Assembly: GCA_903822525.1 (NCBI GenBank)
Contig: CAIJPI010000180.1
Coordinates: forward strand, 1-46,370
DNA: 46,370 nt
From: an uncultured Bacteroidales bacterium
GTDB taxonomy: Bacteria > Bacteroidota > Bacteroidia > Bacteroidales > UBA4417
Reading direction: 5' to 3'
The notes under the pieces: generated by a model
What the model saw: only the letters and a program-made list of their open reading frames with translations
Told to the model about the DNA's origin: nothing
Database searches by the model: none
Program-made: the position numbers and the translations under genes
In this document: one piece after another, positions 1-46,370 of the stretch
How the letters are laid out: each line of letters opens with the position of its first letter
How positions within the stretch are numbered: the stretch's first letter is position 1

Positions 1-1
1 A

Positions 2-109
2 TTAGGGGCAGATTTGGTTACGTATTATGATAAAGTAGTCCGAATTGAATATGCAGTGAACAGATCAGGTAAAAGTGCTATCTTTATTCACTTTATTGCA
101 GGCATCTGA
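2..109 (+). CDS. C-terminal fragment of an upstream ORF truncated by the window edge; product unknown
   Basis: Frame open from base 2 to TGA at 107-109: LGADLVTYYDKVVRIEYAVNRSGKSAIFIHFIAGI*. No family recognised. Confidence 0.3.
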   Translation, partial: LGADLVTYYDKVVRIEYAVNRSGKSAIFIHFIAGI

Positions 110-171
110 GGAATACCATTGCCTTGGCAGGGTTGTTCGGGAAGTGTTATTAACCATTCAAATTAATCGAA

Positions 172-1050
172 GTGAGAATTGCATTATTCGGGAAAGAATT
201 TAACCGTGACCAACTGGGCTACGTTCGTATTCTTACAGAAGCACTCGAAAACCGGGGCTGTAAACTTTTGGTTTGGAAACCATTTCATGATTTTCTGAAA
301 GGCGAAATCGCCTTCCATCAGGATGTTACACTTTTTGCTGAACATACCGATCTGAAGGAAAAGGCCGACTTGCTTTTTTCGGTCGGCGGCGATGGCACCA
401 TGCTCGATGCAGTGAGGCTGGTTCGCGATTCGGGCATTCCAATAGCAGGGATCAATCTGGGTCGTATGGGTTTTCTCTCGAGTATACCCCGAAGTGAAAT
501 TATTGCTGCAGTTGACGATATTCTGGGGAATCGCTTTCGGATTGTTAAGCGTACCCTTATCAGCCTGCATTCACCCCTGACTCTTTTCAGCGATTTTAAT
601 TATGCTTTTAATGAATTATCCATCAACAAGAAAGAGAGTTCGTCGCTGGTTGTAATTCATGTTTGGGTAAACGACCAGCCGCTTCATTCATATTGGGCCG
701 ATGGCCTTATTGTTGCAACTCCTACCGGCTCAACAGCCTATTCGCTCAGTTGCGGAGGCCCAATCCTGACTCCCGACTCAAGTAATTTTGTAATCACACC
801 CATTGCTCCGCACAATTTATCAGTACGTCCGGTCGTTATTCCTGACAGCAGCCTGATACGAATCAGGGTTGACAGCCGTGATCACCAGGCCCTTGTCGGA
901 CTTGACTCGCAATCAGCTGTCATTACTCCTGATAACGAATTGATTGTGGGAAAAGCCGGATTCGAGATAAACCTGGTGCAACGATTTAATGAGAACTTTT
1001 TTTCAACGATTCGTGCCAAGCTCAATTGGGGATCTGATATCCGTAATTAA
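172..1050 (+). CDS. nadK: NAD kinase
   Basis: 292 aa, GTG start; contains FSVGGDGTMLDAVRL (GGDG motif), GINLGRMGFLSSI and DGLIVATPTGSTAYSLSCGGPI, hallmarks of NAD kinase. Confidence 0.96.
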   Translation: MRIALFGKEFNRDQLGYVRILTEALENRGCKLLVWKPFHDFLKGEIAFHQDVTLFAEHTDLKEKADLLFSVGGDGTMLDAVRLVRDSGIPIAGINLGRMGFLSSIPRSEIIAAVDDILGNRFRIVKRTLISLHSPLTLFSDFNYAFNELSINKKESSSLVVIHVWVNDQPLHSYWADGLIVATPTGSTAYSLSCGGPILTPDSSNFVITPIAPHNLSVRPVVIPDSSLIRIRVDSRDHQALVGLDSQSAVITPDNELIVGKAGFEINLVQRFNENFFSTIRAKLNWGSDIRN

Positions 1051-1347
1051 TATTACGGTTCTATCTTCATTAAAGAGTAATTTCCTTTTTCAGTTTATAG
1101 TCTAGCTAGGATGTAATGGCTTTTCAAACAGAAAGGTGCAGAACATTCTTTTCTTGTATTTGGCAGGATGAAATGCAATGTGATAATGCGAAACTGGAAA
1201 TGCGATTGACGGGCAGGTATTGTTTTGAAAGGGATATTTCTCAACTGTATTATTAGCCATCGAATAGATTTAGCTGTGTTTCTACATTCAACGATTCCCG
1301 GTATCAATGAGCTGTCAATACTATAGACGATGTATCAATAATAATAC

Positions 1348-1356
1348 TACCTTTGC
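1348..1356 (+). promoter_or_regulatory. Bacteroidota-type -7 box (TAnnTTTG) upstream of the DUF6089-like gene
   Basis: TACCTTTGC 14 nt before ATG 1371; no clear TTG -33 element seen at the expected spacing. Confidence 0.4.
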
Positions 1357-1370
1357 ACGCTTCAAAAATT

Positions 1371-2177
1371 ATGCGAAAAATCTATATTTTCCTCATGTTT
1401 CTGGTGCTTTTTGTACCATTGACCTATGCACAGAAATCGGGTGATCTGGGTGTAATGGGTGGTGTTACCTATTATGTCGGCGACCTGAATCCATCCCTGC
1501 CATTCCGTATGTCGAAACCCGCATACGGAATTTTGTACAGGCAAAACTTCAATTCCAGGATCTCACTCCGGGCACATGGCTTTCGTGGAACGGTTGCTGG
1601 TAGTGATGCAGTGAGTAATGCGAATCCCGAACGGAATCTTAATTTTGAATCAACACTTACCGAAGCCGGACTGCAACTCGAGATTAACTTCTTTGAATAC
1701 TATATCGGCAGCAAAATGCACTCCATCTCGCCATACCTTTTTGGAGGTGCAGCGGTATTTTTTTTCGAACCATTCGGTAATGTTCAGGGAACAAAAGTCG
1801 GATTGCAGCCTTTAACCACTGAAGGCCAGGCTAAACCCTATAACTTATATGCTTTCAGTATGCCCTTCGGGCTTGGAGTTAAATATAGTATGAGTAAACT
1901 TATCGGAATTGGTGCTGAGTGGGGTATGCGTAAAACATCGACTGATTATCTTGATGATGTCAGCCAGACATATTATCTTGATCTTGCCGGTGCTAATCCT
2001 GCTTCGGCTTCAATAAAACAACTTGCATCCGACCCTTTGCTTACTCACAATAACGGGATGCAGAGGGGAAACTCCCGCGATACGGACTGGTATTCGTTCG
2101 CAGGTGTTTCAGTTACAGTAAAAATCAGGATGTTAAATAAGGAGCGTTGTCTTGACCACCAACGTGAAGGTTATTAG
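1371..2177 (+). CDS. DUF6089-like outer-membrane beta-barrel protein
   Basis: ORF track starts at TTG 1353; ATG 1371 gives a clean signal peptide (MRKIYIFLMFLVLFVPLTYAQ). GDLGVMGGVTYYVGDLNP and the barrel-like C-terminus resemble Bacteroidota DUF6089 proteins. Confidence 0.75.
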   Translation: MRKIYIFLMFLVLFVPLTYAQKSGDLGVMGGVTYYVGDLNPSLPFRMSKPAYGILYRQNFNSRISLRAHGFRGTVAGSDAVSNANPERNLNFESTLTEAGLQLEINFFEYYIGSKMHSISPYLFGGAAVFFFEPFGNVQGTKVGLQPLTTEGQAKPYNLYAFSMPFGLGVKYSMSKLIGIGAEWGMRKTSTDYLDDVSQTYYLDLAGANPASASIKQLASDPLLTHNNGMQRGNSRDTDWYSFAGVSVTVKIRMLNKERCLDHQREGY

Positions 2178-2272
2178 TAATTTATGGGTATAAAAGCCTG
2201 TAACATTCACATTAAGAATAATTAACAAAAGCGGTACGTGGTGTAAACCACAAAAGCCTAAATTTGTCGGAA

Positions 2273-3037
2273 ATGATGGAGAACAAAAATTTGATCGACA
2301 CAATTGATAGAACCCGGCTGCCCAAACATATTGCAATCATTATGGATGGCAATGGCAGATGGGCACAGCAACGTGGCGAAGAACGTGTTTTTGGTCACAA
2401 TAGCGGGGTGCAATCGGTTCGTGAAACGGCGGAAGCTGCAGCTGAACTGGGAGTCAAATTTATTACTTTGTATGCTTTTTCGACCGAGAACTGGAACCGT
2501 CCGAAAGACGAAGTAGATGCATTGATGCAGCTTCTGGTTGTCACCATCAGTAATGAGGTTAAAACGCTTAACGATAACAATATCAGGCTCAGAGTCATTG
2601 GAAATATTCACTGCCTCGATCCGCAGGTTAAAAAAGAGCTTGAAGAAGCCATGGAAAAAACTTCAGGGAATACACGCATGGATATGTTCCTTGCCCTGAG
2701 TTACAGTGGCAGGTGGGAAATAGTGGATGCAATAAAAAAGATTGTAATTCAGGTAAAAGAAGGAAAGCTGGAGCTAGAACAGATAAATGAAAAATTAGTT
2801 TCTGCCAATATGAATGCTCCCGATCTTCCTGATCCTGAGCTATTGATACGCACAAGTGGTGAATACCGCACCAGTAATTTCCTGATGTGGCAAACTGCTT
2901 ATACAGAGTTGTTTTTCTCTTCGAAACTATGGCCCGATTTCCGTAAAGATGATCTTTACGAAGCTATTATTGATTTCCAGCACCGTGAGAGGCGGTTTGG
3001 CAAAACTAGTGAACAAATAATAAATTGCAAAGGATGA
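2273..3037 (+). CDS. uppS: Isoprenyl transferase (undecaprenyl diphosphate synthase)
   Basis: HIAIIMDGNGRWAQQRG, FGHNSGVQSVRE, LYAFSTENWNRP, DLLIRTSGEYRTSNFLMWQTAYTELFF signatures. ORF track start 2264 is TTG; ATG 2273 or 2276 more likely. Confidence 0.95.
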   Translation: MMENKNLIDTIDRTRLPKHIAIIMDGNGRWAQQRGEERVFGHNSGVQSVRETAEAAAELGVKFITLYAFSTENWNRPKDEVDALMQLLVVTISNEVKTLNDNNIRLRVIGNIHCLDPQVKKELEEAMEKTSGNTRMDMFLALSYSGRWEIVDAIKKIVIQVKEGKLELEQINEKLVSANMNAPDLPDPELLIRTSGEYRTSNFLMWQTAYTELFFSSKLWPDFRKDDLYEAIIDFQHRERRFGKTSEQIINCKG

Positions 3038-5664
3038 TACTGAGGCGCTTTTTTTTACTTACTATTCTGATTTCAATCGTCTCAATGCCGTTGATGGCAC
3101 AGATATCGATAGGGGATGAGATTCCCGATATCAATTATAACCTTCCAAAGAAATATACTATCGGTGGAATCACCGTTACCGGCGTGCAATATCTGAACAG
3201 TTCGGTGCTGATATCTTTATCCGGACTGCAGGTAGGCGATAAAATCGAAATTCCGGGCGAGCGCATCCGCTCAGCTATGGATAAACTTTGGCAGCAAGGG
3301 CTTTTTGAAGATGTAAAGATAATGGCAACCCGGGTTCAGGATAACCAGATTTTCCTTGATATACGACTTGCTGAACGTCCCCGTTTGTCGAAGTTTAGCT
3401 TCAGCGGTGTGCGTAAAGGGGAGGCTGATGATCTGCGTGATAAAATAAAAATTTCGAGGGGTGATGTGGTTACCGATAACCTGCTTACACGAATGCGCAA
3501 TACCATTATTAAGCATTACATCGGCAAAGGATATTTCAACACTACAGTTAAAATAAACCAGGTGAAGGATACTGCACTGCTCAATAATGTGACGTTGAGC
3601 ATTGATGTGGATAAAGGTGGGCGCGTGAAGATTGAAAAAGTAAATATAATCGGCAATTCCAAAGTCAGTGAGCTTACTCTTAAATCAGCACTAAAGAAAA
3701 CCAAAGAAAAAGGGTCCTACAGGCCTTTATTTGCATTACAGGAATCTTTTTTTGGATTTTTCGAGCTTCTGGTCGCAAAGGATTTAAAGAATTATACCTC
3801 GTATCTTCAGGATATTGCCAGTAAAAATCTAAAATTCAGGATTTTCAAATCCTCGAAATTTATCGAAAGCGATTATGATGAAGATAAAATTGCTTTGGTT
3901 AAAAAGTTCTATGAGAACGGATACCGCGATGCCACCCTTGTTAAAGATTCAATATATAAATCGGGGCGTAATGATATTACAATAGATCTTCATGTATATG
4001 AAGGCAATAAATATTACTACCGTAACATTTCATTTGTAGGGAATACCAAGTTTACTGCAACTGAATTAGGTTTATTGCTCGGGATCAGGAAAGGTGACGT
4101 ATATAACCAGGATCAGCTCGATGCAGCACTGCAGTTTAATCCCAACGGAATTGACCTGATGAGCTTATTTGTTGATGATGGTTACCTTACCTGTACCATT
4201 GAGCCTATAGAAGTAAGTGCTGAAAACGATTCGATTGATTTGCAGATCCGTATCCGCGAAGGCAGGCAGATGAATGTGAACCGGGTTAGAGTGGCCGGAA
4301 ATACACGTACCAACGATAATGTAATCGTCAGGGAACTCTACTCAAGGCCGGGGCAGCTTTTCAGCCGGTCGGATATTCTGCGTAGCCGTACTTCGCTTGC
4401 CCAGCTAAAATACTTTGACCAGGAGAAAATTGACATTCAAACCCCGAATATCGATCCTACCAACGGTACCGTGGATGTAGCCTATAAAGTGGAAGAAACA
4501 TCATCCGATCAGCTTGAGCTTTCCGGAGGTTGGGGTTATGGCAGGCTTATAGGAACCTTGGGTGTTTCGTTCAACAACTTCTCGGCGCGCAATTTCTTTC
4601 AAAAAGGGGCATGGAAACCGATCCCGTCGGGCGACGGTCAGAAATTATCATTGCGCCTTCAATCGTACGGTAAAGGATATCTAAGTGCAAGTGCTTCGTT
4701 TACAGAGCCCTGGCTTGGAGGGAAAAAGCCAAACCAGCTGAGCGTCTCCACGTATGTATCGGCATTTAATAATGGATACGCTAAAACCAGTGCATCTTAC
4801 TATGCCTATAATATCACAGGCTTATCATTTGTTTTCAGCCGTCGTTTGAACTGGCCGGATAACTATTTTAACCTGTCGCAGAGTTTTAACTTACAGCATT
4901 ATCAGCTTGATAATTATGTGCTTTTTGGCAAACAACAGGATGGTTTATATCAGAGCTATTCCTACTCGATAGCTTTAGGCCGGTATTCAACTGATGCACC
5001 TATTTATCCGCGTGCAGGGTCCGAATTGAACCTGTCGCTCGAAATGACTCCTCCCTATTCGTTATTGGCTCCCGACTGGTTTGCTGCCAGGTCGGCTGAT
5101 GATAAATATCGCCTTATTGAATTCCATCAGTGGAAAATGAGCGGGGCCTTCTATCAGCAGATTGTTGGCGACCTGGTGCTTATGGCCCGAACCAAAGTTG
5201 GATTTCTTGGTAAATACAGCGATGAAATACAGGTTACGCCGTTTAACCGCTACTTTATGGGTGGTGACGGAATGTCGGGCTATTCAGCTATCGACGGTCG
5301 TCAGCTTGTCGGATTCAGAGGCTATACAAACGAGAGCCTGACCCCGCCATCGGCTAACTCTGTGAAACCCGCCGGAGGTGTGATTTTTAATAAGAGTACT
5401 CTCGAACTGCGTTATCCATTATCACTTAATCCCAACTCAACTATATTCGGACTCATTTTCGTTGAAGCAGGTAACGACTGGTCAAAATTCAGCGAATTCA
5501 ATCCTTTTGATATACGCAGATCAGCCGGTGTTGGTGTAAGGGTATTTCTTCCAATGTTTGGGTTACTCGGCCTCGACTGGGGATACGGTTTTGATGCCAT
5601 ACCTGGTGCACCTGATGCAAACAAAGGACAATTCCATTTTTCCATTAACTCATCAATTGATTAA
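3034..5664 (+). CDS. bamA: Outer membrane protein assembly factor BamA (POTRA repeats plus barrel)
   Basis: Signal peptide, several POTRA-like segments, C-terminal Omp85 barrel ending in FHFSINSSID. ATG 3034 overlaps uppS TGA (ATGA), suggesting translational coupling; an in-frame upstream ATG lies at 3025. Confidence 0.93.
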   Translation: MILRRFFLLTILISIVSMPLMAQISIGDEIPDINYNLPKKYTIGGITVTGVQYLNSSVLISLSGLQVGDKIEIPGERIRSAMDKLWQQGLFEDVKIMATRVQDNQIFLDIRLAERPRLSKFSFSGVRKGEADDLRDKIKISRGDVVTDNLLTRMRNTIIKHYIGKGYFNTTVKINQVKDTALLNNVTLSIDVDKGGRVKIEKVNIIGNSKVSELTLKSALKKTKEKGSYRPLFALQESFFGFFELLVAKDLKNYTSYLQDIASKNLKFRIFKSSKFIESDYDEDKIALVKKFYENGYRDATLVKDSIYKSGRNDITIDLHVYEGNKYYYRNISFVGNTKFTATELGLLLGIRKGDVYNQDQLDAALQFNPNGIDLMSLFVDDGYLTCTIEPIEVSAENDSIDLQIRIREGRQMNVNRVRVAGNTRTNDNVIVRELYSRPGQLFSRSDILRSRTSLAQLKYFDQEKIDIQTPNIDPTNGTVDVAYKVEETSSDQLELSGGWGYGRLIGTLGVSFNNFSARNFFQKGAWKPIPSGDGQKLSLRLQSYGKGYLSASASFTEPWLGGKKPNQLSVSTYVSAFNNGYAKTSASYYAYNITGLSFVFSRRLNWPDNYFNLSQSFNLQHYQLDNYVLFGKQQDGLYQSYSYSIALGRYSTDAPIYPRAGSELNLSLEMTPPYSLLAPDWFAARSADDKYRLIEFHQWKMSGAFYQQIVGDLVLMARTKVGFLGKYSDEIQVTPFNRYFMGGDGMSGYSAIDGRQLVGFRGYTNESLTPPSANSVKPAGGVIFNKSTLELRYPLSLNPNSTIFGLIFVEAGNDWSKFSEFNPFDIRRSAGVGVRVFLPMFGLLGLDWGYGFDAIPGAPDANKGQFHFSINSSID

Positions 5665-5741
5665 TAGTACAGCAAATCAATCAGTATAGATAGAAAAAAT
5701 AATCATATTCATTACCAAAAATAAACAAGGGAGGTATAGCT

Positions 5742-6287
5742 ATGAAAAAAATCTTTTTACTTACAGCAATCATTTTCACATTTGGTTTTGGCGCTTCAGC
5801 CCAGAAGTTCGCATATGTAAATACCGATTACATACTGGATAATATCCCTGAATATGCTGATGCACTGGCGCAACTCGACGAACTTTCGATTCAGTGGCAG
5901 AAAGAGATAGAAGTGAAGTTTGCGGAAATTGATAAAATGTATAAAAATTTCCAGAATGAAGCTGTGCTTCTTCCGGAGGATATGAAAAAGAAACGTGAGG
6001 ATGATATTATTAGGAAGGAAAAGGAAGGCAAAGATTTGCAGAAAAAACGTTTTGGTAAAGAAGGCGATCTCTTTAAAAAACGCCAGGAACTTATCAAACC
6101 AATTCAGGAGAAAGTATACAATGCCATCGAAGAAATTGCAACTGCCGAAAATTATGCGGTTGTTTATGATAAAGCCAGCAACGCAACCCTCATTTATACT
6201 AATCCAAAGTTCGATATAAGCGAACAGGTGCTTGATAAACTGGGTTATACATATAAGCCTCAACAACCCGTAAAAGGCAAAAAATAG
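5742..6287 (+). CDS. OmpH/Skp family periplasmic chaperone (paralog 1)
   Basis: Signal peptide; KFAYVNTDYILDNIPEY, charged coiled-coil middle, AIEEIATAENYAVVYDKA; located directly after bamA. Confidence 0.9.
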   Translation: MKKIFLLTAIIFTFGFGASAQKFAYVNTDYILDNIPEYADALAQLDELSIQWQKEIEVKFAEIDKMYKNFQNEAVLLPEDMKKKREDDIIRKEKEGKDLQKKRFGKEGDLFKKRQELIKPIQEKVYNAIEEIATAENYAVVYDKASNATLIYTNPKFDISEQVLDKLGYTYKPQQPVKGKK

Positions 6288-6318
6288 CATACAGGCGCTT
6301 TAGGTACTGCCTTTTTTT

Positions 6319-6327
6319 TATCTTTGC
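6319..6327 (+). promoter_or_regulatory. TAnnTTTG -7 box upstream of second ompH paralog
   Basis: TATCTTTGC about 40 nt upstream of ATG 6369. Confidence 0.35.
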
Positions 6328-6368
6328 ACCTGATTTAATCTGAAAACAATTAAACCACTTACTCAAAA

Positions 6369-6890
6369 ATGATGAAGAATCTCTTAAAAGTTTTAGCCAT
6401 TGTAGTACTGATTGCTGTTGCAGCAACTGCCAATGCTCAAAAATCCTCCAAAATCGGACATATCGAATTTGGTAAATTATTAGAACAAATGCCTGGTCAG
6501 GATACCGTAAAAGGTGTTATGGAAAAATACGTTCAATCACTTCAGGGTGAATTGCAGACCATGCAATCAGAATTGGAAATGAAGGGTGCTGATTATCAGA
6601 AAAATGCAGCAACTATGTCGACTATTATCAAAGCTACAAAAGAAAAAGAAATTACCGACCTGCAGGGCCGTATTGAAGCTTTTCAGCAGTCAGCACAGCA
6701 GGATCTTACCAACAAACAGACTGAACTGATTACTCCTTTTGTTGAAAAAGCTAAACAGGCTATTAAGGATGTTGCAAAAGAAGGCGGTTTCGCATATATT
6801 CTGAATGCAGTAGATGATATTCTTTTATATTCCGATGGTGGTGAGGATGTTATGCCATTAGTTAAGAAAAAATTAGGCATCACCCAATAA
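6369..6890 (+). CDS. OmpH/Skp family periplasmic chaperone (paralog 2)
   Basis: Signal peptide; KIGHIEFGKLLEQMP, coiled coil, AIKDVAKEGGFAYILNAVDDILLYSDGGEDVMPLVKKKLGI. Confidence 0.9.
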   Translation: MMKNLLKVLAIVVLIAVAATANAQKSSKIGHIEFGKLLEQMPGQDTVKGVMEKYVQSLQGELQTMQSELEMKGADYQKNAATMSTIIKATKEKEITDLQGRIEAFQQSAQQDLTNKQTELITPFVEKAKQAIKDVAKEGGFAYILNAVDDILLYSDGGEDVMPLVKKKLGITQ

Positions 6891-6913
6891 TCAAACTGCT
6901 TTTACAAGACTTT

Positions 6914-6948
6914 AATAACTCCGGCCTGGTCCGGAGTTATTTGTTTTT
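6914..6948 (+). terminator. Intrinsic-terminator-like hairpin after ompH paralog 2
   Basis: AATAACTCCGG-cctggt-CCGGAGTTATT (11-bp perfect stem) followed by T-rich TGTTTTTG. Confidence 0.75.
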
Positions 6949-7148
6949 GTGAAAAGGTATTCCTTCATTCATATAGATTTCGATTTCTTGAATACACCGA
7001 TCTCCTGATACTTATTAAAGGGAATAGACCATGCATGGTTTGATAAAGGGTTAGAGTCAAATGTTTTGACGATTCGCATCCGTATCTTGTTTTCACCGAA
7101 CCATAGCTTTCCGAATCCACTAAGAGTTTGTTGCAAAGTTGAACCAAA

Positions 7149-7184
7149 AATAAAGCCGGCTTTCTATGTGAAAGACGGCTTTAT
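7149..7184 (-). terminator. Terminator-like hairpin downstream of the zinc metallopeptidase gene
   Basis: AATAAAGCCGGCTTTC-tatgt-GAAAGaCGGCTTTATT, near-perfect inverted repeat; T-rich on the minus strand. Confidence 0.65.
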
Positions 7185-7205
7185 TATTAATAGTATCAGT
7201 AGTTG

Positions 7206-7880
7206 TTAATCCCTGCGACCGTTGAAAATCATTAAATAGTAAAGCAGAGTAGCGAGCGAAGCAAGGGCAGCTACAACATAGGTATAAGCAGCCCATTTCA
7301 GTGCATCCTGCGCTTTTGGATGAGTTTCCTGGGTGGTAATACCACTGTTGTTAAGCCAGAGCAATGCGCGACGGCTGGCATCAATTTCAACGGGTAGAGT
7401 AACAAAACTAAAAAGGGTGGTAGCAGCAAACAAAATAATTCCTGCCAACAGGAGTTCCGGGAATCTGTTCACCAGCAATACGCCTGCAAGTAGTACCCAT
7501 TGAACCCAGTTAGAAGCAAAACTTACTGCTGGGACCAGGGAACTGCGTAATTTCAGGAAAGCATACGATTCTTCGTGCTGAACTGCATGTCCGCATTCGT
7601 GAGCTGCAACCGCAGCTGCCGAAATACTGGATTTATTATACACATCCTGGCTCAGGTTCACGGTTTTGGTTTCAGGATTATAATGATCGGTAAGTTGCCC
7701 CTGAACTGACACTACCTGTACGTCAAGAATACCGTTATCGCGCAGCATTTTTTCGGCTACTTCTTTTCCAGTATAGCCCTTGCCTATTGGGATAGCTGAG
7801 TATTTGCGGAATTTTGACTTCAACACCTGGCTTACGATCAGGCTTAGGATCATAAAGCCAATAAAAATTATGATATACAT
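7206..7880 (-). CDS. Membrane zinc metallopeptidase (YugP-like)
   Basis: N-terminal TM segment, AAHECGHAVQH (HExxH), multiple C-terminal TM segments. Confidence 0.9.
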   Translation of the reverse strand: MYIIIFIGFMILSLIVSQVLKSKFRKYSAIPIGKGYTGKEVAEKMLRDNGILDVQVVSVQGQLTDHYNPETKTVNLSQDVYNKSSISAAAVAAHECGHAVQHEESYAFLKLRSSLVPAVSFASNWVQWVLLAGVLLVNRFPELLLAGIILFAATTLFSFVTLPVEIDASRRALLWLNNSGITTQETHPKAQDALKWAAYTYVVAALASLATLLYYLMIFNGRRD

Positions 7881-8036
7881 GGTTTTTCGGATTTAGTTTC
7901 TGTTGAACAAACTTCCTGCCATTTGATTTTCTGCGACATTGTGGCAGGGATATGAATAATTGAAATCAATTAATTGGTGAAGCAAGGATGGTGTTATATA
8001 GAGAAGTAAAATGCCTTTTAAAGAAAATTCTGTTGA

Positions 8037-8582
8037 TTATTTTCCTTCCTCTACGAGTGGCATAATGGTATCATCGTGCCAACTGGCATACATGGTATAG
8101 CTTTTCGAGATCCTGTTTACCTGTCCTTCAAGCAGGGATTCATCGATCGATTTTATCTTTTTTGCTGGTACACCGGCATAAATGCTTCCTGATTCAACGA
8201 GGGTGTTTTGCGATAACACGGCTCCTGCAGCAATAATAGAGTTGCTTTCAACAACAACCCCATCCATTACAATGGCACCCATGCCTATTAAAACATTGTC
8301 ATGAATAGTGCAACCGTGTATAATGGCTGCATGAGCAATGGAAACATTATTGCCAATACTAACCGGGGCTTTCTGATAAGTACAGTGAATAATAGCACCA
8401 TCCTGTATGTTCACGTTATTTCCAATACGTATGGAATGAACATCGCCACGGATCACAGTATTGAACCAAACACTGCAGTTGTCGCCCATCACAACATCTC
8501 CAACAATTGTTGCATTTTCGGCAATAAAAGTATTTTTACCGATCGACGGGGAAATTCCTTTAATGGGATAGATGAGGGGCAT
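8037..8582 (-). CDS. Gamma carbonic anhydrase family protein (left-handed beta-helix hexapeptide repeats)
   Basis: FIAENATIVGDVVMGDNCSVWFNTVIRGDVHSIRIGNNVNIQDGAIIHCTYQKAPVSIGNNVSIAHAAIIHGCTI. Confidence 0.92.
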   Translation of the reverse strand: MPLIYPIKGISPSIGKNTFIAENATIVGDVVMGDNCSVWFNTVIRGDVHSIRIGNNVNIQDGAIIHCTYQKAPVSIGNNVSIAHAAIIHGCTIHDNVLIGMGAIVMDGVVVESNSIIAAGAVLSQNTLVESGSIYAGVPAKKIKSIDESLLEGQVNRISKSYTMYASWHDDTIMPLVEEGK

Positions 8583-8596
8583 TGGGTGGAGATTTT

Positions 8597-8645
8597 GGAT
8601 GTGTGATGTTGGATGTGTGATGTTGGATGTGTGATGTTGGATGTA
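8597..8645 (+). repeat. Heptamer tandem array, alternating GGATGTG/TGATGTT (7 units)
   Basis: GGATGTG TGATGTT GGATGTG TGATGTT GGATGTG TGATGTT GGATGTA read directly. Confidence 0.95.
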
Positions 8646-8687
8646 GAGGAGGGTTTGGTGTAAGTTAGCAGGTGATGCTTGATGTTT

Positions 8688-8715
8688 AATCCCAACCCCT
8701 AAATCCTAACCCCTT
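8688..8715 (+). repeat. Degenerate heptamer array (AATCCCA/ACCCCTA type, 4 units)
   Basis: AATCCCA ACCCCTA AATCCTA ACCCCTT; ends 2 bp from nadB stop codon (8718-8720). Confidence 0.75.
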
Positions 8716-8717
8716 TT

Positions 8718-10319
8718 TCAATCTTCAGGGCTGAAAGGAAATACATCAGCATCGCTGCCTTTTGGATAATCAATTGAGAAATGCAGGCCGCGGCTTTCTT
8801 TGCGTTCGAGTGCCATTTTAATTATAAGGGTGGCAACTTTGATCAGGTTGCGTACTTCGCAGATCTTATCAATCAGTACTGAGCGTTTGTAAAGATCTTC
8901 GGTTTCACGCTCAAGTATATTGAGTCTGTCGGCAGCTCGTTTTAACCGCAGGTTCGATCGTACTATGCCTACATAATTGGTCATGATACCTTGCAATTCT
9001 CTCATGGTCTGGGTAATAAGTACCATTTCTTCGTTCATAACGGTTCCTTCAGCATTCCAGTCGGGGATTTCGCTGCAGAATTCAATATGTTTAAGTTGCT
9101 CAGAGGAGTTGATACAGGCACGGTGTGAGTATACAAGCGACTCAAGCAGCGAATTGCTGGCAAGACGGTTAGCGCCATGCAGCCCGGTGGAGGAACATTC
9201 GCCTGATGCATATAAGTTAATGATAGAGCTCCGGCCCCATTCATCTACCTTAATGCCACCGCAAACATAATGTGCAGCAGGTACGATTGGAATCATTTCT
9301 TTTGAAATATCAATACCGATGGTAAGGCATTTGGCATAAATGCCGGGGAAATGATTAATAAGGTCGTTGCGGTTCAGGTGGCGGCAGTCGAGGAACATAT
9401 GATCTTCGCCACTTATCTTTAATTCGTTGTCAATGGCCCGGGCAACAATATCACGAGGGGCAAGCGACTGGCGTTTGTCATATTTCTGCATGAATTCGTT
9501 GCCGTTAACATCTTTCAGTATTCCTCCAAAACCACGTAATGCCTCTGTAATCAGGAATGAGGGTTTCTCGGACGGATTGTACAAAGATGTTGGATGGAAC
9601 TGTATAAATTCCATTTTTTCGATGGTTCCCTTTGCACGGTATACCATGGCAATGCCGTCGCCGGTGGCTATCGGAGGGTTGGTAGTGGTAGCATATACAT
9701 TGCCGGCGCCTCCAGTGGCCATAAGGGTCACTTTTGCTAAGATGGTATCGATGCTGTTGTTGGCATGATTAAGAACATATGCGCCATAACAAGTTATATC
9801 AGGAGTACGGCGGTTAACATACATACCCAGGTGGTGCTGGGTTATGATTTCAACAGTAAAATGATTTTCGAGAATTTCTATATTTTGATTTTCGCGGGCC
9901 CTGGCCAGGAGAGTCTCTTCAATTTCAAGCCCTGTCTGGTCCTTATGGTGCAGTACGCGAAACTCGGAATGCCCGCCTTCTTTGGCAAGGTCGTATTTCC
10001 CTGATGCATTTTTATCAAAGCTTACACCTAATTCAATCAGTTCTTTGATTCGTTCCGGTGCTTCGGTGATAGTAATCCTTACAGCTTTTTCGTCGTTCAG
10101 GTCGTCACCTGCTATAAGCGTGTCCTGTATGTGTTTCTCGTAAGTATCGGGGGTATACATAACTGCAGCTATTCCGCCCTGGGCGTATTTTGTTGCAGTT
10201 TCTTCGGCCTTCTGTTTAGCTACAATACAAACTTTTCCATACTTAGCCGCTTTTAAGGCAAAACTCAGCCCGGCAATACCAGTTCCAATAACCAGGAAAT
10301 CAACTTGTCTTCTCATCAA
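8718..10319 (-). CDS. nadB: L-aspartate oxidase
   Basis: DFLVIGTGIAGLSFALKAAKYG, ATKYAQGGIAAV, EFIQFHPTSLY, SGECSSTGLHGANRLASNSLLESLVY. Confidence 0.95.
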   Translation of the reverse strand: MMRRQVDFLVIGTGIAGLSFALKAAKYGKVCIVAKQKAEETATKYAQGGIAAVMYTPDTYEKHIQDTLIAGDDLNDEKAVRITITEAPERIKELIELGVSFDKNASGKYDLAKEGGHSEFRVLHHKDQTGLEIEETLLARARENQNIEILENHFTVEIITQHHLGMYVNRRTPDITCYGAYVLNHANNSIDTILAKVTLMATGGAGNVYATTTNPPIATGDGIAMVYRAKGTIEKMEFIQFHPTSLYNPSEKPSFLITEALRGFGGILKDVNGNEFMQKYDKRQSLAPRDIVARAIDNELKISGEDHMFLDCRHLNRNDLINHFPGIYAKCLTIGIDISKEMIPIVPAAHYVCGGIKVDEWGRSSIINLYASGECSSTGLHGANRLASNSLLESLVYSHRACINSSEQLKHIEFCSEIPDWNAEGTVMNEEMVLITQTMRELQGIMTNYVGIVRSNLRLKRAADRLNILERETEDLYKRSVLIDKICEVRNLIKVATLIIKMALERKESRGLHFSIDYPKGSDADVFPFSPED

Positions 10320-10339
10320 TTATAATACTTTTCAGATGT

Positions 10340-10348
10340 GCAAAGGTA
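10340..10348 (-). promoter_or_regulatory. TAnnTTTG -7 box upstream of nadB
   Basis: Minus-strand TACCTTTGC about 20 nt before the nadB start. Confidence 0.4.
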
Positions 10349-10435
10349 GCAAATATTGTTGCCTTTATTGGGTTTTGCCTTACAACAAGAATAAAACCAG
10401 GTATTCCTTTCCTGGGGTAAAAATTAAATAAACTA

Positions 10436-10614
10436 GGTTCTGTTTTAGAATATTGTAGCAGGAATTGATTCTGATATATAGTGCATAGTGCTATGTGCTT
10501 AGCATCATTTATTTGTATTTATCAATCCTGTAGCTTGTCTGCAATATACTCTCTGAGCACTGAGCACTTTGCACTAAGCACAAATGATTTTCCACATTTT
10601 CCTTAAACAGAACC
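10436..10614. mobile_element. Candidate MITE-like non-autonomous element (179 bp)
   Basis: Terminal inverted repeats GGTTCTGTTT (10436-10445) / AAACAGAACC (10605-10614), flanked by 8-bp perfect direct repeats ATAAACTA (10428-10435 and 10615-10622); no long ORF; internal inverted heptamer arms. Confidence 0.65.
10481..10582. repeat. Imperfect inverted repeat built of GTGC-containing heptamers
   Basis: Left arm GTGCATAGTGCTATGTGCTTAG (10481-10502); right arm, reverse complemented, GTGCTTAGTGCAAAGTGCTCAG; about 18/22 matches. Confidence 0.75.
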
Positions 10615-10681
10615 ATAAACTATAACGGCATATTTTCGCCTTGATAAAATCAGGTTAGTTATACTCCTGCAAATTAGAATT

Positions 10682-11929
10682 TTATAATCCCAGTAATACC
10701 TTTACCGGCTCATTCCCCTCAAAAAGCATTCTCTCAGGGTTTTCGAGCAAATCCTTAACCATTACAAGGAAACTAACCGATTCGCGTCCATCAATAACAC
10801 GGTGATCGTACGATAAAGCAACATACATCATTGGAGCAATAATAACTTGTCCATTTACAGCAATTGGTCTTTCAATAATATTGTGCATGCCTAAAATTGC
10901 GCTTTGTGGCGGATTCAATATCGGGGTTGACATCATGGAACCGAATACTCCTCCATTAGTAATTGTAAAGGTTCCTCCTGTCATTTCTTCAAGTGTGATC
11001 TTATTATCGCGTGCTTTGCCTGCAAGTTCCTTAATCCGGAGTTCGATCTGCGACAGCGACAGCGATTCAGCATTCCGTATTACCGGTACCACTAGCCCTT
11101 TTGGTGCACTAACGGCAATTCCAACATCAGCATATTTATGAAAAACCAGTTCATCACCGTCAATCATAGCATTGACCTGGGGAAATTTTGCGAGGGCAAT
11201 TGTAATAGCTTTAGTGAAAAAGGACATGAAACCGATTCCTACTCCGAATTGTTCTTTAAATTTTTCGTTGTATTGTTTTTTCATGCCCATGATCCGGCCC
11301 ATATTCACCTCGTTGAAAGTGGTCAGCATAGCAGTCTCATTTTTAACCTGTACCAGTCGTTGTGCAAGTTTTATTCGCAGAGTCGACATTTTTTTGCGTT
11401 CTGTTTCACGCGACGATTCATAAAACACCGAATTATCCATGATCTGTGGGGCAGAATTGGTTTCCATACTTGCATTCAGCACATCCTGCCGGGTAATGCG
11501 CGCATGACCTAATTTTTCGAGAACTTCGCGACCGGTAAGCTGTTTTTCCTCCATAATCTTACGTGCGAGCGGAGTTATCTTTACTTCGTCAAGTGCAGCA
11601 GGAGTTTCAGCTTGTTTAATTTCCTCAGCAGCAGGCTTTAGTGCCTCCGATTTTTTAACAATGCTTTCAATAGCCATCCCTTCAGGGGCAATAGCGTCGC
11701 TGTTAATTTGTGCTATAACAGTTCCGATACTAACGGTTTCGCCGGCCTCGACCAGTATTGTGATAGCTCCTGCCATTTCTGCATTCACGGTAAGCGTGGC
11801 TTTGTCAGAATCTATTTCGGCAATTTCAGTATCTTTTGCCACGTAGTCGCCGGTTTTTACCAGCCAGTTTGCAATCTGAACTTCAGTAATCGATTCACCC
11901 GGTGTTGGAGCTTTTATTTCGATAATCAT
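10682..11929 (-). CDS. sucB: 2-oxoglutarate dehydrogenase E2 component (dihydrolipoyl succinyltransferase)
   Basis: N-terminal lipoyl domain with [15 protein letters not shown]3-binding region, catalytic [24 protein letters not shown] and [18 protein letters not shown]. Confidence 0.95.
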
Positions 11930-11990
11930 AGTAAGGGTATTTCTAAAAATCTTTTTAAATCAATTCATTGTTAACCTTTGTTCCCAAAAC

Positions 11991-12025
11991 AGGGGTTGGG
12001 GTTTAGGTGTTATGGATTAGGGCAG
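11991..12025 (+). repeat. Degenerate heptamer array (AGGGGTT type, 5 units)
   Basis: AGGGGTT GGGGTTT AGGTGTT ATGGATT AGGGCAG; similar to the reverse complement of 8688-8715. Confidence 0.6.
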
Positions 12026-12044
12026 AAATTTACACTTTTCATTA

Positions 12045-12107
12045 AACATCCAACATCCGCAATCCGCGATCCGCAATCCGCAATCCGCAATCCGCAATCC
12101 GCAATCC
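12045..12107 (+). repeat. Heptamer tandem array GCAATCC (9 units)
   Basis: AACATCC AACATCC GCAATCC GCGATCC GCAATCCx5; 1 bp separates it from the sucA stop codon (12109-12111). Confidence 0.97.
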
Positions 12108-12108
12108 T

Positions 12109-14886
12109 CTATTTCTGCTCCACGCCTCTCCATTCCTTTGGAGCACAAAGCATCTTACAGGTAATATTGCGATTCTCGCAGGTACAGTCGCCAAAAGCCT
12201 TATCAAGAATTTTGGCTTGCCGCTGAACGTGCAGTTTTGGGGAGCCAGTTGCTGGGCTGCCGCTTTCGGGACGGGCAACGAGCAATAATTTCACGCCTTT
12301 AAAATGACGGAGTATAAACGACCACGCACCCATATTGGCTGGTTCCTCCTGCACCCACGCGAATTTGGTTGCGTTAGGGTATCTTTTCATGATATCCTGC
12401 AACTGAAGTAACGGGAAAGGATATAACTGTTCGACACGGACGAAAGCAATATTGTTATGTTCGCGCTTACGCCGTTCGGCAATGAGGTCGTAATAGACTT
12501 TCCCATTGCAGAAATTCACACGCGTAACTTCTGATGGATTGGCTGTATCATCATCAATTACTTCCTGGAATACTCCTTTTGAAAGGGCTGCTACAGGTGA
12601 AATGCATTCGGGATGCCTCAGCAGGCTTTTAGGAGTGAAAACAATCAGCGGTTTGCGGAAATCGCGGTGCACCTGCCGGCGAAGCAAATGAAAAAAGTTG
12701 GCAGGAGTGGTGCAGTTGGCAACCTGTATGTTATTATCGGCACACTGCTGCAGGAAGCGTTCCATGCGTGCACTGGAGTGTTCTGGCCCCTGGCCTTCGT
12801 AACCGTGTGGAAGAAGCATCACCAACGAGTTCATTACCCGCCATTTTTCCTCAGCGCTTACAATATACTGGTCAATAACAATCTGTGCTCCGTTTATAAA
12901 ATCACCGAACTGTGCTTCCCATATGGTAAGCGAAAATGGGGAGGCAAGCGAATATCCGTATTCAAAACCCAAAACACCATACTCTGAGAGAGGTGAATTG
13001 TAAATCTGGAACGGTGCCTGTTTGGCACTGATATTTTGCAACGGAGTGTATTTCTCTTCTGAATCTTCAATAGTAAGTACAGCATGCCGATGCGAAAAAG
13101 TGCCCCGTTCCGAATCCTGTCCGCTCACGCGTACCGGTATTCCCTCTTCGAGCAAGGATGCATAAGCAAGTAATTCACCCATTGCCCAGTCCACGGTGCC
13201 ATTATCAGTAAACGTGGTTCTGCGCTCGTCCATCAGGCGGACAAGTTTTTTGAAAAACGGCTTGCCTTGAGGTACCGCTGTAATCTTCTGCGTGAGTTCC
13301 AGTAGTTGGTTAAAAGGCACACTGGTGTCGACAGGCTGAATGAAATCCTCTTCTGTAGCCGGTCGTAATTTGTGCCATGAGTTTTCGAGGAAGGTGATAA
13401 CCCTGGCTTTTTCATCATCTTTCGAATCGAGCAATTCCTGTTCAAGCCCTGCTATGAATGATTTTTCAATGTCAGCAGCTTCTTCAGCTGTTATAGAACC
13501 CTGTTCCACCAGCTTATTTATATAAATAGTCCTCGGGTCATCATGTTTCTCAATGATCTTGTATAGGATTGGCTGAGTAAAACGAGGTTCATCCCCTTCG
13601 TTGTGTCCATATTTCCGGTAGCCCAGCAGGTCGATAAATACGTCCCTGTGAAACCTTTGGCGGTATTCAACAGCAAGTTCTACTGTATAAACAACAGCTT
13701 CAACATCATCAGCATTCACATGAAAGATAGGACATTGGGTTGTTTTGGCTACATCTGTGCAATACACCGAACTGCGGGCATCAAGGTAATTGGTTGTAAA
13801 GCCAATCTGGTTATTCACAACAAGGTGAATAGTGCCGCCGGTAGTGTACCCTTTTAACTCCGACATCTGAAGGGTTTCGTACACAACTCCCTGCCCGGCG
13901 ATTGAAGCATCGCCATGTATAATAATCGGCACTACTTGCTGGTTGTCATTTTGGTATTCGGCATCAATTTTACTGCGGGTGATACCTTCCACTATCGGGC
14001 CGACAGTTTCAAGATGCGAGGGGTTAGGAGCCAGCGAAAGCTGGAGTTTTCGGCCATCGGCGGTAGTACGCTCTGATGAGAAGCCCAGGTGGTATTTTAC
14101 ATCGCCCAGCAGGTATTCGTCTTCCAGAAGTTTGCCTTCAAATTCATTAAAAATATCCTGGTATGCTTTTCCAAGTGTGTTAGCCAACACGTTGAGCCTT
14201 CCGCGGTGGGGCATTCCGATTATAAATTCGGTGATACCGGTTTCAGCTCCTTTATTGATTATTGCATCAAGAGCAGGAATAAGGGCCTCGCAGCCTTCGA
14301 GCGAAAATCGTTTCTGCCCTATATATTTTTTATGAAGAAATTTTTCGAAGAGGACTGCACGGCTGAGCTCTTTCAGAATATGCAATTTCTTTTCACGGCC
14401 GAAAACGGGTGTGTTTTGCGTGTGCTCCATGCGTGCCATCAGCCATTCGTGGATTTCAGGACGACGGATATAGGCATATTCAACACCTACACTCTGGCAA
14501 TATGTTTTTTCGAGATGATCAATAATACTGTTAAGAGTGGCATCACCAATTCCAATCTCTCCCCCGGCTTTGAATACCTGGTCGCGATCCTCCTCGGTTA
14601 GGCCAAAATTGTCAATATGCAGGGTAGGAGAGTAGGTACGACGTGTCCTGACAGGGTTTGTCTTGGTAAACAGATGCCCTCTTTTACGGTATTCGTTAAT
14701 CAGATCAATAACCTTAAATTCGCCGGGTTTCATATCAGCCTGTGGCATTAGCTTTCCGCTGAATTCGAACCCCTGAAAAAACCTTCGCCAACCAGTTTCT
14801 ATGCTTTCTGGATTCTGCTTGTACTGCCGGTATAATTCTTCAATTGCATCACTATCGGCATTACTCAGAAAGGATAATTCATCCAT
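12109..14886 (-). CDS. sucA: 2-oxoglutarate dehydrogenase E1 component
   Basis: N-terminal SNADSDAIEELYRQYKQNPESIETGWRRFFQGFEF, GMPHRGRLNVLANTLGK, HGDASIAGQGVVYE, GYRKYGHNEGDEPRFTQP, GQDSERGTFSHRHAVL, EEPANMGAW. Confidence 0.96.
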   Translation of the reverse strand: MDELSFLSNADSDAIEELYRQYKQNPESIETGWRRFFQGFEFSGKLMPQADMKPGEFKVIDLINEYRKRGHLFTKTNPVRTRRTYSPTLHIDNFGLTEEDRDQVFKAGGEIGIGDATLNSIIDHLEKTYCQSVGVEYAYIRRPEIHEWLMARMEHTQNTPVFGREKKLHILKELSRAVLFEKFLHKKYIGQKRFSLEGCEALIPALDAIINKGAETGITEFIIGMPHRGRLNVLANTLGKAYQDIFNEFEGKLLEDEYLLGDVKYHLGFSSERTTADGRKLQLSLAPNPSHLETVGPIVEGITRSKIDAEYQNDNQQVVPIIIHGDASIAGQGVVYETLQMSELKGYTTGGTIHLVVNNQIGFTTNYLDARSSVYCTDVAKTTQCPIFHVNADDVEAVVYTVELAVEYRQRFHRDVFIDLLGYRKYGHNEGDEPRFTQPILYKIIEKHDDPRTIYINKLVEQGSITAEEAADIEKSFIAGLEQELLDSKDDEKARVITFLENSWHKLRPATEEDFIQPVDTSVPFNQLLELTQKITAVPQGKPFFKKLVRLMDERRTTFTDNGTVDWAMGELLAYASLLEEGIPVRVSGQDSERGTFSHRHAVLTIEDSEEKYTPLQNISAKQAPFQIYNSPLSEYGVLGFEYGYSLASPFSLTIWEAQFGDFINGAQIVIDQYIVSAEEKWRVMNSLVMLLPHGYEGQGPEHSSARMERFLQQCADNNIQVANCTTPANFFHLLRRQVHRDFRKPLIVFTPKSLLRHPECISPVAALSKGVFQEVIDDDTANPSEVTRVNFCNGKVYYDLIAERRKREHNNIAFVRVEQLYPFPLLQLQDIMKRYPNATKFAWVQEEPANMGAWSFILRHFKGVKLLLVARPESGSPATGSPKLHVQRQAKILDKAFGDCTCENRNITCKMLCAPKEWRGVEQK

Positions 14887-15034
14887 ATATGTTTTTTATC
14901 TGAAACGTTTACAAATTAGATATGTTCGGTCAAAATTAGCAAAATAACTGCAGAAAAGGCCAATTTACCTGAAATATCCGAAATAAGGGTCAGGAAAACC
15001 TGCTAAAAAACCGAATAGAGAGGATGGAAAATCG

Positions 15035-16456
15035 CTAATTTTTAATTATGATCAAACTCTGTGTTGTTTTTCCTGAGATTGCTACTACTATATAACTTCC
15101 AGGACTAACAATGTTCCCGGAATCGTTTGTGCCATCCCATAAAGCCTTACACCAGCCATCAGCATCTTTTTCTGCCGATAGTGTTTTTACATTTCTTCCC
15201 TGTAAATCCCAAATTTGCAAATTTACTGTCCCTGATGCATGAAATAAAATGCTTGTTTCGCTTTTAAATGGGCATGGTTTTGAAAGTAAGGTTTGTTCCT
15301 TCTGTGTTTCTGCTATCCCTCCAAAAAGATAATCGTAATGTGTGCTATAAATTGTACTGAAGCCCTCGCGGTCTGATTCCCAGAACAGGTTTACCGAAAC
15401 GGAGTACCCTGTCGGGAAAGTGACAAAAAATTTGGGGTTAGTATCTTCTCCAGGCCAGAGGGAAATGTTTTGAAGTCCATCGTAGGAAGGTGCTTCGGCA
15501 AAAATATCTTTCTGGGTAAGCGAATCCGACACAAAAGCCAGGATGGTGGGGAAGAAATAGTTTGACTTTGTAATCAACATCATTTCGTCAATGGCAGGCT
15601 GGGAATAGTTGAAGTTTGGCGAATTTAAATGAATGAGTTCATTACTCCAGCCATCGGTGAGAACCAGGCCGGTTGGATTTGATCCAACTTTGTTTTGCAT
15701 GCACATATTGCCCCCTGATAATGGGCCTGCTGCAGTAAGAGCAGCACTATGACCCAAAATGGATTGGGAATTTATCGGATAGATTGTCCAATTATTCTGC
15801 GAGTAATCCGGGCTAACTGAAATTAAAGATGTGTTGTCGCCATTAGGTTTAAGATAACTGAGTCCTCCGGGAGTATAAACAGGAGCGTTTGCCCCTGCTG
15901 AATCAACAGCATATGGAGTTGTAAATAAATTGGATTGATACAGGTACTGCGAAATCCATATTTTCCCACTGTTTTCCCAGGCTAGTCTTCCATACCCATC
16001 GGTAGTCAACCTTATATCATCTCCGGGAAGTGCCGACACTGTTACAGGTGCTGTAAATGTTCCGTTGGGCTGGTAGGTTATACATTTTAAATCAATGTCA
16101 TTTCCTTCATTGGTTTGATAGATCAGAAGATATTCACTCGGTATTATTCCGTTTCCTAATACGATAGCAACTGGATTGGAAAGCTTTACCCCGGCTTGAT
16201 AAAGAGCGACTTGCTGGTTACCAATTGATGAAGGGTTCACGTTTTTGTAACAAAGTTGTGTTGTAGTTGCATCCAGTTCCTGGTCCCAAAATAATATGTT
16301 TTCATAATATTGACCAAGCAGAAATGCATTCCGGTTCTGATGAGTCGAATCGGTCACGGCGTGACCCGGAAACCATTGATCATACTGGGCATGAGCAAAA
16401 AATGGAAGCATTGCAAAGGCTACAAAGACAAAGTTTTTCATTTTTGTGATATTCAA
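15035..16456 (-). CDS. Secreted protein with T9SS type A-like C-terminal sorting domain
   Basis: Signal peptide (MKNFVFVAFAMLPFFAHAQ) and C-terminal NLQIWDLQGRNVKTLSAEKDADGWCKALWDGTNDSGNIVSPGSYIVVAISGKTTQSLIIIKN, FlgD-like/T9SS CTD pattern. Confidence 0.75.
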   Translation of the reverse strand: MNITKMKNFVFVAFAMLPFFAHAQYDQWFPGHAVTDSTHQNRNAFLLGQYYENILFWDQELDATTTQLCYKNVNPSSIGNQQVALYQAGVKLSNPVAIVLGNGIIPSEYLLIYQTNEGNDIDLKCITYQPNGTFTAPVTVSALPGDDIRLTTDGYGRLAWENSGKIWISQYLYQSNLFTTPYAVDSAGANAPVYTPGGLSYLKPNGDNTSLISVSPDYSQNNWTIYPINSQSILGHSAALTAAGPLSGGNMCMQNKVGSNPTGLVLTDGWSNELIHLNSPNFNYSQPAIDEMMLITKSNYFFPTILAFVSDSLTQKDIFAEAPSYDGLQNISLWPGEDTNPKFFVTFPTGYSVSVNLFWESDREGFSTIYSTHYDYLFGGIAETQKEQTLLSKPCPFKSETSILFHASGTVNLQIWDLQGRNVKTLSAEKDADGWCKALWDGTNDSGNIVSPGSYIVVAISGKTTQSLIIIKN

Positions 16457-16555
16457 TTATAAATAATTCCGAAAAACGCTTACACACAATAAAATTAGGG
16501 AATATCCTGACACAATTAATAAATAATAATTAAAGTTTAGCAAGCTATTTTACAT

Positions 16556-16585
16556 AAAAAAAGCCTGTTCAAAAGAACAGGCTTT
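16556..16585 (-). terminator. Intrinsic terminator of the ferredoxin gene
   Basis: Minus strand AAAGCCTGTTC-tttt-GAACAGGCTTTTTTT: 11-bp perfect stem plus T-run. Confidence 0.85.
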
Positions 16586-16611
16586 AGAAATTCTGCTTGT
16601 ATCTGGTGAAA

Positions 16612-16779
16612 TTATGCTGGTGAAATTGCTTCAACCGGACATACATCAGCGCAGGAGCCGCAATCGGTGCAGATATCGGCGTCGATTTTGTAGATATCAC
16701 CTTCGGCGATAGCTTCAACTGGACACTCATCAATGCAGGTTCCGCAAGCGGTGCAGTCGTCAGAAATAACGTAAGACAT
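16612..16779 (-). CDS. 2[4Fe-4S] ferredoxin, 55 aa (below ORF-track cutoff)
   Basis: Translated by hand: MSYVISDDCTACGTCIDECPVEAIAEGDIYKIDADICTDCGSCADVCPVEAISPA*; two CxxCxxCxxxCP clusters. Confidence 0.97.
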   Translation of the reverse strand: MSYVISDDCTACGTCIDECPVEAIAEGDIYKIDADICTDCGSCADVCPVEAISPA

Positions 16780-16807
16780 TTGTTTATGGAGTTTAGAATT
16801 AACGGTG

Positions 16808-16835
16808 CAAATATAAGTAGTATTCTTGTTATCAA
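16808..16835 (-). promoter_or_regulatory. Candidate Bacteroidota promoter for ferredoxin gene
   Basis: Minus strand TTG-N17-TATATTTG, matching the TTG-N17-23-TAnnTTTG consensus. Confidence 0.5.
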
Positions 16836-17021
16836 GGGCGTAAAAAAAATAATAGTCAGCTTTTAGTGTGGTTTCAGGATGCGGATTTTAATCCAAAAGA
16901 AGCAGAATAGATTTTATAGTATATTTAACATGTTGTAAAACAGCAATATACATATGCACATTTTTTGTTTTTTAGAATTTATATAAATAAGGTATTACAC
17001 TTCAGGTCTGTTAAAATCTTA

Positions 17022-17030
17022 TACCTTTGC
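17022..17030 (+). promoter_or_regulatory. TAnnTTTG -7 box upstream of korA
   Basis: TACCTTTGC 27 nt before ATG 17058. Confidence 0.4.
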
Positions 17031-17057
17031 ACTGTTAATCAATCAAAAAGCAAAAGC

Positions 17058-18896
17058 ATGAGCGAACAGACTAACTTCATCGAGAAAGAAGATGTTGTTG
17101 TAAAATTTTGTGGCGATTCAGGCGACGGGATGCAACTTGCTGGTACACTTTTCAGTGATGCAGCTGCTCTTCTGGGCCTTGATCTGGCTACTTTTCCTGA
17201 CTATCCGGCTGAAATACGCGCACCGCATAATACCATTGCTGGTGTTTCGGGTTTCCAGGTACATGTGGGAAGAAAAAAAATTGAGACTTCAGGCGATTTC
17301 GTCGACATTCTTGTTGCGATGAATCCGGCTTCACTCAAATCGAACCTGAAATGGACCCGTCCGGGTGCCACCATTATAGTGGATGCCGATTTGTTTGATG
17401 AAGCTACTTGCAAAAAAGCTGGTTATCTGACCAATCCGCTTGAAGACAACAGCCTTGAAGGGTACAATCTTGTAAAAGCGCCGGTTACCATTCTTACCCG
17501 AAATGCTTTACAACCTCTGGGTATTGATAATAAAACTGCTGACCGCACACGGAACGTGTTCACACTTGGAATTATCTATCATATATTCAGTTGGAAGTTA
17601 GATTCAACTGTTAACTATTTCAAGGCTAAGTTTAAAAAGAAACCTGAAATGATTGAGGCCAATAAACTGGTTCTCGAAACGGGTTACAGCTATGCCGATA
17701 CTGTCGAAACTTTAGGTTCTTCCTATCATATTGCTAAGGCAACAATGGCTCCGGGCCGTTACCGGAACATTACCGGAAATGTCGCTACAGCGTGGGGTTT
17801 CCTGGCAGCAGCCGAACGTTCGGGCAGACCATTGTTCCTGGGATCCTATCCCATAACACCCGCTACCGAAATTCTGATCGAACTGGTGAGACATAAATCA
17901 CTTGGCGCAAAAGTATTTCAGGCCGAAGACGAAATTGCAGGTATTTGTTCAGCAATAGGCGCTAGTTATACCGGTTCGCTGGCTCTTACTACAACTTCAG
18001 GTCCTGGTCTTTCGCTGAAAAGTGAAGCCATAGGTTTAGCGGTTATGACCGAATTGCCATTGGTTATTGTTAACGTTCAACGTGGTGGGCCATCAACAGG
18101 TTTGCCAACAAAGAGTGAACAAAGCGACCTGATGCAGGCATTGTTTGGCCGTAACGGCGAAGCACCTGTTGTTGTAATAGCTGCTTCAACACCGGCTGAT
18201 TGCTTTAAGTATGCATATGAGTCGGCTAAAATAGCACTCGAGCACATGACTCCGGTTATTTTATTGACTGATGGATCACTTGGTAACGGATCACAATTGT
18301 TCCGGATTCCAAAAGTGGCTGATCTGCCATCCATTACGCCTCCTATGGCCGAGCCTAACGATAAGGATTATAAACCTTACAAACGCGATCCTGAAACCTT
18401 GGTCCGCAAATGGGCAATCCCAGGAACAGAAGGCCTTCGTCACCGTATTGGTGGGCTGGAAAAAGAAAATGGTTCAGGTAACGTAAGTACTGATCCTGCC
18501 AATCACCAGATTATGACGGACCTGCGCGAAGCGAAAGTTCAGAAAGTAGCTGATTTTATTCCTGAACAATCAATTGTTGGTGCTAAAGAAGGTGATGTAC
18601 TGGTTGTAAGCTGGGGCGGAACACGTGGTACTACCGAGGCTGCTGTGGAAGAACTTCAAAAACAAGGTAAAAAAATCAGCCTGGCACACTTCCATCATAT
18701 TATGCCTCTGCCAAAAAATACCCACAAAGTATTGGCAGGGTTCAAAAAAATTATCGTGTGTGAACTTAACAGTGGGCAGTTTGTTAACTACCTGAGGATG
18801 AAAGAGCCTGACTATCGTTATACTCAGTATAATAAAGTTATGGGGCTTCCTTTCACCGTCACCGAGTTGGTAAATAAGTTTAACGAAATGCTTTAG
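17058..18896 (+). CDS. korA: 2-oxoacid:acceptor (ferredoxin) oxidoreductase, fused gamma-alpha subunit
   Basis: N-terminal gamma domain VVKFCGDSGDGMQLAGTLF...FPDYPAEIRAPHNTIAGVSGFQVHVG, then alpha domain GSYPITPATEILIELV, QAEDEIAGICSAIGASYTG, TTTSGPGLSLKSEAIGLAVMTELPLVIVNVQRGGPSTGLPT. ORF-track upstream extension lacks support; ATG 17058 preferred. Confidence 0.94.
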   Translation: MSEQTNFIEKEDVVVKFCGDSGDGMQLAGTLFSDAAALLGLDLATFPDYPAEIRAPHNTIAGVSGFQVHVGRKKIETSGDFVDILVAMNPASLKSNLKWTRPGATIIVDADLFDEATCKKAGYLTNPLEDNSLEGYNLVKAPVTILTRNALQPLGIDNKTADRTRNVFTLGIIYHIFSWKLDSTVNYFKAKFKKKPEMIEANKLVLETGYSYADTVETLGSSYHIAKATMAPGRYRNITGNVATAWGFLAAAERSGRPLFLGSYPITPATEILIELVRHKSLGAKVFQAEDEIAGICSAIGASYTGSLALTTTSGPGLSLKSEAIGLAVMTELPLVIVNVQRGGPSTGLPTKSEQSDLMQALFGRNGEAPVVVIAASTPADCFKYAYESAKIALEHMTPVILLTDGSLGNGSQLFRIPKVADLPSITPPMAEPNDKDYKPYKRDPETLVRKWAIPGTEGLRHRIGGLEKENGSGNVSTDPANHQIMTDLREAKVQKVADFIPEQSIVGAKEGDVLVVSWGGTRGTTEAAVEELQKQGKKISLAHFHHIMPLPKNTHKVLAGFKKIIVCELNSGQFVNYLRMKEPDYRYTQYNKVMGLPFTVTELVNKFNEML

Positions 18897-18907
18897 GAGG
18901 TAAAATT

Positions 18908-19951
18908 ATGTTCGAATTTCCAAATAAAACTATTGAACGATCGGTAGTTGAGCTAAACAAAGCCGATTTCGTAAGCGACCAGATGGTAAAATGGTGCCCC
19001 GGTTGCGGAGCTCATGCCATTCTTGCATCCATTGCCAACGTATTCCCTAAGATCGGCTACCGTAAGGAAAATTTCATGATGGTCTCCGGTATCGGATGCT
19101 CCTCCCGTTTCCCTTATTATGTGAATACATACGGTTTTCATGGAATTCACGGTCGGGCTAATGCAATAGCATCGGGTGTTAAAATTGCAAACCCTAACCT
19201 TAGTGTCTGGATAGCTACTGGCGACGGCGACTCTATGGCTATCGGCGGAAACCATTTTATTCATATTATCCGCCGTAATATTGATGTGAATATCGTGATG
19301 TTCAACAATCAGATTTACGGACTCACAAAAGGGCAGTTTTCACCAACTACTCCAATGGGTAGCATTACAAAAACCTCACCTCAGGGTACCATCGAGCATC
19401 CGTTTAATCCGGGCGAACTGGTTCTGGGAGCGCAAGGCACTTTCTTTGCACGCGCAGTCGATACCAATGTTAAACTCATGACCGAAGTTATGTTTGAAGC
19501 TGCCCGTCACGATGGGACTTCAGTAATTGAAATACTTCAGAACTGTATCATTTTTGCTGACAAAACCCACGAAGCCGTTACAGATAAAGAACTTCGTGAC
19601 GATGCCCAGATTCATATCAAAAACGGTGAACCTCTTATATTTGGGAAAAATCGCGATAAAGGTATCCGTCTCAACGGAACGCAGCTTGAAGTTGTTAAAT
19701 TAGGAGAAAACGGTATAACTGAGGATGATCTTTTAGTTCATGATCAGTACCAGCAGGACCCGGGTTTACACCTGATGATTGCTAAAATGTACCCGCCTCA
19801 TTTCCCGGTTGCTTTGGGCGTTATCCGTTCGGCAATGTATCCAACGTATGACGACCTGGTTGAAGACCAGATCGCTCAGGCAAAAAACAAAAGCAAAATA
19901 CTTTGCGTGGATGATCTGCTGAACAGCGGTGATACATGGGAAATTAAATAG
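18908..19951 (+). CDS. korB: 2-oxoacid:ferredoxin oxidoreductase subunit beta
   Basis: DQMVKWCPGCGAHAILASI, SGIGCSSRFPYYVNTYGFHGIHGRANAIASGVK, TGDGDSMAIGGNHFIHIIRRN, IYGLTKGQFSPTTPMGS. Confidence 0.95.
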   Translation: MFEFPNKTIERSVVELNKADFVSDQMVKWCPGCGAHAILASIANVFPKIGYRKENFMMVSGIGCSSRFPYYVNTYGFHGIHGRANAIASGVKIANPNLSVWIATGDGDSMAIGGNHFIHIIRRNIDVNIVMFNNQIYGLTKGQFSPTTPMGSITKTSPQGTIEHPFNPGELVLGAQGTFFARAVDTNVKLMTEVMFEAARHDGTSVIEILQNCIIFADKTHEAVTDKELRDDAQIHIKNGEPLIFGKNRDKGIRLNGTQLEVVKLGENGITEDDLLVHDQYQQDPGLHLMIAKMYPPHFPVALGVIRSAMYPTYDDLVEDQIAQAKNKSKILCVDDLLNSGDTWEIK

Positions 19952-19974
19952 TTTTTGATTGATAGTTATCGAAG

Positions 19975-20002
19975 GCCTCCGTAATAACGGGGGCTTTTTT
20001 TT
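19975..20002 (+). terminator. Intrinsic terminator of korAB
   Basis: GCCTCCGT-aata-ACGGGGGC hairpin (one wobble) followed by an 8-T run. Confidence 0.85.
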
Positions 20003-20252
20003 ACCCTTCTTTTACCCGGAATTATGTTGAAGTATTTGCCAAGTAACCGAATTTTTTTCATACAGTCGATAAAAAAAATAAGGAATATTGTTTAATAAGC
20101 TATTTTTGTAAAAGATGAAATATATTATTTTATCCGGGAAACTTTAGTCCGGATGTGCTTAAAAAATATCCGGATGCTTCATATCCGTTTGTTGTATATT
20201 CTTTTTTTCTGAAAGACAAATCATCGATTTCCTGATTTAAGCCAGTTGCAGC

Positions 20253-21251
20253 ATGAAAATAAAACTGAATAGCATTATTAAGATTACTGTTACACTGCTT
20301 ATACTTATTTTCCTTTTCTGGAAGGTGAAATTTAATACTCAGGGGTTTTCTGAAACCCTCCGATCAGTGCGTTTAGTCTATTTCCTTCTATCCTTATTTG
20401 GTGTAGTACTTGTGTTAGGTATCAAAAGTTACAGATGGCGCATACTTATCAGCAACGAAGGCGTGAAGTATTCAGCCTATAAGGCATTTGCGGCTTTTAT
20501 GGCATCGGATGCAATCGGGATTGTTACGCCAGGTAGAATTGGAGAGATTGCCCGCTTGTATTATGTCAGGCAGGAAACAACTATCAGTTTTTATGCTGCT
20601 TTTAAAACTATTGTTTCCGACAGAATTTTCGATTTTACCATGCTTGGATGGTTTGGTTTATCGGGAATGCTATACTATTTTAAAACATTCGGCAACTATC
20701 CTGGAATTTATTATGCTGTAGGAATTCTGATTTTGTTTATACTTGGATATTTCGTGGTTGTTAAGTTCCTTGCAATACTACTGCGAAATCCGAAAGTCGG
20801 CAGATTGCCTGTAATACGTTTTATTTATGAAAGTTTCCTTGCTGTGGTCAGCAAGCGTTCTATAGAAATGTGGGTAATAACATTTACTGCATATTTTATG
20901 TATTTCTGGTTTTCCTGGCTTATCATGATTTCGTTGAACTTAACACCTTCATACCTTGATGTCGTTTTCATCATGAGTATTATGAGTCTGAGTACTATCA
21001 TACCGTTATCAGTTGCAGGCTTTGGTACCCGCGAAGCTACTCTTGTGCTGCTGTTTGCATATTATGGTCTGGCCAGTGAAACAGCCATTTCTTTTTCACT
21101 CATGCATTTCACTGCATTTTTTCTGTGGGGAGGCCTGATAGGACTTGTATTCTGGCTGTTGATGCCCATTTCGCTCCAGCAGGTAAAAGATGATTCAAAA
21201 AGCATATTCCTGTTGTTTAAACCTGAGCCCTCAGTGAAACAGGATAGCTAA
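20253..21251 (+). CDS. Lysylphosphatidylglycerol synthase TM region/flippase-like (UPF0104) membrane protein
   Basis: Polytopic; WRILISNEGVKYSAYKAFAAFMASDAIGIVTPGRIGEIARLYYVRQ and SLSTIIPLSVAGFGTREATLVLLFAYYG typical of the family. Confidence 0.8.
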   Translation: MKIKLNSIIKITVTLLILIFLFWKVKFNTQGFSETLRSVRLVYFLLSLFGVVLVLGIKSYRWRILISNEGVKYSAYKAFAAFMASDAIGIVTPGRIGEIARLYYVRQETTISFYAAFKTIVSDRIFDFTMLGWFGLSGMLYYFKTFGNYPGIYYAVGILILFILGYFVVVKFLAILLRNPKVGRLPVIRFIYESFLAVVSKRSIEMWVITFTAYFMYFWFSWLIMISLNLTPSYLDVVFIMSIMSLSTIIPLSVAGFGTREATLVLLFAYYGLASETAISFSLMHFTAFFLWGGLIGLVFWLLMPISLQQVKDDSKSIFLLFKPEPSVKQDS

Positions 21252-21522
21252 TTGTATGACTATAATCATATTGAAGGATGTTGAATAGTATTGGATTTTA
21301 AACTTATAATTGAATTTCATAGGAGTAAAATCTGCTGTGCTCTTACTGATTTGCCAATACGGCAGAATGATTGCTTTCATGATAATTTACTTTTGTTAAA
21401 TTTGCAGGTTCTAAGCCCGGTGATAATCAATTTCATGCCAACCGATTTTGCAGATTTATAATAAAATTCAAGGATGATTATAAATCAGTACAGGATTAGA
21501 CTGTCATCCGGAGCTAATACAT

Positions 21523-23583
21523 ATGATTAAAAAACTGCAGATCGCACTTCTGTTACTTGTTCCCCTGGTTTTCCTGGTCATGGGGTTGCGCTTCGATCGG
21601 ACTAAATACGGTACCGATCCTGAAAGTGCATACCTGATGAATGGACTCAATATTGCTATGGGGAAATCTGTTGGTCATTATGACAATCCCGGAACTACAG
21701 TTCAGATGTACAGTGCAGTTGTATTAAGGATTACCTACGCTTTCCGCTCTACCGATAATGATCTGCAAACAGATGTGCTGAAAAATTCAGAATATTATAT
21801 CGAGGTCTTACGCAAAGGGCTTATTATAATGAATGCCTGCGTTCTTCTGATACTAGGTCTTGTTGCATTTGTGCTTTTAGGAAATTTCTGGACCGGGTTG
21901 ATTCTTCAACTCGCTCCATTTATGTCAGTTACACTTATTGAGGAGTGTTTTACAAAGGTTGCCCCCGAACCGGTATTGTTTGCAACAATTGGGGCTTTGA
22001 TCATTATCCTGATGAAATTTTACACTTCAAAGGATGCCACCGGGAAGAAATATCCACTGCTTTTAGGTTTACTTGCCGGCTTTGGCCTGGCAACCAAAAT
22101 GACATTTCTGCCGGTATTAATCATTCCTATGATTATTTTAGCTGGGAAACGGAATAAATGGATTTATGCATTTTCTGTTATCCCTTCCTTTATTTTATTT
22201 ACGCTTCCGGCAGCAAAGGGGTATCTGAGTATGGCAAACTGGTTTCTTAGCCTGGGTACCCACACCGGGACCTACGGACAGGGGAATTCAGGTTTGTTGG
22301 ATCCGGCTCAGTATTTCCACTCAATAATTTCAATAGGCGTGAATAATATGGCTATGCTGGCAGTAATGGGTGTTGCTGTTATAGTATTGATTTCTGCAGG
22401 AATAAGGGCACGAAAACTGAATGTTGGTGATTCGAAAAAGGAATTTTATATACTTCTTGCCTTACTTTTTACACAGTTTGGCAGCATCCTCCTGGTAGCA
22501 AAGCATTATCACAGCAACCATTACCTGTTTCCGGCACTCAGCCTTTCAGGATTAGTGCTTGTATTTTCTTATCTGCTAATCAGCAAGAACTTTAAATCGG
22601 GGAATAAGCTTATCTCTAAGTTCTCCATGCCGATAGTTGCGGTTTTAGTTATTGGCATTTCTGCACTCAATATTCCGTATCTCACATTAGCATTCAATGG
22701 ATACCGGGCATCGAACCAAAGTACCGATGAAACTTTTTCACGTCTTGATCGCGATTTTAAAGGGTATGCTAAAGTTTACTATTACCCTATATCGTTCAAT
22801 GAATATTCATCGCTCCGATGGGGGAATGTTTATTCGAGGCAATACAGTACTGAAAAATTAATTGCATTATTCCCTGAGGGTTTATTCTATAATGCAGGTG
22901 AGAAAAGCTTTCAACTGTGGGAAACCAGTATTTCTACAAGGGAATTTGTAAAAAGGTATGGAAACCGGATACTGCTTATCGGAGGTCCGCTTACAGATGA
23001 TGAATTTAAGAACGTTGAACTGGGTGGCCTGAAACTAAAAAGACTCTTCGACAGCAGGGTACAGGTTGTGTATGAGGTTGAAACCGAAAAATCGGAACTT
23101 TTCAAAGGCGTTACCCACAGCAGCCCTGCTGTATGGTCGTTGCTGAATACCTTCGAAGTCTTGAGCCCTGACGGGCAATGGATAATGTCGGATAATGGGA
23201 ATAAGTTCTGTAAAAATTCATCCTTGTCTACTGATAAAGCCCGCTCAGGCAGCCATGCTTTTAAACTTCCTGTACACGATACCTATGCAATGGATTTCGG
23301 ACTTCAGGATGTTAAACCTGGTGATACTTTCGAGATCAGTATCTGGAAAACAGCGAATAGCCCCGAAGCATATCTGGTAGCAGCAAAAAATGATGGTAAC
23401 GGTCCTCCGTTTTATATACAAAGCAAAGGGTTTGTCGAAACCGACAGTTCCGGGAATTGGGAAAAAGTAATACTAACAGTTGTAATCCCTATGGATTTTA
23501 GTGGAGCTAAATTAAAGGTCTACCTTTGGAATTATGGTGATCAACCGGTATGGTTCGACGATTTTGAGATTACCAGGTATTAA
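21523..23583 (+). CDS. GT-C/GT39-like membrane glycosyltransferase with C-terminal beta-sandwich-like module
   Basis: Polytopic N-terminal part with GTDPESAYLMNGLNIAMG...DNPGTTVQMY (ArnT/PMT-like first loop), soluble C-terminus ending KLKVYLWNYGDQPVWFDDFEITRY. Confidence 0.7.
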   Translation: MIKKLQIALLLLVPLVFLVMGLRFDRTKYGTDPESAYLMNGLNIAMGKSVGHYDNPGTTVQMYSAVVLRITYAFRSTDNDLQTDVLKNSEYYIEVLRKGLIIMNACVLLILGLVAFVLLGNFWTGLILQLAPFMSVTLIEECFTKVAPEPVLFATIGALIIILMKFYTSKDATGKKYPLLLGLLAGFGLATKMTFLPVLIIPMIILAGKRNKWIYAFSVIPSFILFTLPAAKGYLSMANWFLSLGTHTGTYGQGNSGLLDPAQYFHSIISIGVNNMAMLAVMGVAVIVLISAGIRARKLNVGDSKKEFYILLALLFTQFGSILLVAKHYHSNHYLFPALSLSGLVLVFSYLLISKNFKSGNKLISKFSMPIVAVLVIGISALNIPYLTLAFNGYRASNQSTDETFSRLDRDFKGYAKVYYYPISFNEYSSLRWGNVYSRQYSTEKLIALFPEGLFYNAGEKSFQLWETSISTREFVKRYGNRILLIGGPLTDDEFKNVELGGLKLKRLFDSRVQVVYEVETEKSELFKGVTHSSPAVWSLLNTFEVLSPDGQWIMSDNGNKFCKNSSLSTDKARSGSHAFKLPVHDTYAMDFGLQDVKPGDTFEISIWKTANSPEAYLVAAKNDGNGPPFYIQSKGFVETDSSGNWEKVILTVVIPMDFSGAKLKVYLWNYGDQPVWFDDFEITRY

Positions 23584-23641
23584 AACTTGAAAAAAGGCCT
23601 TTAACCGGGAACAGAAAAAAATAATAGATAATAGTTAGGAT

Positions 23642-24397
23642 ATGATTAACGGAAAGAAAATTGTGGTTGTCCTGCCTGCATATAATGCCGGCCAAACGCT
23701 CGAAATTACTTATAACGAAATCCCTTTCGACATTGTTGACGATGTCGTTCTGGTTGACGATGGCAGTCGGGATAATACAGTTGAAGTTGCGCATCAGATA
23801 GGGATTAAACACGTTATTCAGCATGAGCAGAATAAAGGATACGGAGGGAATCAGAAAACCTGCTACGACACTGCATTGAAACTGGGAGGTGACATAGTCA
23901 TTATGCTTCATCCTGATTATCAGTATACTCCACTGCTTATTCAGTCGATGGCATACCTCATTGCCAACGGAGTATTCCCTGTTGTGATGGGTTCTCGCAT
24001 TTTAGGAAACGGAGCACGAAAAGGCGGTATGCCGCTTATCAAATATATTTCGAACCGGGGTCTCACTCTCATTCAGAATATTTTAATCAACCAGAAACTC
24101 TCTGAATACCATACAGGATACAGGGCATTTTCGCGCGAAGTGCTGCTTTCAATTGATTACCACGTAAACAGCGACGATTTTGTTTTTGATAACCAAATGA
24201 TCTCACAAATCATCTATAAAGGATACCCGGTTGGCGAAATTACTTGTCCGACTAAATATTTTAAGGAAGCGTCGTCTATCAATCTCTGGCGCAGTACAAT
24301 CTATGCCATTGGGGTATTAAAAACATCCGTATCGCATTTTATGAATAAATTGGGCATACTGCATTCAAAACGCTATCAGGCCCCACAATCAAAGTAA
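23642..24397 (+). CDS. Glycosyltransferase family 2
   Basis: VVVLPAYNAGQTLEITYNEIP...DDVVLVDDGSRDNTVEVA...NKGYGGNQKTCYDTAL; dolichyl-phosphate mannosyltransferase-like. Confidence 0.9.
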   Translation: MINGKKIVVVLPAYNAGQTLEITYNEIPFDIVDDVVLVDDGSRDNTVEVAHQIGIKHVIQHEQNKGYGGNQKTCYDTALKLGGDIVIMLHPDYQYTPLLIQSMAYLIANGVFPVVMGSRILGNGARKGGMPLIKYISNRGLTLIQNILINQKLSEYHTGYRAFSREVLLSIDYHVNSDDFVFDNQMISQIIYKGYPVGEITCPTKYFKEASSINLWRSTIYAIGVLKTSVSHFMNKLGILHSKRYQAPQSK

Positions 24398-24420
24398 TTT
24401 GGCTGGATATCATCTTTGCA

Positions 24421-26271
24421 TTACTCAAAGATCTCAACTTTCAGGTTATCGATATAAACAGGGGCTTTTCCCTGAACCCAGAAATAGATTTTCACTGTAT
24501 CATCTTTTGACCGGACTTCCGGTGTGAGGTAATCTACCCGCATGGTATTCCATTGACCGGGTTTCATCGCATATTTCTTAAGTGAAATACTTGTCGCCCG
24601 GTAATTATATGGTTCTCCTTTGTGCTGGAATGTAATTACCAGCGATGCCATATTTTCCTGAACATCAGAAACAGGATAAATTTCTACTTCTGCGCGTAAC
24701 CAGGCATGATCTTTTGCAGTTATCTGGCTGTAAGGCATTTCCATGGCCGGCGAAAAGGGATGAGATTCATCAAGCCTGAGTGAAAATTTCCCGCCACTGA
24801 CTGTATCTTTACTTAAGGTCATTCCCTGGTCTTGTGTTTGTTCAAAGTCGAAAAAAGCAGCGGTTCGCCTGGTATAAGCTGTTTCATCTTTTAAAACCTC
24901 ATCAGCATCGGTCGGGCGCTCAATTAATAGCAGCTTACGGTCAGACTCAGTAAAAGATGTTTTTCCGAAAATGGCAAAATAATAAGCTTTTGTCATCCTG
25001 GTGCGCTCAATTACTCCATGTGCCCATTGCCAGGTCTGGAAAAGGTTCAGCATGAGCATCAGGGTAATTGTTGTATAAAATAGTACCCTGTAAATCTTAT
25101 TCCATGCCATAATCTGTTGGATCAGGTAACCCAAAGGGATAGCAAGCAGCACATACGACGAAAGCAATGCCCTCTGGCTGTAGCTGCCTCCTGCATACCA
25201 CCAGCAAGTCCAGCTCGAAACAATATACAGGTTTACCAGAAAATAGATCAGTAAGCTATAAAACAAAGGTTTGTTTTTTTTAAACAGACTGAAGAAACCT
25301 ATAATGGCGAAACCCATTACCGGAGTATAGATCAGCCACCCTTTCCGAAAGCTGAATAATACTTCCGAAATGTATGGCCGCTCAAAATCGAATCCTTCGC
25401 CTGCATTGTTGTAGCTATAAAAAAGCCAGTGCCCCGAACTGTACTTCCAGTAAATCAATTGAGGTAATCCTGCCACGAATGCTGTCAGAAGCAACAGAAT
25501 CACATGACGGTAGTTCGATTTTAACAAGCCGGTTTTGAATTGAAAACTCTTGCGATCGCTAATGCCCCACAATACAGGTATAATAATACAAACCAGTTCC
25601 GATGGTCTTACCAGTGCAGCAAGCCCCATGGCAAAACCGAGTCCTGAAGCATACCACAACCTGGGTTGCTCGTGCCAGCGGATCGTAAGCCAAACAATAA
25701 AAGTATATAATGTAAAAAGATAGTTATGGGAGAGGTAACCATCAAAGGCTGTAAGTTGAAAATAATTTGTGGCTAATACGATGATTATTAATAAAATGCC
25801 TGAAATTATTTCATCGAAAAACTTTAGTAGTATTTTCCTTAGCATGATAATGCCTGCTGCAGCATAAGCCAACCCGCTTAGAGCCCAGGCATACTGGTAA
25901 GGAATGGAAAATCCATCCGCTTTAAAGCCTGCAATCAGGCTGAAAATATGAGCAATAAAAAAAGCGGGGGCATTCAATACAGCCATACCCATGGAGTATT
26001 TCAGAACCCAGCCACCCGTTGGAATAGCCGTTGCCTGATAAAAGGTGGAAGTTGCCTGGTACTGATCAATCAGTTGATTAACCCATGCTATGTTGGTAAG
26101 CCTCAGGTCGTGATAAATAAAACTTGCTGGAAGGTAAAGATAATAGCCGAAAACATCCCACGACAGAATATTCACAGGCGGATACACAAACCTGAAGAAC
26201 ACTATGCCGGCAATCAGCAAAAAGCTGATCCAAAGGGAGGGCTCTTTTTTAAAGCTTGGGATGTAGTTCAT
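24421..26271 (-). CDS. Polytopic membrane protein (GT-C-like) with C-terminal beta-sandwich-like module
   Basis: N-terminal TM segments with SWDVFGYYLYLPASFIYHD; C-terminal VKIYFWVQGKAPVYIDNLKVEIFE. Confidence 0.65.
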   Translation of the reverse strand: MNYIPSFKKEPSLWISFLLIAGIVFFRFVYPPVNILSWDVFGYYLYLPASFIYHDLRLTNIAWVNQLIDQYQATSTFYQATAIPTGGWVLKYSMGMAVLNAPAFFIAHIFSLIAGFKADGFSIPYQYAWALSGLAYAAAGIIMLRKILLKFFDEIISGILLIIIVLATNYFQLTAFDGYLSHNYLFTLYTFIVWLTIRWHEQPRLWYASGLGFAMGLAALVRPSELVCIIIPVLWGISDRKSFQFKTGLLKSNYRHVILLLLTAFVAGLPQLIYWKYSSGHWLFYSYNNAGEGFDFERPYISEVLFSFRKGWLIYTPVMGFAIIGFFSLFKKNKPLFYSLLIYFLVNLYIVSSWTCWWYAGGSYSQRALLSSYVLLAIPLGYLIQQIMAWNKIYRVLFYTTITLMLMLNLFQTWQWAHGVIERTRMTKAYYFAIFGKTSFTESDRKLLLIERPTDADEVLKDETAYTRRTAAFFDFEQTQDQGMTLSKDTVSGGKFSLRLDESHPFSPAMEMPYSQITAKDHAWLRAEVEIYPVSDVQENMASLVITFQHKGEPYNYRATSISLKKYAMKPGQWNTMRVDYLTPEVRSKDDTVKIYFWVQGKAPVYIDNLKVEIFE

Positions 26272-26468
26272 TAATTTTTGTTGTTTTTATACAGGCAAAA
26301 ATATGCGACCAGTAAGATGGCGAAATGGAGATAAAGTGAAACCAAAAAAATCTCTGTCTTGTCTTCCTATTTGAATTCATATATTAACTGCCTTAAAATA
26401 TCAAGATTATAGAGCACATTAATAATCAGGGTATCTATCCACTATTAATCACCTATTCTGTCGGGTCA

Positions 26469-26559
26469 GCAATCCGCAATCCGCAATTCGCAATCCACAA
26501 TCCACAATCCGCAATCCGCAATCCACAATCCGCAATCCGAAATCCGAAATCCGCAATCA
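26469..26559 (+). repeat. Heptamer tandem array GCAATCC (13 units), overlapping the stop codon of 26557-28473
   Basis: GCAATCC GCAATCC GCAATTC GCAATCC ACAATCC ACAATCC GCAATCC GCAATCC ACAATCC GCAATCC GAAATCC GAAATCC GCAATCA; terminal TCA is the minus-strand TGA stop. Confidence 0.97.
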
Positions 26560-28473
26560 CTCATATCCCACCTGCATATATTCCAGCTTCAGGTCATCCA
26601 CAAATACCTTTTCCTTACCTGTATACCAGACATAGACCTTGTAATTACCATTCTCAGGAACATTACGGTCGACAACATCAGTCAGGGTGATATTGAACCA
26701 CTCGCCAGACGTATACGCAGTTTCAGAATCCTTTGCAATTATATACCTGTATACTTTATGATCGGGATCATCAATACTCAATACAAGAATAATCTGTCCC
26801 TTTTCAGATTGTGAGGGGTTCAGAATACGGGCTGTTGCCCTAAGCGAAATAGTGCCTGCACCGGGTAAATTCTGAAGCTTGGCTTCCGCCGCCGGACTGT
26901 ATGTGTTTAAAGCAGTCAGAAGTATCGATTGTTTGCCACTGCTTTGCTTTTCAGTTGAAACAAATTTCATCTGTTCCTCTGTCAAACTGCCTTCGAAGTC
27001 GTTGAGGTAGAATTGCTTGTATACAGCTGCAGTTGTATCTCTGGGCGCTTTCATAAATACAGCCAGCTTATATTTTGAGCCACCAATAATGGTGAAACTT
27101 TCGGAGGGGGTAAATATATTCAGAAGCCTGAGGTTGTTATTTTTCATTAGCGAATCAAAAGGCAGATGCCCTTCATACCCGGCAAACTGTGCATCCCATA
27201 TCAGCAATTCGCCTGGCTTAAGTAAGGAAGCCGGATCAATATTTTCGAATGTATAAACTTTAAAACATTTTTGCTGATCGAAAGGATCAATATCCATATA
27301 AAATGGGTACATCGGGTCTGTATACAACGCCTTGTGCTTGCTGTATGACGAGGTTTTAAGCCAGTCAGTAAGTTTCTCCATTACCGCAAAGTTAATACCT
27401 GTTTTCATAGGAATTTTGTCATAGGTAAATGGTTTGTAAACCACCAGTGTTATAATAAATGTTGCAAGTACGAAGTAAATAAATTTCATTGCTTTTGCCT
27501 TTTCCATTATCCATTCAAAACCTGCCAACACAATCAACGAACTTAACGGAAGCACACAGGCAATAAACCGGGTCGATCCCAACACACCCATCATGCCTTG
27601 CCACCATAGGATACTTTGTGCAAGGATAAATCCCAAAAAGGCTGGAATTATCAGAAAATACAAGGTCACATTTTTTATATCACTAAGGTTTTTAACCCCT
27701 GTTCTCAAATTGAATACTATGACGGAAAGTCCTGTGATAAACAGGATAAGAAGGGGGTAATTTAAAATGAAGATCATCTCCTTCATATAAAACCAGAACG
27801 ATCCGCTTCCATATAAATCGGAACCTGCACTGCTGTATGGCATCTTTGTAAAAAACCACAACGGATCATGATACATTGGCCATCCGGAAATACTGAATAG
27901 TATAAATCCTGTCAGCAGGAAGGGCAATGATTTATACTGTTTCATCCAGATAAGTGCCGGGATAAACAGTACGATATACATCATCCCTTCCGTCCGTGCA
28001 AATGGGATCAACGAAATTAGAATGGATGCCGCAAAAAAGCGTTTACTGATAAATAGGTATATGGATGCAATAAGCACCAGGCTGAATAAAATTTCGGTCA
28101 GACTGGTGAACATGATAAACAGATAAACCGGTGTAAACAGTGTGAAAATGATAGCCACCCATGCATGTCGGTATTCCAGCCGTTTAGCAATCAGGTATGC
28201 AAACCAGGCGCTCAGTAAGCCACACAGCAGGTTGAAAGCAATTGCTCCGGAATACCCAAACTGCGATAAGGGAGAAGCCAGAATGGTGAAAAGGGGTTTT
28301 CCCCAGTGATTCAGGAAAAAGGAAGGGTACTTAAAAGCATACCGTGCAATCTGATAATGCGTAATTGAATCAGTTTCTCCATCCACTCCGGTTGACAACC
28401 ATTGAACTCCAATCAAAGCAATAGTGCTGATAAGCAATACAATTGGAGCCAGGGTTTTATCAGTAAATTTCAT
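26557..28473 (-). CDS. GT-C-like polytopic membrane protein with C-terminal beta-sandwich-like module
   Basis: GETDSITHYQIARYAFKYPSFFLNHWGKPLFTILASPL (GT-C first loop pattern), many TM segments; C-terminal YKVYVWYTGKEKVFVDDLKLEYMQVGYE. Confidence 0.65.
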   Translation of the reverse strand: MKFTDKTLAPIVLLISTIALIGVQWLSTGVDGETDSITHYQIARYAFKYPSFFLNHWGKPLFTILASPLSQFGYSGAIAFNLLCGLLSAWFAYLIAKRLEYRHAWVAIIFTLFTPVYLFIMFTSLTEILFSLVLIASIYLFISKRFFAASILISLIPFARTEGMMYIVLFIPALIWMKQYKSLPFLLTGFILFSISGWPMYHDPLWFFTKMPYSSAGSDLYGSGSFWFYMKEMIFILNYPLLILFITGLSVIVFNLRTGVKNLSDIKNVTLYFLIIPAFLGFILAQSILWWQGMMGVLGSTRFIACVLPLSSLIVLAGFEWIMEKAKAMKFIYFVLATFIITLVVYKPFTYDKIPMKTGINFAVMEKLTDWLKTSSYSKHKALYTDPMYPFYMDIDPFDQQKCFKVYTFENIDPASLLKPGELLIWDAQFAGYEGHLPFDSLMKNNNLRLLNIFTPSESFTIIGGSKYKLAVFMKAPRDTTAAVYKQFYLNDFEGSLTEEQMKFVSTEKQSSGKQSILLTALNTYSPAAEAKLQNLPGAGTISLRATARILNPSQSEKGQIILVLSIDDPDHKVYRYIIAKDSETAYTSGEWFNITLTDVVDRNVPENGNYKVYVWYTGKEKVFVDDLKLEYMQVGYE

Positions 28474-28624
28474 ATCTCACAATTTATCGGAAATCATTAC
28501 TTACTAGCAGATGGATTGAAAAGGGCATTAATTCACTCAGATGTGTTAATTGATGGTGCCGGCTTTTATGGTTCGGCAAATCGGGCAAAGCAATTCATCA
28601 AACATAAATCGGTTCATTTTTATA

Positions 28625-29362
28625 CTAAGGTTTCTTCCCAACTGTAATAATTGAAAGTCCGAAAGAATTGAATATCAAACTGTCGATCAGTTTAAAGAGT
28701 ATCACCAGTTTATTGAATAACCTGATCTGACCCGAAGGGATGATTCTGTGATGCTGCATTTTACCTGATATAAACCAGCCTGCAATACCAGCAGCATTAA
28801 AATACCTGCTGTTTAAAACCTGAAAATGGCTCGAAATAAATAAAGCTTCAAGTCTCTTTCTGTTGTACCTCCTGTAATGCTCAAGTTCCTTGTCAAAGTC
28901 GTTATAAAGCCACTGGTATGCCGGAACCAGCACAATCAACTGTCCTCCAGGCTTTAACAGTTTATAGCAATTTAACAAGGCTGCTTGATCATCAAAAATA
29001 TGTTCCACAACATTAAGCGCAAAAACTGTATCAAAACAATTAAAATGCTCACTGAACTTCTGGTCAAACTCCGGGTCCACCAGGTTTATGTTTTCTATTC
29101 CTGATAAAGTTGGGCTTGCTGTAAATTTTTTGCGCAGCGATTCGCAATAGCCTTCACGAATATCTGAAAGAAGAATGCTTGCATTATCACGCAGAAAATA
29201 CTCTGAAATATTACCTACCCCGCTGCCTATCTCAAGAATTTTTCCTGTGCAAAAGGGTTTAATAGTATTATACATCCAGCTATTCAGATGATTAGCCAGT
29301 GCAATTGTGTTTAATGTATCCTCTCCTTCGGTATCAATAGGCTTAAAATCGAATTCTTTCAT
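28625..29362 (-). CDS. Class I SAM-dependent methyltransferase
   Basis: GKILEIGSGVGNISEYFL (motif I), FDTVFALNVVEHIFDD, LLKPGGQLIVLVPAYQWLYNDFDKELEHYRRYNRKRLEAL. Confidence 0.88.
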   Translation of the reverse strand: MKEFDFKPIDTEGEDTLNTIALANHLNSWMYNTIKPFCTGKILEIGSGVGNISEYFLRDNASILLSDIREGYCESLRKKFTASPTLSGIENINLVDPEFDQKFSEHFNCFDTVFALNVVEHIFDDQAALLNCYKLLKPGGQLIVLVPAYQWLYNDFDKELEHYRRYNRKRLEALFISSHFQVLNSRYFNAAGIAGWFISGKMQHHRIIPSGQIRLFNKLVILFKLIDSLIFNSFGLSIITVGKKP

Positions 29363-29455
29363 GTGTTATTATTTATTTCTTACGGGTCACATGGAATACG
29401 CCAGATTGATCATAATATCATCATAAGTTGGTGATTTCTTGCAATCATGGCTATT

Positions 29456-30190
29456 TCATCTGCTGAAGATATTGTATTTGATAATGCAGTATATCGCCCT
29501 GAATCCGTCTTTCCAGCTGATTTTTTTTCCTTCGGCATATGTGCGGCCATAGTAGGAAATGCCTGCTTCGTATATCCTGATATTGGGTATACGGCTTATT
29601 TTTGCCGTTACTTCAGGCTCAAAACCAAAACGGTTTTCTTTCAGATCGATGCTTTTTATAATTTCGGATTTGAAAAGTTTATAACAGGTTTCCATATCCG
29701 AAATATTAATGTTCGTAAGCAGGTTCGAAAGAAAAGTAAGAAACCTGTTGCCTATGGTATGGAAAAAGAATAGAACCCTGTGTGGTTTGCCTCCGACGAA
29801 CCTGCTTCCGTATACCACATCGGCAAATCCATCCAGAATAGGTTGTAACAAGAGATTAATCTCCCTGGGATCATATTCAAGGTCAGCATCCTGCACAATA
29901 ATAAAATCGCCGGTTGCAGAAAGTATACCTGTCCGGAGTGCTGCTCCTTTTCCCCTGTTAACCTCGTGTTTCTGGTAATTGATGATTATTTCCGGATTTT
30001 CGAGCCTGAAACGGAATAATTCTGCTTCCGTACCGTCTTTCGAAAAGTCATTCACCACTACCAATTCTTTCGTAATGCCTTGGATTAACTCTACGGAACT
30101 AACGCGTTGTAAGATATTGTATAAAGTTGCTTCTTCATTATAGGCAGGGATGATTACGGATAACTTCAGGTTGCTGTTCGGCTTTGTCAT
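29456..30190 (-). CDS. Glycosyltransferase family 2 (DPM1/polyprenyl-phosphate GT-like)
   Basis: LSVIIPAYNEEATLYNILQRV, VVVNDFSKDGTEAEL, NRGKGAALRTGILSATGDFIIVQDADLEYDPREI, DMETCYKLFKSEIIKSIDLKENRFGFEPEVTAKI. Confidence 0.92.
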   Translation of the reverse strand: MTKPNSNLKLSVIIPAYNEEATLYNILQRVSSVELIQGITKELVVVNDFSKDGTEAELFRFRLENPEIIINYQKHEVNRGKGAALRTGILSATGDFIIVQDADLEYDPREINLLLQPILDGFADVVYGSRFVGGKPHRVLFFFHTIGNRFLTFLSNLLTNINISDMETCYKLFKSEIIKSIDLKENRFGFEPEVTAKISRIPNIRIYEAGISYYGRTYAEGKKISWKDGFRAIYCIIKYNIFSR

Positions 30191-30325
30191 CAGGGGAAAG
30201 TATAGGTGTAAGCTTTTTAATTATTTTCGGGTTCTGAATTTTTCAGAAATGAATACTTTTAAACGTTTTTTGTTTAGAGGAAAGCAAATATCCAATATTT
30301 AGGACGCTTTAAAATCCTGTTTTTA

Positions 30326-32815
30326 TCATTCCTGGAAATAAACCCTTTTAACGCGTTGCGAAATTCCGGTGAGTATTTCATAGGGTATGGTTCCCATTTC
30401 GTCGGCTAATCGTGCAATTGGAAGATCTTTTCCGAAAATAATCACCTCATCGCCTTCATGAGCATTCATATCTGTAACATCAATCATGGTCATATCCATG
30501 CATACTGTGCCAATAATGGGTGCAAATTGTCCATTTACTTTCAGATGCCCCATTCCGTTGCTTAATGACCTGCTTAGACCATCAGCATAGCCAATTGGGA
30601 TAATTGCAAGAGTCGTTTCTTTTTTTGCTTTGAAGCGGCGGTTATAACCAACAGTTTCGTCCGGAAGTATATGCTTGATTTGTGAAATAGTTGAACGAAG
30701 TGTACTGACATTTTCCAGTTTCTCCTGTTCTTCCGGATTTGGGGCAATGCCATACAATCCAATGCCCAGACGAACCATATCGAACCGTGTTTCGGGCAGG
30801 CGGCTTATAGCTGCAGTGTTGGCAATATGACGGAGAATTGGATAATCAAATTCAGAACAAATACGTTCCGAAATCATCCGGAAAAGGCTGACCTGGTGAT
30901 GTGTAAAATCGTCGCTGTCAGCATTTTCTGATGCTGCCAGGTGCGAAAAAACCGATTTTACTCTTATCTGTGCCCGGCCTTTAATCTGGTTAATCAGTTC
31001 ATCTGCTTCAACAGGATCAAATCCCAGGCGATGCATCCCGGTGTCTATTTTAATATGAATCCCGACTGCTGATGAGTGCGGCGATAAACGTAATAAAGCG
31101 GCTTCCAGCATTTTCAACACCCTGAAACTATATATCTCAGGTTCAAGTTGGTTCTTTATCATGGAATCAAAGCTCTCTTCATCCGGATTCATTACCATTA
31201 TAGGTAGCCTGATCCCGGCTTTGCGCAATTCAATACCTTCGTCGGCATAGGCTACGGTTAGGTAATCTACCTGGTGGAATTGAAGCACATTTGCTATTTC
31301 ATAACTGCCGCTTCCATATGAGAATGCTTTAACCATTGCCATTACCTTAACTCCGGGATCTAATTTCGAACGGTAATAATTCAGGTTGTGAACCAGGGCA
31401 TTCAGGTTTATCTCCAGGACTGTTTCATGTGTTTTTTGTTGCAAAGACTCGGTAATTCGCTCAAATTCAAAAATACGCGCACCTTTGAGTAAAATGCTCT
31501 CATTAGCAAATGATGCGTGTGAGTATGAGTCCAGGAATTCCTCAGTAGTATTATAAAATTCCTTTTCAGTCGTAAAAAGTGCTGCTTGACGACTTATCCC
31601 TTTTCCTATTCCTATGAGTCTGTCAGCCTGTTTTAGTATAAGCAGATCGCTCACTTCCTGGTAAAGATGATTTTCGCTCCGTCCACTCTGAAGAATATCT
31701 GAAAGGATCACCGTTTTTTTGCGATGTTGTTTCTGCTGATTCAGAAAGTCAAGGGCTATACCCAGTGAGTCGATATCGTTACTGTAACTGTCATTTATTA
31801 AAGTACAATTATTCATTCCTGCCTTCATCTCAAGCCTCATGGCTATAGGCTGAAGGGCACGCATTCGCCTCGAAATCAGGGACTGGCTATACTCCATAAG
31901 CAGCATAACCGCCCAGCAGTGCAAGGCATTTTCAATAGACGCTTCGTCAGAAAAAGGAATTTCTATCGTTATTTCTTCATCTTTGTAAAGTCCGGTGATT
32001 TGGGTGAAATTACCATCAGGTTGAACCGCGGTTATACGAAGATCAGCAGGTATCTTTCTGCTCCATGTAAAAGTCTCAATATTCTTTAGAATGCCGGTTT
32101 TGATAATTCCTTCCTGCAATTCCTTCTGATCAATGCAATACACCAACGTTTTTACCCGGGTAAATAGCTTCAGTTTTTCGCCTGCTTTCTGTATTCGGTT
32201 AATGAAATTTTCATCATGGGCATGCCCTATATTGGTAAAAATTCCTATAGTCGGTTGAATAATGGGCTGAAGGCGATCCATCTCATCCTGCTCGGAAATA
32301 CCTGCTTCGAAAATAGCAAGGTCATGATCTTCACGCATCTGCCACACTGATAAGGGAACGCCGATTTGTGAATTAAAACTCTTTGGACTGCGAACAATAT
32401 TTTTACTTTCGTTCAGCAATTGGTAAAGCCATTCTTTTACAATGGTTTTACCATTACTGCCTGTGATCCCGATTACCGGTATTTTAAATTGCTTCCGGTG
32501 AGCTGCAGCTAATGCCTGAAGTGCAAATAATGTGTTTTTTACCTTGATAATATTTGCATTATAAAGCAATAATAGGTTGGTCGGTTCATTTTCAACAACA
32601 AAATTCCTGACACCTTTTTCGTAAAGTTCCTCTATATATTTATGGCCATCGTTGCGTTTGCTGGCCAAAGCAAAAAACAAGCTTCCTTCTGGCATTATCA
32701 GCCTGCGGCTATCAATAACCAAATCGCTGATCAGCGCATTTTCATCACTTTCCTGGATCAATTCTCCTTTAACAACCTGGGTGATCTCGCTTATCGTATA
32801 TTCAGATTTACTCAT
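30326..32815 (-). CDS. Bifunctional UDP-N-acetylmuramoyl-tripeptide:D-alanyl-D-alanine ligase / alanine racemase
   Basis: N-terminal MurF (VIGITGSNGKTIVKEWLYQLL) fused to Alr (VLEINLNALVHNLNYYRSKLDPGVKVMAMVKAFSYGSG..., IGYADGLSR, VCMDMTMIDVT). Confidence 0.95.
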   Translation of the reverse strand: MSKSEYTISEITQVVKGELIQESDENALISDLVIDSRRLIMPEGSLFFALASKRNDGHKYIEELYEKGVRNFVVENEPTNLLLLYNANIIKVKNTLFALQALAAAHRKQFKIPVIGITGSNGKTIVKEWLYQLLNESKNIVRSPKSFNSQIGVPLSVWQMREDHDLAIFEAGISEQDEMDRLQPIIQPTIGIFTNIGHAHDENFINRIQKAGEKLKLFTRVKTLVYCIDQKELQEGIIKTGILKNIETFTWSRKIPADLRITAVQPDGNFTQITGLYKDEEITIEIPFSDEASIENALHCWAVMLLMEYSQSLISRRMRALQPIAMRLEMKAGMNNCTLINDSYSNDIDSLGIALDFLNQQKQHRKKTVILSDILQSGRSENHLYQEVSDLLILKQADRLIGIGKGISRQAALFTTEKEFYNTTEEFLDSYSHASFANESILLKGARIFEFERITESLQQKTHETVLEINLNALVHNLNYYRSKLDPGVKVMAMVKAFSYGSGSYEIANVLQFHQVDYLTVAYADEGIELRKAGIRLPIMVMNPDEESFDSMIKNQLEPEIYSFRVLKMLEAALLRLSPHSSAVGIHIKIDTGMHRLGFDPVEADELINQIKGRAQIRVKSVFSHLAASENADSDDFTHHQVSLFRMISERICSEFDYPILRHIANTAAISRLPETRFDMVRLGIGLYGIAPNPEEQEKLENVSTLRSTISQIKHILPDETVGYNRRFKAKKETTLAIIPIGYADGLSRSLSNGMGHLKVNGQFAPIIGTVCMDMTMIDVTDMNAHEGDEVIIFGKDLPIARLADEMGTIPYEILTGISQRVKRVYFQE

Positions 32816-33097
32816 GAGTTAACATAACATTTTGATTCGATTCAGGCAGATGGTTTAATATGCATTTGTGGATTCAGGCTGGTATTGCAACAATTTGGTA
32901 TTAGTTTTCTATACTAAGTATAAATACAAGTAAAGCCAAATATATTATCTGGATTACATATTGTGTAGAAATTAATTTTTTTGAAGGTGCAAGCTATTGC
33001 TGGCTTTACAGGGTGTAACTACTTCAGAGATTCTCACCAGGTATATTATTTTTCTCAAATCAAAAAACGTTAACGAAAGTGATAAACAGGAAGTTTA

Positions 33098-34171
33098 TTA
33101 GTATTCTTTTTCTTTTTTGCTGAATGCCAGTGGATTTTTATTCAACTCAACCCAAAGACTTCGGTTTTTAAATATTTCACAGGCCAGGTATGTTGCCGCG
33201 CGCATCGAATCAGCCGAAGCCTGGTCCTTGCCAGCAATGTCAAATGCGGTACCATGTGCAGGTGAAGTGCGCACATATGGCAACCCGGCAGTATAGTTTA
33301 CTCCGTCTTCAAAATTTAAAGTTTTAAATGGGATAAGTCCCTGATCATGATACATGGCTAATACAGCATCAAATTGCTTATACCCCGATGAAGCAAAAAA
33401 GCCATCAGCAGGATAAGGCCCATAAACAAGGAATCCCTTTTGCTGTGCGGCTTGTATTGCCGGGGTAATTATTTCCTGCTCCTGGTTGCCGATCAGACCA
33501 CCATCGCCGGCATGTGGATTCAGTCCAAGGATGGCAATACGAGGCTTACGGATGTTAAAATCTTTACGGAGCGACTCCTCAAGTATCAATATTTTATCCG
33601 AAATCAGTGCAGTTGTGATTGTTTTTGCAACCTGATCTATCGGAATATGCTCGGTGACAACTCCGATACGGAGGTTTTCACCTACCATAAGCATCAGGTA
33701 TGACGTAATCCCGAATTTTTCTGCCAGGTAACCTGTGTGCCCTGTAAATGGTTTTTGCGCTGCTTCCTGTACATTGTGTTTATTAACAGGGGCCGTAACC
33801 AATACATCGATAAGTCCATTTTTTAGATCTTCAACTGCTGAATCTATTGCTAGCAAAGCCATTTCGCCGGCTACAACAGTCGATTCGCCAAGATCAATTT
33901 TAATCTCTTTGTCCGTGAGGTTTATCAGGTTTACTTTTTTGGTTGATGCTTGATCCGCCGACCTGATAAGATTAAAACTAAAATCAGGAATATTCAACAT
34001 TTTGCGATGGTACGAAGCGGCTTTGGATGTACCGTAAACAATAGGCGTAAATAGCTCAGTAATGCGCTGGTCGAGGCAGGTCTTGATAATTACCTCATAG
34101 CTTATGCTGTTAATATCACCGTGGGTTATGCCTACAGCAATTCTGTTTTCATTTTCAGAAGTTCGGATCAT
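33098..34171 (-). CDS. pdxA: 4-hydroxythreonine-4-phosphate dehydrogenase
   Basis: AVGITHGDINSISYEVIIK, VTAPVNKHNV...FTGHTGYLAE, ILGLNPHAGDGGLIG, AMYHDQGLIPFKTLNFEDGVNYTAGLPYVRTSPAHGTAFDIAG. Confidence 0.95.
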   Translation of the reverse strand: MIRTSENENRIAVGITHGDINSISYEVIIKTCLDQRITELFTPIVYGTSKAASYHRKMLNIPDFSFNLIRSADQASTKKVNLINLTDKEIKIDLGESTVVAGEMALLAIDSAVEDLKNGLIDVLVTAPVNKHNVQEAAQKPFTGHTGYLAEKFGITSYLMLMVGENLRIGVVTEHIPIDQVAKTITTALISDKILILEESLRKDFNIRKPRIAILGLNPHAGDGGLIGNQEQEIITPAIQAAQQKGFLVYGPYPADGFFASSGYKQFDAVLAMYHDQGLIPFKTLNFEDGVNYTAGLPYVRTSPAHGTAFDIAGKDQASADSMRAATYLACEIFKNRSLWVELNKNPLAFSKKEKEY

Positions 34172-34196
34172 GCTTTTCCTGATTATTTCGCTTGCT

Positions 34197-34205
34197 GCAA
34201 AGATA
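34197..34205 (-). promoter_or_regulatory. TAnnTTTG -7 box upstream of pdxA
   Basis: Minus strand TATCTTTGC about 25 nt upstream of pdxA start. Confidence 0.35.
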
Positions 34206-34534
34206 AGCTTTTGGCGTCATTGTTTATTCTTATAGTTCAAATTGTTACTTTTGTTTACATAGAGCCGTATATTTGAACTTGAATTTATAATTTTAGTTGC
34301 AAATAAATTGCTTTTGTATTTAATTAACCTGATAGTTTTGAAGGGCCAGGTAGTAGTGCCAGATTTAATTTTGATCCAATTACTGCTTACCTTCATTCTG
34401 ATTGCCGCTGATATGGTGCTATCCGAAAACTGTTCTAAGTCTATAATAAACTCTTTTTCAGTAAATTTTTATCCCGACACATTAGGCACCACATTTTTAT
34501 CAATTTAACCGGTACGAACCTGACTCTCTGCACA

Positions 34535-35410
34535 ATGAACACCTGTTTTTTCGTATGTGATCTCCATGGCCGGAAACCCTTGTACAAGGCTCTCCTGAAA
34601 GCTATTAAAAAGGAGAAACCGGATTTTGTATTTCTGGGAGGCGACTTGCTGCCAAACAGGAAAATGAATCAAATTGCAAAAACAGATGAGGAAAGTAGCT
34701 TTATTCCGGATTTTTTATTCCATGAATTTAACAGTCTGAAAGAATCAATGAAATGTGATTATCCGGATGTTTTCCTTATTCCGGGGAATGACGATCGCGC
34801 AATTATATACAATGCTGTTGCCGAAGGCGAAAAAGCCCACTTATGGCGCGACCTCCATAACCATTGCGTTGTTATTGGGAAATACCGGTTCTACGGGTAT
34901 GGCTGTGTTCCTCCTACGCCGTTCCGACTGAAGGACTGGGAAAGATTTGATATGCTGCTCACTACGAACCCTGGTTGTATTTCTCCGGTCGATGGATATC
35001 ACTCTTTGCCTCAGGGTCATGATGGTAAGAATACTACGATTTATAATGATCTTCAGGTCCTGACGAAAGATAATGGTCTTGAATTCGGCGTATTTCTGTT
35101 TCATTCGCCCCCATATCATACATTGCTCGATCAGGCTGCTATTCGAAATGAAAATGCTGAGTTTCCAAACTCATTCATACATGTCGGCAGTAAAGCAATC
35201 CGCAATCTGATTGAAGAAAAACAGCCATATATTACCCTGCACGGACATATTCATGAATCGACCCGCATTTCGGGGGAATGGAAACAGACATTAGGCCGCA
35301 CTCTTTCAATTTCTGCCGCACATGATGGCCCGGAACTGTCTCTGGTAAAGTTTGATCTGAAGGACCCTTTCTCGGTAACACGAAGGTTAATTAAGGCGCC
35401 AAGTCTTTGA
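34535..35410 (+). CDS. Metallophosphoesterase
   Basis: FFVCDLHGRKPLYKALLKAI...DFVFLGGDLLPNR, FLIPGNDDRAI, LFHSPPYHTLLD, ITLHGHIHES: calcineurin-like phosphoesterase motifs. Confidence 0.88.
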   Translation: MNTCFFVCDLHGRKPLYKALLKAIKKEKPDFVFLGGDLLPNRKMNQIAKTDEESSFIPDFLFHEFNSLKESMKCDYPDVFLIPGNDDRAIIYNAVAEGEKAHLWRDLHNHCVVIGKYRFYGYGCVPPTPFRLKDWERFDMLLTTNPGCISPVDGYHSLPQGHDGKNTTIYNDLQVLTKDNGLEFGVFLFHSPPYHTLLDQAAIRNENAEFPNSFIHVGSKAIRNLIEEKQPYITLHGHIHESTRISGEWKQTLGRTLSISAAHDGPELSLVKFDLKDPFSVTRRLIKAPSL

Positions 35411-35455
35411 TGTAAGATATAGTTTATGGATGAAAGGTGTTAAAAAACAAAACTC

Positions 35456-35482
35456 TTTAAACCCTTCAAACCCTTTCAACCC
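35456..35482 (+). repeat. Degenerate 9-bp tandem array (TTYAAACCC, 3 units) overlapping the pepA stop codon
   Basis: TTTAAACCC TTCAAACCC TTTCAACCC; pepA stop TCA (minus TGA) is 35476-35478, inside unit 3. Confidence 0.75.
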
Positions 35483-36936
35483 CCCAAATCCATTTTCGGG
35501 AATTCTTTAACAAAATCAAAAAGCAGGCGAACGCCAACTCCGGTTCCCCCAGCTGTTCTGTAACCATCACGTTTATCCAGGAAAGCAGGGCCTGCAATAT
35601 CAAGGTGAATCCAGGGGTATTCAGTGAAGTGCTGTAAGAATTTTCCTGCTGTAATTGCTCCTGCAAAACGCCCTCCGACATTCTTGAGGTCAGCAATCTC
35701 CGACTTCAGCATTTCTTCATAATCATCCCAGAAAGGGAACTCGGCAATCCTCTCGCAAACATTGAAGCTTGATCGTACAAGTTGTGGAAAGTAATTTTCC
35801 GCCTTATTATGCATGCCGGCGATCCCTATATTGCCTAATGCAGCTTCAGCAGCTCCTGTTAGAGTAGCAACGTCGATTACACACAAAGGGTCATATTTTT
35901 TGGCATACGTTAAAGCATCTGCCAGGATCAACCTGCCTTCGGCATCAGTATTCAATACTTCTACCGTGGTTCCATCCATCATAGTGATAATATCCCCGGG
36001 AACATAGGCGTTTCCATCAGGTCTGTTGTCTGTTGCAGGTACCAGGGCTACTACATAAACCGGTAATTTTGCAAGAGCTATGGCATATAATGCTGAAGCC
36101 ACAGCAGCAGCACCCGACATATCACATTTCATAGTGTCCATGGATGCAGTAGGTTTCAGACTTAATCCGCCTGTATCGTAAACCACTCCTTTTCCAACAA
36201 AAACAATCGGGTTAGCATTCACAGCGCCTTCGGGTTTGTATTCCATAATGCTGAAGGTAGGGGGATCGATGCTTCCAAAATTTACAGCCAGAAGCCCACC
36301 CATTTTCATGGCTTCAATCTTCTGCTTGTTAAGTATTTCAATCTTTATACCGGCTTCATTCGACATCTCTGTAAAATGAAATGCAAGCTTTTCAGCATTT
36401 AGAGTTAAGAGAGGTTCATTTACAAGTGACCGGCAGGTATATACAGCTTTACAGAGAATATTGAGTTCCGATATTTCTTTCTCCGAAATACCTCTGCTAA
36501 AAATCTCTATCTTTTGTAAACTCGATTCTTTTTCTACCCTGTCTTTGCGGTACTTCAGAAACTGGTAATTGCCCAGAGCCAGCCCTTCAGCAAAAGCCAG
36601 GGTTTCAACAGGCAATAAGCCGGTATCTATAATGCAAACCGTTTCTGACTTGTGGTCATTTAAGGTACTTAGTATACCTTCGCCGGTTTTCCTGCATTTC
36701 TCAAGTTCCTTTTCTTTGGTTGTTCCATTGTTTGATCCCAGTTTATAGACCACCGATATTTGTCCGAGCTTATTTATAGTTACTAAATTTCTATCCTTTT
36801 TAGCCAGCATAAGGGTAATATACTCAGTTTCCGGGCCATCGAAAGTTTCTCCTGGAATATCTGATATTGCAGATATAAGGTAAACGTTATTGCTTTTAAG
36901 ATTGATGTCTGAAGTTTTTGTGATTTCTGGTTGCAT
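35476..36936 (-). CDS. pepA: Leucyl aminopeptidase family (M17) protein
   Basis: VGKGVVYDTGGLSLKPTASMDTMKCDMSGAAAV, VLNTDAEGRLILADALTYA, HLDIAGPAF. Confidence 0.92.
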   Translation of the reverse strand: MQPEITKTSDINLKSNNVYLISAISDIPGETFDGPETEYITLMLAKKDRNLVTINKLGQISVVYKLGSNNGTTKEKELEKCRKTGEGILSTLNDHKSETVCIIDTGLLPVETLAFAEGLALGNYQFLKYRKDRVEKESSLQKIEIFSRGISEKEISELNILCKAVYTCRSLVNEPLLTLNAEKLAFHFTEMSNEAGIKIEILNKQKIEAMKMGGLLAVNFGSIDPPTFSIMEYKPEGAVNANPIVFVGKGVVYDTGGLSLKPTASMDTMKCDMSGAAAVASALYAIALAKLPVYVVALVPATDNRPDGNAYVPGDIITMMDGTTVEVLNTDAEGRLILADALTYAKKYDPLCVIDVATLTGAAEAALGNIGIAGMHNKAENYFPQLVRSSFNVCERIAEFPFWDDYEEMLKSEIADLKNVGGRFAGAITAGKFLQHFTEYPWIHLDIAGPAFLDKRDGYRTAGGTGVGVRLLFDFVKEFPKMDLGG

Positions 36937-37066
36937 TTATTAAGGTATTTAATAATTAGTTTAGATGTGAAACAAAAATGAATGACTTTATGATTTCGAA
37001 AACAAAATCAAATGTCCAAAATTTATTTTGAATTTGAACTGATTGTCCTGAAATTTTGATCTTTCA

Positions 37067-37098
37067 CTCTGAAACTCTGGAACCTTGAAACTCTGAAA
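37067..37098 (+). repeat. 8-bp tandem array (CTCTGAAA, 4 units), 7 bp from the yifB stop codon
   Basis: CTCTGAAA CTCTGGAA CCTTGAAA CTCTGAAA. Confidence 0.85.
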
Positions 37099-37105
37099 CA
37101 TTTTT

Positions 37106-38644
37106 TCACCCGCCCCAGGTTTCCCTGTCGAGGCTCCGATAATGGATAGCCTCAGCCAGATGTTCGGTTTTAATATCACTGCTGTTATCAAGATCGGCAA
37201 TTGTGCGCGATACTTTCAGTATTCTGTCATATGCCCGGGCTGATAAGCTTAGTTTTTCCATAGCTGTCTTCAGCAAATCATGGCCTTCTTCAGTGATTAT
37301 GCATATCTGCCTGAGCATTTTACTGCTCATTTGAGCATTGCAGTGTATATTCTTACTTTCTTTATATCTGTCTTCCTGCTTAAGTCTGGCAAGGGTAACC
37401 CTTTCACGGATAGTGGCACTTTTTTCTGACTGTCGCAAGCTTGTTAGTTCTCTGAAAGGCACAGGTACAACCTCAACATGTATATCAATGCGATCAAGTA
37501 GAGGTCCCGAAATTTTATTCAGGTATTTCTGCACGATTCCCGGTCCGCAAACGCAATCTTTTTCAGGATGATTATAGTAGCCGCAAGGACATGGGTTCAT
37601 CGCTGCAATCAGCATGAAACTTGCCGGGTATGTAACCGAGAATTTTGCCCTCGAAATCGTAACAACTCTATCTTCAAGGGGCTGCCGAAGTACTTCAAGA
37701 ACTGTACGTTTAAACTCTGGCAGCTCATCCAGAAACAAAACTCCGTTATTGGCAAGTGAAATCTCACCAGGTTGAGGGTTTCCCCCACCACCTACAAGAG
37801 CAACGTCCGAGATGGTATGATGAGGACTCCGGAATGGCCGGATGCTGATGAGAGAAGCTTCCCGTTCCATTTTTCCGGCTACGGAATGGATTTTAGTTGT
37901 TTCCAATGCTTCGCGCAGATTAAGTGGCGGGAGAATAGAGGGAAGACGCTTGGCCAGCATCGTTTTACCTGCCCCGGGGGGACCTATCAGTATCACATTA
38001 TGCCCGCCTGCAGCTGCAATTTCTAAAGCGCGTTTTATGTTTTCCTGCCCTTTTACATCCGAAAAATCAAATTCGTAATTATCCAGGTGCGAGTAAAATT
38101 CCTCACGGGTATTTATAATAACAGGTTCAATATGAAGGCTGCCTTCCAGAAACCGGATTACTTCATCAAGTGTGTTAATTCCGTAAACTTCAAGGTCGTT
38201 TACTATTGCAGCTTCTCGGGCATTAACAGCTGGCAGTATAAAGCCTTTGAATCCATTGTCGCGGGCTTCGATAGCAATGGGTAAGGCTCCTTTAATAGGT
38301 TGCAGGCTGCCATCAAGTGATAATTCGCCCATTATAATATATTTATCCAGATTATCTGTAATCAGTTGTTCCGAAGCAGCCAACAATCCAATAGCAATGG
38401 GTAAATCATAAGATGAGCCTTCTTTTCTGATATCAGCCGGGGCCATGTTTATAATAATCTTTTGCCTGGGGAACTTATACCCAATATTTCGCAAAGCTGC
38501 CTCAATACGCTGATGACTCTCCTTTACCGCATTGTCAGGAAGCCCTACCATCGAAAACTGAATACCTTGATCTACATTAACTTCAATGGTAATTGGTGTA
38601 GCACTGATCCCTTGTATTGCACACCCAAATGTTTTAAATAGCAT
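37106..38644 (-). CDS. yifB: YifB/ComM family Mg-chelatase-like AAA ATPase
   Basis: N-terminal Lon-substrate-like domain, [25 protein letters not shown] Walker [37 protein letters not shown]. Confidence 0.95.
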
Positions 38645-38800
38645 ATCTCAAAATTAATATCAGGATAAATGTACGTCAATTTCAATAATATGCCGAATCT
38701 GTATCAGAAAATTTGTAAAATTGTGATTACTTTGTCCGATTTAAAATTGATTTTTGAACTTTTTAGAAATTGAACCGTTCTACATTTAAACAACTAAAAC

Positions 38801-39007
38801 ATGTTACACAAACGAGAGGAAGATAACAACGAAATCAAATCCCCATGCCGGGGGGTGTGTACTCTTGACCATAAAGGAAAATGTGTAGGTTGTTTTCGCA
38901 AACTGGATGAAATCGCAAACTGGAGCGTATATAATGATTATCAGAGAAGTGAGATTTTAAAAATGGCTCAGCTACGTATGCAACTGCCAGAAATTTTTAA
39001 CAGTTAA
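38801..39007 (+). CDS. DUF1289 domain-containing small protein
   Basis: 68 aa; SPCRGVCTLDHKGKCVGCFRKLDEIANWSVYNDYQRSEIL four-cysteine motif. Confidence 0.85.
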   Translation: MLHKREEDNNEIKSPCRGVCTLDHKGKCVGCFRKLDEIANWSVYNDYQRSEILKMAQLRMQLPEIFNS

Positions 39008-39053
39008 ATCAAGAATTTATAGCATCCATATTTTAGTTCAACAGTTGATTCCC

Positions 39054-40343
39054 TCATTCTTTATCCTTCCCGATTTTCGTTGGTTTTATAATTAACCGTA
39101 GCGATTGATCATAGGTTACATAATTCCAAAACCAGTTAATAAAAATCAATAATCTGTTTTTTATTCCAACTATTGCCATCAAATGGACAAACATCCAGGT
39201 GAGCCAGGCAAAGAATCCATGAAACTTTACAAAAGGCAATTCAACAACAGCTAGATTGCGGCCAATGGTTGCCATTGATCCCTTGTTGAAATAACGGTAT
39301 GGAACCATCGGTAGATTTTTATCCTTTCGCTTTAGATTCAAGGCCAGAAGTTTTGCTTGTTGGATAGCTGGTTGAGCCATCTGCGGATGACCCTCAGGGT
39401 ATTTCTCTTCAAGCATCAACGCATTATCGCCTATTGCAAAAATGTCATTATATCCTTCAATCTGATTGAATGCATTTACTTTTATCCTATTTCCTTTTGT
39501 ATAAATTTCGGGATCCAACCCTGGTATTTGCTTGCCTGAAACTCCTGCTGCCCAAACCATAGTTTTGGTCGGAATCTGAATGCTGTTATAAATACTGACT
39601 TTTCCCCCGTCATAATCACTAACCTGAGCATTACAAAGTACATTTACTCCCAGTTTTTGCAGATACTTTTCAGCTTGCCCTGCACTTTCTTGTGTCATGC
39701 CTGCTAAAACCCTGACTCCTGCTTCAATCAGGTAAATATTCATTTTTCTGAAATCAAGTTCCGGATAGTCTTTTGGAAGAATATACTTCTTCATTTCAGC
39801 AAGTGTCCCCGATACTTCAACCCCTGTCGGGCCACCTCCAACAACAACGATATTTAAAAGGGCCTGCTGCTTTTCTTCATCAGACTCGATCAGGGCATCT
39901 TCAAAGTTCTGTAAAATTGTGTTTCTTAAGAGTAAAGCTTCTGCTACTGATTTCATAGGTATAGCATTTTGTGCTATATGCTTCATCCCAAAGAAGTTGG
40001 TTGTAACACCCATAGCCAGTACAAGGATGTCGAAGTTTATGTTTCCGGATGAAGTTATTACTTCTTTTGCTGAATAATCTATGCTTAGAATTTCTGCAAC
40101 TCTAATAATAACATTGTCAGAGCGCTGAAAGATTTTTCTTAAAGGGAATGAAATAGCACTTGGTTCAAGCCCTGCAGTAGCTACCTGGTAAAACAGAGGT
40201 TGAAACTGATGAAAGTTATTCTTGTCGATCAGAACTATCTGGAAGGTGCTGTTTGCAAGCTTGGATGCTAATTTTAATCCCGCAAAGCCGCCGCCGGCAA
40301 TTAATATGCGTTTTTGCTGAGTGACTGGTATATTGAGTTGCAT
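39054..40343 (-). CDS. NAD(P)/FAD-dependent oxidoreductase (type II NADH dehydrogenase-like)
   Basis: RILIAGGGFAGLKLASKL, HQFQPLFYQVATAGLEPSAISFPLR, VVGGGPTGVEVSGTLAEM, AIGDNALM, C-terminal membrane-anchoring segment. Confidence 0.92.
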   Translation of the reverse strand: MQLNIPVTQQKRILIAGGGFAGLKLASKLANSTFQIVLIDKNNFHQFQPLFYQVATAGLEPSAISFPLRKIFQRSDNVIIRVAEILSIDYSAKEVITSSGNINFDILVLAMGVTTNFFGMKHIAQNAIPMKSVAEALLLRNTILQNFEDALIESDEEKQQALLNIVVVGGGPTGVEVSGTLAEMKKYILPKDYPELDFRKMNIYLIEAGVRVLAGMTQESAGQAEKYLQKLGVNVLCNAQVSDYDGGKVSIYNSIQIPTKTMVWAAGVSGKQIPGLDPEIYTKGNRIKVNAFNQIEGYNDIFAIGDNALMLEEKYPEGHPQMAQPAIQQAKLLALNLKRKDKNLPMVPYRYFNKGSMATIGRNLAVVELPFVKFHGFFAWLTWMFVHLMAIVGIKNRLLIFINWFWNYVTYDQSLRLIIKPTKIGKDKE

Positions 40344-40444
40344 TTAGGGAAATTAGAAGTATAACTATTAAACAATCTAAATCTGTTATAGTTCTATCCC
40401 TGTTTTGTTAAACAATGGATAAACTTAATTCAGAAGAAAGCCAT

Positions 40445-40476
40445 AAAAAAAATCCTGCATTTGCAGGATTTTTTTT
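40445..40476 (-). terminator. Symmetric (possibly bidirectional) terminator
   Basis: AAAAAAAATCCTGCA-tt-TGCAGGATTTTTTTT, downstream of the FadL-like gene on the minus strand. Confidence 0.85.
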
Positions 40477-40514
40477 ATAAAAAGGGTGAAAGTACTTGAT
40501 GTAACTTACCTCTG

Positions 40515-41999
40515 CTAGAACCTGAATCCTGAAGTAATACTAAAGACATTGCTTTTATACTTATTTTCAGATTTTGGTGCATCAGCATAGATATAATAAT
40601 TATCATCCGATTGCATATGATTGTATGAGAAATCAAGAAAATAAAACTTTTCGCGTATTCCGATCCCTAACGAATAGCCCTGTCGCGAACCCAATCCGGT
40701 CATGACTTCACCTTTATAAGGAGACCCGTAAATGCTGTACCCTCCTCTAAAAGCAAATATTCCGGCTTTCCACTCAGTGCCAATTCTAAGATTATGCGCA
40801 GTGGTTAAACTGCTACGTATGGCGTTATTGGCATCCAGAAAGTCATCATTGGTTGCATGCAATCCGTTTAGCCTGGAAGTTGAATAGTCAATATACTCGT
40901 AATCAGCACTTAAAATGCCATTTTGCCCGAATATAAACGCTAAACTACCTAGTGCCCTCATCGGAGTTGTGAGCCGGTAATCATAAGTACCATCTTTTGA
41001 ATCTGCAGTAAAACTGGTAGCATTGCTACTTGTTAAAGGCGGTTGATCGAAATAGGATGTCATAGAAGTGTTCCATGAGTCATTCATGTCAAAATAGGAG
41101 GTAGGAGTGTGAAATGCTCCCCCGATTCTGAAAAAAGCGACTGGTTTGTAAATAAAGCCAAATTTGAAATTAAATCCTGAACCTTTTGTATGAAGATATT
41201 CAGAGTATTCAAATGATTTTAAAAACGGGCTCAAGTTATTATTGTCTTTTTCTGTATGAACACTTTCCTGCTCATAATTAATATGAGGGAACCCAAAAGT
41301 GACACCGAAATAAAATTTATCCTCAAAATTTGACCCTGCACTTAAAGCGGTTTCAGTAGTTCCGCCCCTGGATTCAATCATTCTGGTTTGATACAGGCCT
41401 CCAAAGGGTAAGTCCGCCTGCCAGTAATTGTTAGTGTCCTGGAAAAGAAGATTTGCATCATATGCTACCCCTGCGCCAAATTGATAATAGCTTGAACTGA
41501 GATCCTCAGGATAAGGACCTGATTCGTTAGCATCAGAAAGGAAGTTTGTCATTAAGGAATTGTTATTATTCAATCCGTCAACGATCATTCTGTTATTGAA
41601 CATTGCCATCCTGTTCATGCCAAATCCAAGTTGTATAAGTTTTAGGTGACTTCCATTGTTTTCATTCAGTTTTAATGACATTACATACCCGGCATTTGCA
41701 AGGTAAAGTGTATTACGGTAATCTTTGTTCGAACTGTTTATATAATCAGACTGTGTGTTGCTATTAGCAAAAGCAGGAGTTATAGTGAATTCAGTTTTGT
41801 GGTAAAGGCCAATTCCTGCAGGATTTTGGCTTAATGTTGAGAAATCAGCACCAACAGCCCCATATGCACCCGACATGCCTGTAAAACGGGCAGTTCCGCT
41901 GTAATTAATAAGTGAATAGCGAAGAGCATCATTTTCATTTTGTGCAAATAGACCAACCGATAATATGGCTGAAACAAATAATAAGAGTATTTTTTTCAT
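40515..41999 (-). CDS. OMPP1/FadL-like outer membrane transport protein
   Basis: Signal peptide; NYSGTARFTGMSGAYGAVGADFSTLSQNPAGIGLYHKTEFTITP; barrel C-terminus FSITSGFRF. Confidence 0.85.
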   Translation of the reverse strand: MKKILLLFVSAILSVGLFAQNENDALRYSLINYSGTARFTGMSGAYGAVGADFSTLSQNPAGIGLYHKTEFTITPAFANSNTQSDYINSSNKDYRNTLYLANAGYVMSLKLNENNGSHLKLIQLGFGMNRMAMFNNRMIVDGLNNNNSLMTNFLSDANESGPYPEDLSSSYYQFGAGVAYDANLLFQDTNNYWQADLPFGGLYQTRMIESRGGTTETALSAGSNFEDKFYFGVTFGFPHINYEQESVHTEKDNNNLSPFLKSFEYSEYLHTKGSGFNFKFGFIYKPVAFFRIGGAFHTPTSYFDMNDSWNTSMTSYFDQPPLTSSNATSFTADSKDGTYDYRLTTPMRALGSLAFIFGQNGILSADYEYIDYSTSRLNGLHATNDDFLDANNAIRSSLTTAHNLRIGTEWKAGIFAFRGGYSIYGSPYKGEVMTGLGSRQGYSLGIGIREKFYFLDFSYNHMQSDDNYYIYADAPKSENKYKSNVFSITSGFRF

Positions 42000-42019
42000 G
42001 GCTTTTAATATTTCTTAAG

Positions 42020-42076
42020 TAAAAAAACCTGCAATCCAAAGGCATTGATTTGTTGCCGGAATGATTGCAGGTTTTC
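42020..42076 (-). terminator. Terminator-like hairpin downstream of the low-complexity lipoprotein gene
   Basis: AACCTGCAATC...GATTGCAGGTT inverted repeat with T-run on minus strand; large loop (about 25 nt). Confidence 0.6.
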
Positions 42077-42106
42077 AAAGAATACTTGTCTTTTTAAATG
42101 AGTTAT

Positions 42107-43684
42107 TTAGCGACGGCCGCCTGAACCTGATGATGTAGTGCGGCTTGAACCTGATGAGGAATTTCCGCTAGAATTAGAAGATGAACTCCTTGCAGGCGCA
42201 TTACTGCTCCCTGAACCCGATGAACTACGAGAGGGTGAATAGCTTTCATTGGATCGCGCTGGAGCAGACGAATTTCCCCTTTGAGGAGCGGAATATGTGT
42301 TAGATCTATCAGGCTGGGTGCGAATGTTATTTCTTGGTATCTGATTGCCTTCGGATGAATTTGTAGGGCTTTGACGGTTGTAATTAGGTTGATTGTATGT
42401 CCTGTTCTCATTGCGTGAGGAAGGATTGCTGTTAGTTGAAGGGGCTATCCTCGAATTTTTCTGCTCATTACCTGATGACTGCACATTCCGGTACTTTGGT
42501 GAAGTATATTCCTGACCCGATCTTGGACGATTGTATTCAGGAGAAGTATATGTCTGAGTGCTTCGTTCATAGTTGGTCTTATTCCGGTTGTTATTTATTG
42601 TATTTTGATTATTCCGGTTTGGTGAAGAATACTGGAATTGTCGCTGAGTATTAGTAATGCCCTCACGCTGACTTGTATTGCCCGCACGGTTTACCCTGCC
42701 ATCATTGTTGCTATTACCTGTATTTTGATTACGGGTAGTTGCTGCATTTGTCGTTCCAGCTGATGAGTTTCTTGAATCCTGAGAGATAGCAGTTTCTCTG
42801 GGTAAACTTCTGTTTGATCCAACAGTTGAAGTTTCTCTTGGAGTTGAACCGGCTGAAGTGCCTCGTTTCTCATCAATAACATTTCCACTACCCCGTCTGT
42901 TTTCAATCGTTGAATTAGGCCGTCCGGATAGTCTGGCTTCATATTTTTCGCCAAATGACCTGTTGTCAACGCGGGCTATGCTTCCGGAACTGCCAACCGA
43001 ACCACGGTGTCCATAATAAAAGGAATTGCCATCATAGCTGTTGTAATATTGCCCATCATAATATCCGTTCCAATATCCATGGTTGTATCCGCTCCAATAA
43101 CTGCCATAGCCATAATCCATGCCATAGCCATAACCATATCCGTAACTTCCGCCATAGCCCCAGCTATTATATGGATTCATATACCAAGGATTATATCCAA
43201 AAGAGAAGGATGGCCCCCACCAGTTATAGCCCATATAAATACTAGTGCCCCAGTTCCATGGATTTGAATCGTACCAGTATGAATTGGTATAATAGTCATC
43301 GTAATAATTATCATAACTGTATGGATTATGAAATCTCCTTAAACGAGCTGAATAAGCATAATCATAATAATCGTCATTATTATAATCATCCCTCAGGGTT
43401 GAATTGTTATCAGTTGTATATTGCTGATCCTCATTGTAATATAATGAATCAGGATTTCCATTTACGTCAGCAGATGCAACTTGATCCTGTTGCGACTGCG
43501 AAGGAACATCTCTGGTATAGGAGCTGAGATCCGTTTCAGGTGTTTTAACCACCATAGGGTGTTTCGCGCTTGGGGGTTGGTTTTTGGACGAATAATACAC
43601 ATCGTCATAATTCGTTGCCTGGTATTGTGTGGTGCATCCTGACATGACCAGCAAAACAGTTGCAAAGATTAAAATGTATTTCAT
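42107..43684 (-). CDS. Low-complexity Tyr/Gly/Asn/Ser-rich lipoprotein
   Basis: Lipobox-like MKYILIFATVLLVMSGC; aromatic-rich GSYGYGYGYGMDYGYGSYWSGYNHGYWNGYYDGQYY; long N/S/R/T-rich tail. Confidence 0.85.
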   Translation of the reverse strand: MKYILIFATVLLVMSGCTTQYQATNYDDVYYSSKNQPPSAKHPMVVKTPETDLSSYTRDVPSQSQQDQVASADVNGNPDSLYYNEDQQYTTDNNSTLRDDYNNDDYYDYAYSARLRRFHNPYSYDNYYDDYYTNSYWYDSNPWNWGTSIYMGYNWWGPSFSFGYNPWYMNPYNSWGYGGSYGYGYGYGMDYGYGSYWSGYNHGYWNGYYDGQYYNSYDGNSFYYGHRGSVGSSGSIARVDNRSFGEKYEARLSGRPNSTIENRRGSGNVIDEKRGTSAGSTPRETSTVGSNRSLPRETAISQDSRNSSAGTTNAATTRNQNTGNSNNDGRVNRAGNTSQREGITNTQRQFQYSSPNRNNQNTINNNRNKTNYERSTQTYTSPEYNRPRSGQEYTSPKYRNVQSSGNEQKNSRIAPSTNSNPSSRNENRTYNQPNYNRQSPTNSSEGNQIPRNNIRTQPDRSNTYSAPQRGNSSAPARSNESYSPSRSSSGSGSSNAPARSSSSNSSGNSSSGSSRTTSSGSGGRR

Positions 43685-43809
43685 GGTGGCCTCCTTTATG
43701 TTAAAGCTATTTATGAAGCTTGTTTAAATGCAGACAGTGCGATAATTTTTGTAAATTTGTTGCCTCTAAGAATACGTAAAAGCACAATTATCATACCACA
43801 ATCAAAAAA

Positions 43810-45285
43810 ATGGCAAAAGATTTCACTACACGAGAAGAGAATTATTCGCAATGGTATAATGAGCTGGTAATAAAGGCTGATCTGGCTGATAATTCAGCTG
43901 TTAGGGGATGTATGGTTATCAAGCCATATGGTTATGCCATATGGGAAAAAATTCAGAGAGTTCTTGATGATATGTTCAAGGAGACGGGTCATCAGAATGC
44001 TTACTTCCCTCTCTTTATACCAAAATCTTTTTTTAGCAAAGAAGCATCGCATGTTGAAGGCTTTGCCAAGGAGTGTGCTGTTGTGACTCATTACAGGTTA
44101 AAAAACTCTCCTGATGGGAAAGGCGTAATTGTGGATCCTGATGCAAAATTGGAAGAAGAACTCATAGTTCGTCCAACTTCTGAAACTATCATCTGGGATA
44201 CATACCGCACATGGATTCAATCGTATCGTGATTTGCCTATCCTGGTTAACCAATGGGCTAATGTAGTCCGCTGGGAAATGAGGACCCGGTTATTTTTGCG
44301 TACTACAGAATTTTTATGGCAGGAAGGTCATACTGCCCATGCTACAGAAAATGAAGCTGTTGAGGAAACAGAGAAAATGATAAACGTGTATGCGGATTTT
44401 GCTGAGAAATGGATGGCGATGCCGGTTCTTAAAGGTATTAAGTCTCCCAACGAAAGGTTTGCAGGTGCTGTTGAGACATATTGTATTGAAGGGTTGATGC
44501 AGGATGGGAAGGCTCTACAGGCAGGAACATCTCATTTTCTTGGGCAGAATTTTGCTAAAGCTTTTGATGTACAATTTTTAAGTAAAGAGAATAAACTTGA
44601 TTATGTTTGGGCTACATCCTGGGGAGTTTCTACGCGGCTTATGGGGGCACTTATTATGACTCATTCCGATGATCACGGATTAGTGCTACCACCAAAACTT
44701 GCTCCAATACAGGTCGTCATTATTCCTATATATAAGAGTGATGAGCAACTTGAATTGATTAGCGAAACTGTAAATGATATCGTAAAAAAGCTGAAAGCAT
44801 TAGGTATTAGTGTTAAATATGATGACCGTAATACCCAGAAGCCAGGATGGAAATTTAATGAATATGAATTTAAAGGCGTTCCTATTCGATTAGCAATTGG
44901 TCCACGCGACCTTGAAAACGGTACAGTAGAAGTTGCACGTCGCGATACTCTTGAAAAGGCTGTTTATCAGATAATTGATATAGAACATAAAATAAGTCAT
45001 TTGCTGGAGAGTATCCAGGAGAATCTTTACCAGAAAGCATTTGATTTCCGCGAAGAGAATACAAATAAAATTGATACCTGGGAAGAGTTTGTGAAACAAC
45101 TTGATGGTAAGGGTGGTTTTATTTCAGCACATTGGGATGGCACATCTGAAACAGAACAACGGATTAAGGATGAAACTAAAGCTACAATACGCTTAATACC
45201 GATTGATGGGAAAATGGAGGAAGGGAAGTGCATACTTACCGGTAAGCCATCAAAACAAAGGGTAATATTTGCGAGGTCATATTAA
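43810..45285 (+). CDS. proS: Prolyl-tRNA synthetase (archaeal/eukaryotic-like, type 3)
   Basis: [97 protein letters not shown]. Confidence 0.96.
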
Positions 45286-45306
45286 TATTCAGTACACAAC
45301 AAATTC

Positions 45307-46062
45307 ATGTCTTTGAAAGCCATAGGCGTTATTCCTGCCCGCTTTAATTCAAGCCGCTTCCCGGGTAAGCCGTTGATGATAATTGACGGTAAAAGTATGA
45401 TCATGCGTGTATATGAACAGGCGTCGAAGAGCAATTCGCTTTCAAGAGTGATAGTTGCAACTGATGATGTGCGCATTTTCAATCATGTGAAAGAGAACGG
45501 GGGAGAGGTCATGATGACTTCTGAAATGCATGTTTCAGGAACATCGCGAATCGGGGAAGTTTTTGAGAATCTCACTGTCTCCGGCAATACAGAATTTGAG
45601 GTCATAGTTAATATTCAGGGAGATGAGCCCTTTATAAATCCTGCCCAGATAAATCTGGTAGTTTCTCTTTTTAGTGATTTGAAAGTTCAAATCGGAACCC
45701 TGATCACGGAAATAAAAGATGCCACGGATCTTTTTAATCCTAATATAATCAAAGTAGTTACGGATCATACAGGTAATACACAATACTTCAGCCGCTCACC
45801 CATTCCGTATTTGAGGGGAATTTCTCAGGATTCCTGGTTGGATAATCATCGTTATTTTAAGCATATTGGGCTATATGCTTTCAGGACATCCGTTTTCAGA
45901 GAAATTCTTAATCTTACATCTGCACCTTCAGAAATTGCGGAATCACTTGAGCAGTTAAGGTGGTTATACCATGGATACAGCATTAACACCGCTGTTACTG
46001 ATATTGAGACTATTGGGATTGATACTCCTGAGGATTTGCTTAAACTTACTAACAATGCTTGA
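45307..46062 (+). CDS. kdsB: 3-deoxy-manno-octulosonate cytidylyltransferase
   Basis: VIPARFNSSRFPGKPLMIIDGKSMIMRVYEQA, VNIQGDEPFINPAQI, YFSRSPIPYLR, HIGLYAFR. Confidence 0.95.
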   Translation: MSLKAIGVIPARFNSSRFPGKPLMIIDGKSMIMRVYEQASKSNSLSRVIVATDDVRIFNHVKENGGEVMMTSEMHVSGTSRIGEVFENLTVSGNTEFEVIVNIQGDEPFINPAQINLVVSLFSDLKVQIGTLITEIKDATDLFNPNIIKVVTDHTGNTQYFSRSPIPYLRGISQDSWLDNHRYFKHIGLYAFRTSVFREILNLTSAPSEIAESLEQLRWLYHGYSINTAVTDIETIGIDTPEDLLKLTNNA

Positions 46063-46114
46063 TATTTCAGGGTTGATTGTATTATCTTAGCAGATTGAAA
46101 AGTTATAAAATCCA

Positions 46115-46370
46115 ATGATAACAAGGCATATAACTGAATTACTGTTAGATCACGAATGTGTGATTGTTCCTGGGTTGGGAGGCTTTCTCAAAGCCTACAG
46201 TCCTGCAAGTATTCATCCGACAACTCATGAGTTCAGTCCACCTTCGGGATGTGTTGCTTTTAATGCCGGGCTTTCCGGTAATGATGGAATTCTGGCTAAT
46301 TATATTGCATCTGTTAAGAACATTACGTATCGTGAAGCGATATCCGAAGTTAAGCAATGGGTTGAAGCAT
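46115..46370 (+). CDS. HU-CCDC81/SPOR-like protein, N-terminal part, truncated by window end
   Basis: MITRHITELLLDHECVIVPGLGGFLKAYSPASIHPTTHEFSPPSGCVAFNAGLSGNDGILANYIASVKNITYREAISEVKQWVEA...; HECVIVPGLGGF resembles the Bacteroidota CCDC81-like HU domain. Confidence 0.7.
   Translation, partial: MITRHITELLLDHECVIVPGLGGFLKAYSPASIHPTTHEFSPPSGCVAFNAGLSGNDGILANYIASVKNITYREAISEVKQWVEA

Follow-up and report, generated by a model that had tools for sequence, protein, structure and literature searches.

A recently active MITE with inverted heptad arrays between sucB and nadB of an uncultured Bacteroidales bacterium

MITEs are generally short, have terminal inverted repeats but no transposase gene, duplicate a target of constant length and are present in many dispersed near-identical copies. 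Those of the IS6/IS26 group have 8-bp target duplications, termini that begin like GGTTCTGTT, lengths of 200-300 bp and no orf (PMC7986276). The BrickBuilt and PgRS/MITE464 elements of Porphyromonas gingivalis, which are MITEs of Bacteroidales, contain internal tandem repeats and occupy intergenic sites in 10-20 copies (PMC4596501). A MITE of Cardinium derived from an IS982-family element is described as a lineage-specific burst in a Bacteroidota genome (PMC9769881). Intergenic arrays of tandem 7-nt units such as TAACTGA have also been found in some Bacteroidetes (PMC4679880). The 179-bp element described here, which resembles each of these in the respects just listed, is located between sucB and nadB, both on the minus strand, in the window (the whole 46,370-nucleotide stretch that was analysed, from an uncultured Bacteroidales genome). 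Its features and those of the adjoining genes are as follows:

8718-10319, minus strand: nadB, with FAD_binding_2 and fumarate reductase C-terminal domains
10341-10348, minus strand: promoter-like box of nadB, TACCTTTG (Bacteroidota TAnnTTTG), between the MITE and nadB and outside the element
10425-10427, no strand: TAA, forming the left half of the palindromic target (TTA-N8-TAA in the family consensus)
10428-10435, no strand: left copy of the target duplication ATAAACTA, exact
10436-10456, plus strand: left terminal inverted repeat GGTTCTGTTTTAGAATATTGT, matching the right end exactly over the first 10 bp and at 81% over 21 bp; almost unchanged across 26 aligned copies
10481-10501, plus strand: left heptad arm, three units (GTGCATA GTGCTAT GTGCTTA)
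10502-10553, no strand: AT-rich conserved core between the arms
10554-10581, minus strand: right heptad arm, four units (GTGCTTA GTGCAAA GTGCTCA GTGCTCA in the minus-strand reading)
10594-10614, minus strand: right terminal inverted repeat GGTTCTGTTTAAGGAAAATGT
10615-10622, no strand: right copy of the target duplication ATAAACTA, exact
10623-10625, no strand: TAA, right half of the target palindrome
10682-11929, minus strand: sucB, with lipoyl and 2-oxoacid dehydrogenase acyltransferase domains

The first-pass annotation described a non-coding MITE with 10-bp inverted ends (GGTTCTGTTT at 10436-10445, AAACAGAACC at 10605-10614) and an 8-bp target duplication, and its sequences and coordinates for both were exact. 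The terminal repeat extends beyond 10 bp as an imperfect 21-bp inverted repeat, the target frame in the window reads TAA-ATAAACTA-TAA, and the longest stop-free stretch within the element is 43 codons, consistent with the claimed absence of coding capacity.

The comparison of the 179 bp with the rest of the genome (4,109,518 bases in 354 contigs), which the first-pass annotation had proposed, located about 40 copies by BLAST at 80-98% identity, mostly over the full 179 positions; they span 165-193 bp, with one of 207 bp, in addition to fragments at contig ends. A search of the genome for the pattern of the ends returned 39 forward and 35 reverse matches, while the reversed control pattern returned 0 and 1. 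The true copy number, roughly 40-49, is uncertain because several contigs terminate inside the element. An exact 8-bp target duplication borders 18 of the 25 complete copies for which both flanks are available, and one more copy matches at 7/8; when left flanks were paired with right flanks of different copies as a control, 8 bp was reached in 2/600 pairs. The duplicated octamer is 94% AT, compared with 62% in the flanks. The bases preferred to its left (T 15/18, T 12/18, A 17/18) and to its right (T 16/18, A 11/18, A 15/18) define a palindromic target, TTA-N8-TAA. Spread of the family must have been recent, since just 1-6 of the 165 columns that can be aligned depart from the consensus in 24 of the 26 complete copies; the other two, with 16-17 differences, constitute an older subgroup. 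Judged by open frames rather than annotated genes, none of the 24 testable insertion sites falls within a frame of at least 130 codons, as against 77% of sites drawn at random and 25% of those resembling the target, and the probability that target preference alone would place 24/24 outside such frames is about 0.001.

A search for an empty site gave none that could be aligned base by base, since congeners diverge in the sucB-nadB spacer, and the element was not found at any of 14 congeneric nadB loci. Of the conditions that the first-pass annotation had named as refuting its reading, two are excluded: a lack of other copies, and conservation of the region with the same flanks across species. 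Positions 10436-10614 are strongly established as a real, non-random MITE: the element is multicopy, with precise ends, 8-bp duplications, a palindromic target, recent amplification and mostly intergenic sites, so that copy number, target duplications, target motif and low divergence all back the original description. The best explanation of the locus as a whole, which we regard as nearly certain, is a recently mobile MITE with heptad arms that was inserted with an 8-bp stagger at TTA-N8-TAA. The responsible enzyme would cut AT-rich DNA with an 8-bp stagger centred in the palindrome, and repair of the staggered cut would produce the 8-bp direct repeats. The strand-transfer chemistry is probably of the DDE type, with the transposase presumably acting in trans.

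What the first-pass annotation overlooked is that a degenerate heptamer, GTGCNNN, is repeated in tandem just inside each end, the two arrays being in inverted order and flanking a conserved core of roughly 52 bp. The number of clean units per copy ranges from 2 to 8 in the left arm and from 1 to 5 in the right arm. The copy length equals 4 modulo 7 in 23/26 copies, which differ from one another by whole 7-bp units; unit number in the arms changes much faster than the sequence elsewhere in the element, possibly through replication slippage. The arms can pair, and the folds are more stable than those of shuffled sequences (z of -2.6 for DNA and -3.7 for minus-strand RNA), as would be true of any inverted repeat. 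We think that the arms either serve as transposase-binding arrays in a sub-terminal position or are DNA prone to slippage that became trapped in a fold-back element. If they are transposase sites, changes in heptad copy number could allow the MITE to tune its own mobility.

Heptads are not confined to the MITE. In the window, 167 positions score as periodic for period 7, compared with at most 10 for each of the periods 5, 6 and 8-11, and tracts of period 7 were also the most numerous in a 0.91-Mb genome sample, although 19 of the 54 were runs of N. Free GTGCNNN arrays also occur commonly elsewhere in the genome; some, as at L152 and L154, are surrounded by decayed MITE-like sequence, and others are not. 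The finding of such arms in MITEs ties these genomes' puzzling intergenic arrays to transposons. Heptads of another motif (GGATGTT/ATCCGCA type) form three arrays in the window, within or next to gene ends, at 8587-8649, 12026-12125 and 26457-26576. The window's neighbouring minus-strand orfs at 24421-26271 and 26557-28473 encode 616 and 638 amino acids, respectively, without a Pfam match at 1e-5.

A sibling MITE family with ends GGTTCTACTRCGAATTTA, lengths of 225-286 bp and 8-bp duplications was identified in the 0.91-Mb sample and in the individual loci examined. Its arms consist of another inverted heptamer, GGAAGNC, with up to about 12 units in L113. Copies of the sibling family are located as follows:

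L331: 9954-10189
L328: 18835-19059
L356: 2718-2949 and 14109-14344
L002: 871-1095
L020: one locus
L113: 7096-7381
L416: one locus

The succession of end, heptad array, core, inverted heptad array and end is thus an architecture common to two families of one genome that have different heptamers. When the sample was scanned for terminal inverted repeats bordered by exact 8-bp duplications (13-bp ends with at least 9 matching, 80-450 bp), the only matches with GG termini were the element and two sibling-family copies, and no repeat longer than about 300 bp was common to different contigs of the sample. Two other repeats were noted. The first, of about 105 bp and 92-93% identical among its copies (window 29358-29459, L354:2131-2237, L397:2803-2909), occupies the gap between a glycosyltransferase gene and a methyltransferase gene. 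The second is a family whose copies are about 230 bp long, with termini ACTGTCTAAAT..TTTTTAGACAGT and CTGTCAGGCTGAGAAGCCTG further in; no heptads were seen in it, and its copies are located as follows:

L356: 1748-1975
L413: 534-763 and 2620-2853
L363: 5628-5851
L408: 3296-3511
L421: 4336-4564

The MITE is inserted upstream of the nadB box. The box motif GCAACAATATTTGCTACCTTTGCA and its surroundings are nearly identical in congener G005 (L093), where the MITE is absent; therefore the insertion did not separate nadB from its box. No TAnnTTTG box was found inside the element, which may or may not affect nadB expression. That the element owes its retention to a regulatory or RNA function for nadB, and is not a transposon copy, is very unlikely. 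Such a role might be suggested by the folding of its single strands, a property of inverted repeats in general, but copies with young target duplications are present at about 40 unrelated places, nothing in Rfam came near the threshold, and neither a promoter motif inside the element nor a counterpart at nadB in congeners was found.

The identity of the transposase that moved the MITE is a separate matter. IS6 elements have a 14-bp end consensus, GGNNCTGTTGCAAA, in which bases 10-14 are GCAAA. The ends GGTTCTGTTTTAGA and GGTTCTGTTTAAGG agree with this consensus at the first nine bases only (GGTTCTGTT). The assignment to IS6 in the first-pass annotation is not supported: it fits the element in these nine bases and in the 8-bp duplication but not in bases 10-14, and no IS6 transposase (DDE_Tnp_IS240, PF13610) was detected in the genome, a MAG that is about 93% complete; PF13610 scored above the cut-off in only 1/16 genomes of the genus. 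The one zinc-finger IS6-like gene there (G008, L116), considered as a partner, has no matching inverted ends. The duplication and GGTTCTGTT keep IS6 in consideration, though two defining features, the full terminus and the transposase, were not found. IS6 MITEs of 227 and 336 bp are on record, as are members of the family in Bacteroidetes (PMC7986276), but it is improbable that the element belongs to the IS6/IS26 family and was moved by a transposase of that kind through replicative (cointegrate) transposition.

An AT-rich 8-bp target duplication and ends starting with GG would also suit other families that duplicate 8 bp (ISL3, IS1595, IS1, IS256, IS66 or ISAs1 like), with the autonomous copy lost, present once or outside the MAG, and such an origin has a somewhat better than even chance of being correct. 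The many contigs that end inside the element indicate that repeats are poorly assembled; against this origin, DDE_Tnp_IS1595 (PF12762), DDE_Tnp_ISL3 (PF01610) and DDE_Tnp_IS1 (PF03400) have no match in the genome, and PF01610 is found in 1/16 genomes of the genus. The ISL3 gene, in G011, was rejected as a partner, having no such ends in the available sequence. A pattern search of the whole genome with up to one mismatch revealed no transposase gene bracketed by matching ends, and none was found in the 0.91-Mb sample or in the other element-carrying genomes that were searched, which are draft MAGs. For the ends at C42:29790 and C151:22364, no partner was seen in the 4.5 kb around each; at C57:10138 (L058) the left end of the MITE runs into unrelated DNA that has no transposase, probably through a deletion or as a chimera. 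The first-pass annotation had held that a lack of any IS with matching ends would count against a MITE; none was found, an outcome that is also compatible with a MITE if its transposase is missing, unbinned or divergent in its ends. Because at least six genomes have such ends and none was found to have an end-flanked transposase, one might propose a stand-alone transposase gene not flanked by these ends, as RAYT is for REPINs, with no autonomous copy in existence. This proposal is unlikely, considering that multicopy IS are typically lost from draft MAGs such as all of these and that the end patterns were searched with 0-2 mismatches only. Membership among REPIN/RAYT systems themselves, which have REP palindromes, a RAYT gene and no target duplication, was rejected on account of the clear 8-bp duplications. 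As all of the genomes are drafts, failure to find a transposase is weak evidence, and no family name is assigned to the MITE.

Among 99 genomes of the order, DNA matches were limited to the genome itself and three congeners with degenerate copies, in one of which (G003) a related core is visible. Diverged elements in other congeners (L115, L158, L161) have like ends, GTGC-like heptads and target duplications of 6-7/8, and another (L160) has ends, heptads and a possible 7-bp duplication. Outside the genus, Marinifilum (150 bp, ATTATAAT) and two Flavobacteriaceae MAGs (183 bp, AATTTATA; 223 bp, ATAAAATA) contain short elements without coding capacity that have GGTTSTGTTTTAGAA ends and are flanked by exact 8-bp duplications; their interiors are unrelated to that of the 179-bp MITE. 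Degenerate short repeats of the CTTTGTG/CTCTGTG type, roughly mirrored, were noted in same-ended elements of a Flavobacteriaceae MAG (L213, L219, L221, L223) and Marinifilum (L205). Viral contigs had no match to the 21-nt ends; looser 17-nt patterns, serving as a negative control, matched more than 100 viral contigs, none with an inverted partner and a duplication of at least 6/8. The element and its 30-nt consensus end gave chance-level matches only in a plasmid collection, and no IS or MITE was among the papers listed by a literature search for the terminal sequence. It is doubtful that all of these elements belong to one class of MITEs that spans the Bacteroidota, with GGTTCT-type ends and TTA-N8-TAA as its target. 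In such a class, paired inverted heptad arrays would be functional, fast-changing docking sites for a stand-alone or undescribed transposase, and free arrays would have been seeded by the elements.

The element is a real, recently active MITE. It shows cleanly how a MITE has lately spread in a genus of uncultured Bacteroidales, at a target palindrome that could be defined, and its unusual architecture, which recurs, lifts it slightly above the routine. It differs from the IS6/IS26 MITEs (PMC7986276) in bases 10-14, in a genome where no IS6 transposase was detected, in its TTA-N8-TAA palindromic target and in its heptad arms. BrickBuilt and PgRS/MITE464 (PMC4596501) have a single internal minisatellite of 23 or 41 nt, IS5-like ends and irregular target duplications, whereas the present element has two inverted arrays of 7-nt units, other ends and regular 8-bp duplications. 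For the Cardinium MITE the parental IS is known and present, and the abstract mentions no heptad arms (PMC9769881). The TAACTGA-type arrays consist of a fixed heptamer and are not tied to a transposon (PMC4679880), whereas here only GTGC is fixed and the arrays are found both inverted inside a MITE and free in the genome.
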